From NCBI RefSeq assembly GCF_024623785.1, contig NZ_JANKBZ010000004.1:124001-188000 (forward strand): a DNA stretch of 64,000 nt, given 5' to 3'. The stretch is from Archangium lipolyticum (GTDB lineage Bacteria > Myxococcota > Myxococcia > Myxococcales > Myxococcaceae). Shown in pieces: positions 1 through 64,000 of this stretch (the first letter of the stretch is position 1; every line of letters starts with the position of its first letter). The position numbers and the translations under genes are program-made. The notes under the pieces were generated by a model. That model was not told where the DNA came from, searched no databases, and worked only from the letters and a program-made list of their open reading frames with translations.

Positions 1-508
1 CGGAGATGAGCGCGGGCACGGAGGGGTTGTTCCACCCGTTGCCCCGGGTCTGCGCCACCTTGAAGTGCAGGTGGGGACCGCAGGACCAGCCGGTGTTGCC
101 CGAGTAGCCGATGAGCTGACCCTTGCGCACCTTGTCGCCTGCCTTCACCACCACCGCGCTGAAGTGGAGGTACTGCGTCTCGACGCCGCCCTCGTGGGAG
201 ATGACGATGTAGTTGGCGTACTGCGCCATCTTCGGATCGCACGCGCCCTGATTGCTGTCACCGCGCGCCATGCGCACCACGCCGTCCTGAGCGGCGACGA
301 TGGGGGTGCCAACGGGCATGCGGAAATCCCAGGCGTAGGTGTCGTTCTGAAGGTGGCTTCCCGTGTCGTGGCCCTGGCTCACCGGGAACACCCGGCCACA
401 GGCAAACGGGACGCCCATCTCGGGAACCACGGTGTTGCGGGCGGAGGGGACTGCCGGAGCGGAAGCAAGCAGGAAGAGCGTGGGCAGGATCATGGGTGGG
501 CCGCGCAT
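1..508 (-). CDS. M23 family metallopeptidase, C-terminus cut by window edge
   Basis: Secreted zinc peptidase of the LytM/lysostaphin type, expected to cut peptidoglycan cross-bridges in the periplasm. The visible 169 residues start MRGPPMILPTLF, with a hydrophobic signal peptide to about residue 22. The M23 core follows: a first-His region (H47/H52 with D56/D61 in GHDTGSH..YAWDF), then H115 and the HLH zinc motif at 146-148 in GPHLHFK. A second ATG at 493 is an alternative start. The 3' end lies outside the window, so full length and any further domains are unknown. Confidence 0.85.
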   Translation of the reverse strand, partial: MRGPPMILPTLFLLASAPAVPSARNTVVPEMGVPFACGRVFPVSQGHDTGSHLQNDTYAWDFRMPVGTPIVAAQDGVVRMARGDSNQGACDPKMAQYANYIVISHEGGVETQYLHFSAVVVKAGDKVRKGQLIGYSGNTGWSCGPHLHFKVAQTRGNGWNNPSVPALIS

Positions 509-644
509 AAACGACGGAGTGCCCTTGCTGTATTTCAGACTCTTTTTCCGCTTTCCTGCTCGTCTCCTGGTTCCGGGAACAGGCGACCAGACAGCCTTGT
601 TGGCTGCGCCGCCCGGGGACCCCGGGTGAGGGGGAACGACACAC

Positions 645-2114
645 ATGCGGCGAGAGACACGGTGGCTTCGGTGGATGACCCTGGGCCTGGGGCTCGGGAT
701 GGCGGCCTGCGCGACGAGCCCGGCCACTCCAGCCGCGAGTGGGGAGGCTCCCCCCGTGGAGCGCGTGGTGGCCTTCGTGGACGTGAACGTGGTGCCCATG
801 GATGCCGAGCACCTGCTCGCCCACCAGACGGTGGTGGTGAGGGGAGAGCGCATCGTGGCCCTGGGCCCGGTGGACTCCACGCGAGTGCCCCGGGACGCGG
901 TGCGTGTGGAGGGACAGGGCCGCTACCTGATGCCTGGGCTGGCCGACATGCACCTGCACCTGGTGCCGGGCACGGGAGAGCCGGAGGATCCCGCCGGCCA
1001 GGTGCTCGCGCTGCTGGTGGCCAATGGCGTCACCTCGGCGCGGGCGCTGGGAGGCCCCAAGGACACCCCGCGGCTGGTGAGGGACCGGGTGGCGCGCGGG
1101 GAGGTGCTGGGGCCCACGCTGCGCGTCGCGGGGCCCTCGTTGCATGGCAAGTCGGTGCGGGGACCGGAGCAGGTGCGACAGCGGGTGCGCGAGTACGCGG
1201 CGGCGGGCTACGACCTGCTGAAGACACACGGCTCCCTGGGCCGAGAGACCTATGACGCCATGATGGCCGAGGCACGCGCGCGAGGGCTGAAGGTGAGCGG
1301 CCACGTGACACCGGACGTGGGGCTCTTCCACGCGCTGGAGTCGGGGCAGCAGATCGAACATCTGGACGGCTACCTCAACGAGCTGCTGCCCGAGAACGAC
1401 GCCGCGCGGGTGGAGGTGGGCCAGGTGGAGCTGGGTGAGCCGCTGGAGCGGATGGACCCGGCCCGCATCCCAGCGCTGGCGGAGGCCACGAGAAAGGCAG
1501 GCGTGTGGAGCTCACCCACGCTGGCCCTGTTCGAGACGGTGACGAGCCCCGAGGGCGTGGAGCCGCTGCGTGCGCGTCCGGAGCTGCGCTTCGTGCCGCA
1601 GGCCTCCGTGGAGGCGTGGACGCGGATGGTGGCGGGAGACGCGCAGATGGCGGGAGTACCGGCGGAGCGCAAGCGCCGGTTCGCCGAGCTGCGGCGGCAG
1701 GTGGTGCACGGGCTGTACACGGCGGGCGCGAAGCTGCTGGTGGGCTCGGACTCGCCGCAGCTCTTCATGGTGGCGGGCTTCGCGGTGCACCGGGAGATGG
1801 AGGCGCTGGCGGCGGCGGGGATTCCGGCCTACGGGGTGCTGGAGGCGGCCACGCGCAACGCGGCGGAGTACCTGGGCGAAGCGAGCACCTGGGGCACGGT
1901 GGCAGAGGGCCGGCGCGCGGACCTGCTGCTGCTGGACGCCAACCCGCTGGAGGACGTGCGGCACACGCGCGCCATCGCCGGGGTGATGGTGCGCGGGCGC
2001 TGGCTGCCGAGGAGCGAGCTGGACGCGATGCTGGAGCGCACGGCGGTGGTGGCGAATGCGCCGCCCCGGGCGAAGAAGAAGAACGTGGCCACCACCGCGT
2101 CGGCGGTCCCATGA
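645..2114 (+). CDS. amidohydrolase family lipoprotein (imidazolonepropionase-like)
   Basis: A metal-dependent amidohydrolase of 489 residues, probably exported and lipid-anchored. The N-terminus has arginines, a hydrophobic stretch and a lipobox-like GMAAC near residue 25. A beta-sandwich start (VVVRGERIVALGP) leads to the metal-binding HLH in ADMHLHL near residue 104, then GHVTPD and KLLVGSDSP, which fit the later metal His and Asp of the family. The C-terminus carries the usual NAAEYLG and GRRADLLLLDANPLEDV signatures. The substrate cannot be told; relatives act on cyclic amides, dipeptides or organophosphates. The last bases overlap an upstream alternative ATG of the next gene. Confidence 0.85.
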   Translation: MRRETRWLRWMTLGLGLGMAACATSPATPAASGEAPPVERVVAFVDVNVVPMDAEHLLAHQTVVVRGERIVALGPVDSTRVPRDAVRVEGQGRYLMPGLADMHLHLVPGTGEPEDPAGQVLALLVANGVTSARALGGPKDTPRLVRDRVARGEVLGPTLRVAGPSLHGKSVRGPEQVRQRVREYAAAGYDLLKTHGSLGRETYDAMMAEARARGLKVSGHVTPDVGLFHALESGQQIEHLDGYLNELLPENDAARVEVGQVELGEPLERMDPARIPALAEATRKAGVWSSPTLALFETVTSPEGVEPLRARPELRFVPQASVEAWTRMVAGDAQMAGVPAERKRRFAELRRQVVHGLYTAGAKLLVGSDSPQLFMVAGFAVHREMEALAAAGIPAYGVLEAATRNAAEYLGEASTWGTVAEGRRADLLLLDANPLEDVRHTRAIAGVMVRGRWLPRSELDAMLERTAVVANAPPRAKKKNVATTASAVP

Positions 2115-2137
2115 TGGAGCGAACCGGAGGGCACCGC

Positions 2138-2548
2138 ATGGCGCGCATGGACAGCTACGTGGAGTACACGCTGGAGCTGCTGGAGCCACTCGGCCCCGTG
2201 CAGGCGCGCAACATGTTCGGTGGGTGGGGCCTGTACCAGGGCGGGAGGATGTTCGGCCTCATCGCCGAGGACCGGCTGTACCTCAAGACGGACGACACCA
2301 CGCGCCCCGCCTTCGAGTCCGCGGGAGGCGAGCCCTTCGTCTACGACGCGGGCAAGGGCCGCAAGCCCGTCACCATGTCGTACTGGACGCCTCCGCCGGA
2401 AGCGAGCGACGACGCCCACGCGCTGCTGCCCTGGGCGCGCCGCGCGGTGGAGGCCGCCCTGAGGGCCGCCCAGAAGAAGCCCGCCGCGAAGAAGAAGCCC
2501 GTGGCCCCGGCGAAGAAGAAGCCTGTCCGCCGCTCGCGGCGTGCCTGA
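2138..2548 (+). CDS. TfoX N-terminal domain protein with lysine-rich tail
   Basis: A 136-residue protein whose first 100 residues match the TfoX/Sxy N-terminal domain: ARNMFGGWGLYQGGRMFGLI, then a YLKTDD strand and the MSYWTPPPEA block. In gammaproteobacteria this domain belongs to a competence co-regulator; stand-alone copies are common and of unknown function. The last 35 residues are an Ala/Lys/Pro tail (AAKKKPVAPAKKKP) that could bind nucleic acid. I chose ATG 2138 because GGAGG lies 7 bases upstream; ATG 2111 overlaps the amidohydrolase stop and would add nine residues. It probably shares a transcript with the preceding gene. Confidence 0.75.
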   Translation: MARMDSYVEYTLELLEPLGPVQARNMFGGWGLYQGGRMFGLIAEDRLYLKTDDTTRPAFESAGGEPFVYDAGKGRKPVTMSYWTPPPEASDDAHALLPWARRAVEAALRAAQKKPAAKKKPVAPAKKKPVRRSRRA

Positions 2549-2640
2549 CTGTCACCGGTCCTCACTTTCCGAACGAGCCCGGCGCCCTTCGTGGCGGCAG
2601 CCGCTATCCTGCCGCCTCTTCCTTCAACGGAGGCAGCACC

Positions 2641-3033
2641 GTGGCCGCAGACACCCTCTTCGCGAAGATCGTCCGAGGCGAGATTTCCTGCCACAAGGTG
2701 TGGGAGGACGACCGGCACCTGGCCTTCCTGGACATCCGTCCGCTGAGGCCCGGGCACACGCTCGTCATCCCCAAGGTGGGGGTGGACTACCTCTTCGACA
2801 TGGAGCCCGAGGCATATGGCGCGCTGATGCAGGCGGTGCGCACCGTGGCGCGGCTGCTCAAGGAGCGCACGCAATGCCAGCGCGTGGTGGAGGTGGTGCT
2901 CGGCTACGAGGTGCCGCACGCCCACGTGCACCTCATCCCCACCGACTCCATGGCGGAGTTGCCCTCGTTCGCCGGCAGCCCGATGGACCACGGCGAGCTG
3001 GCCAAGCTGGCCGCGCGCATCCGCGGGCAGTGA
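2641..3033 (+). CDS. HIT family protein (histidine triad nucleotide hydrolase)
   Basis: A 130-residue cytosolic histidine-triad protein of the Hint branch, which hydrolyses AMP-linked or dinucleoside substrates. The start region LFAKIVRGEISCHKVWEDD and the middle RPLRPGHTLVIPK are typical, and the triad HAHVHLIP sits near residues 96-103. The start is GTG 2641 with GGAGG seven bases upstream. Length matches the family. The gene is preceded by about 90 non-coding bases and followed by a palindromic intergenic repeat that may end the transcript. Confidence 0.88.
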   Translation: MAADTLFAKIVRGEISCHKVWEDDRHLAFLDIRPLRPGHTLVIPKVGVDYLFDMEPEAYGALMQAVRTVARLLKERTQCQRVVEVVLGYEVPHAHVHLIPTDSMAELPSFAGSPMDHGELAKLAARIRGQ

Positions 3034-3053
3034 GCCGCTGACGCGCCGGGACG

Positions 3054-3088
3054 ACCCTCACCCCAGCCCTCTCCCAGAGGGAGAGGGT
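3054..3088. repeat. dispersed palindromic intergenic repeat, copy 1
   Basis: An ACCCTCACCCCAGCC arm is followed by a hairpin (CCCTCTCCC / GGGAGAGGG). Near-identical copies occur at 16005-16039, 31071-31105 (inverted) and 31805-31839. All are intergenic and close to a stop codon. This resembles REP-type elements of high-GC bacteria and may act as a transcript end or mRNA stabiliser. Confidence 0.75.
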
Positions 3089-3093
3089 GCTGC

Positions 3094-4497
3094 TCAACCT
3101 CTGTCGCCGGGGAGGTACGACAGCTCGACAATGAACGTGGCCCCATTCCCTGGCTCGCTCTCGACGCGAACGACGCCACCGTGAGCTTCGACCACTTGCC
3201 GGGTAATCCAGAGCCCGAGCCCGAGTCCGCCGTAATTCCGTGAGGACACCGCCCGCTCGAATCGGTCGAAGATGCGAGCCTGGTCCTTGAGCGGAATGCC
3301 AATGCCGTTATCCCGGACGGACAGCCGCGCTCGGCCCTTCCCCGCGTTCACCCGCACTTCCACGGGTTTGCCAACCCCGTACTTGAGCGCGTTGGAGAGC
3401 AGGTTCGTTATCACCTGCTCGATACGCAACCTGTCCCACTGCCCCCTCACGTGCTCCTCCACGCTCACCCTGAGCTGACATTCCGACCGGGCCACCGCTT
3501 CGGCGAAACGGTCCACCACGTCGAGCACGAGTGCTGACAAGTCACACTCCTCCAACCGAAGCGTGAGTTGGCCAGTGCTGAGGCGGGCAACATCCAGAAG
3601 CTCATCCGTGAGCGCGGCGAGCCGCTCGGTCTGCCGCCGCGCTTTTTCCAATTTCTCCTTCAGGCGCTCCTCCCCCCTCTCCTTCACCATGCCCAGGAGT
3701 GATTGGACATGGAGTTGGAGAGTGGTGAGGGGTGTCTTCAGCTCATGCCCGGCAACGGACAGGAAATCATCACGCAGCTTCAGCGCCTCCAACAGCTCCT
3801 TCTCGATCCGCTTCCGGTGCTCGATTTCAGCTTCGAGCGCCTGGGCGCGCTGCTGGAGAACGGAGACTTCGCGCAGGCGCGCATCGAGGGACTCGGCTTG
3901 TGAGTACTTCTCGGTGGGAATGACGTGGGAGTGTGCGCAGCAGACTTCGTGGAACGCCTGCGCATCGTCCTTCGTGCGGAAGTTTCCCATCTCGTAACCA
4001 CACAGCAGGCTGAAGGGGTGCTCCTTGCCGAGCTCGTTCCACTGCTCCTCCAGCAGCAGTGCGGCCTGCGGATTTCGCTCCTTCCAGAGCAGGTCCACCA
4101 TCTCGCCGTAGGCACGAACACATGCCCCCCCAGCGTTCCGATGACTCCTGTCGAGAACCCCACCGATGACATCCCGGAAGCGACTCCAGTCAGGCAGCCC
4201 CCCGACCATGAACCTGGCCAGGGTGTCCCGAGCGTCGAGGAGGACGAGACGCCCGTCCTCGCAGGCACGCTCCACGTCGAAGCCCTTCGCCTTCAGCCGC
4301 TGCACCAGGCCCGCTCGGTGCGCTTCCGTGGCGATGATGACAGCGGGTTCACCCGCCTGGAACCCCGCGTCCACGAATCGCACCACCACGTCGAAGAGGA
4401 ACGTTGGGTCCTCGTAGAACTGAACGGTGTGGTTGTCCTCAGCCCTCCGCGGATGCTGGTTCTGGCTGTGCGCTGAACGTCCGGGTGCGGAGGTCAT
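3094..4497 (-). CDS. MEDS-domain sensor histidine kinase
   Basis: A soluble two-component histidine kinase of 467 residues with no membrane segment. Residues about 25-185 form a MEDS (DcmR-type) sensory domain, recognisable from HTVQFYEDPTFLFDVVVRFVDAG, the AGEPAVIIATEAHR block and LLCGYEMGNF. A coiled-coil linker (about 205-235) precedes the HisKA H-box AGHELKTPL. The ATPase domain shows the N-box NLLSNALKYG, G1 DNGIGIP and G2 YGGLGLGLW. MEDS domains are thought to sense small hydrophobic or C1 compounds; the ligand here is unknown. The gene is divergent from the phytochrome kinase across a 222-bp gap, and no response regulator lies beside it. Confidence 0.85.
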   Translation of the reverse strand: MTSAPGRSAHSQNQHPRRAEDNHTVQFYEDPTFLFDVVVRFVDAGFQAGEPAVIIATEAHRAGLVQRLKAKGFDVERACEDGRLVLLDARDTLARFMVGGLPDWSRFRDVIGGVLDRSHRNAGGACVRAYGEMVDLLWKERNPQAALLLEEQWNELGKEHPFSLLCGYEMGNFRTKDDAQAFHEVCCAHSHVIPTEKYSQAESLDARLREVSVLQQRAQALEAEIEHRKRIEKELLEALKLRDDFLSVAGHELKTPLTTLQLHVQSLLGMVKERGEERLKEKLEKARRQTERLAALTDELLDVARLSTGQLTLRLEECDLSALVLDVVDRFAEAVARSECQLRVSVEEHVRGQWDRLRIEQVITNLLSNALKYGVGKPVEVRVNAGKGRARLSVRDNGIGIPLKDQARIFDRFERAVSSRNYGGLGLGLWITRQVVEAHGGVVRVESEPGNGATFIVELSYLPGDRG

Positions 4498-4719
4498 CTC
4501 AACACCCTAACACCAAGGGGGGGAGTCCCCCCTCTCCTCCATTCGCCCTCCACTGCTCCAGGCAGGCGAGCTGCTCGCGAGCCCCGGCGCGCTCTCGACG
4601 CGAACGCGCCCCCCCATCCGCATTTTAACGATCTCACAGTTGTCCCTGCCTCTTCCGACCGTCAGCGGGTAGGTAGCAGCATGGAGTAACGAGCAGATGT
4701 CTCCGCCAGGACTTTCCCG

Positions 4720-6969
4720 ATGAAGACCGACACGTCCTTGCCCGGACAAGCCGTCGACCTGACCAACTGCGCCAAGGAGCCCATCCACATTCCGGGCGCC
4801 ATTCAGCCGCATGGCGTCCTGTTCGCCCTGCACGAGCCCGCGCTGACGGTCGCTCAGGTGAGCGCGAACGTGGCGGACGTCCTGGGCATCGAACCGGAGC
4901 TGCTATTGGGCCGCCCGCTCGAAAACCTGCTCGATGCGACCTCGCTGGGCCTGCTGACCGAAGCGCTGCGGAGCGACCGTCCCCAGGAGAACAACCCATT
5001 TCCTGTCACGGTGGGCTCGCGCGCCTTCGACGGAATCGTCCATCGCCACCAGGGCGCCACCCTCTTGGAGCTCGAGCCGGTACGGCCCATGACTGAGGGG
5101 AAAGATGGGTGGTCCCTCCAGCGACTCCTCCAGCGGGCCCTCGCCCGGTTGCAGGCGGCGGAGAACCTGCGCGAGCTCTGCGACACGGCCGCCGCCGAGG
5201 TGCGCCGGCTCACGGGGTTCGAGCGGGTCACGATCTACCGCTTCGATGAGGAGGACAATGGCGAGGTCCTGTCCGAGGACAAGCTGGAGGGCCTGGATGC
5301 GTATCTCGGCCTTCATTATCCCGCCTCGGACATCCCCCAGCAGGCACGCCGGCTCTACCTGCTCAACTGGCTGCGCATCATCCCCGACAGGGAGTACAGG
5401 CCCGCGCCCATCCTTCCCAGCCTCCGGCCTGACAACCAGCAGCCCCTCGACTTGAGCTTCTCCGTGCTCCGGAGTGTCTCGCCCATTCATATCGAGTACA
5501 TGCGGAACCTGGGCCTCCGCGCCTCCATGAGCATTTCCCTCGTCCATGGGGAAAGGCTCTGGGGATTGATTTCCTGCGGGAACCATTCCTCGCCAAGGTT
5601 CCTCCCTTACGAGCTGCGGGCCGCGTGTGAGCTCATCGGCCGCATCACCTCTCAGCTGATAGGAGCCATGGTGGAGCTCGAGAAGGTGGAGCTCCGCAAG
5701 AAGCTGCGTGGGCACCAGGAGCGCCTGGTGGAAGCAATGCGGGCCGAAGAGGAAGAGGCCCTCGCCGGTCTCGTCAAGCAGCCAGCGGAGCTGCTGGGGC
5801 TCGCGGGAGCGAGCGGCGCGGCCGTGTTCCGCGAAGGCAGGTGCTGGACAGTGGGGCGTGTCCCTCCAGAATCGGCCATCGAGGGCCTCGTCGAGTGGCT
5901 GCGCGAGACGGTCAAGGAGGGCCTCTTCCACACCAGGGCCCTGCCTGGCCTCTACCCGCCAGCGGAGGCATTCAAGGAGGTCGCCAGCGGCCTGCTCGCG
6001 ATCTCCCTTCCCAAGCCCGCCCCCGACTACGTCCTGTGGTTCCGGCCGGAGGTCATCCAGACGGTGAACTGGGGAGGTGACCCCACCAAGCCCGTCGAGC
6101 GGGAGGGACAGGAGCTACGCCTCCACCCGCGCCGCTCGTTCGAGCTGTGGAAGGAGGTCGTCCGCTCGACCTCGCCGCCGTGGACGCCGGCCGAGGTGGA
6201 AGCCGCCGCGGACCTGAGGCGCTACGCCATCGAGATGGACCTGGGGCATCAGGTGCTTCGGGAGCAGAAGGCCGTCCAGGCCAGGGACGACCTGGTGGCG
6301 GTCGTCTCGCACGATTTGAAGAACCCGCTCGGGGTCATCCATCTCCAGGTAGGGTCCATCCTCCGGGCCTTGCCTCTGGACCGCGAAGGCCCCTGGCGGC
6401 GGCTCCAGAACTCAGCCGAGCGCATCCAGCACGCGACGGAGCGGATGAACACCCTCATCCGGGACCTGCTCGACCTCGCGAAGATCGAGGCGGGACGCTT
6501 CGTCATCGAGCCCGCGCCGGAGGAGTTGGAGAGCCTGCTCGAGGAGTGTCTGGAGATCCTACGTCCGCTCGCGGAGCAGAAGCGGCTGTCCATCTCACAG
6601 CGGGTGAGTCATCCCGAGGTGCTGATCCGAGTCGACCGGGACCGGATCTTCCAGGTGCTCTCGAACCTGATCGGAAACGCCATCAAGTTCACCCCGGAAG
6701 GAGGCTCCATCCAGCTCACGATCGATCTGGTGGGCAAGGCCGTGAGGTTCGCCGTGAAGGACACCGGCCCAGGCATTTCCGCGGAGCAGTTGCCCCACCT
6801 GTTCAACCGGTACTGGCAAGCCAAGAAGCGTGCTCGGGAGGGCACCGGGCTCGGCCTCTACATCGCCAAGGGCATCATCGAAGCCCATGGGGGCCAGCTG
6901 TGGGCGGAGAGCCAGGTGGGCTCCGGCAGCATCTTCTTCTTCACGCTGCCGGTGGCCACCTGGCCCTGA
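4720..6969 (+). CDS. bacteriophytochrome sensor histidine kinase
   Basis: A red/far-red light receptor kinase of 749 residues with the full PAS-GAF-PHY-HisKA-HATPase order. C17 in LTNCAKEPIHIPGAIQPHG is in the place of the biliverdin-binding cysteine before the PAS domain. The GAF domain has YPASDIPQQAR and the LRSVSPIHIEYMRNLG chromophore-pocket block. The PHY tongue carries NWGGDP and PRRSF, so photoconversion is probably intact. The kinase has H-box VVSHDLKNPLG, N-box NLIGNAIKF, G1 DTGPGIS and G2 GTGLGLYIAKG. No heme oxygenase or response regulator gene is adjacent, so chromophore and partner must come from elsewhere. Confidence 0.92.
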   Translation: MKTDTSLPGQAVDLTNCAKEPIHIPGAIQPHGVLFALHEPALTVAQVSANVADVLGIEPELLLGRPLENLLDATSLGLLTEALRSDRPQENNPFPVTVGSRAFDGIVHRHQGATLLELEPVRPMTEGKDGWSLQRLLQRALARLQAAENLRELCDTAAAEVRRLTGFERVTIYRFDEEDNGEVLSEDKLEGLDAYLGLHYPASDIPQQARRLYLLNWLRIIPDREYRPAPILPSLRPDNQQPLDLSFSVLRSVSPIHIEYMRNLGLRASMSISLVHGERLWGLISCGNHSSPRFLPYELRAACELIGRITSQLIGAMVELEKVELRKKLRGHQERLVEAMRAEEEEALAGLVKQPAELLGLAGASGAAVFREGRCWTVGRVPPESAIEGLVEWLRETVKEGLFHTRALPGLYPPAEAFKEVASGLLAISLPKPAPDYVLWFRPEVIQTVNWGGDPTKPVEREGQELRLHPRRSFELWKEVVRSTSPPWTPAEVEAAADLRRYAIEMDLGHQVLREQKAVQARDDLVAVVSHDLKNPLGVIHLQVGSILRALPLDREGPWRRLQNSAERIQHATERMNTLIRDLLDLAKIEAGRFVIEPAPEELESLLEECLEILRPLAEQKRLSISQRVSHPEVLIRVDRDRIFQVLSNLIGNAIKFTPEGGSIQLTIDLVGKAVRFAVKDTGPGISAEQLPHLFNRYWQAKKRAREGTGLGLYIAKGIIEAHGGQLWAESQVGSGSIFFFTLPVATWP

Positions 6970-7021
6970 GAAGCACGGGGTCACCCGTCCGCGCTTCCAC
7001 GCGGACGGCGAGCCATGGACC

Positions 7022-8839
7022 TCAGGCCGCTCGGGGCTCGCCGCTCTTCTCCGCCTCGCGGTACAGCTCCTCCACGGCCTCGTCGTACTTCTTGAGCACG
7101 CTGCGCCGCTTGAGCTTCAGCGACGCCGTCAGCATGTCATTGGCCGTGGTGAAGTCCTCGCTGATGAGCAGGAAACGCTGCGGCTTCTCGTACCCCTTGA
7201 TGCTCTTGGTGTACTCAAGGATCTGCTCCCGGTAGAGCTGCTGCACCTCCTCGCGCTTGAGCAGCTCGGGGATGGAGGTGATGTCCAGTCCCTTCTCGGC
7301 CGCCCACTTCTTCAGCGCCTCCATGTCCGGGACGATGATGGCCACGTTGAAGGGCTTGTTCTGCCCGTGCACCATCACGTTCGTGATGAAGGGCGAGAGC
7401 TGCAGCGCCTGCTCGATGGGCACCGGCACCACGTACTTGCCGTTCTCCAGCTTGTACTGCTCCTTGATGCGGCCGGTGATCCACAGGTACCCGTCGTCAT
7501 CCAGGTAGCCCATGTCGCCGGTCCTGTAGCCACCGTCGCCCGTGAAGGCCTTCGCGTTCTCGTCGGGCAGGTTGTAGTAGCCCAGCATCACGTTGTGGCC
7601 GTGGACGACGATCTCCCCCTGCTTCGGGTCGCCCGTCTCGCTACGGTCGATCTCCACGCGCGTGCCGGGGATGGCCTTGCCCACCGAGCCGATCTTCCGG
7701 TTGCCGGGGAAGTTGGCCGTGGCGATGGGGGACGTCTCGGTGAGGCCGTAGCCCTCGTAGACGGTGATGCCAAGGTTGTCGATGAACTCCGCCACCTCGC
7801 GCGAGATGGCCGCGCCACCGCTGAAGGCATACTTCAGCCGGCCGCCGAACCGGGCGCGCACCTTGGAGAAGACGACCTTGTCGAAGAAGGTGTGCTGCAC
7901 GTCCACCAGCAGGCTGTTGTCCTTGCGGTCCGCCAGCTCGCGGCGCTGCCTGGCCACCTCCAGGCCGCGGGTGAAGAGCATGCGCTTGATGGGCGACTCC
8001 GAGGCCATGCGCTTCTGCAGCCCGTCATAGATGCGGTTGAAGATGCGCGGCACCGAGAAGAGCAGCGTGGGCTTCACCTCGCTCAGGTTGTCGATGATCT
8101 TGTCCACCGCCTCGGCGATGCCCATGGCGGCGCCCATGGAGAACAGGCCGTGCAGCTCCACCGACTGGCCGAAGACGTGCGCCCACGGGAGGAAGGACAG
8201 GGAGCAGTCCGCCTCGGACATGGGGAAGACTTCGTGGATGGCGGCCACGTTGCGCGCGATGTTGGAGTGGCTGAGCATCACGCCCTTGGGGTTGCCGGTG
8301 GTGCCCGAGGTGTAGATGAGGCCACACAGGTCCGTGGGCTTGGGCTGCACGACGGGGCTGGGCGTCTCCGTGCCCCGGCGCAGCAGACAGGCGAAGCTGT
8401 CCGTCTCGTGCGAGGTGCCGGTGAAGCGGATGATGTGCTCGAGCTTGGGTAGCTGCGGCTGAAGTGCCTTCACCTTGGCGGCGATGGCATCCGTGGCGAC
8501 GAACACCACCTTGGCGCCACAGTCATTGAGGATGTACAGCCACTCCTTCTCCTGCTGCTGCTCGTACATGGGGACGTAGGCAGCTCCCAGCGTGTAACAG
8601 GCATATGCACCCACCGCCCACTCGTGGCGGTTGTTGGAGATGACGGCCACACGGTCTCCGTGCGTCACGCCGAGCTGTGACAGGCCCCCGCGCAGGTCAT
8701 CCACCATCTGACCGAACTGGATGTACGTCATCCACGTCCATTGGCCGTTCTTCTTCTCGCCAAACAGGTTGCGAGGGCCGTAGTGGGCAGTGCTCTGCAG
8801 GAAGATGTCGACCAGCGTCTCGAACTTGGGGCTCGCCAT
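7022..8839 (-). CDS. long-chain fatty acid-CoA ligase (AMP-forming)
   Basis: An ANL-superfamily adenylate-forming enzyme of 605 residues that activates fatty acids to acyl-CoA at the membrane face. The P-loop LIYTSGTTGNPKGVM, the A5 motif YEGYGLTETSP and the A7 motif GYRTGDMGYLDDDGYLWITGR are all intact. The last third has a long-chain FACS form with GYEKPQRFLLI near the end, where a catalytic lysine would lie. Myxobacteria carry many such ligases for lipid catabolism and signalling. A GGAG nine bases upstream supports ATG 8839. It stands alone between unrelated genes. Confidence 0.88.
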   Translation of the reverse strand: MASPKFETLVDIFLQSTAHYGPRNLFGEKKNGQWTWMTYIQFGQMVDDLRGGLSQLGVTHGDRVAVISNNRHEWAVGAYACYTLGAAYVPMYEQQQEKEWLYILNDCGAKVVFVATDAIAAKVKALQPQLPKLEHIIRFTGTSHETDSFACLLRRGTETPSPVVQPKPTDLCGLIYTSGTTGNPKGVMLSHSNIARNVAAIHEVFPMSEADCSLSFLPWAHVFGQSVELHGLFSMGAAMGIAEAVDKIIDNLSEVKPTLLFSVPRIFNRIYDGLQKRMASESPIKRMLFTRGLEVARQRRELADRKDNSLLVDVQHTFFDKVVFSKVRARFGGRLKYAFSGGAAISREVAEFIDNLGITVYEGYGLTETSPIATANFPGNRKIGSVGKAIPGTRVEIDRSETGDPKQGEIVVHGHNVMLGYYNLPDENAKAFTGDGGYRTGDMGYLDDDGYLWITGRIKEQYKLENGKYVVPVPIEQALQLSPFITNVMVHGQNKPFNVAIIVPDMEALKKWAAEKGLDITSIPELLKREEVQQLYREQILEYTKSIKGYEKPQRFLLISEDFTTANDMLTASLKLKRRSVLKKYDEAVEELYREAEKSGEPRAA

Positions 8840-8931
8840 GTACTCGGGCTCCTTGGGTGCTGGGAGGTGGACGGTTTTGAAGCTCCCCCCGTGCCTGAAG
8901 CCCGGACGCTACCTCATTTCATTTGGGGGCC

Positions 8932-9981
8932 CTACTGCATGGGTCTGGCCGCCTTTCCGCCCGCACCCGGGGTGGAAAATGGTGGGCGGGGTGACTGGAA
9001 CACCCGCAGCAGGAAGAAGAGGGACGGGAAGATGAGGGCTCCCCCCACCGCGAGCGCCACCAGGAGGGCCCGCTGGGTGGCCACGTTCGCCGCCGCGCCC
9101 TGGAGGGTGACGTCCGGCACCACGAGGTAGGGGTACTGGGAGACCGCCCACCCCGAGACGATGAGGCCCACCTGTGCCGCCGCCGCCACGCGCGCCGGCC
9201 AGAAGTGTCGGGTGAGCAACAGTCCGAAGGCCAGCACCGCCGCCACCGCCGTGGCCGCGTGCAGCCCCAACGCGAAGGGAGAGCCCGTCAGCCCCGACCA
9301 CACCCGGGGTGCCCCACCCCGCGCCAGCAGCAGCACGCCGAAGGCCGCGAGGAACACCGCCACGCCCGCGCCCAGCGCCCGCCGCCGGAAGTCCTCCTGG
9401 AGCGCGGGCTCGCGCGTCTCCGCCGTGAGGTACACCGCCGCCAGGAAGGCGAAGAGGCACAGCGCCAGCACGCCCACCGCCAGCGCGAAGGGCGACAGCC
9501 ACGCGGAGAGGAAGCCGCTCACCACGGCGAGCCCCTCCACCTGGATGTCTCCGCTCACCATCGCGCCCACGCACATCCCCAGTAGCAGGGGCGCCAGCAC
9601 GCTCGCCACGCTGAAGACGAGCCCCCAGCGCCGCTGCACCTTGTCCCCCCGCGCGTCGTAGGTGCGGAAGGTGAAGGCCGTACCCCGGAAGACGATGCCC
9701 AGCAGCAGCAGCGTCAGCGGCACGTGCAGCGCCACCGACAGCACCGCGAAGGCCCTCGGGAAGACGCCGAAGAGGATGACCACGCCGATGATGAGCCAGA
9801 CGTGGTTCACCTCCCACACCGGCCCGAGTGCCCTGGCGATGAGCGCCCGCTGTTCCGCCTTCCGGGGCCCCGAGGCCAGCAGGTCCCACACCCCGCCGCC
9901 GAAGTCCGCGCCTCCGAAGAGCGCGTAGAGGACGAAGCTGCCCACCAGCGCTCCGCCCAGCAACCACAGCTCAGTGGACAT
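8932..9981 (-). CDS. cydB: cytochrome bd ubiquinol oxidase subunit II
   Basis: The haem-free partner subunit of cytochrome bd quinol oxidase in the inner membrane, 349 residues with about eight to nine hydrophobic segments. Family signatures include LFGGADFGGGVWDLLASG near the start, PVWEVNHVWLI and FRGTAFTFR. The start codon overlaps the end of cydA by 11 bases, so the two are translated as one operon. No small CydX-like reading frame is evident after it. Confidence 0.92.
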   Translation of the reverse strand: MSTELWLLGGALVGSFVLYALFGGADFGGGVWDLLASGPRKAEQRALIARALGPVWEVNHVWLIIGVVILFGVFPRAFAVLSVALHVPLTLLLLGIVFRGTAFTFRTYDARGDKVQRRWGLVFSVASVLAPLLLGMCVGAMVSGDIQVEGLAVVSGFLSAWLSPFALAVGVLALCLFAFLAAVYLTAETREPALQEDFRRRALGAGVAVFLAAFGVLLLARGGAPRVWSGLTGSPFALGLHAATAVAAVLAFGLLLTRHFWPARVAAAAQVGLIVSGWAVSQYPYLVVPDVTLQGAAANVATQRALLVALAVGGALIFPSLFFLLRVFQSPRPPFSTPGAGGKAARPMQ

Positions 9982-11299
9982 GGGCCACCTCCGAGGGGGG
10001 CGCGCGGCCCGGCAGCGTGCCCGCCACCTGCCGCACCAGGAGGAACACCACCATCGCCCCCAGGAAGAGATAGACGAGCGTGAACGTCCAGAAGGGTACC
10101 GCCAGGTGCGTCACCGGCGTCACCGCGTCCGCCGTGCGCATCACCCCGCGGATGATCCACGGCTGGCGTCCCCACTCGGTGACGAGCCACCCCGCCTCCA
10201 TCGCCACCACCCCGAGCGGTCCACACAGCAGCCAGCCCCACAGCACCCGCCGGCCCTCGGGCCACGCCTTGTGCCGCCAGCGCAGGAAGAGCGTCACCAC
10301 CGCCAGCAGCGCCATCAGCCCTCCCGTGCCCACCATGACCTGGAAGGCCAGGTGCACCTTGAGCACCGGCGGCCACTCGTCACGAGGGAAGTCGTTCAGG
10401 CCCTTCACCTCCGCGTCCGGATCCCGGAACGCCAGGATCGACAGCCCCTTGGGTATCTCGATGGCGTAGGGCGTGGTACCCGTCTCCACGTCCGGCAGCC
10501 CGCCCACGCTCAGGGGCGCGCCCCGCTGCGTCTCGAAGAGGCCCTCCGCCGCCGCCAGCTTCACCGGCTGCGCATGGGCGATGTGCTCCGCCTCCAGGTC
10601 TCCCGCGAAGGGCTGCAGCAGCGCGGTGACGCACGCGAGCGGCAGCGCCACGGAGAGCGCCTTGCGGTGGAAGGCGGCTCCCGGGTGCCGCAGCAGCACG
10701 AAGGCGTGGATGCCCGCCATGGCGAAGGCGCTGGCCTGGTAACACGCGAGCAGCGTGTGCAGGACCTGATAGGCCCAGCCCGGGCTGAACATCGCCGCCA
10801 CCGGATCCACGTTCACCGGCCCGCCCGCCGTGGGCGTGAAGCCCGCCGGGTGGTTCATGAAGGCGTTCACCAGCGTGACGAAGAAGGCGCTCGCCGCGCC
10901 GCTCACCGCCACCATCACCCCCGAGAAGAGGTGCAGCCCCGCCGGTATCCGCTCCCTCCCGTACAGATAGATGCCGAGGAACACCGCCTCGGTGAAGAAG
11001 GCCGTCCCCTCCAGCGCGAAGGGCAGCCCTATCACTTCTCCGTATGTCCCCATGAACGCGGGCCACAGCAGCCCCAGCTCGAAGGACAGCACCGTGCCGC
11101 TCACCGCCCCCACCGCGAAGAGGATGGCCGTGCCCTTCGCCAGCTTCTTGCTGAGCTCCACGTAGTCCGCGTCGCCCGTCCTCCGGGCCTTCACGTCACT
11201 GAGCACCATCAACAGGGGCAGCGCGATACCCGCGGCCGCGAAGATGATGTGAAAGGCGAGGGACAGCCCCATCTGGGCACGCGCGTAGAGCAGATCCAT
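9971..11299 (-). CDS. cydA: cytochrome bd ubiquinol oxidase subunit I, short Q-loop type
   Basis: The haem-bearing subunit of cytochrome bd, which oxidises quinol and reduces oxygen to water with high affinity; also known for tolerance to NO and sulfide. At 442 residues it is shorter than the roughly 520-residue E. coli form, because the Q-loop is short (CioA-like). Seen are an early His in LSLAFHIIFAAAG, the Q-loop QPVKLAAAEGLFET with conserved Lys and Glu, and GRQPWIIRG. Spacing to cydB (11-bp overlap) marks an operon. The upstream 125 bp is A+T-richer and presumably holds the promoter; I could not define an FNR or ArcA site. Confidence 0.92.
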   Translation of the reverse strand: MDLLYARAQMGLSLAFHIIFAAAGIALPLLMVLSDVKARRTGDADYVELSKKLAKGTAILFAVGAVSGTVLSFELGLLWPAFMGTYGEVIGLPFALEGTAFFTEAVFLGIYLYGRERIPAGLHLFSGVMVAVSGAASAFFVTLVNAFMNHPAGFTPTAGGPVNVDPVAAMFSPGWAYQVLHTLLACYQASAFAMAGIHAFVLLRHPGAAFHRKALSVALPLACVTALLQPFAGDLEAEHIAHAQPVKLAAAEGLFETQRGAPLSVGGLPDVETGTTPYAIEIPKGLSILAFRDPDAEVKGLNDFPRDEWPPVLKVHLAFQVMVGTGGLMALLAVVTLFLRWRHKAWPEGRRVLWGWLLCGPLGVVAMEAGWLVTEWGRQPWIIRGVMRTADAVTPVTHLAVPFWTFTLVYLFLGAMVVFLLVRQVAGTLPGRAPPSEVAHVH

Positions 11300-11424
11300 G
11301 ACGTAGATGAGTCTGCTTTATGCGCTAATTTCTCGCAATCAACGATTCTTATCCATGTCACCAGCAGTGAACACGGCACGCCCCGTCGCCGGAGCATGCC
11401 GTATCCGCCGTCTGGCCCCGGACA

Positions 11425-11955
11425 CTACGCGTGGGCCGGGGAGTGGTTGATGCGCAGCCCGAGGCGCTTCTTGCCTTCCGGGGCCTGCTGCGGCTCCGGG
11501 GAGGGAGGCACCAGCGTCTTCACTGCGCTCTTCGCCAGGGCCGAGGCCAGCGTGGAGGCGAAGATGAGGACGAGCTTGCGGCCGAGCTCGAAGCCGATGG
11601 GCCGCTCCTCGGCTTGCGAGGCCAGCCGGTCCGGATGCTCCCAGGCCCGCCGCAGCGCCTGGCGGCGGTGCTTCCACAGCAGCTCCTCGCGGTGGCGCGC
11701 CTTCCACCAGGAGTAACCCATGCTCATGACCAGCAACCCCAGCGCGACGCCGCCCGCCTTGATCAACACATCGCGGTTCTTCTCGACCGCGTGGCGCACC
11801 TGGTAGCGCACGTCCATGGCGCGCTCGCGGCGCCGGTCCAGCTCCTCGAGGGTGAGGAGCAGTTCGTCGCGCAGCCGGTCCGCCGTCTTCTCCACCTTCT
11901 CGCGCTCGTCCATGCCGGCGGTGATGTGCCCGCCGCCCTTTTCCTGCTCGCTCAT
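11425..11955 (-). CDS. DUF3618-like membrane-anchored protein
   Basis: A 176-residue protein with a helical, charged N-terminus (TADRLRDELLLTLEELDRRR) that fits the DUF3618 pattern. One or two hydrophobic segments follow (VALGLLVMSMGYSWW and LVLIFASTLASALA). Such proteins usually sit beside a holin-superfamily partner and are linked to envelope stress, with roles still unclear. Its ATG overlaps the TGA of the upstream holin-like gene by four bases, so the two are translationally coupled. Confidence 0.65.
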   Translation of the reverse strand: MSEQEKGGGHITAGMDEREKVEKTADRLRDELLLTLEELDRRRERAMDVRYQVRHAVEKNRDVLIKAGGVALGLLVMSMGYSWWKARHREELLWKHRRQALRRAWEHPDRLASQAEERPIGFELGRKLVLIFASTLASALAKSAVKTLVPPSPEPQQAPEGKKRLGLRINHSPAHA

Positions 11956-12356
11956 TGCAGTGTCTCCCGGGTGCGGGCGATGTCCGTCTTCAACCGTTCC
12001 TGGGTGTGGGACAGGGGCTTCTTCGGCAGCCGCCTGGCGCCCGCGAATGCCAGGCCTCCCGCGAGCAGCACCAGGAAGACGCCCACCAACAGCACGCCGA
12101 GCCACTGGGCCAGCGGCAGCGCCAGGCCCGCCGCCACGAGGAGGGCCGCCAGGCCCACGAGCCCCAGCACGGCACCGGCGCCCAGGAGGATGCCGGAGGT
12201 GCGCGCCGCCTTCACCTCTTCCCGCAGCTCCTTCTTCGCGTGCAGCACCTCGGCGCGCGCCAGCAGCCGCGCTTCCTCGATGGCATGGCGGATGAGCTCC
12301 GCCGTGGACAGGGACTCCAGTTGTCTGCGCTCCAGACGCTCCGATTCGAGTTCCAC
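11952..12356 (-). CDS. phage-holin-superfamily (holin_3_6 type) membrane protein
   Basis: An amphipathic helix (STAELIRHAIEEARLLARAEV.. KKELREE) leads to two long transmembrane segments (about residues 64-85 and 93-115) and a short basic tail. This is the layout of the Phage_holin_3_6/YqjE-like family, which is chromosomal and not evidence of a prophage. I chose GTG 12356 because GGGAGG lies eight bases upstream; the frame is open to GTG 12470, which would add 38 residues. It is coupled by an ATGA overlap to the DUF3618-like gene. Confidence 0.65.
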   Translation of the reverse strand: MELESERLERRQLESLSTAELIRHAIEEARLLARAEVLHAKKELREEVKAARTSGILLGAGAVLGLVGLAALLVAAGLALPLAQWLGVLLVGVFLVLLAGGLAFAGARRLPKKPLSHTQERLKTDIARTRETLQ

Positions 12357-12524
12357 GTCTCCGCCTCCCGGGGCATCCGGCGGGCCCACCCCGTGGTACC
12401 GGGTGCCACCCGCTCTCTCGCGGAAGGTGGGAGCGGAGACATTCCTGGGGAAGTCCGTCCGCCGGAACACGGCGATGCCCGGCCGCCTCCTTGGAAGCGA
12501 GCGAGCGGCCAGGGGCCCGGTGGG

Positions 12525-13559
12525 TCAGCGGCGGCGCTTCTGCTGGGCCAGCGCGGTGGCGAGCGTCTCGCGCACCTGCCTCGCCTGGAAGAGCCGGTCC
12601 GCCGCGTCCAGCAGCGTGTCCGCGTACAGCACGTTCTTGCGCAACCGGGCCGGGAGGATGGCCGTGCCCAGGTGCGCGCCCAGCAGCGCGCCCGTGCAGG
12701 CGGCGGCCACGTCCGCCTCGCCTCCGCAGCGCAGCGTCAGCTCCACCGCCTGCCGGAAGTCGTGCGGCACCTTCAAGGTCGCGTACAGCGCCGTGAGCAG
12801 CACCGGCACCACGTGCGGCGGCAGCCCGTCCACGCCCCGCAGCTGGCTGGGCGGGACGCTCACCTTGCGCAGCTGCCCCAGCGCCCGCGCCGTGTCCCAC
12901 GTCAGCAACCGTGGCAGGTGCCGCAGCTCCTCGGCCAGCTCCTTGTCATGCGCCGCCGCGGAGAGTGCCAGCTCCTCGCAGAACGCCGCGGGCGTGAGGG
13001 GCTCCTTCGTCGTCAGCCCCAGCGCCACCGCCTGCGCGAAGGCCGCCGCCGCCGCCGCGCACGTCGGGTCCTTGTGCGTCAGCACCGACAGCACGCCCGC
13101 GTCGTGGCGGATGCGCACCTTGCTCTTGCTCTCGAAGAGGCCCACCACCACCGCGCGGCTCAGCACCGAGTGGCACTTCACTCCCAGCGGCGCCCCCGCG
13201 CTCATCCACGGCGTGCCCTGCGCCAGCTTCTGCAGCGCCTCGGACAGATGCTTGGGCGGCTGGAGGATGATGCCCTCCTGCCACAGCCACGCCAGGTGCG
13301 CCGCCGCGCTGCGCCCCTCCACCTTCCCCTCGCGGATGACGCTCTCGGCCGCGGCCAGCATCAGCTGCGTGTCATCCGAGAACTGGCCCTTGGCGAACTT
13401 CCCCCGAGGCCGAGGCGCGAAGTCCTCCGCCAGTCCAGGCAGGCGCGCGAGACTCGCCGGAGGGATGCCCCGCAGGGGAAAGCCCAGGGCATCCCCAATG
13501 GCGAGTCCCAGGAACGCGGCGTGGAACCTGTCCTGGCGCTCGGCGGGTGTCAGCGACAT
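12525..13559 (-). CDS. ADP-ribosylglycohydrolase family protein
   Basis: A 344-residue DraG/ARH-fold enzyme, expected to remove ADP-ribose from protein or nucleotide adducts using two magnesium ions. GLAIGDALGFPLRG and GQFSDDTQLMLA carry the first metal ligands; GGEADVAAACTGALLGAHLG near the end is the second conserved block. Length fits the family. No partner ADP-ribosyltransferase is adjacent, so the substrate is unknown. ATG 13559 is the preferred start although no strong ribosome site is seen; GTG 13601 in the same frame is possible. Confidence 0.85.
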   Translation of the reverse strand: MSLTPAERQDRFHAAFLGLAIGDALGFPLRGIPPASLARLPGLAEDFAPRPRGKFAKGQFSDDTQLMLAAAESVIREGKVEGRSAAAHLAWLWQEGIILQPPKHLSEALQKLAQGTPWMSAGAPLGVKCHSVLSRAVVVGLFESKSKVRIRHDAGVLSVLTHKDPTCAAAAAAFAQAVALGLTTKEPLTPAAFCEELALSAAAHDKELAEELRHLPRLLTWDTARALGQLRKVSVPPSQLRGVDGLPPHVVPVLLTALYATLKVPHDFRQAVELTLRCGGEADVAAACTGALLGAHLGTAILPARLRKNVLYADTLLDAADRLFQARQVRETLATALAQQKRRR

Positions 13560-13684
13560 GGGGAGCGGCAAGATAACCGAGCCACGTCCCGTGACCAGCA
13601 CCGACTTTCATCCACAGTGAGATCTCCCCGTGCCCACGCACGGGTTGGGTGGAGGACGCGCTCCCACCACAAGATCCGGAGCGA

Positions 13685-13942
13685 CTACTCGTCGCGGCCG
13701 AGGTTGACAACCGCCTGCAGTCTGGCCAGTACCGCCTCGGCGCCCTGGTGCAGGTGCACGCCATCCCAGAGCGCCGGTGTGCTGTGTCCACCACGCTCTC
13801 GCCAATCCGCCTCCGCTTCTGGAAAGGCGACATTGCGGAAGCGCACCCGGTCCTCGAGCGCGTAGTCCACCACGTAACGGCGCGCCGCCGCCGAGGGAGG
13901 ATCCGCGATGAGGTGGAAGAGCTCCAACACGGGCGACGTCAC
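13685..13942 (-). CDS. small glutaredoxin/thioredoxin-fold-like protein, no CXXC
   Basis: An 85-residue protein with the short beta-alpha-beta order of a glutaredoxin-like fold: VLELFHLIADPPSAAARRYVVD, a RVRFRNVAFPE strand, STPALWDGVHLH at the cis-Pro position, then a C-terminal helix. No Cys is present, so it is not a thiol reductase. It follows nsrR by 10 bases in the same direction and is probably the last gene of the NO-response operon. GTG 13942 is the likely start with only a weak ribosome site. The fold assignment is an inference. Confidence 0.55.
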   Translation of the reverse strand: MTSPVLELFHLIADPPSAAARRYVVDYALEDRVRFRNVAFPEAEADWRERGGHSTPALWDGVHLHQGAEAVLARLQAVVNLGRDE

Positions 13943-13952
13943 GGGAGGACCC

Positions 13953-14411
13953 TCAACCGACCCCGGCATCCGCCGTGGGCTTGAGGAAATAGGCGGACAG
14001 CTTGCGCGGGCTGCGGCGCAGGACGTCCTCCAGCGTGTACTTGTCCAACGAGGACTGGAAGGCGCGCGTGGCCTCGTTGAGTATGCCGATGAGCCCGCAG
14101 GCCGGGACGATGGGGCACTTGTTCGTCTCGGGATCGAAGCACTCCACCACGTGGAAGTCCGGCTCCATGCGGCGCACCACATCTCCCACGGAGATCTCCG
14201 ACGGGGGCCGCGCGAGGATCACCCCTCCCGCGCGCCCCGGCCGCACCTCCACGAAGCCATGCCGGCCCAGGCCCTGCATCACCCGGACGAGGTGGTGCTT
14301 GGAGATGCCATAGGCGTCGCTCACCTCGCCCGTGGAGACCACCCTGTCGGGGTTGGACGCCAGGTACAGCAGCACGCGCAGCGCGTAGTCAGCGTGAAGG
14401 GTCAGATGCAC
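13953..14411 (-). CDS. nsrR: Rrf2-family nitric-oxide sensor repressor NsrR
   Basis: A 152-residue Rrf2-type winged-helix repressor holding an NO-sensitive iron-sulfur cluster. The helix-turn-helix spans GEVSDAYGISKHHLVRVMQGL. C91, C99 and C105 (ECFDPETNKCPIVPACGL) and D8 reproduce the three-Cys-plus-Asp spacing known for Bacillus NsrR. Its 5' end overlaps the reductase gene by 23 bases. Two operators close to the NsrR consensus lie ahead of the globin gene, so the operon is presumably autoregulated: NO damages the cluster and releases repression. IscR is unlikely given the neighbours and operator. Confidence 0.88.
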   Translation of the reverse strand: MHLTLHADYALRVLLYLASNPDRVVSTGEVSDAYGISKHHLVRVMQGLGRHGFVEVRPGRAGGVILARPPSEISVGDVVRRMEPDFHVVECFDPETNKCPIVPACGLIGILNEATRAFQSSLDKYTLEDVLRRSPRKLSAYFLKPTADAGVG

Positions 14412-15405
14412 TCGTCGTCACCCCTATGCCCACCTGCGGCGGAGGTGTACTCGGAAGGAACGCATCCGCATGGATCTCCTTGAGCGACAGTCCGGCGAGG
14501 AAGAGCTTCTTCCTCAGGGATAGCACCAGGTCCGGGTTGCCGCACAGCCAGGCGCGCCAGCCGGCCGGCCGGGGGCATGCATCCTTGATGAGCGCATCGA
14601 GCGCACCGACGGAGACGCCCACCCGTTCCGGCCCTCTCAGAACACAAGGCCGGTACTGCAACTGGGGGTGACGGGACTGCAAGGCGCGCAGCTCGTCCAC
14701 GAGGTACAGCCCGGAGGCATCGACGGCACCGTGGAAGAGCCAGATGGGACCGGTGTGTCCCTGAGCCAGCGCGTCCCGGACGATACCGTACAGCGGCGCC
14801 AGACCCGTGCCCGACCCCGCCAGCAACAACGGTTGCTCCGGCCGCCCCGGCACGTAGAAGCATTCACCCGCGGGTCCTTGGAGCTCCACCGGATCTCCCG
14901 GCCGGGCCTCGTCGAAGAGCCACCCGCTCATGCGGCCTCCGGAAATCCGACGGACGTGGAGCTCCAACGTGTCCTCGTGCGGCTGGCTCGCGAGTGAGTA
15001 GCTGCGGGCCAGGCCATCGGCTCGAAGCAGGGACACGTACTGGCCGGCCCGGTACTCGAAGCCTCCCTCGGGGCGCAGCCGCACGCACAGCACGCTGTCG
15101 CTCAGACGCTCCAGCGAGGCGATGCGCGCGGACACCCGCAGGTCCGCGCCGGCGCTCGCCACCTCGAGCTCGGAGTCCGGACGGCACGCACACGCGAGGA
15201 AGTAGCCCTGGGCCTTCAGCGTCTCCTTCAGCCCCACCTGCGCCTTGGCCGGCACGTCTCCGCGCTCGGCCCGCATCAGACAGGACTGGCAGGCCCCCGC
15301 CCTGCACGAGTGCGGCACCGCCACGCCCCCCCGCAGCAGTCCGTCGAGCACCGACTCGCCCTCATCCAGCCCGTACCACTGGCCCTCGTGCTTCACCCTC
15401 GTCAT
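14389..15405 (-). CDS. 2Fe-2S / FAD / NAD(P)H flavoreductase
   Basis: A 338-residue electron-transfer enzyme in phthalate-reductase/BenC style, with ferredoxin at the N-terminus. Plant-type ferredoxin cysteines are in CRAGACQSC and a later ACACRP. The FAD site is ARSYSLAS and the nucleotide site LLAGSGTGLAPLYG, with CGNPDLV at the end. It lies 23 bases after the truncated haemoglobin gene and overlaps nsrR. I infer that it re-reduces the globin haem during NO dioxygenation, so that globin and reductase together do the work of one-chain flavohaemoglobin Hmp. Confidence 0.85.
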   Translation of the reverse strand: MTRVKHEGQWYGLDEGESVLDGLLRGGVAVPHSCRAGACQSCLMRAERGDVPAKAQVGLKETLKAQGYFLACACRPDSELEVASAGADLRVSARIASLERLSDSVLCVRLRPEGGFEYRAGQYVSLLRADGLARSYSLASQPHEDTLELHVRRISGGRMSGWLFDEARPGDPVELQGPAGECFYVPGRPEQPLLLAGSGTGLAPLYGIVRDALAQGHTGPIWLFHGAVDASGLYLVDELRALQSRHPQLQYRPCVLRGPERVGVSVGALDALIKDACPRPAGWRAWLCGNPDLVLSLRKKLFLAGLSLKEIHADAFLPSTPPPQVGIGVTTSASDPSR

Positions 15406-15428
15406 GTGCGTGCCCTCCCCCCGGCTCT

Positions 15429-15821
15429 TCAGCGGTTGAGCACGTCCGCGCGAGCGCCCTCGGCGATCTTCAGCACCTGCTCCACCAGCGGCGCAGGCAC
15501 ACCCAGCTCCGTCAGCGTCGCGCCCAGGTGCTCCGCCACCGCGTTGAAGTGCGTGTCGTTCAGCCCCTGCTTCACCAGGTGCGCGTGCCCCTTGCGCATG
15601 TCCTTGCCCGAGTAGGAGACAGGGCCTCCGCACACCATCGTGAGGAACGCCTTCTGCTTCGCCGCCTGGCGCTCCATGTCCACGTCCTCGAAGAAGTGGC
15701 TGATGCGCTCGTCCGACAGCACCTTCCGGTAGAAGAGCTCCACCGCCGCGCTCATCGCCGGCTCTCCGCCAATCTGCTCGTACAGGCTGGACGGCTTCTT
15801 CTCCGCGACGCTGTTCTGCAT
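15429..15821 (-). CDS. group I truncated haemoglobin
   Basis: A 130-residue 2-over-2 globin. The start LYEQIGGEPAMSAAVELFYRKVL has the B10 tyrosine position, VCGGPVSYSGKDMRKGHAHL holds the CD/E and F-helix region with the proximal His, and NDTHFNAVAEHL follows. Such proteins turn NO plus oxygen into nitrate when a reductase supplies electrons. First gene of the operon with reductase, NsrR and a small redoxin-like protein. The two NsrR operators sit 36-83 bp upstream of the ATG, and a GAGAGGGG ribosome site precedes it. Confidence 0.9.
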   Translation of the reverse strand: MQNSVAEKKPSSLYEQIGGEPAMSAAVELFYRKVLSDERISHFFEDVDMERQAAKQKAFLTMVCGGPVSYSGKDMRKGHAHLVKQGLNDTHFNAVAEHLGATLTELGVPAPLVEQVLKIAEGARADVLNR

Positions 15822-15856
15822 GTGCCCCTCTCCCCTGGCCTTCTTGGGCCGCCATA

Positions 15857-15879
15857 TTGATGCATTTCATATGCATCTT
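15857..15879. promoter_or_regulatory. NsrR operator 1
   Basis: A 23-bp near-palindrome with half-sites TTGATGCATTT and ATGCATCTT around a central CAT. It matches the published gammaproteobacterial NsrR consensus (AAGATGYATTT-N-AAATRCATCTT) at all but a few positions. It lies 36 bp before the truncated haemoglobin ATG. Confidence 0.85.
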
Positions 15880-15881
15880 TA

Positions 15882-15904
15882 AAGGTGCATATGTGATGCA
15901 CCTT
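15882..15904. promoter_or_regulatory. NsrR operator 2
   Basis: A second 23-bp site with perfectly matched outer arms AAGGTGCAT and ATGCACCTT, differing from operator 1 by an A-to-G change in each arm. Centre-to-centre distance to operator 1 is 25 bp, suggesting two repressor dimers bound side by side. Confidence 0.8.
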
Positions 15905-16004
15905 TTTTGACGCAGCGTCAAGTCGCCCCCCAGGGTCGGGGAGTGGAAGTGGGGCCCAGAAACGCGAAGAGGGCATCCCAGGACCCGAACACGGGACCCG
16001 AGAT

Positions 16005-16039
16005 ACCCTCACCCCAGCCCTCTCCCAGCGGGAGAGGGT
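16005..16039. repeat. dispersed palindromic intergenic repeat, copy 2
   Basis: Same orientation and almost the same sequence as the copy at 3054-3088, with a CCCTCTCCC/GGGAGAGGG hairpin. It lies between the globin promoter and the end of atpC, 22 bp past the atpC stop, where it could end the ATP synthase transcript. Confidence 0.75.
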
Positions 16040-16061
16040 GGGTAGTCATGCGTTTGCGGAG

Positions 16062-16466
16062 TTAGCGCAGCGAGGCCGCGCTCATGCGCGCCGTCTCGCG
16101 GCGCACCGTCGCCTGCTCGATGTCGAAACGCACGTCGTCCGCCGACATGCCCTTGAGCCGCTCGGCGGCCTCCTGCATCCGGCGCCGCGCCGCCTCCACG
16201 TCGATGCCCGTCACCGACTCGGCCACGTCCGCCAGCACCAGCACCTTGTCGTTGCTCACCTCGACGAAGCCGCCCGCCACGAAGTAGTACTCGCGCCGCC
16301 CGCCGTCGATGAGCGTCAGCGGCCCCGGCTCCATCAGCGACAGGAACGGCGTGTGGCCCGGCCTCACGCCGAACAGGCCCTTGCCACCGGGGACGATCGC
16401 CTCGTCCGCCTGCACCGACAGGATGCGCTTCTCGGGGGTCACAATCTCGACCGTCAGCTTGGCCAT
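16062..16466 (-). CDS. atpC: F1 ATP synthase epsilon subunit
   Basis: The 134-residue rotor-stalk subunit that couples F1 to the c-ring and restrains ATP hydrolysis. The beta-sandwich domain shows LTVEIVTPEKRILSV, GLFGVRPGHTPFL and YYFVAGGFVEV, followed by the two-helix C-terminal domain rich in Ala and Arg. It is the last gene of the cluster, 30 bp after a secreted protein of unknown role and not directly after atpD as in most bacteria. Confidence 0.93.
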   Translation of the reverse strand: MAKLTVEIVTPEKRILSVQADEAIVPGGKGLFGVRPGHTPFLSLMEPGPLTLIDGGRREYYFVAGGFVEVSNDKVLVLADVAESVTGIDVEAARRRMQEAAERLKGMSADDVRFDIEQATVRRETARMSAASLR

Positions 16467-16496
16467 GGGCTTCCGTGCTCCCTGGGTACCGCTTTT

Positions 16497-17039
16497 TCAG
16501 AAGGTCAGCTGGTGGGTCTTGCCGCCCACCGTCTCGAACTCGATGCGCCCGGCGTCCGTCAGGCGCGGGCCCTTGCCCGGAACCCCGAGCACGCCCTCCA
16601 ACCACTTGAGGTGCTGCGCCATCTGCCGCACCTCGGGCAACTCGCGCGAGCCCACGAACTCCAGCAGGCGCCGCTCCTGCACCTGGCCCCGGCGGGTATA
16701 CTGCGCCGCCACGGCCGTATTGGCCCACGCGGGTATCTTCCTGTTCTTCTTGCCGGCTAGCTTCACCGTGCCCTTGGGCGCCAGCGGGTAGAGCACCCAC
16801 ACCCGCTCCCCGTCATTGGAGACGAAGTACAGGTCGTCCACCCCGCCCACGCACTCCGCCAGCGTCCAGACGGGCCCGCTCTCCTTCGACACCTCCAGCG
16901 TGCACTGCCCGGGGTTCTTCTCCACCAGGCGCACACTGAAGGTACCGTTGGCGCTCACCCGCGTACGGCTGGAGCGCTCCGCGGCGGACACCGGGAGCGC
17001 CACCAGCAACAGCACCAGGACGAGGACGGATCGCAGCAC
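16497..17039 (-). CDS. secreted protein of unknown function inserted between atpD and atpC
   Basis: A 180-residue protein that I do not recognise. A clear Sec signal peptide (MLRSVLVLVLLLVALPVSA) is followed by a beta-rich body with WTLAECVGGVDDLYFVSNDGE and a Lys-rich patch near 95. Two Cys lie before residue 65 and may form a periplasmic disulfide. The start is GTG 17039, with GGGAGG eight bases upstream. Gaps of 30 bp on each side place it in the ATP synthase transcript, although a periplasmic product cannot touch F1. It could be a co-transcribed envelope factor or a chance insertion. Confidence 0.75.
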   Translation of the reverse strand: MLRSVLVLVLLLVALPVSAAERSSRTRVSANGTFSVRLVEKNPGQCTLEVSKESGPVWTLAECVGGVDDLYFVSNDGERVWVLYPLAPKGTVKLAGKKNRKIPAWANTAVAAQYTRRGQVQERRLLEFVGSRELPEVRQMAQHLKWLEGVLGVPGKGPRLTDAGRIEFETVGGKTHQLTF

Positions 17040-17069
17040 GCTGACGACCTCCCGGCGCGGTACGGCCGA

Positions 17070-18593
<1,524 letters not shown>

Positions 18594-18629
18594 TCAAGCT
18601 TCGCGGCCCTTCGGCCAGAAGCGGAACTT

Positions 18630-19526
18630 CTACTTCAGAGCCTCGGCACCGGACACGATCTCCATCAGCTCCTTGGTGATGACGGCCTGGCGCGTGCGGT
18701 TGTACGTGAGCGACAGGGCGGCGATCATGTCCGTGGCGTTGCTGGTGGCGTTTTCCATAGCGCTCATGCGCGCGCCGTGCTCGCTGGCGACGCTCTCCAG
18801 CAGGGAGCGGTACAGCTTGATGGATACCGCCTGGGGCACCAGCCGATCGAGCACGTCCTGGCGGCCCGGCTCGTACTTGAAGTCCACCAGCGCCGGGGTG
18901 GCCGTCTCCGGAGCGGCCTGGACGGCCTTGGGGGCCTCCACCGACAGCGTCTGCAGCGGCAGCAGCTGGGCCACCGTCACCTTCTGGCTGATGGCGGACA
19001 GGAACTCGTTGTAGATGACGTAGACGGCGTCCACCTCGCCCTTGAGGAAGCGGGCGCTCATCTCCTCGGCCACCTGGGAGGCGTGGAGGTAGTCCAGCCG
19101 CTGGTAGAGCTGGCCGAAGTCCTTGCGCATCTTCTGGCCGCGCTGGCGGAAGAAGTCGTTGCCCTTGCGGCCGACGGTGGACACCTCGACGTCCATGCCG
19201 CTGTTCTCGTAGAGGAAGCGGCTGGCGCGACGGATGACGTTGGAGTTGAAGCCACCGGCCAGACCGCGGTCCGAGGTCAGCAGCAGCAGCTCCACCTTGC
19301 GCACCGGGCGCGAGGTGAGCAGCGGGTGCGCCAGGCCCTCGCCCTGGGAGCGCGTCACCAGGTCGGAGATGATCTGGTCCAGCATCTGCGCGTAGGGCCG
19401 GGCGGCGATGATGGCGTCCTGCGCCTTGCGCAGCTTCGCGGCGGCCACCATCTTCATCGCCTTGGTGATCTGCCGCGTGTTCTTCACCGAGCGGATGCGC
19501 TTGCGAATGTCGCGAAGGGACGCCAT
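18630..19526 (-). CDS. atpG: F1 ATP synthase gamma subunit
   Basis: The 298-residue central shaft of F1. The N-terminal coiled-coil helix ([31 protein letters not shown]) and the C-terminal helix with [15 protein letters not shown] and [23 protein letters not shown] are diagnostic. First gene of the cluster; atpH, atpA and the Fo genes are not in the window, so the synthase genes are split. A well-formed promoter lies about 70-100 bp upstream. Confidence 0.95.
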
Positions 19527-19598
19527 GGGGCCACCAACTCCTCTGGAAACGCGGACCTGAGCACCCCCGCGGGGGGGCGGGGTCCGGACGCGGCCCCC

Positions 19599-19626
19599 TA
19601 TATAGGGCGGTGTGCCAGCCGGTCAA
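19599..19626 (-). promoter_or_regulatory. sigma70-type promoter for the atpGDC cluster
   Basis: On the minus strand TTGACC (19626-19621) and TATATA (19604-19599) are separated by 16 bp, close to the housekeeping consensus. The -10 lies inside the 12-bp palindrome CCCTATATAGGG (19596-19607). The distance to the atpG ATG would leave a leader of roughly 65 nt. Confidence 0.65.
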
Positions 19627-19771
19627 CCGTGGCCTTCCACTAAAGAGGCCTCACGGGCCCCGGAGTGGGGTATGGCGTCCAGGCGGACACGCCGCGCGCC
19701 CGGGGATGCCGACCCGGGACCCGGGAACTAGCCTTCAAGGGCAGGCCCACACCTCACCGGAGCTCTGACCC

Positions 19772-20194
19772 ATGGCCTCGCTGCGCGGCCCGGTACTCAT
19801 CGTGGAGGACGACCCCGACATCCGCGAGTCGCTCCAACACTTCCTGGAGTCCCATGGCTATCCGGTGCGATCAGCGAGTCACGGGAAGGAGGCGCTCGAG
19901 ATGATGGCGCGCGCCCCCCGGCCCGCCATGGTGGTGCTGGACATGTCCCTGCCCGTCATGGACGGCCACCGGCTGCTCACCACCCGGCGGGGGGATGACA
20001 CCCTGCGCTCCATTCCCGTCGTCATCCTCTCGGCGTCCATGGCGAGGATGAGTCCGAGGGACCGGGCCCTGTACGCCTCCAGCTATGGGGTCGCCTCCTT
20101 CCTGGGCAAGCCGGCGGACCCCCGGCAGGTGCTGGAGGCGGTGGAGCGGCACGCGCAACGGGCCGAGGACACCAACGCGGGTGTCCCCGTGTGA
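19772..20194 (+). CDS. single-domain response regulator
   Basis: A 140-residue receiver domain with no output domain (CheY/Spo0F style). The acidic pair is in LIVEDDPDIRES, the phosphoacceptor Asp in MVVLDMSLPVMDGH, the switch Ser in VILSAS and the conserved Lys in FLGKPADP. It could relay from an orphan histidine kinase such as the two at 3-7 kb, but nothing in the sequence proves this. Its stop overlaps a possible GTG start of the next gene. Confidence 0.9.
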   Translation: MASLRGPVLIVEDDPDIRESLQHFLESHGYPVRSASHGKEALEMMARAPRPAMVVLDMSLPVMDGHRLLTTRRGDDTLRSIPVVILSASMARMSPRDRALYASSYGVASFLGKPADPRQVLEAVERHAQRAEDTNAGVPV

Positions 20195-20241
20195 GCAACC
20201 AGGCGGGGAATCGGTTCCCCACCGGAGGCGAGGGGACGAGA

Positions 20242-20925
20242 ATGGGCCTCCCGGTGGTTGGGCCGGGGTCCATGGGGAGAGGCAAGGCGAGTCAGGTACG
20301 CAGGTGGGCGCTGGCGCTGCTGGCCATGGGGCTGGCGGTGACGCTGGGCGTGTGGGCGGCTTCCCTCTATGTGGAGAAGCGCTACGCGGACCGGATCCTC
20401 CCCCGTGCCGAGGCGCCCCAGAAGCCGGTGGCCATCGTGTACGGAGCGGGGCTCGCCCCCGGGGGGGTGCCCTCGCCGGTACTGGCCCAGCGGCTGGACG
20501 CGGCCATCGCCCTCTACCGCGAGGGCAAGGTGGACACGCTGCTGCTCAGCGGGGACAACTCGGACCGCTTCCACGACGAGACGCGGGCCATGCTGCACTA
20601 CGTGCTGGAGCGGGGCATCCCGGCCTCCGCGGTACAGGAGGACGACGCGGGCCTGTCCACCTACGACAGCTCCGTGCGGGCGCACACCGTCTTCGGGGTG
20701 CGCGAGGCGGTGCTCGTCACCCAGCGCTTCCACCTGACGCGTGCCCTCTACATCGCCAACTCGGTGGGCATCGACGCCTGGGGGGTGGCCGCGGACGAGG
20801 GGCGGCCACGCACCCGCCGCTATGCCCTGCGTGAGACGCTCTCCCGGGTGCTGGCCCTGTGCATGGTGATGGCCGGGGCGGAGCCCCGCTACCCCTCCGG
20901 CCGGACGCTGGCCGGGTCGCGCTGA
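20242..20925 (+). CDS. SanA/YdcF-like DUF218 membrane protein
   Basis: A 227-residue inner-membrane protein with one N-terminal transmembrane helix (ALALLAMGLAVTLGVWAASLYV) and a DUF218 domain outside the cytosol. Motifs are IVYGAGLAPGGVPSPVLAQRLDAAIALY, TLLLSGDN, STYDSSVRA and VTQRFHLTRALYIA. SanA-type proteins affect envelope permeability and vancomycin tolerance in enterics; the reaction is unknown. I chose ATG 20242 for its AGGGG ribosome site; GTG 20191 overlapping the regulator stop, or ATG 20272, are possible. Confidence 0.8.
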   Translation: MGLPVVGPGSMGRGKASQVRRWALALLAMGLAVTLGVWAASLYVEKRYADRILPRAEAPQKPVAIVYGAGLAPGGVPSPVLAQRLDAAIALYREGKVDTLLLSGDNSDRFHDETRAMLHYVLERGIPASAVQEDDAGLSTYDSSVRAHTVFGVREAVLVTQRFHLTRALYIANSVGIDAWGVAADEGRPRTRRYALRETLSRVLALCMVMAGAEPRYPSGRTLAGSR

Positions 20926-21024
20926 GCCACCTGACAGGCGAGCAACCTCGCCCTGTTGCGTGGAATCCACCCGGTTCGCACCGTTGGCTGGAGCAGCCAA
21001 CCCGGCGTGCTCGGAGGAAGAGCC

Positions 21025-21303
21025 ATGCGATTCAAGGACCTCGGAGCCGAGGACGTGGGTGAGTCGGAATCCTTGCGGAATCGGGACCCCGTCACCGGCC
21101 AGGAGCACATCAACTTCACGGACCAGGAGCTCACCGCGACCCCTCCGCTGGAGGACTCGCCGGACTACCGGGACATCCTTCCGGATCAGATCCACGAGTT
21201 CCGCCGCGGCGAGGGAGAGGACGAGGAGGAGCAGGCGGAGATCACCGCCCGGCCGAGGGAGCCGCTGCGGCCCCTGCCTCCGAACGATCTACCCGAAGGG
21301 TAG
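21025..21303 (+). CDS. small acidic protein of unknown function
   Basis: A 92-residue, strongly acidic, probably disordered protein without Cys or signal peptide. It has proline-rich ends and a Glu-rich core (GEGEDEEEQ). GGAGGA seven bases upstream fixes ATG 21025. The gene lies 15 bp ahead of the AI-2E-type exporter in the same direction and is likely co-transcribed. I do not recognise a family. Confidence 0.6.
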   Translation: MRFKDLGAEDVGESESLRNRDPVTGQEHINFTDQELTATPPLEDSPDYRDILPDQIHEFRRGEGEDEEEQAEITARPREPLRPLPPNDLPEG

Positions 21304-21318
21304 ACGAGGGACGGTTCC

Positions 21319-22455
21319 TTGGAGACACGGACCCGACGCTCCGCGCCGCTGACGCCCCGAGTGGTGTGGATGGTGGCGCTGAACGTGCTGGCGCTGGTGG
21401 CCGTGCTGTGGCTGGTGGCCACGGTGTGGACGGTGCTGTCATGGATGCTGGTGGCCCTCTTCCTGGCGCTGGCGGCGAACCCGCTGGTGCGCTGGCTGGA
21501 GCAGAGGGGGCTGCGGCGAGGCCTGGCCGTGCTGGCGGTGTCCCTGTTGGGACTGGGCCTGGTGACGGCGCTGGTGATGACGCTGGTGCCGATGTTCATC
21601 GAGCAGGGACGCGCGCTCATCCGCGCGGCCCCGGACTACATCGAGCGCTTGCAGCAGCACCGGTGGGTGAGGACGCTCGACGATCGCTACGACATCATCG
21701 ACCGGATCTCCCAGGAGCTGCGCCGGCGGATTGGAATGGCCCCGGGGCCGGTGCTCGGGATGGTGACGGACATCCTGCGGGACGTGGCGGCCGCGGTGAC
21801 CATCGCCGTGCTGACGATCTTCTACCTGCTGTTCGGAGCGGACCTGTTCGACAAGGCGCTACAGTGGGTGGAGCCGTCGCGACGTGAGCACTGGCGGTCC
21901 CTGGGCCACGAGATGCACCGCACGGTGGGCGGCTACGTGGCCGGAGCGTTCTTCGTCTCGCTCGTCGGCGGGGTGGTGACGGCGGTGTTCACCCTGCTGC
22001 TGGGTGTGCCCTACTTCCTGCCACTGGGGTTGGCCATGGCGGTGCTGGGACTCATCCCCTTCGTGGGCTCCGCCCTGGGCGCCCTGCTGGTGGCGGGGAC
22101 GACGTTCGCCTCGGTGGGAACGAAGCAGGGCCTCATCGCGCTGGCGGTGTTCCTCATCTACCAGCAGGTGGAGGGCAACCTGCTGCAGCCGCTCGTCCAG
22201 CGCCGGACCCTGAAGATGAACCCGCTGCTCATCGCCCTGGTGATGCTGGTGGGCACGAGCCTGACGGGGCTCGTCGGCGCGCTGCTGGCGCTACCGATCG
22301 CGGGCGCGGTCCAGGTGCTGCTCCAGGACCGGCTGTCGCAACTGCGCAAGCAGTGGAGCACGAACAGCAACGGGGCGACGCGCATCATCCTCGCCCCCGA
22401 GGCCCGGAAACTCCACGACGAGCCCCCCACCGAGCCGCCCGCCGTCCATCACTGA
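21319..22455 (+). CDS. AI-2E family transporter (PerM-like)
   Basis: A 378-residue polytopic membrane protein with about seven to eight helices and the family's long central extracellular/periplasmic stretch. The GVPYFLPLGLAMAVLGLIPFVGSALG block and the QQVEGNLLQPLVQRRTLKMNPLLIALVMLVG block are characteristic. Relatives export AI-2 or act as Na+/H+ antiporters. The start appears to be TTG 21319 with a GAGG nine bases upstream; an ATG at 21369 would shorten the cytosolic tail. Basic and acidic residues crowd the C-terminus. Confidence 0.87.
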   Translation: METRTRRSAPLTPRVVWMVALNVLALVAVLWLVATVWTVLSWMLVALFLALAANPLVRWLEQRGLRRGLAVLAVSLLGLGLVTALVMTLVPMFIEQGRALIRAAPDYIERLQQHRWVRTLDDRYDIIDRISQELRRRIGMAPGPVLGMVTDILRDVAAAVTIAVLTIFYLLFGADLFDKALQWVEPSRREHWRSLGHEMHRTVGGYVAGAFFVSLVGGVVTAVFTLLLGVPYFLPLGLAMAVLGLIPFVGSALGALLVAGTTFASVGTKQGLIALAVFLIYQQVEGNLLQPLVQRRTLKMNPLLIALVMLVGTSLTGLVGALLALPIAGAVQVLLQDRLSQLRKQWSTNSNGATRIILAPEARKLHDEPPTEPPAVHH

Positions 22456-22511
22456 GCCCTACCCCGGAGCCCCGGTCCTCCGTGCGAAGGGAAGGACCAG
22501 GGCAACGAGGC

Positions 22512-23972
22512 TCAGCGCCGGCCGCGCGCGGCCCCTCGCTTGACGGCCGTCCGGGTATTCGCGGCCTTCTTCGCGGGGGACTTCTTCGCCGCCGCCTTCT
22601 TCGCTGGAGCCCTCGCGGCCACCTTCTTCGCCGCCGCCTTCTTCGCGGGGGCCTTCTTCGCCGCCGCCTTCTTCGCGGGGGCCTTCTTCGCCGCCGCCTT
22701 CTTCGCGGGGGCCTTCTTCGCCGCCACCTTCTTCGCCGCCACCTTCTTCGCCGCCACCTTCTTCGCGGGGGCCTTCGCCGCCGCCTTCTTCGCCGGAGCC
22801 TTCGCGGCTACCTTCTTCGCGGGGGCCTTCTTCGCCGCGCCCTTTCCGGCAGCGGGAGGCGTGGCCCGCACAGCCGTATTCTTCGCGACGGTCTTCACCA
22901 CGGCGGCTGCCTTCTTCACGGCCTTCCGGGCAGGAGCAGCAACGGGCGCGACCTGGGCCTCGGTGGCCGATTGCTGGAGCTGCTCCACGCGGCGCCTGGC
23001 GGCGGCGACCACGGGCTTCCGCAATTCCTCCTCGGCCTCCTCCTCGTCAGCCTCGGTCTCGAGTTCCTCCTCGGCCTCGACCTCTTCTTCCTCGTCAGCC
23101 TCGGCCTCTTCCTCGTCAGCCTCGGCCTCTTCGCCGGCCTGCTCCTCTTCCGCCGTGGCCTCCAGTTCCCCGGGTTCGGCCTCCAGTTCCTCGGCCTCGG
23201 TCTCATCCTCCTCGGCTTCGGCGCCCTCCTCCTCGGCCTCTTCCTCCTCGGCCTCTTCCTCCTCGTCAGCCTCGGCCTCTTCCTCCTCGGCCTCCTCCTC
23301 GTCAGCCCCGGCCTCTTCCTCCTCGGCCTCTTCCTCCTCGTCAGCCCCGGCCTCTTCCCCCTCGGCCTCCTCCTCCTCGTCAGCCCCGGCCCGGGTCTTC
23401 ACCTGCTCGCCCTTCTCTCCGTCCTCGTATTCCACGTGGAGGTCGGTCAGCGCGCCCTGCACCGCGGAGAGGGCCCGGGCGAAGGTCCTGTCACCGAACT
23501 CCTCCACCTCGGCGGGAGGCACGAGCACCTCGAGCATGCTCTGCAACGAGCGGTACAGCCGCAGCTCGCGCTTCTCCGTCTCCCAGGTGCCGTAGATCCA
23601 ATCATCGTCCGAAAGCGTCTCCGCCCAGCTCGGGAGCGGGCTGTCGGCCTGCTCCACCATGGCGGACTTGCGCGCGGCGAACATCTGACGGTGCGGACCC
23701 TTCACCCCGATGCGCCAGAGGCCGGCGGCGGGCAGGCTCTCCAGCTTCAGCCGCGACTTCTCCAGCACGCTGGGCGCGCCCTCGGGGCCATGCAGCGGGA
23801 AGAGGTGGACCTCCCCCTGGAACTCACCGCCATCGAACGCCCGGTACAGCGCGCCGAGCTCCTCGGGGAATGGCACCCCGCACTCGGTCTCCGCCCGCCG
23901 GACGTCCTCGTGTCCCACTCCGGCCGCCACCCGCTTCGCTGACTTCTGAAGTCCCTCCAGCCACTCGAACAT
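22512..23972 (-). CDS. SMI1/KNR4-like domain fused to acidic and histone-H1-like tails
   Basis: A 486-residue three-part protein. Residues about 1-180 resemble an SMI1/KNR4 fold ([41 protein letters not shown]). Residues about 195-330 are almost only Glu, Ala and Asp. After a short Arg-rich link, residues about 360-486 are PAKKAAAKK-type repeats like histone H1 tails. The result is a polyampholyte: an acidic stretch that could fold back on or neutralise a basic DNA-binding tail. H1-like tails are known in myxobacterial regulators such as CarD. Function is not known; a nucleoid role is inference. Confidence 0.75.
22555..22846. repeat. in-gene tandem repeats encoding the lysine-alanine-proline tail
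   Basis: A roughly 30-bp unit (CCTTCTTCGCGGGGGCCTTC plus CTTCGCCGCCG on the plus strand) is repeated almost exactly at 22634-22723, with degenerate copies on both sides. The repeat is in frame with the coding strand, so length changes by slippage would add or remove [10 protein letters not shown] units. Confidence 0.8.
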
Positions 23973-24156
23973 GTCCCCTCCACATCGAAGGGCCCCAACT
24001 TATGGCGCGCGGGGCCTGCTGCGCAGTGCGCCTCGTCGGATATTGTGCACGGCACCGGCCCGTGCGGGCAGCCTCTTTCCGCACCCGCGAGCCGCTGATC
24101 CCGTATCGACTCAACCCGCGGGAACACCCATCCACATCCCATTCTGGAGCCCCACC

Positions 24157-24684
24157 ATGCACCGCCTCCTCATCCCCCTCCTCCTGATCCTGACCGCCTG
24201 TGGTGGCGGTCACGAAAGCACCGTCACCTATCAGGTGAACCTCAAGCCCGGCGATGTGACGGGCAGCACCATCGCCAAGGACCTGCGCGTGGACCCCGAC
24301 GATGCTCAGTGGAAGACCTTTCTGTCCCAGGCCCAATCCACCCTGGGCGAGGCCCCCACGCGCTTCGAGGTGACGGGCGCGCGCATCCAGCTGGATGCCA
24401 CGAAGTCGAAGAACGTGGGCATGCTGCAGGACGTGCTCTCCGGCGACGTGGTGGCCTTCCTGCGCGCCAGCGAGACCGGTGCCCAGGTGGAGGTCGCCGA
24501 GACGCGTGACCCCCGGGGCAGCGCCCAGGTCACCATGGACCCGACCGGCGGCTCGCTCGAGACGCTGGAGACCAACCTGGCCCGGAGCGACTTCCGGCTC
24601 GGGCTGCGCGGGGGCACCACCCGGACGGCCTCTGGCGACTTCGAGGCCACCATCATCCTCTCCCTGGACGTCACCGCCCGCTAG
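24157..24684 (+). CDS. lipoprotein of unknown function
   Basis: A 175-residue lipoprotein with signal MHRLLIPLLLILTAC; Cys15 would be lipidated. The mature part is beta-rich and soluble, with no Cys, starting GGGHESTVTYQVNLKPGD. It looks like a small periplasmic beta-barrel or lipocalin-like domain, but I recognise no named family. A GGAG lies nine bases before the ATG. Confidence 0.75.
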   Translation: MHRLLIPLLLILTACGGGHESTVTYQVNLKPGDVTGSTIAKDLRVDPDDAQWKTFLSQAQSTLGEAPTRFEVTGARIQLDATKSKNVGMLQDVLSGDVVAFLRASETGAQVEVAETRDPRGSAQVTMDPTGGSLETLETNLARSDFRLGLRGGTTRTASGDFEATIILSLDVTAR

Positions 24685-24809
24685 GCCCCCGTCCTCCAGG
24701 GCTCCCCCGTCTGGCCTGGGGGGCCCCGTCTGGCGGACTCCCCTCCCCTGTCCTCCCGTTCCCTCCCGCGCCAGCTTCCTCCGGTGAAAGCCTGCAAGGA
24801 GTGGAGCAC

Positions 24810-25514
24810 ATGAATCGCTCGTGGGGACGGTGGGCACTGCTCGGAGTGATGGCCGTGACGGTGGGAGGCCTGGCCCTGGCGCAGGAAAGACCAGGCGCGG
24901 CACAGCCGCCGGAGCAGAAGAGCGTACGGAGCGAGAAGCGCGACCCGATGGCGAAGCAGATCGCCGAGCTGGGCCGGATGATGGTCGCCGATGGCATCCC
25001 AGCCTTCCTCACGCAGCTCCACGGCATCAACCAGACGGAAATCGCCCTCGGGGAGCTCACCCGGCAGAAGTCCCTCTCGCCGACCGTGCAGCAGTACGGC
25101 GAGCACATGGTGCAGGACCATACCCGGGCCGACCAGCAGCTCATGGACCTCGCGAAGCAGCGCGGCATCCAGCTCGGCGCGATGGCGCAGCCGACCAATG
25201 ACGTGCAGCGCCGGCTCCTGAGCGCCAACGAGGCCACCAAATCCAAGCTGATGGTGCTGCAGGGGAGCCTCTACGACCAGGAGTACCTGGCCTCGCAGGT
25301 GGCCTCCCACGACGAGACCATCCAACTGGTGACGCTCGCCCGGCAGCAGTACCCCGAGCTGGCCCCGATGCTGGACGGGCTGCTGCCCACCCTCCAACGG
25401 CACCGGGACCAGGCGTACCAGCTCCTCGGCCAGGTCAAGCCACAGGCCCAGGCCAGCCAGCAGCCACCTGCTCCACAGCAGCGGCAGGGGCGCCCGCCAC
25501 CCGCTGGCCGGTGA
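24810..25514 (+). CDS. DUF4142 domain secreted protein
   Basis: A 234-residue exported protein with signal peptide ending near ALAQE. The helical DUF4142 domain includes FLTQLHGINQTEIALGELTRQKSLSPTVQQYGEHMVQDHTRADQQL, which has a ferritin-like four-helix pattern with Glu and His positions. The C-terminus is Pro/Gln-rich. Function of the family is unsettled. ATG 24810 is preferred; GTG 24801 in frame follows AAGGAG too closely. Confidence 0.8.
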   Translation: MNRSWGRWALLGVMAVTVGGLALAQERPGAAQPPEQKSVRSEKRDPMAKQIAELGRMMVADGIPAFLTQLHGINQTEIALGELTRQKSLSPTVQQYGEHMVQDHTRADQQLMDLAKQRGIQLGAMAQPTNDVQRRLLSANEATKSKLMVLQGSLYDQEYLASQVASHDETIQLVTLARQQYPELAPMLDGLLPTLQRHRDQAYQLLGQVKPQAQASQQPPAPQQRQGRPPPAGR

Positions 25515-25535
25515 GCGGCACCGCGCCAGGCCCCG

Positions 25536-25564
25536 GCACCCGCTTCCCCGGTTGAAGCGGGTGC
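25536..25564 (+). terminator. strong hairpin between DUF4142 and thioredoxin genes
   Basis: A perfect 11-bp stem (GCACCCGCTTC / GAAGCGGGTGC) with a 7-base loop. No T-run follows, so it is terminator-like but not canonical; it may separate the two transcripts or stabilise the upstream mRNA. Confidence 0.5.
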
Positions 25565-25586
25565 GGTGTGCCGTTAGTCAGGGGCC

Positions 25587-25931
25587 ATGGCACATCCCGT
25601 GAGCTACGACGCGACGACGGAGAACTTCGACGCGCTGGTGCTGGCCCCCCAGGGCGAGCTGGTGGTGGTGGACTTCTGGGGCCCCGGCTGCCCCAACTGC
25701 GACATCTACGCGGCCGCCGAGCCCGCGCTGCTCTCCGAGCTGGAGGGGGCCCGTATGCGCGTGGTGAAGGTGAACGCGTACGAGCACGAGGAGCTGGCGC
25801 GGCGCTTCGGGCTGTACGGCATCCCCACCTTCCTCCTCTTCCGCGACGGCAAGCTGCTCGGGAAGATGAGCCAGTACTACGGGCGCGAGTACTGGCTCGG
25901 CGTCATCCGCGACCACCTGCCCACGGCCTGA
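25587..25931 (+). CDS. thioredoxin-family protein
   Basis: A 114-residue thioredoxin-fold protein with active site CPNC in VVDFWGPGCPNCDIY and a cis-Pro loop in YGIPTFLLF. The CPNC centre differs from the CGPC of housekeeping thioredoxin, so redox potential and partners may differ. No signal peptide is seen, so it should be cytosolic. It is the only gene here in its direction before the convergent terpene synthase, 13 bp away. Confidence 0.87.
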   Translation: MAHPVSYDATTENFDALVLAPQGELVVVDFWGPGCPNCDIYAAAEPALLSELEGARMRVVKVNAYEHEELARRFGLYGIPTFLLFRDGKLLGKMSQYYGREYWLGVIRDHLPTA

Positions 25932-25944
25932 GCGCCCGCGGGGG

Positions 25945-27003
25945 CTACAGCAGGCGCATCTCGGGGAAGGGCGAGGTCCGCGAGCAGTAGCGCCCCGACA
26001 CGAGCGACCACGTCACGTTCCCCCGCATCCACGACTTCATCCCCTCGACGTAGTAGGCCACCCGCGCGTCGTCGAGCCACCCCGAGCGCATCAGCCGCCC
26101 CTCGCACGCGAGGAAGCGCTCCACGTCCGTGTTGATGACCTGGATGGCCTCTTCCACCGCGTCCTCCAGGCTCATCGACAGGTGCACCTGCAGCATGTGC
26201 ACCAGGTTGTTGGGGTTGTGGTGCCAGAGGACCTCCTTCTCGTAGGAGAAGAGGTCGTTGCTCAGCGCCACCACCCGCGTGGACAGCTCGCGCATCCGCT
26301 GCAGGTCGTCATTGATGAGCACGCCCTCGGGCAGCTCGCGCCCCTCCTCGGTGATTTCGATGAGATCCAACGCCGTGAACACCGCCGAGTCCAGGGCGCG
26401 CTGGGAGTAGTACGCGTCGAAGTCCGGCACGGTGCCGGACGCCCAGTGCTGCGCGGCCGGGAGCGTGCCCCGGAAGAGATAGAGGTCCACGTCATCCGCG
26501 AAGCGGGCCAGCCACGCGTCGCTGGCGAAGCGCCGCAACCGCTCCCGGATGCCGAGCGTGTAGTGCTCGAGCGCGGTGGCACTCGCGCGCAGCGGAGCGC
26601 CCCGCAGCACCTCGACGCACGCCACCATGAGCTGCTCCAGGTGCGCCGGCCGCTGTCCCACCTCGGACACCTCGTCGGCGATGTCGTCGAAGAAGAACAG
26701 CCAGGCGTGCCAGTCGTTGCAGACCTCCAACCGCTCGCGGGTGGCCTGCGGGTAGGTGTACGCCGCGAGCAGCCCGAAGTTGCTCGTGTCGAAGCGCCGG
26801 AGGCTCTCCGGGTCGTCCGGCAGCAGCTTCACCCCGAGCAGCCGCGCCCGGCTGGCCTGCTGGATGGCCGCGGCGAACAAGCTGTGCTGCGACGGCCAGT
26901 GCGAGGGAATCCGCAGCGCCGACAGACCGGGGCCACGCAGAAGAGGAGCCTCACCCCGCTCCCGCGGTACCGCAGCGGAAGCAGACGAACGGGCGACGGA
27001 CAT
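25945..27003 (-). CDS. class I terpene synthase (sesquiterpene-type)
   Basis: A 352-residue bacterial terpene cyclase that ionises a prenyl diphosphate, most likely farnesyl diphosphate. The metal-binding DDxxDE-like motif is in LFFFDDIADEV and the NSE triad is NDLFSYEKE, with the product-closing Arg-Tyr at SGRYCS near the end. All key residues look intact. GGAGG five bases upstream selects ATG 27003. No P450, methyltransferase or prenyl diphosphate synthase is adjacent, so the product is probably the unmodified hydrocarbon or alcohol. The product cannot be predicted. Confidence 0.9.
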   Translation of the reverse strand: MSVARSSASAAVPRERGEAPLLRGPGLSALRIPSHWPSQHSLFAAAIQQASRARLLGVKLLPDDPESLRRFDTSNFGLLAAYTYPQATRERLEVCNDWHAWLFFFDDIADEVSEVGQRPAHLEQLMVACVEVLRGAPLRASATALEHYTLGIRERLRRFASDAWLARFADDVDLYLFRGTLPAAQHWASGTVPDFDAYYSQRALDSAVFTALDLIEITEEGRELPEGVLINDDLQRMRELSTRVVALSNDLFSYEKEVLWHHNPNNLVHMLQVHLSMSLEDAVEEAIQVINTDVERFLACEGRLMRSGWLDDARVAYYVEGMKSWMRGNVTWSLVSGRYCSRTSPFPEMRLL

Positions 27004-27020
27004 AAGGACCTCCCTCCAAA

Positions 27021-27062
27021 AACGGTATACCCCGTGGAACATGGAGCGCCTGTCAAGCGCTC
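27021..27062 (-). promoter_or_regulatory. candidate promoter/operator of the terpene synthase
   Basis: Reading toward the terpene synthase, a TTGACA (27056-27051) lies inside a perfect inverted repeat GAGCGC-N7-GCGCTC (27044-27062), and GGTATACC follows at 27024-27031. The -35 to -10 gap would be 20-21 bp, longer than normal, as in promoters that need a twisting activator of the MerR type. The rest of the 27004-27346 interval shows no gene. Confidence 0.4.
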
Positions 27063-27346
27063 AACACTCTAATACTCCGACGCAGGTGGAAACGAATCTT
27101 CCTTTCGGGGAAGAAAGCCGCTCCGCCCCGGCGCCCGGAAGGTGCTTCGAGGACCCGCTTCCGCCAGGGGAAACCGGGAGTGAAGTGACACGGACTCATC
27201 ACCCCTCTCATCGTCTGAATGCCTGAGAACACAAGACTACTTGAATTGGAGGAGAGCCACGAGAAGCAGACCAGCCTGGAGAGCCTCCGAGCCGTTGTCC
27301 ACCCAACGGATGGTAGGACACCACGAGCTGACGCATCGCATCACCC

Positions 27347-28345
27347 TCAGTCCAGCGAGACGCGGCGGCCTTCGCCCTCCGACACCACCGCCGCCGAGAG
27401 GATGCGCTGCACGGTGGCTGCCTCCTTCACCGTGGCCAGCTCGCGGTCCGTGGGCGGCCGTCCCGCGAGCCTTCCGAGGAACTCGCGCGCGGTCTCCACG
27501 TGGGCCTGGGCCCAGGGCTCTCGCGCCCCGGGTTGGGGTTCGAGGCCCGGAGCCAGATCACGCCACGCACCGGACTCGAAGCACCGCACGGGCGAGACGC
27601 ACCAGCCCTCGCGCGCCGGGATGTAGCCCCCGGAGAAGCCGGCCTCCCACGTCTCTCCCAGAAGCGACCACGCACCGTGCAGCCCCGGCTCCGGACTGGC
27701 CGCGTGCGTCAGGACGAGCACGGCTCCATGGGAGAGCCCCACGTGCAGCGCGGCCGTGTGCACCGGGCGGCCGGACAGCGAGGCCTGAACCCAGGTGGGC
27801 GCGCTGCCCGTCAACCACAAGGCCGCGTCGAGCAGGTGGGAGACGCCCCCGAAGTCCGCCGAGAGCCCCACGTACGCCCCGGGCTGCGTCACCTCCGTGG
27901 GGACGAAGCAATTGCGCACCGTGAGGACCAGGTGGTGCACCGGGTGCTCCGAGAGCCAGGAGCGCAGCGCGCGCAGCGGCGGGAGCATCCGGTAGGGGAA
28001 GTTCACCGCGCAGGGGAGCTTCGCCTTGCGCGCCTTCTCGACCAGGGCCCACGCGTCCTCGGCGGTGAGCGTCAGGGGCTTCTCGCAGAGCACCGCCCGG
28101 CCCGACTCCAGTGCCGTCTCCACGTGCTCGCGGTGCAGCGCGTCCGGGCTCGCCACCACCACCGCGTCCACCACCGCGCACAGCTCCCGCACGTCCGTCG
28201 TGGCCAGGAGGATGTCCTCCCGGGCGGCGATCTCGCGCGTGGAGCCCAGGTGCTGGCCACACAGCGCCACCACCTGGGCCCCCGCCTCGCGGAAGGCCCC
28301 CACGTGCATCAGACCCCACTTCGTTCCGATGACGCCGATTCGCAT
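27347..28345 (-). CDS. Gfo/Idh/MocA family oxidoreductase
   Basis: A 332-residue NAD(P)-dependent oxidoreductase. The Rossmann start MRIGVIGTKWGLMHVGAF, the VVASPDALHREHVETAL segment and CEKPLT are the family signatures, and DFGGVSHLLDAALWL lines the substrate site with its His. Substrates of this family are usually sugars or cyclitols; none is indicated. The ATG lies six bases after the stop of the lipoprotein gene, so the two share a transcript. Confidence 0.85.
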   Translation of the reverse strand: MRIGVIGTKWGLMHVGAFREAGAQVVALCGQHLGSTREIAAREDILLATTDVRELCAVVDAVVVASPDALHREHVETALESGRAVLCEKPLTLTAEDAWALVEKARKAKLPCAVNFPYRMLPPLRALRSWLSEHPVHHLVLTVRNCFVPTEVTQPGAYVGLSADFGGVSHLLDAALWLTGSAPTWVQASLSGRPVHTAALHVGLSHGAVLVLTHAASPEPGLHGAWSLLGETWEAGFSGGYIPAREGWCVSPVRCFESGAWRDLAPGLEPQPGAREPWAQAHVETAREFLGRLAGRPPTDRELATVKEAATVQRILSAAVVSEGEGRRVSLD

Positions 28346-28351
28346 GGATGA

Positions 28352-28837
28352 CTACCCGTCGCAGCCGATCCGCTGCGTGCCAAGAGCCACGTCGTCGTAC
28401 CAGAGCTCGTCCTGCTCGCCGTGATAGGTCTCGAAGCCGAACCACGCACGGGCATGGCGGGGGGACCAGCTCGTCAGGTTGGCGTTCCAGTTCGTCGTGT
28501 GGAGGCCCCCCACCTCGTTCCCATCGAACCACGCGCGCAGCTCGTGCCGGGCACCATCCTTCGAGCTGGAACGCGCCTGGGTGCCATCGACGGAGATGCG
28601 GCCCTGCTGCTGGAAGACCTGGACAGACCATGTCCCGGGGTCGGGAGCACCACCCGCGGACGCCGCCTCGAAATCATCACAGAGCAGCAGCCCGTCCGCC
28701 TTGCACGCACTCGAGGGGCTCACCTTCGGTTCGATGTCGGGCGTGACCTCCGCCCCGGTCGAGCCACAGCCGCAGGTCAATCCCAGCAAACAGGACATCA
28801 ACAGCCACACTCCATGTCTCGGATGCACGGTCACCAC
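28352..28837 (-). CDS. short LamG-like secreted protein, possibly shortened
   Basis: A 161-residue exported protein, perhaps a lipoprotein (LLMSCLLGLTCGCGSTG). The mature part has LLLCDDFEAASAGGAPDPGTW, WFDGNEVGGLHTTNWNA and ends in ELWYDDVALGTQRIGC. Longer myxobacterial glycan-binding jelly-roll proteins begin and end in the same way but carry roughly 70-100 more residues between, so this copy may have lost a central part in frame. Start GTG 28837 is uncertain. It is six bases ahead of the Gfo/Idh/MocA gene. Confidence 0.6.
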   Translation of the reverse strand: MVTVHPRHGVWLLMSCLLGLTCGCGSTGAEVTPDIEPKVSPSSACKADGLLLCDDFEAASAGGAPDPGTWSVQVFQQQGRISVDGTQARSSSKDGARHELRAWFDGNEVGGLHTTNWNANLTSWSPRHARAWFGFETYHGEQDELWYDDVALGTQRIGCDG

Positions 28838-29003
28838 GCCTTGGAAAGGGGCACACAGGATACCCGTACCCCATTCCGCTCCCTGGAGGAGAGGGCGGGC
28901 CGGGGCGATTGGTTGACTGCCCGGCTCGGGAGCACGGTATGGCAGCGGCCGTCTCATCCCGGCGATACATTCCGCCGTTGCGTACTTCGCAGAAGGAGTC
29001 GTC

Positions 29004-31052
29004 TTGAGAATCGCAGCACTCTCCCTCGCGGCCGCCCTCAGCGTGGCCGGTTGCACCCACTCCACCATGCAGAATCCCGAGCCCTCCTCCCCCACCCGAA
29101 CCGAAGCCCGTGGGTCCCTGCCTCCTCCCGAGGGGGCCAGGGGCCTCTCTGGCACGCTCGAGGCCTTCAACGCCGCCTGCACCGCCGACCTGGAGAAGGC
29201 CCGCGCCCAGGTGGCCGCCCTCAAGAAGCTGAAGCCCGCCACCGACGGCCGCGCCATCCTCGAGGCCTACGACGAGGCCACCGCCGCCATCGGAAACTCC
29301 TTCAACCGCTCCAGCCTCGCGCGCGAGGTGCACCCCAACGCCGCCTTCCGCGACGCGGCCCGTGCGTGCGAGCAGAAGGCCGATGCCCTCAACGTGGAGA
29401 TCTCCCAGGACCGCGGCGTCTATGACGCCCTGTCCGCCGTGGACCTCTCCCAGATGGACGACGCCACCCGCTACTGGATGCAGCGCACCCTGCTCGACTT
29501 CCGCCGCGCGGGCGTGGACCGGGACGACGCCACCCGCGCCCGGGTGAAGGCCCTCAACGAGGAGATCCTCAAGCTGGGCCAGACCTTCAACCAGAACATC
29601 GCCGAGGACGTGCGCAAGGTGGAGCTGGACCCGAAGGAGCTCGCGGGCCTGCCCGAGGACTTCATCAAGGCCCACGCGCCGGGGGCGAATGGGAAGGTGG
29701 TCATCACCTCCAACTACCCCGACTACTTCCCGTTCATGACGTACGCCCGTGACGGCAAGGCGCGCGAGAAGGTGTGGCGTGCCTACCACCAGCGCGCGCA
29801 CCCGAAGAACCTGGACGTGCTCTCCCGGCTCATCGCGAAGCGGCACGAGCTGGCCACGCTGCTGGGCTATCCCACCTGGGCCGCGTTCGTCACCGAGACG
29901 AAGATGACGCGCACGCAGCAGGTGGCGGCGGAGTTCATCGACAAGGTGGCCGCCACCTCCGAGCGGCGCGCGAAGCAGGAGTACGCGGACCTGCTCGCCC
30001 GCAAGAAGAAGGACGAGCCCAAGGCCACCGTGCTGGAGCCGTGGGACCAGGACTACTACGAGGACAGGCTCAAGGCGGAGCGGCTCGGCTTCGACTCGCA
30101 GGCGCTGCGTCCCTACTTCGAGTACGGCCGGGTGAAGAAGGGGGTGATGGACATCACCTCGCGCATGTGGGGCATCACCTTCGTGCCGGTGAAGGACGCC
30201 ACGGTGTGGCACGCGGAGGTGGAGACATACGACGTCACGGAGAACGGGGCACTGCTGGGCCGCATCTACCTGGACATGCACCCGCGTGATGACAAGTACA
30301 AGCACGCGGCGCAGTTCGACGTCGTGGCGGGCCAGGCCGGCAAGCGCCATCCGGAGGGCACGCTGGTGTGCAACTTCCCGCGTCCGGGCGAGCTGATGAC
30401 GCAGGACGACGTGGAGACGTTCTTCCACGAGTTCGGCCACCTGCTGCACCACATCTTCGCGGGCCGGCAGCAGTGGAAGGGCATCACCGGCATCTCCACG
30501 GAGTGGGACTTCGTGGAGACGCCCTCGATGCTGCTGCAGCAGTGGGCGTCCAACCCCACGGTGCTCCAGGAGTTCGCCCGCCACCACCAGACGGGCGAGG
30601 CGATTCCCGCGGCGATGGTGGAGAAGCTGCGCGCCTCGAACGAGTTCGGCAAGGGCCTGTGGACGCGGCGGCAGATGTTCCTGTCGGCGGTGGCACTGGA
30701 GTACTACTCGCGCGCGCCGGGCTTCGACACCACGGCGGAGCTGGCGAAGCTGCAGGAGAAGTACAGCCCGTTCCGCCACGAGTACCGGGATGGCACATAC
30801 TTCCAACTGTCCTTCGGACACCTGGAGGGCTACTCGGCGGCGTACTACACGTACGTGTGGTCGCTCGTCATCGCCAAGGATCTGGAGACCGAGTTCCAGA
30901 AGAACGGCTACCTGGACCCGGCCACGACGATGAAGTACCGCAAGACGGTGCTCGAGCCCGGTGGCTCCAAGCCCGCCGCGGACCTGGTGAAGGACTTCCT
31001 GGGCCGTCCCTACGGCTTCGAGGCCTACCGCAAGTACCTCGACGAGAACTAG
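29004..31052 (+). CDS. M3 family zinc metallopeptidase lipoprotein (oligopeptidase)
   Basis: A 682-residue oligopeptidase of the thimet/Dcp family, cleaving short peptides. The zinc site FFHEFGHLLHHIF is near residue 475, with the downstream Glu in ISTEWDFVETPSM and the substrate-loop Tyr/His residues near FSFGHLEGYSAAYYTYVW. Unlike cytosolic family members it has a lipoprotein signal (LSVAGC, Cys17), so it works in the periplasm or at the outer membrane. The start is TTG 29004 with AAGGAG six bases upstream. It stands alone. Confidence 0.9.
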   Translation: MRIAALSLAAALSVAGCTHSTMQNPEPSSPTRTEARGSLPPPEGARGLSGTLEAFNAACTADLEKARAQVAALKKLKPATDGRAILEAYDEATAAIGNSFNRSSLAREVHPNAAFRDAARACEQKADALNVEISQDRGVYDALSAVDLSQMDDATRYWMQRTLLDFRRAGVDRDDATRARVKALNEEILKLGQTFNQNIAEDVRKVELDPKELAGLPEDFIKAHAPGANGKVVITSNYPDYFPFMTYARDGKAREKVWRAYHQRAHPKNLDVLSRLIAKRHELATLLGYPTWAAFVTETKMTRTQQVAAEFIDKVAATSERRAKQEYADLLARKKKDEPKATVLEPWDQDYYEDRLKAERLGFDSQALRPYFEYGRVKKGVMDITSRMWGITFVPVKDATVWHAEVETYDVTENGALLGRIYLDMHPRDDKYKHAAQFDVVAGQAGKRHPEGTLVCNFPRPGELMTQDDVETFFHEFGHLLHHIFAGRQQWKGITGISTEWDFVETPSMLLQQWASNPTVLQEFARHHQTGEAIPAAMVEKLRASNEFGKGLWTRRQMFLSAVALEYYSRAPGFDTTAELAKLQEKYSPFRHEYRDGTYFQLSFGHLEGYSAAYYTYVWSLVIAKDLETEFQKNGYLDPATTMKYRKTVLEPGGSKPAADLVKDFLGRPYGFEAYRKYLDEN

Positions 31053-31070
31053 CCCCCCTCTTCATCCCCT

Positions 31071-31105
31071 CCCCTCTCCCCCTGGGAGAGGGTTAGGGTG
31101 AGGGT
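31071..31105. repeat. dispersed palindromic repeat, copy 3 (inverted)
   Basis: The reverse complement of the copies at 3054 and 16005: CCCCTCTCCCCCTGGGAG, then GGGTGAGGG. It lies between the M3 peptidase stop and the TrpF-like gene and faces the copy at 31805 in inverted orientation. Confidence 0.75.
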
Positions 31106-31127
31106 CTTCCACGACCAGGAGTCCCAC

Positions 31128-31805
31128 GTGCAAGCCACCCTCACCCCTCGAATCAAGATCTGCTGTATCTCCAGCGTGGAGGAGGCGTGGACCGCCATTC
31201 GCGCTGGAGCCTCGGCGCTCGGTCTCGTGTCCTCGATGCCCAGCGGTCCCGGCGTCATCTCCGAGGCGCTCATCGCGGAGATCGCCGCCGCCGTGCCGCC
31301 ACCCATCGCCACCTTCCTGCTCACGTGCGGGCAGGACGTGGAGCACATCATCGCGCAGCAGCGCCGCTGCCGGACCAACACCGTGCAGATCTGCGACCGG
31401 CTCACCTCCGGGAGCTACGCGGATCTGCGCGGAGCCATGCCCGGCGTGTCGCTCGTGCAGGTCATCCACGTCACCGGCGAGGAGTCCCTGGAGGAGGCGC
31501 TCTCCGTGGCACCGCACGTGGATGCACTGCTGCTCGACTCGGGCAACCAATCCCTGGCGGTGAAGGAGTTGGGCGGAACCGGGCGCGTCCACGATTGGAA
31601 CGTCAGCCGGCGCATCCGCGAGCAGGTGCGTGTGCCCATATTCCTGGCTGGCGGTCTGCGCCCGGAGAACGTGGGCGAGGCCATCCGCCAGGTGGGACCG
31701 TTCGGGCTGGACCTGTGCAGCAGCGTGCGGACCGAGGGCAAGCTGGACGAGGAGAAGCTGACGCGGTTCTTCGCGCGAATTCGCTCGGTCACCGACGAGC
31801 GTTGA
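31128..31805 (+). CDS. phosphoribosylanthranilate isomerase (TrpF)-like protein
   Basis: A 225-residue TIM-barrel resembling TrpF, which rearranges phosphoribosylanthranilate in tryptophan synthesis. The catalytic-Cys strand reads IKICCISSVEEAW, not the usual KICG; ALLLDSGN supplies the general-acid Asp; and FLAGGLRPENVGEAIR with GLDLCSSVRTEGKLD forms the phosphate end. No other trp gene is near, so this may be the only trpF or a paralogue with another role. GTG 31128 is chosen because AGGAG lies six bases upstream. Palindromic repeats flank it on both sides. Confidence 0.78.
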   Translation: MQATLTPRIKICCISSVEEAWTAIRAGASALGLVSSMPSGPGVISEALIAEIAAAVPPPIATFLLTCGQDVEHIIAQQRRCRTNTVQICDRLTSGSYADLRGAMPGVSLVQVIHVTGEESLEEALSVAPHVDALLLDSGNQSLAVKELGGTGRVHDWNVSRRIREQVRVPIFLAGGLRPENVGEAIRQVGPFGLDLCSSVRTEGKLDEEKLTRFFARIRSVTDER

Positions 31806-31839
31806 CCCTCACCCCGGCCCTCTCCCAGGGGGAGAGGGA
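31805..31839. repeat. dispersed palindromic repeat, copy 4
   Basis: Same orientation as copies 1 and 2; its first base is the last base of the TrpF-like stop codon TGA. Hairpin arms are CCCTCTCCC and GGGAGAGGG. With copy 3 it brackets the TrpF-like gene. Confidence 0.75.
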
Positions 31840-31847
31840 GCGACGCC

Positions 31848-32423
31848 TCACACCGCGCCCCTTCCCGTGGGCGTGGGGATGTGGGGTCCACCCGGACCGG
31901 GACGTGCCCTCGCCCGCCACACCGCCGCCGTGTAGTCCACCACGGCGGCGAGCGCCGTCAGCCCCACCGCGATGACCAGCGGGCGCACCAGCACCGGAGC
32001 CACCAGCACCGCCAGCAACGCTCCGAGTTGCAGCGTCGTCACCACCTTGCCCAGCATCCGCGCCTGGAACTTCACCGGCCGGAATCGGGGCACGATGCGC
32101 GCCACCACGAACGCCAGCCCCGTCGCCACGTCGCGCACCACCAGGATGCCGAACTCCACCGGCGACAGGCTGCCCTCCAGCACGAAGGCCAGCAGCGCCA
32201 CCATCACGAAGCCCCGGTCGGCGAGCGGGTCGATGAGCGCTCCCCAGTACGACTCCAGGTGCTTGTGACGGGCGATCCACCCATCCAGGAAATCCGTCAG
32301 CGCCGCGGCCATCACCAGCCCGACCCGGACCAGCGGCTCCTCCATCACGACGAAGACGGCGGCGAGTGGCAGGCGGGAAAGCGACAGCGCGTTGAGGAGC
32401 GTGAGGCTCGTGCGGCGGCGCAT
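31848..32423 (-). CDS. CDP-alcohol phosphatidyltransferase
   Basis: A 191-residue membrane enzyme that moves a phosphatidyl group from CDP-diacylglycerol to an alcohol, as in phosphatidylglycerol-phosphate synthesis. The signature DG-x2-AR-x8-G-x3-D-x3-D is complete in the stretch from FLDGWIAR to IDPLADR. About five to six hydrophobic helices are seen. Compared with PgsA it is similar in length, but the alcohol cannot be told from sequence. GGAGGT lies directly against the ATG. Confidence 0.85.
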   Translation of the reverse strand: MRRRTSLTLLNALSLSRLPLAAVFVVMEEPLVRVGLVMAAALTDFLDGWIARHKHLESYWGALIDPLADRGFVMVALLAFVLEGSLSPVEFGILVVRDVATGLAFVVARIVPRFRPVKFQARMLGKVVTTLQLGALLAVLVAPVLVRPLVIAVGLTALAAVVDYTAAVWRARARPGPGGPHIPTPTGRGAV

Positions 32424-32502
32424 ACCTCCACAACCTAGGAACTCTTCCCGCCCGCTGCATTCCGGGGGAGCAATGGCCCGCCCGCTCCCTCGTCGCCCCC
32501 TG

Positions 32503-33048
32503 TCAGTCCTCCTGCTCTTCCTCGGGCGCCCCGGGCCGCCACGACGCCCCGAGCAGCACCTTGCCCACCCCGATGAAGATCGACCCCGAGAGCAGTGCCA
32601 TTCCGTACACGAGGAGCAGGAAGCCGTCCCAGCGCCTGATCGCCAATACATGGAGGACGTGCCCCACCAGCAGCAGACCCGAAGCCCCGATCAGCACGGC
32701 CACGAAGGCGACCAGCCCGCGCACCCAGGCGGGGACCTCCGCCCCAGAAGACGCCAGACCGCGGGACTCGGCGAGCAGTTCCGGAGGGATCTCCAGCGCG
32801 TAGGGATAACCGAGCGCCAGGAGTGCCTCTCCCACCGCATGGGCCACCCGGCGCCCCTTGCTGCCCGTGAAGGCCCGGACCCGCTTGTCCTCCAGGATCT
32901 CGTGCAACAGGTCCGCCCGAGCACGAGCGTCCTCTCCTGGCTTCAGGGGCAGGGCGAGCCCCCGCAGAAGCGCATCCACCTCGGGACGGGCCGCGTCAGG
33001 CGCCCGCGCCCGCTCCAGCAGCTCGCGCGGCGAGGGCACCTCTTCCAT
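32503..33048 (-). CDS. membrane protein of unknown function
   Basis: A protein of about 181 residues with a soluble, Arg/Glu-rich first half (LLERARAPDAARPEVDALLRGL) and two transmembrane helices near the end (WVRGLVAFVAVLIGASGLLLVGHVL and FLLLVYGMALLSGSIFIGVGKVLL), finishing with an acidic tail. No family is recognised. ATG 33048 has no ribosome site; in-frame GTG codons at 33102 and 33111 are equally possible starts. Confidence 0.6.
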   Translation of the reverse strand: MEEVPSPRELLERARAPDAARPEVDALLRGLALPLKPGEDARARADLLHEILEDKRVRAFTGSKGRRVAHAVGEALLALGYPYALEIPPELLAESRGLASSGAEVPAWVRGLVAFVAVLIGASGLLLVGHVLHVLAIRRWDGFLLLVYGMALLSGSIFIGVGKVLLGASWRPGAPEEEQED

Positions 33049-33207
33049 GGGAGAGAGCGCGATGGGCTGTTCCGAGGGCGGGTGAGGGCGGGAACGTTGC
33101 ACGGTGAGCACCAGCTTAGCCTGCCCCCATGATGGATGGATCCCACCCCGGACCCGGAGCGCTCGTCCCGGTTTACAGCCCGGCCCGGGTTGAAGTAGGG
33201 GGCGGAC

Positions 33208-33816
33208 ATGCCCATCCTCGCTCTCGTCCGACACGGTCAGTCCCTCTGGAATCATGAGAATCGCTTCACCGGCTTCGTGGACGTGCCCCTGACGGAACAG
33301 GGCCGCGCCGAGGCCCGGCAGGCCGCCAAGTCCCTCGGTGGCCTCAAGTTCGACGTCGCCTATACCTCCGCCCTCACGCGCGCCCAGGAGACGTTGGCCA
33401 TCATCCTCGAGTCGCTCGGCCAGCGCATCCCCGTCATCCGCGATGCCGCCCTCAACGAGCGCCACTATGGCGACCTCCAGGGCCTCAACAAGGAGGACGC
33501 CGCCAAGCGCTGGGGCGACCACCAGGTGAAGCTGTGGCGCCGCTCCTTCGACGTGCCGCCCCCCAATGGCGAGTCGCTCGAGATGACCGCCAAGCGCGTG
33601 CTGCCCTTCTACGACCGCGCCATCAGCGGCGACCTGCGCCAGGGCAAGAACGTGCTCGTGGTGGCCCACGGCAACTCCAACCGCTCCCTGGTGATGAAGC
33701 TCGACAAGCTCACCGGCGAGCAGGTGGTGGGCCTGGAGCTGGCCACCGGCGTGCCGCTCGTCTACGAGCTGTCCAACGAGTGCGAGGTCATCAGCAAGCG
33801 CAACACCACGCCGTAA
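33208..33816 (+). CDS. gpmA: 2,3-bisphosphoglycerate-dependent phosphoglycerate mutase
   Basis: A 202-residue glycolytic mutase interconverting 3- and 2-phosphoglycerate. The phospho-His is in LALVRHGQSLWNHENRFTGF, the second catalytic block is ALNERHYGDLQGLNK with the active Glu, and the second His is in VLVVAHGNSNRSL. It is shorter than the roughly 250-residue E. coli enzyme but within the range of the family. A tRNA 3'-end fragment begins 10 bp after its stop. Confidence 0.9.
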   Translation: MPILALVRHGQSLWNHENRFTGFVDVPLTEQGRAEARQAAKSLGGLKFDVAYTSALTRAQETLAIILESLGQRIPVIRDAALNERHYGDLQGLNKEDAAKRWGDHQVKLWRRSFDVPPPNGESLEMTAKRVLPFYDRAISGDLRQGKNVLVVAHGNSNRSLVMKLDKLTGEQVVGLELATGVPLVYELSNECEVISKRNTTP

Positions 33817-33825
33817 TCCGCGCCC

Positions 33826-33859
33826 GAGTCCCAACGGGTTCGAATCCCGTCGGGGACAA
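33826..33859 (+). other. tRNA 3'-end fragment (T-arm plus acceptor strand)
   Basis: A perfect T-arm (ACGGG TTCGAAT CCCGT at 33834-33850) is followed by seven bases and A, as in the 3' end of a tRNA. The 5' three quarters are missing, because gpmA ends just upstream. Such fragments typically mark attachment sites of integrases. A strong terminator follows at once. Confidence 0.6.
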
Positions 33860-33865
33860 CCTGGG

Positions 33866-33900
33866 AAGCCCAGCAATCTCAAGGGATTGTTGGGCTTTTC
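33866..33900 (+). terminator. rho-independent terminator after the tRNA fragment
   Basis: Stem AAGCCCAGCAATC / GATTGTTGGGCTT (13 pairs with one G-U) with a six-base loop, followed by TTTTCTTTT. It would end transcripts from gpmA or from the former tRNA gene. Confidence 0.85.
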
Positions 33901-34457
33901 TTTTGTCCCCTCATGTGCCCTCGGTGGCTGCCCGCCAAGCCCTGAGTCTCACTCCATGAGACAGCGTTGCAGGCTGGCTTTCTTTTAATGCCAAAAGCCA
34001 GGAAACCGGCGTGCGCGCAAAACCACATGCCCGAGGTCCGCTGCACACTCATGTTTGTGACAAGTGCGTGCCAATTCCTCCCAGGCAATGCATTGCGTCA
34101 ACACCTGACAATCATCGCAATGCGTCATCAGGCACGCGCTGACAAAACGAATTCATTGCCTCTGAGCGAGCAAGAAACAGAAGGCATGGGCACGCTCACT
34201 TATCCGCCCTATGCATTCTTGTCTCTCGCACCCCACGGGGGCATGTGTATATTCATGAAGACACTCAGCCAGCGCAAACCTCTCAAGACCCATTTTACAA
34301 GGTCTGAGAATCTGCCAATACATCACAGTTAATGAGTCCCATCACGCGGGAGGGGTTGTCAGACCCACCTGCTACTGACGCGGCCGATGTTTGCAATGGC
34401 TGAGTGTGTGGTGTCGTTGCCGTCATGAAGCAAATCACCCTGGAGAGGTATACAACC
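33900..34457. other. A+T-richer non-coding pocket
   Basis: About 560 bp visibly lower in G+C than the surroundings, with stretches such as CTTTCTTTTAATGCC and GACAAAACGAATTCATTGCC. Short frames exist but lack ribosome sites and family features. The last 60 bp presumably carry the promoter of the secreted protein at 34458. Together with the tRNA fragment this suggests foreign DNA. Confidence 0.5.
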
Positions 34458-35174
34458 ATGAGAAATCTGATGAGCAGCGCCGTGTGCGCCGTTGCAGTGG
34501 CGGCTTCGTTCATGAGTGGGCAGCCGAGTGCCCAGGCCTCCGCGCCCGTGTCCGTGAGCTACACCTTCGCGCAGGGCACGCAGGGCTGGACGCATGGGTT
34601 CGCCGATCTTCCGACGGACTACCTCAGCACGGGCATCTACGAGACCGGCTTCGGGTGGAGCGCCATTCCGGATCAGTACGGGGTGAACGGCCTGAGGATC
34701 CAGAGCCATAACCGCAGCGACGATGTCTTCATGTACATCTCGAGGAAGATCGACGCCTCCGTGGGCCTTCTGCCCAACAGGCAGTACACGGTCTACCTGA
34801 ACTTCGACCTCGCGACCGACGCCGTCCCGGGCTCGATCGGCATCGGCGGCTCGCCGGCCGAATCCGTCGCGGTCAAGGCCGGGGCGGTGAACTACGCGCC
34901 CGTCCTCAACGTGGAGGACGTCGGCGGCACCCCGTACTACATCCTCAACGTCGACAAGGGCAATCAGCTGAATGATGGCCCCGACATGCAGTTCATTGGC
35001 AACCTCGCCAAGCCCAACCCGGACGTGCCCGGCTACCAGCTGAAGCACTTCGAGCACTCCTTCACCGTGACGACCAACGCCCGCGGTGAGGTCTACCTGC
35101 TCATCGGCACCGATTCCGGATACGAGGGCCTCACCCGGATCTACTACACGAACATCCAGGCTAGCTTCTACTAA
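34458..35174 (+). CDS. secreted beta-sandwich-like protein of unknown function
   Basis: A 238-residue exported protein with a signal peptide ending near SAQASA. The body is rich in aromatic residues and beta strands (VSYTFAQGTQGWTHGFADLP, YTVYLNFDLATD, EVYLLIGTDSGYEG) and has no Cys outside the signal. It looks like a carbohydrate-binding or jelly-roll fold, but I recognise no named family. A GGAGAGG lies 10 bases upstream. Codon use is less extreme in G+C than neighbouring genes. Confidence 0.7.
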   Translation: MRNLMSSAVCAVAVAASFMSGQPSAQASAPVSVSYTFAQGTQGWTHGFADLPTDYLSTGIYETGFGWSAIPDQYGVNGLRIQSHNRSDDVFMYISRKIDASVGLLPNRQYTVYLNFDLATDAVPGSIGIGGSPAESVAVKAGAVNYAPVLNVEDVGGTPYYILNVDKGNQLNDGPDMQFIGNLAKPNPDVPGYQLKHFEHSFTVTTNARGEVYLLIGTDSGYEGLTRIYYTNIQASFY

Positions 35175-35189
35175 GCCAGCGAAGTGAGC

Positions 35190-35228
35190 ATGGGAGGGAG
35201 GGGAGCGGCCCGTTCCCCTCCCTCCCAT
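35190..35228 (+). terminator. hairpin after the secreted protein gene
   Basis: A 14-bp perfect stem (ATGGGAGGGAGGGG / CCCCTCCCTCCCAT) with an 11-base loop, 15 bp after the stop. No T-run follows, so it may work with Rho or as an mRNA end-stabiliser. Confidence 0.6.
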
Positions 35229-35329
35229 CCGGGTCTGTTCATCGTCGAGACCTTCTTCTCCTCATGTCGACTGTCGAATCGAGATTGTGCCTCCGGCTCC
35301 CTCGCCCTGACCATTGTGCGTCGAGATGA

Positions 35330-36531
<1,202 letters not shown>

Positions 36532-36763
36532 CGCGTTTCCTCCAAAGGGGTGTCTATTACACGAGCGGTCGCCGCAAGTGCGGCGAATGGTGCCGGTAGT
36601 CCGCGACAGAACGGTGCCAGCTCTCGGACGAGCGCTGCGCTTCTTGCGTCACTTCGACTACACCTCCCCCTGCCTCGGGGGGCCATTGGCTCCACCACCC
36701 CGTGGCGGCTATGTCCTTCCCCGTTCAAGCCGGGGCACGAGCCCCGCACACCCGGGGGGAATC

Positions 36764-37699
36764 ATGCAGGGTCCATCCAGCCGCACCACGCAGCGCTCCG
36801 TCCTGGTCCTCGGGGCGCGAGGTACCGTCGGCAGCGAAGTCACCCGAGCCCTGCTGGACGCGGGCGCGCGCGTGCGCATCCTCACGCGCTCCTCGAACGG
36901 ACTCGCCCACCTGCCCGACACCGTGGAGCGGCAGGTGGGAGACGTGCGGGATCGCACCTGTCTCGCACGGGCCATGGACGGCGTGGCGTCCGCCTTCTAC
37001 TCCTCCCCACACGAGGAGGACGAGGAGCAGCTGGCCCGTAACGTCGTGGAGGCGTGCGAGACGGCCGGCGCGCGCCTCGTCTTCGTGGGGGTCCACGTGG
37101 ACGGGCCGAACCGCCTGGTGCGCGCCCTCAAGCGGGGGACGTTCGGCCGCCTGATTCCGCACTACCGGCCGAAGTTCGCCATCGCCGAGCGCGTCCGCCG
37201 CTCGCGGGCCAACCCGGTCCTGCTCATGCCCTCCAACTTCTGCCAGAACGACGAGCTGTTCCGCGAGCAGTTGCTGGAGGGCATCTTCTCCCAGCCGCTG
37301 GGCCACAAGGGCCTCAACCGGGTGGACGTGCGTGACGTGGGCGACGCCGCGGCCCGAGCGATGCTCGACCCGTCCATCCCCTCGGGGACGCACCCGGTGG
37401 ACGGGCCGGCGACCTTCTCGGGACCCGCGTGCGCTGCGGTGTGGAGCGCCGCGCTGGGCCGCGAGGTGCGCTACACCGGTGACGACGAGCAGACCTGGAC
37501 GCGCCCGCTGCGCGAGCGCCTCTCGGGCCGCAAGCAGGAGGACTTCCTCAACACCTACCGGCTCATCTCACGCTTCTACGTGCCGACCGATCCCCGCAGC
37601 GTCGCACGCACCACGGAGCTGCTCGGTCACCCTCTCCGGAGCTATGGGGAGTACGTCCGGGACACTCTCGCCCGGTGGCGCTCGGCCGCGGCGGCCTGA
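36764..37699 (+). CDS. NmrA-like NAD(P)-binding protein
   Basis: A 311-residue atypical short-chain dehydrogenase fold. The dinucleotide site VLVLGARGTVGSEVTRALLDAG is intact, and the GDVRDRTCLARAMDGVASAFYSSP block matches NmrA/azoreductase-like proteins. The catalytic Tyr-Lys pair of true SDRs is not evident, so it may be a redox-sensing regulator or a quinone reductase. Start ATG 36764 follows GGGGGGA. No operon partner. Confidence 0.78.
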   Translation: MQGPSSRTTQRSVLVLGARGTVGSEVTRALLDAGARVRILTRSSNGLAHLPDTVERQVGDVRDRTCLARAMDGVASAFYSSPHEEDEEQLARNVVEACETAGARLVFVGVHVDGPNRLVRALKRGTFGRLIPHYRPKFAIAERVRRSRANPVLLMPSNFCQNDELFREQLLEGIFSQPLGHKGLNRVDVRDVGDAAARAMLDPSIPSGTHPVDGPATFSGPACAAVWSAALGREVRYTGDDEQTWTRPLRERLSGRKQEDFLNTYRLISRFYVPTDPRSVARTTELLGHPLRSYGEYVRDTLARWRSAAAA

Positions 37700-37745
37700 G
37701 ACGCCCTGCTCGAGCAGCGTGACACGCTCGCGTGCTGACCTCGAA

Positions 37746-38204
37746 TCACCCCAGAGGGCAGATGATGCTGATGTGAAAATCGTTGGGCCAACGCCCGTAA
37801 TCCACCAGGGCCGGACAGAGATGTGCCTGCCGGAGATACGCGAGCCCATCGTCGGTCACCAGGTTGTACATCCTGGCGTAGTTCTGCCAGGCGGTGCAGT
37901 CCACCGACGGAATGGAATAGACACAACGCGGCGACTGGCTGTCTTTCTTGTACTTGCACTCGAGGGACAAGCGGTCGGCCGGCTCTGGGAGGGTGCTCGG
38001 GCAGCTCGAGGACGGGGGCGGGGGCGGGTCCACGGGCTCGGGATCCTCGGGCTCATTCCAGGGGTCACCGCACTCGTGGCACCGCATCTCCTGCGCGGTG
38101 CTCTCGAGAGAATCCGCGTTGCTGGAGACCTCCGTACCACCACAGCCCGCAGCGGATAGAGAAACTCCCAACCAGATGGCAGCCACGAAACCACTACGCT
38201 TCAT
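37746..38204 (-). CDS. Cys-containing lipoprotein of unknown function
   Basis: A 152-residue lipoprotein (LSAAGC, Cys21) with a short proline-rich linker (PEPVDPPPPPSSS) and a C-terminal domain holding six Cys that may pair as three disulfides. WQNYARMYNLVTDDGLAYLRQ looks helical. No family is recognised. Its start lies about 135 bp from the nearest copy of the GTGAC/GTCAC repeat array. Confidence 0.72.
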   Translation of the reverse strand: MKRSGFVAAIWLGVSLSAAGCGGTEVSSNADSLESTAQEMRCHECGDPWNEPEDPEPVDPPPPPSSSCPSTLPEPADRLSLECKYKKDSQSPRCVYSIPSVDCTAWQNYARMYNLVTDDGLAYLRQAHLCPALVDYGRWPNDFHISIICPLG

Positions 38205-38337
38205 ACCGTTCTCCCTCTACGACTTGCGTTCTTGATGTCGAGCGGAAATGGGCGACGCTCCTGCCTTGGGTCCCCCCCGGAAAGAGTGCATCGCGCTCAG
38301 ACATGCACTACTCGCACGAACACCACGTCTGTGCAAG

Positions 38338-38447
38338 ATGACAATCACTGTCACGGCAGACAACACCTCTCCGTGACGACTGATGGTGATTCCTGTCACG
38401 GCGCATGAAGCCGTATTCGTGACGATTGATAGTGATTCTTGTCACGG
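38338..38447. repeat. three-copy inverted-repeat array (GTGAC-N17-GTCAC type)
   Basis: Two full units at 38371-38401 and 38418-38447 have arms CCGTGAC/CGTGAC and GTCACGG around a 17-base centre (GACTGATGGTGATTCCT and GATTGATAGTGATTCTT). A partial unit at 38338-38356 ends in the same ACTGTCACGG. Successive GTCACGG arms are 45 and 46 bp apart. The array lies in the divergent gap 38205-38669, which has no other gene. Confidence 0.7.
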
Positions 38448-38669
38448 TGCGGACCTGGCGCTCCAGTTCGATCGGCACCCGCGAAGCCTCCTCGGGTTGA
38501 TCTCGGAGCGCGTGGTTCGGGCATGTTCCCGCCCGACCCAGGCGGGTGGGTTTCCCACTCACTTCCCCTCTGCGGCAGGGAGTGCCTCCGGGCCTTCCTC
38601 CGGGCCGGACATGTCAGACCCGAACGGTAGTGTTGCTTCATGCCCAACACCGGCAAGGAAGGGTCTTCC

Positions 38670-39353
38670 GTGGCTGATTTCCGTGAGAATCCGTGCGTCT
38701 CGGTCAACAAGCTCGGCCAGTACCTCACCGCGCGTCCCGCGCTGCGCAAGCGCATCATCCACGCGCAGAAGCACCCGTGTGACCCCAAGTACCTGCGCTA
38801 CCCCGAGGCCGCCCAGGCCATCGTCGAGTTCCTCTGCGATGGCCGGGACGAGGCCATCCTCCGCTACCACCAGCACCGCCTGATCAACGCCATCCCCGAG
38901 TCGGACTTCGACGCCCACCGGTTCGCCCTGTGCGCCGAGGCCCTCCAGCACTTCCTCAAGGCCTCGGGCGAGCTGGCGCTGACGAACGCGGTGGCCAGCC
39001 CCGCGGACGAAGGGCTGCCTCCGCTGGCGCTCGCGGGGGTGTCCATCAACGTGCGCCCGGAGCTGCTCCTGCGCAGCGTGGACCGCCACGGGATGATGCG
39101 CTCGGGGCTGCTCAAGCTCTACTTCTCCAAGCACACGCCGCTGGACGAGGCCTCCGGCCAGTACATCGCCACGGTGCTCCAGCTCTTCGCCGAGCAGAAC
39201 CTGAAGCAGCAGGGCGAGGTGGACCACCGGCTGGTGCGCGTCTTCGACGTGTTCGCCGGCAAGGTGTTCGTGGCACCCAAGGCCCAGCGGCGGCGGTTGG
39301 GAGACGTGCACCTGGCGTGCGAGGAGATCGCCGCGCGCTGGGACATGAACTGA
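38670..39353 (+). CDS. conserved-looking protein of unknown function
   Basis: A 227-residue soluble protein that I cannot assign. N-terminal NPCVSVNKLGQYLTARPALRKRIIHAQKHP is basic and helical, and YFSKHTPLDEASGQYIATVLQLFAEQ is near the end. The style is of a DNA-related or regulatory protein but no catalytic motif is visible. I chose GTG 38670 because AAGGAAGGG lies about six bases upstream; ATG 38640 in frame would add ten residues. The inverted-repeat array lies about 220 bp upstream. Confidence 0.65.
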   Translation: MADFRENPCVSVNKLGQYLTARPALRKRIIHAQKHPCDPKYLRYPEAAQAIVEFLCDGRDEAILRYHQHRLINAIPESDFDAHRFALCAEALQHFLKASGELALTNAVASPADEGLPPLALAGVSINVRPELLLRSVDRHGMMRSGLLKLYFSKHTPLDEASGQYIATVLQLFAEQNLKQQGEVDHRLVRVFDVFAGKVFVAPKAQRRRLGDVHLACEEIAARWDMN

Positions 39354-39391
39354 GCGCCGGCTGAAGGTGTCGAAGTCGCCACCACGGGCGG

Positions 39392-40510
39392 TCAGGGCCG
39401 CCGCGCCTTCACCGCGTCGCTCAGCAGCTTCAGCACCTCGCCGGAGTCGTCCCAGCCGAGGCAGGCGTCGGTGATGCTCTTGCCGTATTCGAGCCGCGCC
39501 GGGTCATCCTTGCCGGGCGAGAACTTCTGCGCGCCGGCCACCAGATGGCTCTCCACCATGACGCCAAACACGCGCCGGCTGCCTCCGGCGATCTGCGACG
39601 CGATGTCGCGCGCGACGTCGAGCTGCTTCTGGTACTGCTTGCTGCTGTTGGCGTGCGAGCAGTCCACCATCAGCGTGGCCGGCAGCATTGCCGCTTCGAG
39701 CTCCTGGCAGGCGGCCGCGACGCTGGCCGCGTCGTAGTTCGGCAACTTGCCGCCGCGCAGGATGACATGACAGTCGGTGTTGCCCCGGGTCTCGACGATC
39801 GCCACCTGGCCGTTCTTGTGCACCGACAGGAAGTGGTGCGGCCGTGCCGCCGCCTGGATGGCATCGGTGGCGATCTTGATGTTGCCGTCCGTGCCGTTCT
39901 TGAAGCCGATGGGTGCCGAGAGGCCCGAGGCCAGCTCGCGGTGCACCTGGCTCTCCGTCGTGCGGGCGCCGATCGCACCCCAGGAGATGAGGTCGCCGAT
40001 GTACTGCGGAGAGATCACGTCGAGGAACTCGCTGCCCGCCGGCATGCCGAGCCGGTTGATGTCCAGCAGCAGGTGGCGCGCGATGCGCAGGCCTTCGTCG
40101 ATGCGGTAGCTCTCGTCGAGGTAGGGATCGTTGATCAGCCCCTTCCAGCCGACCGTCGTGCGCGGCTTCTCGAAGTACACACGCATCACGAGCTCCAGCG
40201 TGTCGGCGTAGCGCTCGCGCTCCACCTTCAGCCGCTTCGCATAGTCGAGCGCGGCCTGTGGGTCGTGGATCGAGCACGGGCCCATGATGACCAGCAGGCG
40301 GTCATCCTTCCCGGTCATGATGTCGCGGATGCGCTGGCGCGTGTCGCTGATCAGCGCTTCCATTGGCGTGCCGCGCACCGGGAAGAAGCGGATGAGGTGT
40401 TGCGGCGGCGGCAGCGGCGTCACGTCGCTGATCCTCTCGTCGTCTGTCTGGCCGGTCTTGTCGACGGGCGCAGAGCAACCCTCGGTCGCGCTGGCGGACC
40501 TGGTCTTCAT
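39392..40510 (-). CDS. aroG: 3-deoxy-7-phosphoheptulonate synthase, class I alpha
   Basis: The first enzyme of the shikimate pathway, joining phosphoenolpyruvate and erythrose 4-phosphate, 372 residues. Diagnostic blocks are LLVIMGPCSIHDPQAALDYA, MRVYFEKPRTTVGWKGLINDP, PIGFKNGTDGNIKIA and MVDCSHANSSK, matching E. coli AroF/G/H type. AAGGAG five bases upstream supports ATG 40510. A phenylalanine-rich leader peptide and terminator lie upstream, so expression is attenuated by Phe supply. Wording of the protein is proteobacterial, suggesting horizontal gain; this remains an inference. Confidence 0.92.
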   Translation of the reverse strand: MKTRSASATEGCSAPVDKTGQTDDERISDVTPLPPPQHLIRFFPVRGTPMEALISDTRQRIRDIMTGKDDRLLVIMGPCSIHDPQAALDYAKRLKVERERYADTLELVMRVYFEKPRTTVGWKGLINDPYLDESYRIDEGLRIARHLLLDINRLGMPAGSEFLDVISPQYIGDLISWGAIGARTTESQVHRELASGLSAPIGFKNGTDGNIKIATDAIQAAARPHHFLSVHKNGQVAIVETRGNTDCHVILRGGKLPNYDAASVAAACQELEAAMLPATLMVDCSHANSSKQYQKQLDVARDIASQIAGGSRRVFGVMVESHLVAGAQKFSPGKDDPARLEYGKSITDACLGWDDSGEVLKLLSDAVKARRP

Positions 40511-40558
40511 CGGAGCTCCTTCATGCTGGTTGCAGGGGTGACGCGCAGCCACTCGGGC

Positions 40559-40590
40559 AAAAAAAAACCGCCGGGGGGAGCCGGCGGTTT
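40559..40590 (-). terminator. attenuator terminator upstream of aroG
   Basis: On the minus strand a 10-bp stem AAACCGCCGG / CCGGCGGTTT with a six-base loop (CTCCCC) runs straight into nine T residues, a textbook intrinsic terminator. It sits 25 bases after the leader peptide stop and about 50 bp before the aroG ATG. Confidence 0.9.
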
Positions 40591-40614
40591 CGGGAGAGTT
40601 GCTGCGCGGTTCGC

Positions 40615-40689
40615 TTACGCGTTCGCCTCTCCTCCGCCGGTGCGGTGCGAGAACCCAAAGGACGTAAAGCCAAAGCGAACGGAACGCAT
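40615..40689 (-). CDS. phenylalanine leader peptide for aroG attenuation
   Basis: A 24-residue frame whose core FGFTSFGF contains four Phe codons within eight residues; the full peptide runs from MRSVR to GEANA and ends in TAA. It is followed by the attenuator terminator and then aroG. Stalling at the Phe codons when charged tRNA-Phe is scarce would favour readthrough, as in known pheA and aroF/G leaders of proteobacteria. Too short to be found by length alone; position and codon content support it. Confidence 0.82.
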   Translation of the reverse strand: MRSVRFGFTSFGFSHRTGGGEANA

Positions 40690-40843
40690 ACGTTCAATGT
40701 AGCACGGGGGGCCGGCGGGGCCAATCCGGGGCCACTTCTCCCGGGAAGGTGCGTCAGGCAGGGCGAGGCGGCGTCAGTCGGAGCTGGCCGGGAGCGTGAC
40801 GGTGCCGGGCTACTCGATGGCGGCGAGCACCTACCGAGCTGTC

Positions 40844-41599
40844 TCAACGGCCCGGCGGGGCTGGCGGGAGACCTCCGCTCGTCTTCTGGGCCCGCCTCTC
40901 GGTGGCGAGCGCGAGAGCTGCCGCTGCGTCCCGGATCTCCTTGAGCAGCCGGGTACGTGTCCTCGGGGCCTCGTGGGACGGATCTCCGAGTCCGGCATCG
41001 CGCTGCTGTCTCAGTGCACCGAGGATGAGATCCCGGATCCCCTCGGCATCCTCCAGGCCCACGAGCCGAGCCTCATGGCTTGGAACGCCGTGCTCTCCTG
41101 GTTTGCCGCGGCTGCCTCCCGCCGTGCTGACACGCAGGCTCTTGAACCCAAAGAGCCGCTCGAGCGGGCCCTGCGTCACCTCCACGTTCTGCACGTTGGC
41201 GTAGCTCAGGGTGAGCTCGCGCTGGACGAACGCGCCCTCGCGCAGGCGGAGGCTCCGGCTGCCGATGAGGTAGTCACGGAGCTCCCAGTCCAGCCGAAGC
41301 ACCACCAGGGACACGGCCAGCGATGCGAGGGTCAGGGAGAGCACGAGGATCGCGGCGAGAAAGGGAGACACCGTGGCGTAGCCGCCCACCACGAGCTCCA
41401 GGACTATGAGCGCGGGGACTGAGAGGAGCGGCCCGACATGGGAGAGCACGGCTCTCGTATAGGCGTAGGCCAGGTAGCGCTCGGAAGGCTTGAGCTTGCG
41501 CAGGGTCTGGCTTCCCTCTGGAAGCGTCGGCGGCTCGAAGCGCAGCTTGAGCAGGGGTTCGACCAGCGGTCGCAGGGCGGAGACGAGGGCGGAGATCAC
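40844..41599 (-). CDS. bacterial PH (bPH2) domain membrane protein, second of pair
   Basis: A 251-residue membrane protein with two transmembrane helices (about 60-105) followed by a bPH2 domain: DYLIGSRSLRLREGAFVQRELTLSYANVQNVEVTQGPLERLFGFKSLRVSTAGG. YdbS/YdbT-type relatives are of uncertain, possibly lipid-linked, function. The C-terminus extends in a charged helix. The GTG start overlaps the stop of the partner gene by four bases, so they are translated together. Confidence 0.8.
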   Translation of the reverse strand: MISALVSALRPLVEPLLKLRFEPPTLPEGSQTLRKLKPSERYLAYAYTRAVLSHVGPLLSVPALIVLELVVGGYATVSPFLAAILVLSLTLASLAVSLVVLRLDWELRDYLIGSRSLRLREGAFVQRELTLSYANVQNVEVTQGPLERLFGFKSLRVSTAGGSRGKPGEHGVPSHEARLVGLEDAEGIRDLILGALRQQRDAGLGDPSHEAPRTRTRLLKEIRDAAAALALATERRAQKTSGGLPPAPPGR

Positions 41600-42111
41600 C
41601 GTGACTGCTCCTCGATGGCGCTCGCCGCCACCCGCAGGGAGTCGCGGATCTCCGTGAGGAGTTGCTCCTCGGTGCTCCGGGTCTCGCTCGGGGCCAGGGC
41701 TTTCTCGCGGACGCCTCGCATGCGTGCATAGAGGTAGTCGCGCACCGCCTCGAAGTTGCGGAGCCCCTCTAGCTTCATGTCGCCCCCTTCTCCCGCTCCC
41801 GCGGTCTGGAGGGTGACGGAGCCGATGCCGAGCCACCGCTCGAACAGGTTCTGGGACAGGTGGATGTCCTGCATCCGCGCGTAGGTGAGGTGCATCTCGC
41901 GCCGGAAGAGGATGCCATGGCCCATCGAGACGCCCTCCGCGTCGAAGCGGAAGTGCAGGGTGTGGTAGCGGAAGTAGAGCGGCAGGATGACGAATGGCAG
42001 CGCCGGCAGGGCCAGACAGGCCATGAGGATGTAGTACGTCAGGAGCGAGGGGTCGGGGCGCTGCAGGGCTCGAACCTCTTGGTCGAGCCGCTGAAAGGTC
42101 GTGTCGTCCAT
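41596..42111 (-). CDS. bacterial PH (bPH2) domain membrane protein, first of pair
   Basis: A 171-residue protein with one hydrophobic hairpin (TYYILMACLALPALPFVILPLYF) and a bPH2 domain: GVSMGHGILFRREMHLTYARMQDIHLSQNLFERWLGIGSVTLQTAG. GGAGGT four bases upstream fixes ATG 42111. Its stop overlaps the GTG of the second bPH2 gene. The pair resembles ydbS-ydbT of Bacillus, where related genes help resist antimicrobial compounds of competitors. Confidence 0.8.
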   Translation of the reverse strand: MDDTTFQRLDQEVRALQRPDPSLLTYYILMACLALPALPFVILPLYFRYHTLHFRFDAEGVSMGHGILFRREMHLTYARMQDIHLSQNLFERWLGIGSVTLQTAGAGEGGDMKLEGLRNFEAVRDYLYARMRGVREKALAPSETRSTEEQLLTEIRDSLRVAASAIEEQSR

Positions 42112-42212
42112 GGAACCTCCGGACAGTCGGGAGAGAGGACGCTGGCACCCGGAGGTCCCTCGAGCAAGCCAGCAGAGCCGAAGCCGGGCTACCCAGGGCA
42201 GCCTGGGCAGAC

Positions 42213-42509
42213 GTGATGCGATGGCCACGCCCAACGGCTTCCAGGCCGCACGGCCCGGTTTGGTGCTGGGGCGGAGAGGGCTGCTCGGTCATCCTCCGAG
42301 GCATCAAACGGGACGGGCAGTTTCGCGGGCTCCCGGATCGGCTCGCGGATGGCACGCCCCGGTTGGTGGCCAGCCTGCTCGCCCGCCACGCCGAGCAGAG
42401 CGGGCTCTACGACCCGGCGGTGATGGGCATGCCCCTCGGATTCCCACCCATTCCCGACGAGGAGATTGATCTTATCAACACGTGGATCGAGCAGGGCGCG
42501 CCTGAGTAG
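42213..42509 (+). pseudogene. C-terminal remnant, cytochrome-c-domain-like protein
   Basis: The frame ends in GMPLGFPPIPDEEIDLINTWIEQGAPE, written here only in part by key features: it reads like the C-terminus of a multi-haem or c-type cytochrome-like domain (..PPIPDEEI..INTWIEQGAP). The first 30 residues read like random sequence and no CXXCH is left. It ends 26 bp before a tmRNA-like fragment, so it is probably debris at an insertion junction. Confidence 0.35.
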
Positions 42510-42535
42510 ACGGCTTGCCGTCACCGCCCCACGTA

Positions 42536-42570
42536 GGTGGAGGCGGCGGGAATCGAACCCGCCGCCTGGC
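42536..42570 (-). other. tmRNA/tRNA-like 3'-end fragment
   Basis: On the minus strand GGCGGCGGG TTCGATT CCCGCCGCCTCCACC forms a perfect T-arm (GCGGG/CCCGC) plus acceptor strand CGCCTCC-A-CC. This is the shape of the tmRNA 3' end in many bacteria, but CCT replaces CCA and no tag-peptide or 5' half is found in the following bases. Likely an integration-site remnant. The remaining gap to 42940 shows no gene. Confidence 0.5.
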
Positions 42571-42940
42571 ACTCTCAGAGCGGGGCTGGAGGAGTTTCGT
42601 GGGAGCTTGGCAACAGACCCACACCCCTGTCGCACCTCATGGGAGGGCGGCCTGGGCAGGCGTGTGCACCCTGGGGGCTCCACCCAGAGTGCACTGGCAT
42701 GGCGCACAGCGCTTGGGCTCCCGTCAGCGGCTTTCCTCTGCCTCTCTGCTTGGTGGCCCACGGCTTCCGCGCGCTCCGTCGGGCGCCCCCCCCCGAGGAG
42801 GACGCCATGGATGCTGCCCCAGGTACGCCGTCGTCTTCAGCATTTACTGCTGCGGCGTATCGGTCACTGACCTCTCTGCCTGCGTAGACTCGGAGCCCGA
42901 GCTCCTCCTCGCGGGCTCTCTCGCATCTAACCTAGTCGTA

Positions 42941-45900
42941 TTAGGGCATCAGGATCTGAACAGGGATGTACTGGTCCGGACTGGGGAAACCGTCGCCCAG
43001 TTGACCATAATAGTTTGACCCCGAAACCCAAAGGGAGCCATCTCTATCCTGGAAGAGCGAATGGCTTTCACCACCTGCTGTGTTCACAACGCCGGTTGGA
43101 CCTGAGGCCTGTACGGGGGCAAGACGGATGGTAGTACTACCATCTCCGAGTTGCCCGTCGTCATTTTCGCCCCAAGCCCACAATGTACCGTCCGAACGCA
43201 CCGCATACGAGTACATATAGCCTGCACCAAAATATTTCACCGAAGTCAATACTTCGACCGGTGTGCTACTCCAGCTAGCGTAGGTATTACCCCAGGACCA
43301 GAGCGTTCCGTCCCAACGTTTAGCGAGGATGTGCCAAGTCCCAGACGCGATTCCCACCGCACCAGTGATGTTTGTGAGTTGAGTTGGTGGCAAGCTGCTT
43401 TGATAGCCGCCAAAGCCCAATGTGCCTGAACCCCATACCCAGATCGTACCATTCACGCTCAGAGCGACTGAATAGCCACTACCTGCGGCGATGGAGACAA
43501 TGTCGCTTATACCTTGGAGTTGAAAAGGCCTTGGTTGGATGGAACCCGTTCCGCCTGCGAGTTCGCCACTGGAATTTGCACCCCATCCCCAGACACTGCC
43601 GTCCGCACGCAATGCGAGGGAGTGATAAGGTCCTGCGGCAATGGCCGACACCTGGGTTAACCCAGTTACTGGAATTGGTGCTGACCGATTGGTGCGTGTA
43701 CCATCGCCAAGCTGACCTTGCCCGTTGTCGCCCCACGCCCACACCGTGCCATCCGAGCGCAAGGCCATGAAATGCCCAAAGCCTGCGGCGATATCTGTTA
43801 CACCATTCAAGTTGTTCACCTGCGCCGGTGTGAGCTGTCCGTATTCGCGGCCCCAAGCCCATACGGTGCCGTCCGAGCGCAATGCACTAGATGAATATTG
43901 GCTGGCAGCCACATCAATCACATGACTCAAGCTATTCAACTTATACGGCGTCACTCGCTGATTGAATTCGCCATTGCCAAGTTGCCCATTGTTGTTGACT
44001 CCCCATGCCCAGAAGGTACCGTCGCCGCGTAGCGCCAAGGCATGGAAATAGCCAGCTGCTACGGCCACTATATTGCTCAAGCTGCTCACCTGCACGGGCG
44101 TATAGCGAGCAATGGTTGTCCCATTCCCCAATTGACCATCGTCGTTGGCACCCCAAACCCAGATAGTTCCGTCGGCGCGTAGCGCCATGGAATAGGCGTA
44201 GCCGGTTGCTACGGCTACTACGTTGCTCAAACTGCCTACCTGCACGGGAGTATGGCGCTCATTGATTGTTCCGTCTCCCAATTGACCCGAGTCGTTTTTT
44301 CCCCATGCCCAGACAGTACCGTCGGCGCGTAGTGCCAGGGAGTGGGAGTACCCAGCCGCTACGGCCACCACATTACTCAAGTTACCTACTTGCACGGGTA
44401 TAAGTTGATCGGTAGTCGTCCCGTTCCCCAGTTGACCGTAGTAGTTAGAGCCCCATGTCCAGACAGTGCCATCAGCGCGCAGCGCCAAGGTGTGTGGGCC
44501 ACCAGCTTCTGCTGTCACTACGGAATTCAAACCGTTCACTTGTGCGGGAGTGTCACGCCGGGTTCTCGTCCCATCTCCCAATTGACCGTAGGAGTTGGAG
44601 CCCCAAGCCCAAACAGTACCATCTGCCTTAAGCGCAACCGCAAAATGCATACCCCCAGAAACGTCAACCACGTTGCTCAACCCAGATATTTGTGTAGGCC
44701 TGTCGTATCCCACAATGGAGTTGCTGCCCCAGCACCAGACCGTACCGTCCCCGCGTACAGCCATGGAGTAACCGTCTTGAGCGTCTGCGGCCACGATGTT
44801 GCTCAGGCTGGGGATCTGCATAGGCATTGGATGGTCGTTGGTCGTACCGTCGCCAAGCTGGCCAGCTGAGTTCTCACCAGTTGCCCAGAGGGTGCCATCC
44901 GAGCGCAGAAGGATCGAGTGCTGGCCTCCTCCGGAGAGGGCACCCCATCCTGAGTGGATGCTCGTTAACCCAGGAAGAGCACGGTCCGTCGTGGTCGTAT
45001 CCCCGAGTTGTCCGAGGAAATTGCTACCCCAGGAGTAGACTGCCCCCGAGGCTAGCAGCACGAGCGAGTGCATACTCCCCATTGCACCCACTTGTCCCTG
45101 ACTCACTCCGCTCACCTGCACTGGCGTTGCACGGTCCACCCAGGTGCCATCGCCAAGCTGGCCCGAGGCATTGAAGCCCCATGCCCAGACGGTGCCATCC
45201 GCACGCACGGACAGAGAGGAACTCAGCCCTGCGGAGACGGCCACCAAGCCGTTCTGGCTTAGCACCGTGACAGGGGTCAGGCGGTTCGTAGTCGTCCCGT
45301 CGCCGAGCTGCCCGTAGGCATTGTTGCCCCAGGCGCGCACGGTGCCATCCGACCGCAGAGCCAACGAGTGGCTATCTCCTGCGGCGATGGCGCTCACGCC
45401 GTTCAAGTTGGGGATCACGGTGGGAATGAGTCGGCGGGCCGTCGAACCATTGCCGAGCTGTCCACTGGAACCTGCGCCCCAGGCGCGCACAGTGCCATCA
45501 GACAGCAGCGCCATCGAATGCGCGCTTCCTGCGGCAAGCGCCACGACATTGACCAGGGTGGTACTAACCCTCACGGGAGTGGTCCGGGAGGCCGTGGAGC
45601 CATTGCCTAATTGACCATCACTATTAGCCCCCCATGCCCAGAGGGTTCCATCCGAACACGCCGCGAGAGAGTGCTCCGCGCCCGCCCCGATCGCGGTCAC
45701 CGCACAGAGGCCAGGAACCTGCACAGGCACTGGACTGTCCACACCCGAGTTATCGCCGAGTTGGCCCGAAGCATTAGAACCCCACGCCCAGACGGTGCCA
45801 TCTGCGCGCAGCGCCAGGGAGTGTGAGAGACCCGATGCCACGGCAACCACCTGGGTGAGGTTTCGCACCTGGGTAAAGCTCGCCCGATCCGTAGTCGTCC

Positions 45901-46162
45901 CGTCTCCGAGCTGGCCGTAGACATTGGAGCCCGTAGCCCAGACGGTGCCATTCGGACGAACCACCAGGGAGTGCTCCTGCCCGGCTGCGATTCGCATCGA
46001 AGGCGTCTTTCTTACCGCAAGTCCCTCTGAGTCCATTGTGCTCTTGGGCACACTGGGTGTTGGCGCTGGCTCCGTCTCGGAAACACCACAGCCCCCCACG
46101 AATAGCAGCACGAGCACCGCCTGTAACGGCATCCCTAGGACATCTCTTCTTGAATCTCTCAT
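42941..46162 (-). CDS. RCC1-repeat lipoprotein, 21 repeats
   Basis: A 1073-residue exported lipoprotein (LLFVGGC near residue 25) made of 21 RCC1-type repeats, each about 50 residues, with the core DGTVWAWGSN..GQLGDGT. Twenty-one equals three seven-bladed propellers. RCC1-type propellers mediate protein contacts; in myxobacteria large secreted copies are common but of unknown role. ATG 46162 is preferred, with GAGGAG eight bases upstream. Base composition is visibly lower in G+C than the chromosome around it, which hints at transfer or at constraints of the repeat. Confidence 0.85.
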   Translation of the reverse strand: MRDSRRDVLGMPLQAVLVLLFVGGCGVSETEPAPTPSVPKSTMDSEGLAVRKTPSMRIAAGQEHSLVVRPNGTVWATGSNVYGQLGDGTTTDRASFTQVRNLTQVVAVASGLSHSLALRADGTVWAWGSNASGQLGDNSGVDSPVPVQVPGLCAVTAIGAGAEHSLAACSDGTLWAWGANSDGQLGNGSTASRTTPVRVSTTLVNVVALAAGSAHSMALLSDGTVRAWGAGSSGQLGNGSTARRLIPTVIPNLNGVSAIAAGDSHSLALRSDGTVRAWGNNAYGQLGDGTTTNRLTPVTVLSQNGLVAVSAGLSSSLSVRADGTVWAWGFNASGQLGDGTWVDRATPVQVSGVSQGQVGAMGSMHSLVLLASGAVYSWGSNFLGQLGDTTTTDRALPGLTSIHSGWGALSGGGQHSILLRSDGTLWATGENSAGQLGDGTTNDHPMPMQIPSLSNIVAADAQDGYSMAVRGDGTVWCWGSNSIVGYDRPTQISGLSNVVDVSGGMHFAVALKADGTVWAWGSNSYGQLGDGTRTRRDTPAQVNGLNSVVTAEAGGPHTLALRADGTVWTWGSNYYGQLGNGTTTDQLIPVQVGNLSNVVAVAAGYSHSLALRADGTVWAWGKNDSGQLGDGTINERHTPVQVGSLSNVVAVATGYAYSMALRADGTIWVWGANDDGQLGNGTTIARYTPVQVSSLSNIVAVAAGYFHALALRGDGTFWAWGVNNNGQLGNGEFNQRVTPYKLNSLSHVIDVAASQYSSSALRSDGTVWAWGREYGQLTPAQVNNLNGVTDIAAGFGHFMALRSDGTVWAWGDNGQGQLGDGTRTNRSAPIPVTGLTQVSAIAAGPYHSLALRADGSVWGWGANSSGELAGGTGSIQPRPFQLQGISDIVSIAAGSGYSVALSVNGTIWVWGSGTLGFGGYQSSLPPTQLTNITGAVGIASGTWHILAKRWDGTLWSWGNTYASWSSTPVEVLTSVKYFGAGYMYSYAVRSDGTLWAWGENDDGQLGDGSTTIRLAPVQASGPTGVVNTAGGESHSLFQDRDGSLWVSGSNYYGQLGDGFPSPDQYIPVQILMP

Positions 46163-46421
46163 GTTCAAAACTCCTCACGTATTTGGCGTTCCAGCAGGGT
46201 CCGCCAGAAAGCACTTCTAGCGCGCTCATCACACCCAGGACAGAAACATTCGTTTCAAGTTTACCCAACGAGGGTAAGAGACGAATACCGTCATAAGTCG
46301 TTCGTTGTCGACTCGGACGCATTCTCGGGGCCGTGCACCGTCTTCACCACGAGGACCACCAAGTCACGCATGAAGCGGGCGGCTTCGTCCTCGTCGACCG
46401 TGTTGCGCCTGAAAGGCTCTG

Positions 46422-46619
46422 TTGGCGCGCCTCTCAGGTCCTCAACCGATGGAGGAGCCAAAGCCGGAAGACGCGAACCTACCGCCATTGGCAGCGACGG
46501 GAGCGGAGCTAAAGACGAAGCGGAAGCCACAATTGGATTGGTCAGGCCTACCGCGCAACAGCTTCGCGATGGACGTGTTCGCCTGCCTCTTGCGAGGAGG
46601 CCGCCCCCACCTTGATTGA
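46422..46619 (+). pseudogene. degenerate C-terminus of an IS91-like transposase
   Basis: The frame reads ELKTKRKPQLDWSGLPRNSFAMDVFACLLRGGRP, which resembles the LDW..LL.R.F..DV.AC..CGGR end of IS91-type transposases found in myxobacteria; the zinc-binding Cys pair has decayed to CLLR. No start, no N-terminal two-thirds and an early stop: an inactive remnant. Confidence 0.55.
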
Positions 46620-46760
46620 ACTCCTCATCTCCCTGTACTGGGTGAGGCTGGTCCCCCTGGATACCGTCAGCGTCGTGGTGCGAGGCAGTCTCTCCGGGCT
46701 CGCTCACCAAAAACAGGGCCACCGGCTCTCCATACCGAGGATGGCTGGCAGCTCCTTCGC

Positions 46761-46964
46761 CTACATGATCTGCTCGAAGTGACGCTGCACATAGGCTTGG
46801 TGCGCGTCGTAATAGGCATTCCTCGCCTCACTGTTCTTCTCATGCACGAGCTGCCAGACGCTCTCGGGCGCAACATGTGCAACAGCGGCAGCATTGCCTA
46901 TATGTTCCAGCGCATGGGCGTGTTCCGGCTCGCCCCCGAGGGGCTGGACCTGGAGGCGCTCGAG
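46761..46964 (-). pseudogene. C-terminal fragment of an unknown protein
   Basis: A minus-strand frame of 67 codons ends in [20 protein letters not shown] and [12 protein letters not shown], then stop. Codon use looks coding, but the frame is closed upstream by a TAG at the edge of the IS5 element (the pre-insertion site also gives TAG). It seems to be the tail of a lost gene that I cannot name. Confidence 0.4.
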
Positions 46965-46967
46965 CTA

Positions 46968-47844
46968 GGGCCTATTTGCAAAGTAGTACAGGCGTGCCCA
47001 CCTTTAAAGTCACCATGAGTGAGGTGGGCAGAGGGGAGCTGACGGACGAGGAGTGGGCGAGGATACAACCGCTGCTGCCGCGACAGAAGCCCAAGGTGGG
47101 ACGGCCCAACAAGGACCACCGTCCCATCATCAACGGGATTCTCTGGGTGCTGCGCACGGGAGCGCCGTGGCCGGACCTACCGCCCAAGTACGGCAAGTGG
47201 CGCACCGTGGCCAGCCGCTTCTATCGCTGGAGGAAGGCGGGCGTCTGGCAGAAGGTGCTCGAGGCCTTGCAGGCGCGCAGCGACGCGGCAGGTGAGTTCG
47301 ACTGGCAAGTGCACTTCGTGGACGGCTCCGTCATCCGCGCCCACCAGCATGCGGCGGGAGCAAAAGGGGGGACCCTGAAACCGAAGCACTCGGACGCAGT
47401 CGGGGCAGTTTCTCCACCAAACTTCATCTGCGCGCGGAGGGACGGGGCTGTCCTGTTACCTTCGTCCTGACTCCAGGGCAGCGCAACGAGTCCACGGTCT
47501 TCACCTCCCTGATGAGCCAGGGCGCGGTACGGCGCAAGGGCCGAGGTCGGCCGCGTCTACGCCCTCTGGGCCTGGCGGCAGACAAGGGCTACAGCTCGCG
47601 AGCCATTCGCCACTACCTGCGCCTGCGTCGCATCCGCTGCATCATTCCTCGCCGCAAGGACGAGTGCCGCAAGGGCCGTTTCGACCGCGACACCTACCGG
47701 CAGCGCAACAAGGTGGAGCGGCTGATAAACCGGCTCAAGCAGTTGCGTCGCGTGGCCACCCGCTACGAGAAGCAGGCGGCCAACTACCTGGCGATGGTCA
47801 CCATCGCCACCATTCTCATCTGGCTCAGGTTTGCAGAAGCACCC
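46968..47844 (+). mobile_element. IS5-family insertion sequence (IS427-like), 877 bp
   Basis: Imperfect terminal repeats: left GGGCCTATTTGCAAA, right (reverse complement) GGGTGCTTCTGCAAA. TA flanks both ends (46966-46967 and 47845-47846), giving CTAG at each junction, as expected for IS427-type insertion into CTAG. It contains one transposase in two overlapping frames. It appears complete and possibly active. Confidence 0.82.
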
Positions 47845-47847
47845 TAG
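47015..47847 (+). CDS. IS5-family transposase, read through a -1 frameshift
   Basis: DDE transposase of about 277 residues when the two frames are joined. Frame A (47015-47470) has [32 protein letters not shown] and the first Asp in [12 protein letters not shown]. The second half has LAADKGYSS (second Asp) and [12 protein letters not shown] (Glu). Frames meet at AAAAGGGGGG (47362-47371), where a -1 slip continues into [11 protein letters not shown]; without it, frame A stops at 47470. The final stop TAG uses the TA of the target duplication, so the product ends exactly at the element edge. Confidence 0.8.
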
Positions 47848-47890
47848 ACTTTGCCTCCAGAGACAGAAACGCGAAAGGCTCGGTGCTACC

Positions 47891-48286
47891 ATGCCCCTTA
47901 TTTCAGACTTCGACACAGACGCAATCATCAGCGCTCTTGATTCAATCAGCGAAAAGCACCCGGAGGGCTCGCCAGAGAGGGATGTGATCGAACTCGCGCA
48001 GATTGCATTGCTCTACCCCCGCCACATCAGGAAAGAGGACGATTTCCGCAGGTTCTACAGGGACTTTTTCGACCCCTCATTTAAGCTCAAGGTCTCCCAT
48101 GGGTTCGCCACACGGGAAGAGGCAGACAAATGGCTGGCCAGCGGGAAGGCAGAGGACGCAGAGCGCGTCAGAATCGCCGGTAAGGGTTTCATGGTCGTTC
48201 GATTGCCTGGGAGGTTTACGTTCATGAACGCACCTCTTGAGGGGGAAGAGGCGGAGACAGGCAAATCAGCGGAGGATTCCGAGTAG
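47891..48286 (+). CDS. protein of unknown function
   Basis: A 131-residue soluble acidic protein. The N-terminal helix region (DTDAIISALDSISEKHPEGSPERDVIELAQIALLY) and the C-terminal FMVVRLPGRFTF strand pair suggest a small alpha/beta fold. No Cys, no signal peptide. It lies 46 bp after the IS element and is lower in G+C than most genes here. I recognise no family; an immunity or regulatory role would be a guess. Confidence 0.55.
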   Translation: MPLISDFDTDAIISALDSISEKHPEGSPERDVIELAQIALLYPRHIRKEDDFRRFYRDFFDPSFKLKVSHGFATREEADKWLASGKAEDAERVRIAGKGFMVVRLPGRFTFMNAPLEGEEAETGKSAEDSE

Positions 48287-48438
48287 GCAATTCAAGCGCT
48301 CCTCCGAGGGAAAGTCCCACTGTAGTACCAATCAGGGCCCCCATGCGTCCCATAACGTCAGTAGCCCAGGGTGAATCGCCTCAGCACGTACCGGGGCAGT
48401 TCCGCTTCGCCAATGTGCGGGCGGCGGTATGTTGGGTG

Positions 48439-49260
48439 ATGACCCGAGCCCCTTCTCCCCTGCCCTCGCTGCTGCTGGCCCTCGTGCTTCTCCCGCCCCT
48501 GGGCGCCCTGGCCCAACCCGCCAGGACCGAACCCAAGAAACACCCGGGCTGCTTCGTGCTGCTGGACTTGAAGACGGGCGAGCTGACGCGCAACGACCCC
48601 GAGCGCTGCGCGAAGCGGATGCCCCCCGCGTCCACCTTCAAGGTTCCGCACGCCCTCATCGCCCTGGAGACGGGCGTGGTCACGGACCCGGCGGCCACAC
48701 GCAAGTGGGACGGGAAGAAGCGGGACGTGCCCGACTGGAACCGGGACCACTCGTTGGAGTCGGCCATCCGCTACTCGGTGGTGTGGTTCTTCCAGGGCAC
48801 GGCGAAGCAGATCGGCCGTGAGCGGATGAAGGACTGGCTGCACCGCTTCGGCTACGGCAACGAGGACGTGTCCGGTGAGCTCACCGGCTTCTGGCTCGCG
48901 GGCCCGCTGCTCATCTCCCCGGAGGAGCAGGTGCGGTTCCTCGCCCGCCTGTATAAGAACGAGCTGCCGGTGAGCGAGCGCTCGCGGGAGGCGGTGAAGC
49001 GCATCCTGGTGCAGGCACCGGACACGGCGCCGGAGCGGATGAAGCGGCTGGCGGGGCCGTGGCCCACGGGCGCGGTGGTGAGCGGGAAGACGGGCTCCAC
49101 GCACACGAAGCAGGACGGTGACGTGAGCTGGCTGGTGGGCCATGTGCGCTCGCCGCGCGGAGAGTACGTCTTCGCGAGCCTGGTGACGGGCGAGCACCTC
49201 GAGGGCCCCACGGCGCTTCACGCGGCCGTGGACGCCCTCCAGGGCCTGGGCGTGCTCTAG
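48439..49260 (+). CDS. class D beta-lactamase (OXA-like)
   Basis: A 273-residue periplasmic serine hydrolase that opens beta-lactam rings or acts as a penicillin sensor. The signal peptide ends near LGALAQ. Catalytic motifs are complete: S65-T-F-K68, YSVVWFF for the SxV element, FGYGN for the YGN element and K217-T-G in VSGKTGS. The lysine of STFK would be carboxylated. No regulator is adjacent; an IS5 element ends about 590 bp upstream, with one small gene between, so it is not clearly mobile. Substrate range cannot be told. Confidence 0.88.
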   Translation: MTRAPSPLPSLLLALVLLPPLGALAQPARTEPKKHPGCFVLLDLKTGELTRNDPERCAKRMPPASTFKVPHALIALETGVVTDPAATRKWDGKKRDVPDWNRDHSLESAIRYSVVWFFQGTAKQIGRERMKDWLHRFGYGNEDVSGELTGFWLAGPLLISPEEQVRFLARLYKNELPVSERSREAVKRILVQAPDTAPERMKRLAGPWPTGAVVSGKTGSTHTKQDGDVSWLVGHVRSPRGEYVFASLVTGEHLEGPTALHAAVDALQGLGVL

Positions 49261-49279
49261 AGAAGAACGCGCGTGCGCC

Positions 49280-51379
49280 TCAATTGCCGAGCAGCACGCG
49301 GAAGATCTTCTCGTTGCTGTTGTTGGGGATGCTGTCCTTGTCCCCCGAGTTGCTCGTGGTGAGCCAGAGGTTCCCGTCCACGGACGGCTCGACCGTGCGC
49401 AGCCGTCCGTACGTTCCGACGAAGTACGGCGTCACATTGGTGAGGCTCGAGCCCGAGATGACCTCTCGGTACAACCGCGTGCCGCGCTGGCACGCCACGT
49501 AGAGCACGTCACGCACGATGGCGATTCCACTGCACGAGCCCTCGGCCGTGGAATACGTCTGCTTGGGCGCGATGTAGCCCGGAGTCGCACAACCGCTTCC
49601 GCCTTGCGAGACTGTGCCCTCGCAGTTGGGCCAGCCGTAGTTGCCCCCCTTCACGATGAGGTTGGTCTCGTCCATCACCGAGTTGCCGAATTCCTGCTCC
49701 CAAAGCCGGCCGTTCGAGTCGAAGGCCAGCCCCTGCGGATTGCGGTGGCCATAGCTCCAGACGAAGTTCCCGAACGGGTTGTCGCTGGGAATGGTGCCGT
49801 CCGGGTTGATGCGAAGCACCTTGCCCGCGAGGTTCGAGGTGTCCTGCGCGTTGGCGCCGTTCTGCGCGTCGCCGGTGCTCGCGTACAGCTTGCCGTCCGG
49901 GCCCCACCGCAGGCGGCCGCCGTTGTGGAACTTGTTGCGCAACAACCCCTGCACCAGCACCTGATGGCTCGCGAGGTCGAGTGTGAAGCCCGCCGTTACC
50001 TTGATGCGCACGATGCGGTTGTCCGTGGGCGACGTGTGCATGATGTACAGCCAGCGGTCCGTGTCGAACGTCGGTGCGACGGCGAGCCCGAGCAGGCCGC
50101 CCTCTCCGTCCGTGCTCTGCACGTTGGGCACCGTGCCGAGCGTCGTCTTCACGCCCGTCACAGGATTCAAGCGCACGATGTCCTGCGCGTCCCGGCGGCC
50201 GTAGAGCACCGTCCCGTCCGCGAGCGGCACGAGCCCCCACGGGATGTCCGTGTCCGTCGTGACCTGCGTCACCGAGCAGATGGGGTTCGCGCAGGCCGCG
50301 CCCGTGGTGAGCGTGAGCGCGTTGCTCGCGGTGGACACGTTGCCCTGGGCGTCTCGCGCGACGACCGTATAGGTGTATGAGGTGCTCGCCGCGAGCCCGC
50401 TGTCCGCGAAAGTGGTGCCCGTCGCGGTTCCAACCCTGGCGCCGTCGCGGAGCACGTCGTAGCCGGTGACGCCCACGTTGTCCGTCGAGCCGTTCCAGCT
50501 CAACGTCACGCTCGTTCCGGACGCACTGCCCGACAGCTGCGTCGGTGCCGTCGGTGGCGTGGTGTCCACCTGGCACTGCGGCGGCTTCAACGACAGCGTA
50601 GGGCTTGCCTGCGAGACGTTGCCCGCGGCGTCGCGCGCGTTCACGTACAGGCCCCAGGTGACGCCCGGCACCACCGTGAGCGACGTCGAGTGCGTGTTGC
50701 CATCCACGGACTTCATCTGCTGACCGTCGTGGTACACGTCGTAGAAGGCGACGCCCACGTTGTCCGTCGAGCCCGTCCAGCTCAGCGTCACCGAGTTGCA
50801 GGTGAGGTTGCTCGTCACGAGGCCGCTCGGCGGCGTGGGCGCTTGCGTGTCCGGGGCCGCGGGACGGGACCACTTCTGGTTCGTCTGTCCATTGCAGGTC
50901 CAGACGATGACGGGCGTCCCGTCCGCGGTCTTCGCGCCCTCCACGTCCAGGCACAGGCCGCTCGCCGTGTGGACCAAGGTGCCGTTCGCGTTGAAGACCC
51001 ACTTCTGCGCCAGCGAGCCCGTGCACGTGGCGATGACGGCGCGCGTTCCCTGGGCCGTCTGCCCCGAGGCCGTGTCCACGCACAGCGTGTTGTCGTAGGT
51101 GCGCAGCTCGCCCGCGGCGGTGAAGGTGAAGGCCTGGTTGATGCGGCCATGGCAGCCATGAATCTGCAGCCCCGTACCGGGCGTGCGGCTCTCTTGCTTC
51201 ACGTCGAGGCAGCGTCCGCTCGACGCACTCACGAGCGGCTCACCCGTGAAGAGCGCCGCGCCCTGGGTCCGCAGCCCGGGTGATTCGGACACAGCCCCGG
51301 GACCGCACGCGGCCGCCAGGACCAGGATGGAAACGCCAAACACCTTCCTCAACAGGACTCGCTGCGTACGACGATCCAT
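49280..51379 (-). CDS. ricin-B lectin, FN3 pair and sugar dehydrogenase (PQQ-type) lipoprotein
   Basis: A 699-residue secreted lipoprotein (LAAACG near residue 25). Residues about 45-175 are a ricin-B trefoil (SGRCLDVKQES, LCVDTASG, SGLCLDVEGAK with Q-x-W ends). Two fibronectin-III-like domains follow (VTLSWTGSTDNVGVAFYDVY and VTLSWNGSTDNVGVTGYDVL). The C-terminal half is a six-bladed glucose/sorbosone dehydrogenase propeller (IPWGLVPLADGTVLYGRRD, GGLLGLAVAPTF, NGGRLRWGPDGKLYASTGD, SYGHRNPQGLAFD). It likely binds and oxidises cell-surface or plant sugars. GGAGG six bases upstream fixes the ATG. Confidence 0.87.
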   Translation of the reverse strand: MDRRTQRVLLRKVFGVSILVLAAACGPGAVSESPGLRTQGAALFTGEPLVSASSGRCLDVKQESRTPGTGLQIHGCHGRINQAFTFTAAGELRTYDNTLCVDTASGQTAQGTRAVIATCTGSLAQKWVFNANGTLVHTASGLCLDVEGAKTADGTPVIVWTCNGQTNQKWSRPAAPDTQAPTPPSGLVTSNLTCNSVTLSWTGSTDNVGVAFYDVYHDGQQMKSVDGNTHSTSLTVVPGVTWGLYVNARDAAGNVSQASPTLSLKPPQCQVDTTPPTAPTQLSGSASGTSVTLSWNGSTDNVGVTGYDVLRDGARVGTATGTTFADSGLAASTSYTYTVVARDAQGNVSTASNALTLTTGAACANPICSVTQVTTDTDIPWGLVPLADGTVLYGRRDAQDIVRLNPVTGVKTTLGTVPNVQSTDGEGGLLGLAVAPTFDTDRWLYIMHTSPTDNRIVRIKVTAGFTLDLASHQVLVQGLLRNKFHNGGRLRWGPDGKLYASTGDAQNGANAQDTSNLAGKVLRINPDGTIPSDNPFGNFVWSYGHRNPQGLAFDSNGRLWEQEFGNSVMDETNLIVKGGNYGWPNCEGTVSQGGSGCATPGYIAPKQTYSTAEGSCSGIAIVRDVLYVACQRGTRLYREVISGSSLTNVTPYFVGTYGRLRTVEPSVDGNLWLTTSNSGDKDSIPNNSNEKIFRVLLGN

Positions 51380-51560
51380 GAAACGCCTCCTTCTCGCCAG
51401 GCGACTGGCGGGCGGCCGCTCATAGTCCTCGGCGCGTGCGGATGGTCGCGCCGTTTCGCCCCTTCTCGCGCGACTGTGCCGAAGTGGAAACTGCCGCTGC
51501 GCCTCGCATGCGCCAGTGAGGTGGACGCCCGCGCCCTCGCGACTATCATGTGCCGCCGAG

Positions 51561-52487
51561 ATGGACGGGCACGCCATGGACTACCAGGGGATTCTCGACG
51601 AGGTAATGGCGGCGGTGTGGCCGCTCATCGGGCAGGGGCGTGTCGCCAGCTACATCCCCGCGCTCGCGGCGGTGGACCCGAATCGCTTCGGCATGGCGCT
51701 GGCCACCGTGGACGGAGACCTCTTCGGCGTCGGCGATTGGCACGTGCCCTTCTCCATCCAGAGCATCTCCAAGGTCTTCACCCTCGCCCTCACCCTGGCC
51801 CGAGACGGTGACGCCGTCTGGCGCCGCGTGGGCAAGGAGCCTTCGGGCAACCCCTTCAACTCGCTCGTCCAGCTCGAGTACGAGCAGGGCATCCCCCGCA
51901 ACCCCTTCATCAACGCGGGCGCGCTCGTCATCACCGACCGGCTGCTCCGGCTCACCGGTGACGCGCGGGGCGTGCTGCGCGACTTCCTCCGCGCGGAGAG
52001 CGGCAACCCGGCGCTGGACTTCGACCCCGCCGTCGCCGCCTCCGAGGCCGAGCATGGCCACCGCAATGCCTCGCTGGCCCACTTCATGGCCAGCTACGGC
52101 AACATCGAGAACCCCGTCGCCGAGGTGCTGGAGCACTACTTCTGGCAGTGCTCCCTCGCCGCGAGCTGCGCGGACCTCGCCCGGGCCTGCGGCTTCCTCG
52201 CCCGCCATGGCCAGCGCGCCGATGGGGAGCGGCTGCTCACGCGCAGCCAGGCCAAGCAGGTCAACGCGGTCATGCTCACCTGCGGCACCTACGACGCCGC
52301 GGGCGAGTTCGCCTACCGCGTCGGCCTGCCCGGCAAGAGCGGCGTGGGCGGCGGCATCATCGCCGTCATCCCCAACCGGTGCGGGCTCTGCGTGTGGAGC
52401 CCCGGGCTCGATGCGCGCGGGAACTCGGTGGCCGGCGTGGAGGCGCTGGACCGCTTCACCACGCTGACCGGGCTCTCCGTGTTTTGA
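51561..52487 (+). CDS. glsA: glutaminase (serine-dependent, GlsA family)
   Basis: A 308-residue enzyme hydrolysing glutamine to glutamate and ammonia by a beta-lactamase-like serine mechanism. FSIQSISKVFTLAL contains the SxxK nucleophile and base; NPFNSLVQLEYEQGIPRNPFINAGALVITD and PGKSGVGGGIIAVIPN are further family blocks. No signal peptide. ATG 51561 matches the E. coli family start by alignment; ATG 51576 is equally plausible. The previous gene is divergent. Confidence 0.9.
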   Translation: MDGHAMDYQGILDEVMAAVWPLIGQGRVASYIPALAAVDPNRFGMALATVDGDLFGVGDWHVPFSIQSISKVFTLALTLARDGDAVWRRVGKEPSGNPFNSLVQLEYEQGIPRNPFINAGALVITDRLLRLTGDARGVLRDFLRAESGNPALDFDPAVAASEAEHGHRNASLAHFMASYGNIENPVAEVLEHYFWQCSLAASCADLARACGFLARHGQRADGERLLTRSQAKQVNAVMLTCGTYDAAGEFAYRVGLPGKSGVGGGIIAVIPNRCGLCVWSPGLDARGNSVAGVEALDRFTTLTGLSVF

Positions 52488-52490
52488 GGC

Positions 52491-53312
52491 TCAGGACTTC
52501 AGGAAGGCGAGCAGGTCGGCGTTGACCTGATCCTTGTGCGTGCTGGTGAGGCCGTGAGGCGCACCGGGATAGACCTTCAGCGTGGAACCCTTGACGATCT
52601 TGGACGAGAGCAGGGCCGAGGCACCGATCGGCACGATCTGATCGTCGTCTCCGTGGATGATCAGCGTCGGCACGTCGAACTTCTCGAGATCCCGGGTGAG
52701 ATCCGTCTCCGAGAACGCCTTGATGCAGTCGAGGGCGCCCTTGAACCCGGCCTGCATCCCCGCGAGCCAGAACGCGTCCCGCATACCCTGCGAGACCTTG
52801 GCGCCCGGACGGTTGGCACCAAAGAAGGGCCCGGTGAGGTCCTTGAAGAACTGCGAGCGGTCGGCGAGGACATTGGCCCGGATGTCGTCGAAGACCTTGA
52901 TCGGCAGTCCACCGGGATTGGCCGCCGTCTTCAGCATCAGCGGCGTCACCGCGCCCACCAGCACGGCCTTGGCCACACGCTTCGTGCCATGGCGACCGAT
53001 GTAGCGGGCGACCTCGCCTCCACCCGTGGAGAAGCCGACCAGCACGACCTTCTTCAGGTCGAGGGTCTCGATCAGCTCCGCGAGATCGTCGGCGTAGGTG
53101 TCCATGTCGTTGCCAGTCCAGGACTGGCTCGAGCGGCCATGGCTCCGACGGTCATGGGCGATGCAGCGATAGCCATTGGATGCCAGGAACAGCATCTGGT
53201 CCTCCCAGCTATCGGCGTTGAGCGGCCATCCGTGGCTGAAGACCACCGGCTGCCCCGTACCCCAGTCCTTGTAATAGATCTGCGTGCCGTCCTTCGTCGT
53301 GATCGTGCTCAT
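52491..53312 (-). CDS. alpha/beta hydrolase (non-haem chloroperoxidase-like)
   Basis: A 273-residue hydrolase. The start [31 protein letters not shown], the nucleophile elbow [12 protein letters not shown], Asp in [10 protein letters not shown] and His in [10 protein letters not shown] make a full catalytic triad typical of bacterial chloroperoxidase/arylesterase enzymes. Such proteins are more often esterases than true haloperoxidases in vivo. It converges on glsA with a three-base gap. Confidence 0.88.
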
Positions 53313-53403
53313 CGTCTGGGCTCCATGGCTTTGGTGGGAATTGACATTCCCGAACCTATTCGCCGGAGTCCGTGGCGAGAACCCTTGGGAGGGTGGGGGA
53401 GCT

Positions 53404-54318
53404 CTACCCCATTCGAGTGATGGGCGGATTTCGAGCTCGCGGCCCACTCCGGACCGCGATCTTCCGCAACCGGGCGAGGCGCTGCTGCATCTCCGCCATC
53501 TCGCGCTCCAATCCTTCCAGCTCGTGTTCCAGGCTCTGGCCCCGCGAGGGTGCGGCGGTCCTGCGACGCTCCTCCTCTTCCTCGGCTGCCTCCTCCATGC
53601 CGCTCATGATGACGCCGATGAACAGGTTGAGGATGATCATCGTGCCCAGCAGGACGAAGGAGACGAAGAAGACGACCGCCGCCATCGGTTGAGGCTGAGG
53701 CTGGGTGCACAGCGCGGCGAAGTCTCCGTAGCCGAACCGGTCGCAGCCCCGCATCTGGATGTAGAGCAGCTCGGTCCAGCCTTCGAGGGTGACGACACGG
53801 AACAGGGAGAGCAGGGCCGTGGGCAGGCTGCCGAAGTGGACCGGATCGTTGGCACCGAAGAGGAAGGTCCCCGCTACACCGTAGATGTAGAAGACCAGCC
53901 CCAACAGGAGCGCCACGTACCCCATGGACGGAATGCTCTTGATGAGGGCGGTGACGAGAATCTGGAGCCTGGGCAGGGCGCGCACCAGCCGGAGCACCCG
54001 GAACAGCCGTACCAGCCGGAGCACCATCAAGTGCTGCGCGGAGATGGGCAGGAGCGCCGTGGCCACGATGAGGAAGTCGAAGACGTTCCACGGATCCTGG
54101 AAGAACCGCCAGGGCTTGCGGCCCTCGGCTCCCAGCTTGATGAGGAGCTCCACCACGAAGATGACGAGCACCAGCCGGTCGAGCGCGTGGAGCAGCGCCC
54201 CGTGTCGTGCGACCAGCTCGGGGGAGGTCTCCACGCCGACGAGGGCACCGGCGAACAGGATGGACAGGGTGATGAGGGTCTGGAAGGGACGAGAGCCCGC
54301 GATTCGCTGGAGCTGCAT
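53404..54318 (-). CDS. one-domain voltage-gated cation channel (NaChBac-like)
   Basis: A 304-residue six-helix channel that would form a tetramer. S4 carries five Arg at every third place (R101, R104, R107, R110, R113). The pore has [14 protein letters not shown] with the filter TLEGW at 177-181, and S6 ([16 protein letters not shown]) has the conserved Asn. A charged coiled-coil (about 242-290) follows, like the NaChBac tail. The filter reads TLEGW, where NaChBac reads TLESW; Gly at this place occurs in calcium channels. C192 and C204 flank the outer pore and could pair. Confidence 0.87.
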
Positions 54319-54428
54319 GGCTGTTGACTCGGAGTCACACCGCTCCCCGAGCGGCGCGGCGCCAAGCTAAGACCGGATGCGGACGGCGCAAGGTGCGAGC
54401 GTCCCGTGCAACCCACCACCTCCCGGCG

Positions 54429-55316
54429 TCAGACGAAGTAGGCGCGGCGCAGCACTTCCTCGGGCAGGTGGTGCAGGTCGAAGCCGTTCAGCTTGCTCAT
54501 CTCGTGCTCGTTCAGCCCGACCGCCTTGTACTCCGGCGTGGTGCTGACCACGCCCTGCAGGATTCCGGGCGTCATGCGCCGCACCACCGACAGGCCCGTC
54601 GGCCCCACCGCCATGCGGTTGAAGGCCACGTGGCCCACCTCGTCCACGAGGATCTCAATCAGCCGCCGCTCCATGGACTCACGCACCGCGGGCTGATCCC
54701 GGAAGATCTGCCCCACCCGGTGCAGCATCCACTGGAAGATGAAGACGCCGGAGATCTCCGAGGCCAGCAGGATGGGATGGAAGAAGAGGCCCGGCGCGTA
54801 GGCCAGGGAGCCGATGAGCAGCCGCAGTTGCAGGTTCGGCCGCCACGCCCCCTCCACCTTCACCCCGAAGTGCTGCGTGGCACCGATGAGGATGCGCGTG
54901 TGGTACGTCTCCTCGAAGCTCAGCAGCCGCTCCACCTGGTGGAAGAGCTTCGTCCCGTCCTGGCGCTTCTGGCGCACGCGGTTGACCACCTCCACACCGT
55001 AGGCCTCGCCCGCGTTCGCCTTCACGAACGTCAGCAGCGCCACCTCTGGCATGGACAGGTTCTTCACCTCGTCGAAGCGCGCGTAGGCCCGGTTGAAGGC
55101 CTCGCCGTCCACCCGCCCCTTGAACTCACTCCGCCAGCCGGCGGCCTCGCGCAGCCACTCCTCCCGCCGCGAGAAGCCACGGGTCAAATCCATGTCGCCG
55201 TTCCGGCTCTCGAGGAACCGCCGGTAGGCAAGCAGGAGATCCTCCCGCGCGGACTCGGGGATGGGGGAATAGAAGCTGGAGCGCAAGGACGTGGTGGGAA
55301 CCAGTGCGTCGGCCAT
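54429..55316 (-). CDS. ferritin-like diiron protein of unknown reaction
   Basis: A 295-residue soluble helical protein with two likely iron-ligand motifs: LLSFEETYHTRIL (ExxH) near residue 135 and LIEILVDEVGHVAFNR (DExxH) near residue 225. This two-fold pattern with E and H is that of the diiron oxygenase/ferritin superfamily; the pairing is not close enough to name AurF or a desaturase. An 18-bp inverted repeat lies 39 bp upstream of the ATG, at promoter distance, so a TetR-type regulator is likely. Confidence 0.7.
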   Translation of the reverse strand: MADALVPTTSLRSSFYSPIPESAREDLLLAYRRFLESRNGDMDLTRGFSRREEWLREAAGWRSEFKGRVDGEAFNRAYARFDEVKNLSMPEVALLTFVKANAGEAYGVEVVNRVRQKRQDGTKLFHQVERLLSFEETYHTRILIGATQHFGVKVEGAWRPNLQLRLLIGSLAYAPGLFFHPILLASEISGVFIFQWMLHRVGQIFRDQPAVRESMERRLIEILVDEVGHVAFNRMAVGPTGLSVVRRMTPGILQGVVSTTPEYKAVGLNEHEMSKLNGFDLHHLPEEVLRRAYFV

Positions 55317-55354
55317 GAGGAACCTCGGTGGGATTTACCGCCTGGTGGGCAAGT

Positions 55355-55372
55355 GCTTACCGGATGGTAAGC
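55355..55372. promoter_or_regulatory. inverted-repeat operator upstream of the diiron gene
   Basis: A perfect 7-4-7 inverted repeat, GCTTACC-GGAT-GGTAAGC, 39 bp before the diiron gene ATG. Spacing and size fit a TetR-family dimer. Confidence 0.6.
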
Positions 55373-55424
55373 CCGCATCTTCCACTCGCCCGGTGCCTTC
55401 ACGCAACCTCCACCCTCCCCCGAT

Positions 55425-55751
55425 TCACGGATGATGAACGTCCCGCGAGCGACGCGGTCCACCGCACAGGAGCCGGGCCAGGCCGTAGACCAGACTCGCG
55501 TACATGAGGATGAGGAGCACGCAGGCCGGGCCGCTGGGACCGACGACCCATTCGCCGGAGGTCAGGCCGAGCGGGCGCAGCAGGGGATTCCACACCAACA
55601 GGAGCAGCAGCGCGGGCGCCGCCAACAGGCTCAATCCCTGCTCCAGCCAGGCTGGCGGTCCCAGGGAGAAGGACCACACCGAGCCAAGGCTGAGCACGAA
55701 ATAGGCCACGGTGATGCCCGCGGCCCAGGCGGGAACGAGTCGGCGGTTCAT
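55425..55751 (-). CDS. small membrane protein of unknown function
   Basis: A 108-residue protein with three predicted transmembrane helices (AGITVAYFVLSLGSVWSF, LLAAPALLLLLVW and CVLLILMYASLVYGLARLL) and a short Arg/His-rich cytosolic tail. It follows the SDR gene by 11 bp on the same strand and may be co-transcribed with TetR and SDR. No family recognised. Confidence 0.65.
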   Translation of the reverse strand: MNRRLVPAWAAGITVAYFVLSLGSVWSFSLGPPAWLEQGLSLLAAPALLLLLVWNPLLRPLGLTSGEWVVGPSGPACVLLILMYASLVYGLARLLCGGPRRSRDVHHP

Positions 55752-55762
55752 GGGCCGCGACT

Positions 55763-56524
55763 CTAGGCGGCGAGGAAACCGCCGTCGACAGGCAGCGGCG
55801 TGCCGGTGACGTAGCCCGCGCCGTTGGAGCACAGCCAGAGCACGGCGCTGGCGATCTCCTCTTCCGTGGCCATCCGCTTCATCGGGTGCTCGGAGACGAG
55901 CCCCCGGACGATGTCGGGCATGAACGCCTCCGCCTCGAGCATGCTGGCGGTCGCGACGGTGCCGGCGCAGAGGGCATTCACACGGATGCCGCGCGTCGCG
56001 AACTCGAGCGCCACGGAGCGCGTCAGTCCGACCACCGCGTGCTTCGAGGCGACATAGGCGTGGTTCGCCGCCCGTCCGGCGAGGCCGAAGATGGAGCTGA
56101 TGTTGACGATGGAGCCTCCGCCCGTGGCGAGCATCGCCGGGATTTCATGGCGCATGGCCAGCCAGATGCCTCGGGCATTGACGGCCATGACGTCGTCCCA
56201 GACATCCTGGTTCGTGCTCTCCAGCGGGGCCATGTCACCCGCACCCGCGCTGTTGACCGCGTAGTCGAGCCGGCCGAAGTGCTTCACGGTGCCCTCCACG
56301 GCCCTCGCCACGGTGGCTTCGTCACGCACGTCCGTGGGGAAGAAGAGGACGCGGGCGCCTTCGGCCTCCAGGGCCGCGCGGGCCGCGAGTCCCGCCTCCT
56401 CTCCCCGGGCGGCGAGCGCGATGCTGGCGCCCGAGCGGGCGAAGGCTCGCGCCGTGGCGAGGCCGATTCCAGAGGTGCCTCCGATGACGAGTGCGACGCG
56501 TCCGGTGAAGTCATAGCGAATCAT
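55763..56524 (-). CDS. short-chain dehydrogenase/reductase
   Basis: A classical 253-residue SDR. Cofactor motif IGGTSGIGLATARAF, NSAGAG, catalytic Ser in VNISSIFG and YVASK for Tyr/Lys are intact, and LPVDGGFLA ends the fold. The charge after the second strand (LAARGEEAG) suggests NADP(H). Its ATG overlaps the TetR gene stop by four bases, so the regulator and enzyme form one operon; the substrate is probably the regulator's inducer or a relative. Confidence 0.9.
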   Translation of the reverse strand: MIRYDFTGRVALVIGGTSGIGLATARAFARSGASIALAARGEEAGLAARAALEAEGARVLFFPTDVRDEATVARAVEGTVKHFGRLDYAVNSAGAGDMAPLESTNQDVWDDVMAVNARGIWLAMRHEIPAMLATGGGSIVNISSIFGLAGRAANHAYVASKHAVVGLTRSVALEFATRGIRVNALCAGTVATASMLEAEAFMPDIVRGLVSEHPMKRMATEEEIASAVLWLCSNGAGYVTGTPLPVDGGFLAA

Positions 56525-57189
56525 CGTGATTTCCTTTCAGAGCCCAGTCCGTTGCGGATGAAGTGGATGGCCTGGCGAGCGAGGGCCCGCCGGCGTTTGA
56601 GGTTCAATCGTTTACGCAAGGAGTCCGAAGCGAGGACCTCGTGGAGCTCCGCGCCGAGCTCCAGGAGGATGACATCCGTCAGGCCGGGGCCGATGACGGT
56701 GGCGACGAAGCGGGTGGCGATGTCGAGGTCCGGCGCTTCGAGCGCACCGCGGCGGGTGCCCTCCTCCAGGACGGCGCGGAGTTCCACGATGCCGGCCTCG
56801 CAGATGGCCTTGTAGAGGCCGCGGACCTCCACCACCGCGGTCGGAGCGGCGGCGGCCGCGGAGAGCCGGGCCAGGCGCGGGTGCTCCACGAGGAACGCCA
56901 TGCCGCGCTCGATGAACGTCTCGAGGCGGGCCCAGAAGTCGCTCTCCGGGGGCACCGCGCCGATGAACTCACGCTTGCGGCGCGGGGCTTCCTCGGTGAG
57001 GAGCCAGCGGTACAGGTCGAGCTTGTCCTCGAAGTACTGGTAGACGCTCCCCTTGGGAATGCTCGCGCGGAGCGCGATCTGCGAGAGCGAGGCCTCGGTG
57101 TAGCTCCGGTCGGAGAACTCGATGATGGCCTCGTTCACGAGGCGGTCCCTGCGCTCGTCGGGCAGTCGGAAGAAGGTACTCGTGGGCAT
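56521..57189 (-). CDS. TetR/AcrR family repressor
   Basis: A 222-residue regulator with N-terminal helix-turn-helix ASLSQIALRASIPKGSVYQYFEDKLDLYRWL and a helical ligand domain. It heads the operon with the SDR gene and sits 3 bp from a two-box palindromic operator, so it most likely represses itself and the SDR until a small molecule binds. The ligand is unknown. Confidence 0.9.
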   Translation of the reverse strand: MPTSTFFRLPDERRDRLVNEAIIEFSDRSYTEASLSQIALRASIPKGSVYQYFEDKLDLYRWLLTEEAPRRKREFIGAVPPESDFWARLETFIERGMAFLVEHPRLARLSAAAAAPTAVVEVRGLYKAICEAGIVELRAVLEEGTRRGALEAPDLDIATRFVATVIGPGLTDVILLELGAELHEVLASDSLRKRLNLKRRRALARQAIHFIRNGLGSERKSR

Positions 57190-57191
57190 GT

Positions 57192-57219
57192 GACCGACCA
57201 GTCATATGACCGATCGGTC
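57192..57219. promoter_or_regulatory. TetR-type double operator
   Basis: A perfect 12-bp palindrome GACCGATCGGTC (57208-57219) and an imperfect copy GACCGACCAGTC (57192-57203), 16 bp apart start to start. They directly precede the TetR ATG and match the ACCGATCGGT core common for AcrR-type repressors. Confidence 0.75.
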
Positions 57220-57272
57220 GCACAGGCAACAGGTGATTCCGACCGAGGGCCCACGTGCCCCCCAAAAAGAAT

Positions 57273-57306
57273 CGGGAAGGAGCTGCCCCCCAGCAGCTCC
57301 TTCCCG
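57273..57306 (-). terminator. rho-independent terminator (minus strand)
   Basis: A 13-bp stem CGGGAAGGAGCTG / CAGCTCCTTCCCG with an 8-base loop, followed on the minus strand by ATTCTTTTTGG. It would end the transcript of the DUF6624 lipoprotein gene, 250 bp downstream of its stop. Confidence 0.8.
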
Positions 57307-57314
57307 ACGTGTTT

Positions 57315-57358
57315 CCCCCGTACTACCCCCGAAGACTGCCCTACCCCCTACTGCCCCC
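57315..57358 (-). other. possible G-quadruplex tract
   Basis: On the minus strand five G-runs (5,5,3,5,5) separated by 2-9 bases lie just before the terminator, in the 3' part of the DUF6624 gene's transcript. The sequence meets the usual pattern for an RNA or DNA quadruplex. The rest of 57190-57552 has no convincing gene. Confidence 0.5.
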
Positions 57359-57552
57359 TGTACCGCTCAACCCCGACCGACCCGCCGCCCCCACCCCTCA
57401 CGCCCGTCCTACCCCGTCACCTTCACGAGCAGGGCATGGAGCATCTCGCGTGCCAGCAGCGCCCCATCGGAAGAGCTCGTCATTTCAAGGGCTTATCGGG
57501 CCAGGGTGGGCCGCCTCGGGCTGGAGGACGGTAAAACGTACCTCCCCCGGGC

Positions 57553-58467
57553 CTACATCCCCGGAGAGAGCTCGGCGAGCGGCGGGAAACCCCAACGCGC
57601 GCGCTCGGCGTCGGTCACCGCCGGGTCCACCGGGTAGAGACGCATCTGCTTCGTGGCGGGGTCGGGCCTGTACTGGGTGCCGAAGCGCTGCGGCTTGCCG
57701 GCCCTCATCAACCACCGGTCCCACGCGGCGGCGGTGAGCCAGAGGGCGTGCGGGTGGCCCCGGCGGGCGGCCTCGGCGGCCAGCTCGCGCGCCCGGGCGT
57801 AGTCCTCGAGCGCGTTCCCATGCTGGAAGACGAGCGCCGCGGCGAAGAAGTCCGCCCCCGTCTTCGCGGCGCCCGCGTCGAGCAGCTCGCCCACGCGCTG
57901 GCGGCGCTGGCGGTCGCGCTCGGCGATCTGCTTGAACTGTTCGGGATTGGAGAGGCTCGCTCCCCGGCGATCCGCCTGGTCCTCGTCCATCAGCCGCTTC
58001 ATCTCGGGGTTCGCGTCCTCCTGGGCGGACGCGGGGAGCGTGGCGATCCGGTCCACCAACGCGGTGAAGGCCGGCAGCTCACGCAGGGAGGAGAGGTCCT
58101 CGTCCTGCTTCATCCACTCCGTGTCGCGGAAGCCGCCCTCCACGGAGCGCGTCAACCAGGTCATCGCCTCGTCCTTCTGCCCCTGCAGGGCCGCGGCGCA
58201 TGCGGCGGAGTAGGCGGTGCCGTCCTCGCGGTTCCCCGCCTCCCACGCCTGCCGGTAGAGCGGGAGCGCCTCGGCGGGCTTGTGCTGCTTCATCAGCGCA
58301 TCGGCGCGGTGGACCTGGAGCCAGCCCGGCGGAGGCGTGCTGGGGGGCTCCAGGTCCGGAAGCGTGGCGGCGGCGGAAGACTCCGTGCCAGCGGGGGTGG
58401 AAGAGGGCGCGGGTGAGTGCGCGCAGGCAACAGCCAACAGGAGGAGACAGGGAGCGAATGAGCGCAT
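57553..58467 (-). CDS. DUF6624-type lipoprotein with TPR-like helices
   Basis: A 304-residue lipoprotein (LLLAVAC, Cys14) with helices of TPR style (VHRADALMKQHKPAEALPLYRQAWEAG) followed by a DUF6624-like domain: [37 protein letters not shown] and LTAAAWDRWLMRAGKPQRFGTQY. Its function is unknown. Start ATG 58467 fits the signal peptide. A terminator lies 250 bp downstream. Confidence 0.75.
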   Translation of the reverse strand: MRSFAPCLLLLAVACAHSPAPSSTPAGTESSAAATLPDLEPPSTPPPGWLQVHRADALMKQHKPAEALPLYRQAWEAGNREDGTAYSAACAAALQGQKDEAMTWLTRSVEGGFRDTEWMKQDEDLSSLRELPAFTALVDRIATLPASAQEDANPEMKRLMDEDQADRRGASLSNPEQFKQIAERDRQRRQRVGELLDAGAAKTGADFFAAALVFQHGNALEDYARARELAAEAARRGHPHALWLTAAAWDRWLMRAGKPQRFGTQYRPDPATKQMRLYPVDPAVTDAERARWGFPPLAELSPGM

Positions 58468-58502
58468 GGCGCGAACCATACCGGTGCTGGGGGGCGCGTC
58501 CA

Positions 58503-59042
58503 TCAAGGGAGGTGCTTCTTCAGCCTCAGCAGGCCATAGGCCGAGACGCTCGAGGCGTCCTTGATGCGGCCGTCGAGGATGAGTGCCTCGAACTCCTCGA
58601 CGCTGACACGGGTGACCACCAGGTCACCCTCCTCGGGGGACGGACTCCGCGGCCCCTGGGACAGCTCCTCCGCCAGGAAGACGTGCATGCCCTGCGTGGA
58701 GTAGCCAGGGGCGTTGAAGAGGTGGCCGAGGTACGTCATGCGCCCGGCCACCAGCCCCGTCTCCTCCTGGAGCTCCCCCACGGCGACGGTCTCGGGCGCC
58801 GCGTCCTGCTGGTCCTCCCAGGTGCCCTGGGGGAACTCCAGGTAGCGCCCCTTCACGGGGTAGCGGTACTGCTCCACCAGGTGGAACGCCCCCTTCTCGT
58901 AGGGGATGATGAGCGAGAAGTCCGGCTTGTGGACGACGCCATAGATGCCACTCGAGCCATCCTGCCTGCGAATGGCGTCCTCGCGCACCGTCATCCACCG
59001 GTTCCGGTAGACCTCCCTCGAAGAAATCGTCTCGATGGTCAT
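58503..59042 (-). CDS. Nudix hydrolase (ADP-ribose pyrophosphatase-like)
   Basis: A 179-residue Nudix enzyme. The Nudix box reads LEFPQGTWED..APETVAVGELQEETGLVAG, with Gly in place of the usual Arg of REL; the metal Glu residues are present. LIIPYEKGAFHLVEQYRYPVKGRYLE resembles ADP-ribose/nucleoside-diphosphate-sugar branches. It starts two bases after the OPT transporter stop, so they share an operon. Confidence 0.85.
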   Translation of the reverse strand: MTIETISSREVYRNRWMTVREDAIRRQDGSSGIYGVVHKPDFSLIIPYEKGAFHLVEQYRYPVKGRYLEFPQGTWEDQQDAAPETVAVGELQEETGLVAGRMTYLGHLFNAPGYSTQGMHVFLAEELSQGPRSPSPEEGDLVVTRVSVEEFEALILDGRIKDASSVSAYGLLRLKKHLP

Positions 59043-59044
59043 GG

Positions 59045-60907
59045 TCACCCCAGCAGCGCGAGCAGCCCCGCGAGCCCCAAGAAGAGGAAGTAGAGCGACT
59101 CGCCGGCGATGAGCCCTCCGCCCACCAGCGACGTGGAGCTCATGTCCTCGGGCAGCACCTCGCCCTCGCCGGGTGAGCCCGCCACGCGCGGTGCCGGCCT
59201 GCTCCTGAGCGTGTTCCACAGCGAGGAGATGATGCCGCCGACGGAGAACCACACCACCACCGGCAGGTTCACGAAGCCGCCGAGGGACGTGGCATAGGGG
59301 CTCGACAACAGCACCGCGTCCATCGTCCACCCCACCGCGTAGCCCGCCCGCGAGCCCTTCACGAAGCGCTGATAACCCTCATGGCGCTTGAGCAGCTTGC
59401 GCGCCACCTCGATGGTGAAGCCAATCCCCAAGCCCAGCAGCAGCGCCTTCACCGTGTAATCCGACAGCGAGCCCAGGCCGCGGATGGCTCCCACGAGCTT
59501 GTACGTCATCGCCGAGCCCCACTGGCCCACCTCGGCGTTCGGGCTGTCCAGCTGGTTGATGGCCAGCACCGGATAGGCGCTCATGAAGACGCGCGCCAGC
59601 CCCACGCACAGCACCGCGCCCATCACGATTCCCACCACCTGATAGCGGAACTGGATGACGCGGTCCGTTCCCAGGCGCCAGCCCGTGGAGCGGTCCTGCT
59701 GCATGTCGCTGCCCACCGAGGTGGAGATGAGCAGGATGCTCGCGGCCATCATCCCCACCACCGGGTTCCTCAGCCCCAGGAGCGACATCAGCAGCACCGA
59801 GATGACGAAGGCGCTCGAGATGGGGTTCTGGTCGCTGATGCCGTAGGCGATGCCGTTGATGAGCACGAACAGCAGCGACAACGCCAGACCGAAGGCGACG
59901 AAGCCCAGGGGCTGCTCCAGCAGCTGCGTGGCCACCAGCACCACCGCCACGCCCCAGAAGCCCACCCAGGCCACCAACCTCGGCATGTTCACCTGCTTCC
60001 AGGCCGGCACCTCGCCCTCCTGGAGCCGGGCCCGGTTGCGCACCCGCTCCACCGCCTGCACCGCCAGCAGCGACAGGTCCACCACCGCCGCGCCGCAGAT
60101 CATCGCCAGGGCGATGAGGAAGCCAATCTTGCGGAACGGATCCTCCGCTCCCAGCCAGCCGATCTCCCGCAGGTAGGGCACGAAGGCCATACCGATGAGC
60201 CCACCGATGAGGGCCGGCACGGTGATGCGGCTGCCCACCACCATGCCCGCGCCCACCGTGGAGGCGCTCATGCCCGCGGCCCCCAGGGCGGCCACGTGCT
60301 CGGTGAGCCACGCCACCAGCGCGCCCAGGCCGGTGCCACCGCCCAGCTTGGCGATGGAGGCCTTCAGCAGGCGCTTGTCGGTGAGCGCCCGGAGGATGTT
60401 GGCCACCGCGTAGCCCGAGGGGTAGTCGAGCTGCAGCCGGTCCACGAGCAGCGGCGTGTAGAGCATGCCCACGCCCACGCCGAACATGCCCACGCAGCCC
60501 ACGAAGACCATCAGGTGCCACGCGGGCGGCTGCGGCATGCCCAGCCACACCATGGCCTGGACGAGCACGGACATGGCGCACATCGAGGCCACCGAGGCGG
60601 CCATCGTCTGCATGTAGTTGGCGCCGTGCTTGCCATCCGGGCCGTAGCCGTAGGTGACGGCGCTGCCGAGGATGCCGGCCAGCACCTGCCCACCCACGAA
60701 GATGCCCAGGCTGAAGTTCATGTACGAGGCGGCGATGCCCCCCAGCGGCCCGAGGATGAAGATGGCCACCGCGCTCAGCAACAGGTGGAACTTCCACGAG
60801 CCCGGCTCGGGCAACCAGCCGAAGCGCGGAGCACCGCCCTCCGGGCTGGAGCTGGCTGAGGACGCGGCGGCGGAAGACGACGGGCTCGATGGGGCGGACT
60901 GGGCCAT
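59045..60907 (-). CDS. OPT family oligopeptide/metal-chelate transporter
   Basis: A 620-residue proton-coupled transporter with about 14-16 hydrophobic helices. VANILRALTDKRLLKASIAKLGGGTGLGAL, GISDQNPISSAFVIS and STSVGSDMQQD are typical OPT blocks. Bacterial members take up peptides or metal complexes such as iron-siderophores. A Ser/Ala-rich N-terminus precedes the first helix. Co-transcribed with a Nudix hydrolase. Confidence 0.88.
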   Translation of the reverse strand: MAQSAPSSPSSSAAASSASSSPEGGAPRFGWLPEPGSWKFHLLLSAVAIFILGPLGGIAASYMNFSLGIFVGGQVLAGILGSAVTYGYGPDGKHGANYMQTMAASVASMCAMSVLVQAMVWLGMPQPPAWHLMVFVGCVGMFGVGVGMLYTPLLVDRLQLDYPSGYAVANILRALTDKRLLKASIAKLGGGTGLGALVAWLTEHVAALGAAGMSASTVGAGMVVGSRITVPALIGGLIGMAFVPYLREIGWLGAEDPFRKIGFLIALAMICGAAVVDLSLLAVQAVERVRNRARLQEGEVPAWKQVNMPRLVAWVGFWGVAVVLVATQLLEQPLGFVAFGLALSLLFVLINGIAYGISDQNPISSAFVISVLLMSLLGLRNPVVGMMAASILLISTSVGSDMQQDRSTGWRLGTDRVIQFRYQVVGIVMGAVLCVGLARVFMSAYPVLAINQLDSPNAEVGQWGSAMTYKLVGAIRGLGSLSDYTVKALLLGLGIGFTIEVARKLLKRHEGYQRFVKGSRAGYAVGWTMDAVLLSSPYATSLGGFVNLPVVVWFSVGGIISSLWNTLRSRPAPRVAGSPGEGEVLPEDMSSTSLVGGGLIAGESLYFLFLGLAGLLALLG

Positions 60908-60944
60908 GGACGCGGAGGGTATCGGCCCCTCCGCGTCACCTCAA

Positions 60945-61265
60945 CTACGGCTGGCAGATCCCCGGACACGTCGCGCTGCTGCCCGGATTGCACGTATCCG
61001 TGGTGTCATCGACACACCGGAGGTTCTGACCCGCACAGGCTCCGAAGGCGAATCCGCCACAGCATTGGACGTAACCCGCCGGTATCTCGCAGGACGAGGC
61101 GAACTGCTGGCAGTCGGTGCCCGCCGCCGGCCGCGCGTACACGGTCTTCGCGTCACAGTTCTGGCCCGCGTCGGGCGGGTCGTTGTCATTCGGAGTGTTG
61201 GGGGAACCACACGCGAGCAATCCGCAGCTCGCGAACATCGAACACAGACGCAGGATGGATTTCAT
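60945..61265 (-). CDS. small Cys-rich lipoprotein
   Basis: A 106-residue lipoprotein (GLLAC, Cys19) with ten further Cys after the anchor, including CCGG, giving perhaps five disulfides. Such small knotted lipoproteins are common in myxobacteria and of unknown role. It ends 37 bp from the OPT start and follows the MutT-like gene by eight bases. Confidence 0.7.
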   Translation of the reverse strand: MKSILRLCSMFASCGLLACGSPNTPNDNDPPDAGQNCDAKTVYARPAAGTDCQQFASSCEIPAGYVQCCGGFAFGACAGQNLRCVDDTTDTCNPGSSATCPGICQP

Positions 61266-61273
61266 GGCTCGTC

Positions 61274-61762
61274 TCAGATGCGGGTGAACGACCAGCTCAC
61301 CGCGCGGCCGTTGGCGTAGGGCATGACGCCGTGGAACGCCCGGGGGTCATCATCGAACACCAGCGGCAGGAAGTGGCGGTCTCCGTCCCAGAGCGGAAGG
61401 GACATGATGTCCTTCACCGGAACCCAGGAGAGGGTGCCCTCCACGTTGCGCTCGAACGGGGTGCCCTCGAAGCGGTCGATGAGGAAGATGAAGCCGAGCC
61501 AGTCCTCGCCCTTGGGGCCGAAGCCCGGCCAGTTGATGGTGCCGCGCAGCCGCAGCTCCGTGCATTCGATGCCCGCCTCCTCGCGAATCTCCCGGCGCAT
61601 GCAGGAGACCACGTCCTCGCCCGGCTCCATCTTCCCGCCGAGTCCGTTGTACTTGCCGAGGTGCGCGTCGTTCTCGCGCGCGTTGCGGTGGATGAGCAGC
61701 ACCTTCGTCCCGTCCGGGGACATCACGTAGCCGAGGGTGCCGAGAATGGGCGTGTAGGGCAT
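61274..61762 (-). CDS. Nudix hydrolase (MutT/8-oxo-dGTP-type)
   Basis: A 162-residue Nudix protein with a complete box GGKMEPGEDVVSCMRREIREEAGI. The order LGYVMSPDGTKVLLIHRNARENDAHLGKYNGLGGKMEPGED resembles MTH1/8-oxo-dGTPase. It is likely to sanitise oxidised nucleotides in the cytosol. It may be the first gene of a short minus-strand run toward the Cys-rich lipoprotein. Confidence 0.87.
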   Translation of the reverse strand: MPYTPILGTLGYVMSPDGTKVLLIHRNARENDAHLGKYNGLGGKMEPGEDVVSCMRREIREEAGIECTELRLRGTINWPGFGPKGEDWLGFIFLIDRFEGTPFERNVEGTLSWVPVKDIMSLPLWDGDRHFLPLVFDDDPRAFHGVMPYANGRAVSWSFTRI

Positions 61763-61877
61763 GGACAGGGCTCTTATCGCTCGGGTCCGGGCTCGCAAGA
61801 AGTCAGAAGGTAGGCGCCGGACATCCTACCCACGTGCGGGTGGATGACTGGCACTCCCCCTGCACGAACCCCGCGAC

Positions 61878-62588
61878 ATGTCTCCGCGAAGCCACGGTCT
61901 TTCCTCTCGTCTCCTGAGAGGAGGCCTCGCCGCCCTGCTCCTCGCCCCGCTCTTGCTGCTCGGGAGCGTGGAGGCCGCGTACCACTACGGGCTGTCCCGT
62001 GTGGGCGAACGGCCACGCCCCCCTCCGCCCCGGGTGGACTTCGCCCACCAGGTGCTCTGGCTCATCGAGGAGGATGGCCGGCCTCTCCAGCTCGAACCCC
62101 TCTGGCCCTGGACGCTCGTGAACGGCCTGGCACGGGGACAGCGCTCCGCCGGAGAGGACCTCGCCTGGCTGACGGCACGGCGGTGGTTGGCGTCCCAACC
62201 CAGGCGCGAGGGCGAGCGGCACCTGCACCGGAGCTTCCAGGCGCTCGCGCTCACCGTCTGGATTTCACGCCACTGGACCGCCGAGGAGCTGCTGACCGCC
62301 TACGCCGAAGGCGCCTCGTTCGGACGAGACAGCATCGGTCTCGATGCCGCCGCGCGAAGGTACTTCGGCCGGGAGCCTGAGCGGCTCGCGCTCCACGAGG
62401 TCGCCCTGCTCGCGGGGCTGCCCCAGTCGCCAGGCCGATATGACCCGCTCCGCCGGCCCGAGGCCGCGCTCCGACGAAGGGACTTCGTGCTCGCGCGCCT
62501 TCGGTCCACGGGGCTCATCTCCGAGGCCCAGCGCGAGGAGGCGAGCCAACAGCCACTGCCGCTCCCGGCCACGGGGCCCACCCATTGA
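61878..62588 (+). CDS. degenerate GT51 transglycosylase-like membrane protein
   Basis: A 236-residue protein with a signal-anchor (GGLAALLLAPLLLLGSVEAAY) and a GT51 fold recognisable from LLTAYAEGASFGRDSIGLDAAARRYFGREPERLALHEVALLAGLPQSPGRYDPLRRPEAALRRRDFVLARL. In active enzymes the upstream EDxxFxxHxG and the RKxxE catalytic motifs are present; here the matching stretches read GQRSAGEDLAWL and HRSFQALALTVW, without the usual catalytic Glu. It may be an inactive partner or scaffold in cell-wall synthesis. Confidence 0.7.
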   Translation: MSPRSHGLSSRLLRGGLAALLLAPLLLLGSVEAAYHYGLSRVGERPRPPPPRVDFAHQVLWLIEEDGRPLQLEPLWPWTLVNGLARGQRSAGEDLAWLTARRWLASQPRREGERHLHRSFQALALTVWISRHWTAEELLTAYAEGASFGRDSIGLDAAARRYFGREPERLALHEVALLAGLPQSPGRYDPLRRPEAALRRRDFVLARLRSTGLISEAQREEASQQPLPLPATGPTH

Positions 62589-62643
62589 CATCCTCTCTTC
62601 CGCGCGACGTCGGACTGGGCGGTGACCCGGCGCCCCACCCGCC

Positions 62644-63330
62644 TCAATCGGCGTTGATGCGAAGGTTCTGGGGGTCCAGCAATGTGATGACCCCCCCTTC
62701 GTAGGACAGCAGCCCCTCGCGCACGTAGAAGCGCAACCACCGGTTGGTGCTCTCACGGGTGAGTCCGCACAGGTTGGCGAGCTCGCCCTGGGTGAGGCGG
62801 GAAGCGATGGCCACCCCCTCCCCCTCCGTGCCCGACTGTCCCTGGGACTGGGCCAGATCCAACAAGACGCGCGCCAGCCGGGCCCGTGCGTCCAGGAAGT
62901 TGGCGTCGTGCACCACCCGGGTGACCCGCCGCACCATCCGGCTCAGCTCGGCGAGCAGGGCCGGCACCACCTGGGGCCGCTCCTCCAGGAAGCGCTGGAA
63001 CTCCTCCCGGCGCAGGCTCAACAGCGAGGTCTCCTCGCGAGCCACCGCGTCCGTCGAGCGCGGCTCGCTGTCCAACAATGCCAGCTCTCCAAAGGAGTCC
63101 CCCCGCCGCAGGAGCGCCAGGGTGACCTCCTTGCCATCGGCGGAGCTGAGGCGGATGGTCACCTCGCCCTTGCGGATGATGAAGAGGTCCGTTCCCACGT
63201 CGCCCTGGTGGAAGACGATCTCCCCCCGGTCGTAGTTCCGCGGTTGAAGACGTGAGGAGAGTCGCTCCAGGTCATCGGACCCGAGAGACGCAAAGAGGGG
63301 TACCCGAGAGAGGAGCTCCGAATAGGACAT
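62644..63330 (-). CDS. Crp/Fnr family transcription regulator
   Basis: A 228-residue regulator with an N-terminal cyclic-nucleotide-binding fold (FASLGSDDLERLSSRL, HQGDVGTDLFIIRKGEVTI, GDSFGELALLDSEPRST) and a C-terminal winged helix TQGELANLCGLTRESTNRWL. GELALL..PRST matches the nucleotide pocket; no Fe-S Cys cluster is seen, so it is Crp-like, not an oxygen sensor. It is divergent from a TPR protein across about 300 bp, a gap with no gene that should contain both promoters. Confidence 0.88.
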   Translation of the reverse strand: MSYSELLSRVPLFASLGSDDLERLSSRLQPRNYDRGEIVFHQGDVGTDLFIIRKGEVTIRLSSADGKEVTLALLRRGDSFGELALLDSEPRSTDAVAREETSLLSLRREEFQRFLEERPQVVPALLAELSRMVRRVTRVVHDANFLDARARLARVLLDLAQSQGQSGTEGEGVAIASRLTQGELANLCGLTRESTNRWLRFYVREGLLSYEGGVITLLDPQNLRINAD

Positions 63331-63632
63331 GGCTCGCGGCTTTCATGGTGGGAAACATCCCCACCGTTGCTCATTCTGCCCGGAGCAACGGCTCCCCACC
63401 AGGGAGGAGCCGCCCGCTCGTCGTGGCAACAACGATAGGACAGACATCACCACACGGAAACCCCCGGGCCTCCGAGCAGTCGAGCATGCCCGTGAGGGCG
63501 GGCATGTGACCCACTCCACACCGGACGTGTCAGACGCATCACAGCCTCGGGAGAAGCGTCATGCGAAAACCGGAATGAAAGCGGACGGAGAGACACATGC
63601 CCCCTCCGGAAGGTCCGCGCGAAAGGGATGCC

Positions 63633-64000
63633 ATGCTCGAGACGCTTCGTGAACACAAGGACAGGGCCGCTCAATTCTTCGCCAGTGGAAAGCTCGAGGA
63701 GGCACTCGCCGAGTACCAGGTCGTGGTGGAGGCGACTCCGGGAGAGCTGAGCGGCCGTCAGAAGGTGGCCGAGCTGCTCCAACGGCTGGGACGCAAGCAG
63801 GAAGCCATCGCGACGTACGAGGAGGTGGCCACCGCCTGGGCCCGGCAGGGCTGGCTGCTGCGCGCCATCGCGATGTGCAAGGTCATCCTCCAGCTCGAGC
63901 CGGGCCACGGCCGCACGCAGCGGATGCTCGCGGACCTCTACGCGCGGCGCATGGCGCCCCCACCGCGGCTGACGCCCACGCCGAAGCCGGCGGCGCCCCG
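63633..64000 (+). CDS. TPR protein, C-terminus cut by window edge
   Basis: The first 122 residues of a TPR-containing protein. Helix pairs AAQFFASGKLEEALAEYQVVVEATP, KVAELLQRLGRKQEAIATYEEVATAW and LLRAIAMCKVILQLEPGHGRTQRMLADLYARR form about three TPR units, followed by a proline-rich linker PPPRLTPTPKPAAPR. Myxobacterial proteins of this start often carry a cyclic-nucleotide or other sensor domain after the linker, which would fit its divergent Crp neighbour; the rest is outside the window. ATG 63633 is chosen; ATG 63628 is out of frame. Confidence 0.7.
   Translation, partial: MLETLREHKDRAAQFFASGKLEEALAEYQVVVEATPGELSGRQKVAELLQRLGRKQEAIATYEEVATAWARQGWLLRAIAMCKVILQLEPGHGRTQRMLADLYARRMAPPPRLTPTPKPAAP

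Follow-up and report, generated by a model that had tools for sequence, protein, structure and literature searches.

The 64,000-nucleotide stretch of Archangium lipolyticum DNA analysed here (the window) carries, directly behind atpC, four closely spaced minus-strand genes for a truncated haemoglobin, a 2Fe-2S/FAD/NAD reductase, an Rrf2-type regulator and a small Cys-free protein. This raises the question whether the locus constitutes a nitric oxide defence operon under NsrR control, and which of the four genes belong to it. From comparison of the locus with its relatives we consider it highly probable that globin, reductase and nsrR (in the following the trio) make up a two-component NO dioxygenase operon that controls its own expression. 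An earlier note, made from the letters of the window, had placed all four genes in one tight operon behind two operators; the ORF list and the palindrome positions bear out the location of the four ORFs and both palindromes (Table 1), and the operon reading holds for the trio, while synteny in relatives contradicts it for the fourth gene.

Table 1. Features of the trio locus in the window.
Feature	Position	Strand	Description
atpC	16062..16466	-	trio positioned after it; context only, non-member
-35-like TTGAC	15917..15921	-	start-to-start 17 bp ahead of upstream operator
Upstream NsrR-type operator, AAGGTGCATCACATATGCACCTT	15882-15904	-	TTGAC spacing same as for the single operator of other genera
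Downstream NsrR-type operator, AAGATGCATATGAAATGCATCAA	15857-15879	-	better conserved of the pair in most Archangium
Globin gene	15821-15429	-	130 aa; group-I truncated haemoglobin (GlbN type)
Reductase gene	15405-14389	-	338 aa; plant-type 2Fe-2S + FAD + NAD
nsrR	14411-13953	-	152 aa, GTG start; Rrf2 family, probable NO-sensing repressor
Fourth ORF	13942-13685	-	85 aa, GTG start, zero Cys; neighbour, not functional member

By the ORF coordinates of the window, globin and reductase genes are separated by 23 bp, the 3' end of the reductase gene overlaps nsrR by 23 bp, and the fourth gene follows nsrR on the same strand after a gap of 10 bp. The local order is atpG-atpD-ORF-atpC-trio-fourth gene-ADP-ribosylglycohydrolase gene, the last being followed by small ORFs and cydAB. 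The ORF between atpD and atpC (16497-17039) encodes a 180-aa protein with a signal-like N-terminus, which is kept in most of the family. The cydAB genes, encoding the NO-tolerant oxidase cytochrome bd, lie at 8932-11299, and cydA is found downstream in several trio-less loci as well.

Close homologues of NsrR are present in 53 of 96 Myxococcaceae genomes and close homologues of the globin in the same 53, and each of the 47 fetched loci that contain both genes shows the order globin-reductase-nsrR; two draft genomes have the trio genes split over different contigs. In 37 genomes atpC and the fourth gene flank the trio; the remaining 16, which belong to genera g4 and g5 (Citreicoccus and Corallococcus), have it elsewhere. 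Since the copies of these two genera fall inside the family in the reductase tree, sister to Myxococcus/Pyxidicoccus (98/91), their placement suggests a relocation of the trio. The Myxococcaceae copies group together, nearest to some Acidobacteriota, with weak deep branches, and a transfer from Acidobacteriota is a possible origin. Beyond the family, a scan of species genomes with a reductase profile gave at least 80 loci; among the matches listed, 79 adjoin a globin gene, most have nsrR co-linear or divergent, the co-linear order recurs in Acidobacteriota, and in Pseudomonadota nsrR is mostly divergent. Linkage of globin, reductase and nsrR is thus conserved in Myxococcaceae and further afield, as the earlier note had demanded. 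Two records may be mentioned in passing: a Methylobacter contig holds two convergent globin-reductase pairs (L176:1708-5094), and a record titled Comamonas sp. KCTC 72670 holds the Myxococcaceae locus and is likely mislabelled.

The globin matches Pfam Bac_globin (PF01152, E 6e-19) and, with its His F8 and Tyr B10, shows the features of a group-I truncated haemoglobin. Its residues Y31(B10), Q52(E7), Q56(E11) and H79(F8) are invariant over 126 loci, and the position of K55(E10) is occupied by Lys in 124 and Arg in 2 of these. In the closest solved chains, Tetrahymena trHb and cyanoglobins, E10 aligns with Gln and His, respectively, and in a non-operon paralogue of the window's genome with Met; the invariant distal Lys/Arg is among the newer points of this system. 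A second group-I globin of this genome (L096:4433-4810), with Leu E7 and Met E10, is unlinked to reductase or NsrR genes. Both the operon globin and Chlamydomonas THB1 (PDB 4xdi) are group-I truncated globins, and THB1, whose heme is ligated by a distal Lys, was reported to act as an NO dioxygenase in vitro (PMC4304232; PMC11904497); by analogy, the E10 Lys of the operon globin may likewise be a heme ligand. THB1 differs in being algal and NIT2-controlled, with no linked bacterial reductase or NsrR. The reductase combines Fer2, FAD_binding_6 and NAD_binding_1 domains, and its cluster cysteines 33, 38, 41 and 71 (start Met excluded from numbering) are likewise invariant in the 126 loci.

That globin and reductase would replace one-chain Hmp, as suggested from the window, is backed by comparison: Hmp and trio never occur together in the 96 genomes, as Hmp is encoded by 8 of the 43 that lack the trio (7 full-length copies and one partial) and by 0 of the 53 that have it (one-sided Fisher 0.001, phylogeny ignored). 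Within genus g7, all 4 trio-less genomes and none of the 3 trio-bearing ones encode Hmp. Truncated globins have varied activities and the invariant Lys/Arg E10 could keep the resting heme pocket closed, so that the pair might, though NO-induced, mainly carry out other chemistry such as nitrite reduction or the handling of peroxide or O2. We regard this as unlikely, since the Y-B10/Q-E7/Q-E11 set resembles NO-dioxygenating trHbs, the exclusion of Hmp speaks against it, and THB1 displays its in vitro activity with a distal Lys in place (PMC4304232). An NO dioxygenase function of the pair is preferred. The wider proposal that lysine-gated (Lys/Arg E10) truncated-globin NO dioxygenases with dedicated 2Fe-2S reductase are a widespread class, which has the trio as its bacterial core and substitutes for Hmp across several phyla, is put forward tentatively, as a possibility we would not yet favour.

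Ahead of the globin gene, the twin 23-bp near-consensus NsrR sites claimed earlier were indeed found, 25 bp apart, where the first search pattern is expected to match 0.01 times by chance in the window. The 23-bp operator fits the published NsrR consensus gATGyAT-N5-ATrCATc (Rodionov 2005, PMC1274295), as do all 47 trio promoters; in each of these 47 loci an NsrR-type palindrome with 14-18 of 18 positions matched starts 24-85 bp ahead of the globin gene. TTGAC occurs near the operator in 43 of the 47 homologous promoters, and in 42 of these the two starts lie 17-18 bp apart; a sigma-70 scan found no full consensus promoter. Tandem sites with the 25-bp spacing are present in the window and five other Archangium loci and only in this genus, which places them among the newer points of this locus. 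Because the upstream site keeps the TTGAC spacing of the single site elsewhere, the downstream site looks like an added copy, although it is the better conserved one in most Archangium.

The 12.6-Mb genome was scanned for a regulon by pattern matching alone, and a loose NsrR pattern (up to two mismatches) led to four distinct places, namely both operators, one site before qNorB and one other. A total of 38 genomes have the strict motif RATGCATNNNNNATGCATY at a single place each, before the globin gene in 37 and before qNorB in one; it is absent from every trio-less genome among the 96 Myxococcaceae. In the genome of the window, the qNorB palindrome (G000:C5:433702-433723; L202:3702-3724) starts 155 bp before the gene. 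All 12 close qNorB orthologues, that of the window's genome included and each in a trio-bearing genome, are preceded by a palindrome (-145 to -172) with 13-18 of 18 positions matched, and a comparable site was found before 0 of 7 distant qNorB homologues. No more than 0.3% of shuffled sequences scored as high as the real sites; several Archangium sites are weak (13-14 of 18), and for two of them the share was 0.3%. One genome (G079:C8) carries a perfect palindrome between qNorB and a membrane protein gene (L201:3998-4020) and another palindrome before a cytochrome c-nosZ pair (L201:5264-5286). The candidate regulon of NO genes thus has sites at the globin operon, at qNorB and at one nosZ operon, and the sites at qNorB and nosZ argue independently for a regulator that deals with NO. 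The quinol NO reductase gene qNorB is probably a second NsrR target, a prediction that belongs to the newer points.

The regulator itself carries an Rrf2 winged-helix domain (Pfam Rrf2, E 6e-36). The D8, C91, C99, C105 ligand set read from the window is confirmed both by position and by conservation, with D8 in 117 of 117 NsrR copies and the three cysteines in all aligned copies. These four residues align with the ligand residues of 5n07, and the best solved relative is NsrR; in S. coelicolor NsrR, D8 is a cluster ligand. NCBIfam scores the protein slightly higher as RirA (126.6) than as NsrR (118.8 bits), both under cut-off, and the CX7CX5C spacing differs from S. coelicolor NsrR, which would fit a RirA-like iron or Fe-S sensor with an operon answering to iron state and not to NO. 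This identity is disfavoured and in our view very improbable, as the operator matches the NsrR consensus (PMC1274295), D8 is invariant, the nearest solved structure is an NsrR and further sites precede qNorB and nosZ. The 182-bit cut-off of the NsrR equivalog, which is a threshold for name assignment, weakens the equivalog label and not the claim that the protein works as NsrR. Comparative genomics, through palindromes, D8/Cys conservation and the other sites at NO genes, therefore backs the NsrR identity and its operator as first proposed.

The fourth gene is present as a single copy in 88 of the 96 Myxococcaceae genomes and also occurs in other Myxococcales families. In trio-less genomes it usually lies directly 3' of atpC, and where the trio is located elsewhere (Corallococcus/Citreicoccus) it is still found after atpC. 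A four-gene NO operon with the 85-aa thioredoxin/GST-like protein as dedicated partner, for which the short gap, the shared strand and the position immediately 3' of nsrR in 37 genomes would speak, is rejected as highly improbable on synteny, as 35 genomes carry the gene without the trio, mostly right 3' of atpC, the trio lies apart from it in 16, all non-Myxococcaceae trio loci are without it, and it is single-copy across Myxococcales with six loci from other families at other, trio-less places. Being adjacent to atpC without the trio and absent from trio loci outside the family, the gene is a neighbour, located 3' of nsrR because the trio separates it from atpC; it is perhaps co-transcribed with the trio yet not a functional member. 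The neighbourhood search proposed for this 85-residue protein across myxobacteria hence recovers linkage of the trio and not of its supposed partner. The earlier description as a Cys-less glutaredoxin-like protein is right as to the missing cysteines, and the active-site Cys of glutaredoxin is absent in every aligned relative; as to a thioredoxin fold, a weak GST_N similarity is seen in relatives (best GST_N_3, E 0.0008, under cut-off). The window protein has zero Pfam matches, its predicted structure is a poor model (pLDDT 49.5), and a PDB profile search gave chance matches only. As an observation in its own right, this core myxococcal protein after atpC shows the motif LFH-SA-R-FRN-GG-PALWDG.

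The concept of the trio is not new, since an operon of this design had been predicted for Legionella by 2005 (PMC1274295). There, glbN-lpg2536, a globin and a ferredoxin reductase, was found as the sole NsrR target in a genome without hmp and was predicted to substitute for Hmp under NsrR, with a proposed role in NO oxidation (Rodionov 2005, PMC1274295), a prediction repeated by Gardner 2012 (PMC3820574). Both systems share the operon of group-I globin and ferredoxin reductase, the NsrR site, the lack of Hmp and the proposed NO oxidation role, a likeness drawn from the published description of Legionella: here, too, an NsrR site precedes glbN and an adjoining reductase of the 2Fe-2S/FAD/NAD type, and Hmp is absent in the 53 trio-bearing genomes. 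What sets the present system apart from Legionella is the third place of nsrR in the operon, the tandem operators of Archangium and the probable second target qNorB. With the NsrR-controlled flavohaemoglobin Hmp of E. coli, B. subtilis and Streptomyces, the trio shares globin plus FAD/NAD reductase chemistry, and tandem NsrR sites are likewise predicted for B. subtilis hmp (PMC1274295), whereas the trio divides globin and reductase between two chains, its globin is of the truncated type and its reductase carries an additional 2Fe-2S domain. The Cgb proteins of Campylobacter and Acidithiobacillus are also single-domain globins for NO, and A. ferrooxidans Cgb adjoins a COG0543 reductase (PMC1274295); however, they belong to a different globin class and are under CRP/FNR-type regulators. 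Searches of an open-access library found no description of the trio in myxobacteria.

We propose a model in which a [4Fe-4S] NsrR dimer binds the two promoter-overlapping palindromes, as their conservation suggests, and represses globin, reductase and its own gene, and probably also the distant qNorB gene. As in characterised NsrR proteins, NO would destroy the cluster and thereby release NsrR from the DNA, which induces the operon. The oxy-globin would then convert NO and O2 to nitrate, and the 2Fe-2S/FAD reductase would use electrons from NADH to re-reduce the ferric globin between turnovers, two chains thereby doing the job of one-chain Hmp. We propose these catalytic steps, including the electron transfer between reductase and globin, on the grounds of the domain composition, the conservation of catalytic residues and the mutual exclusion with Hmp. 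The qNorB enzyme would serve low-oxygen conditions. The fourth gene may share the message and would not be needed for NO function.

The case shows how a core gene can pass for part of an operon through having a cassette next to it. Single-domain globins with a proven native reductase are few (Gardner 2012, PMC3820574), and the cassette supplies a candidate native reductase for such a globin in many lineages. With it, the prediction of 2005 that Hmp can be replaced by a truncated globin plus a separate ferredoxin reductase can also be put to a clean test. In the soil myxobacterium Archangium, the trio most likely destroys toxic nitric oxide, and the cassette would give predatory myxobacteria a small, concretely defined regulon for NO defence.
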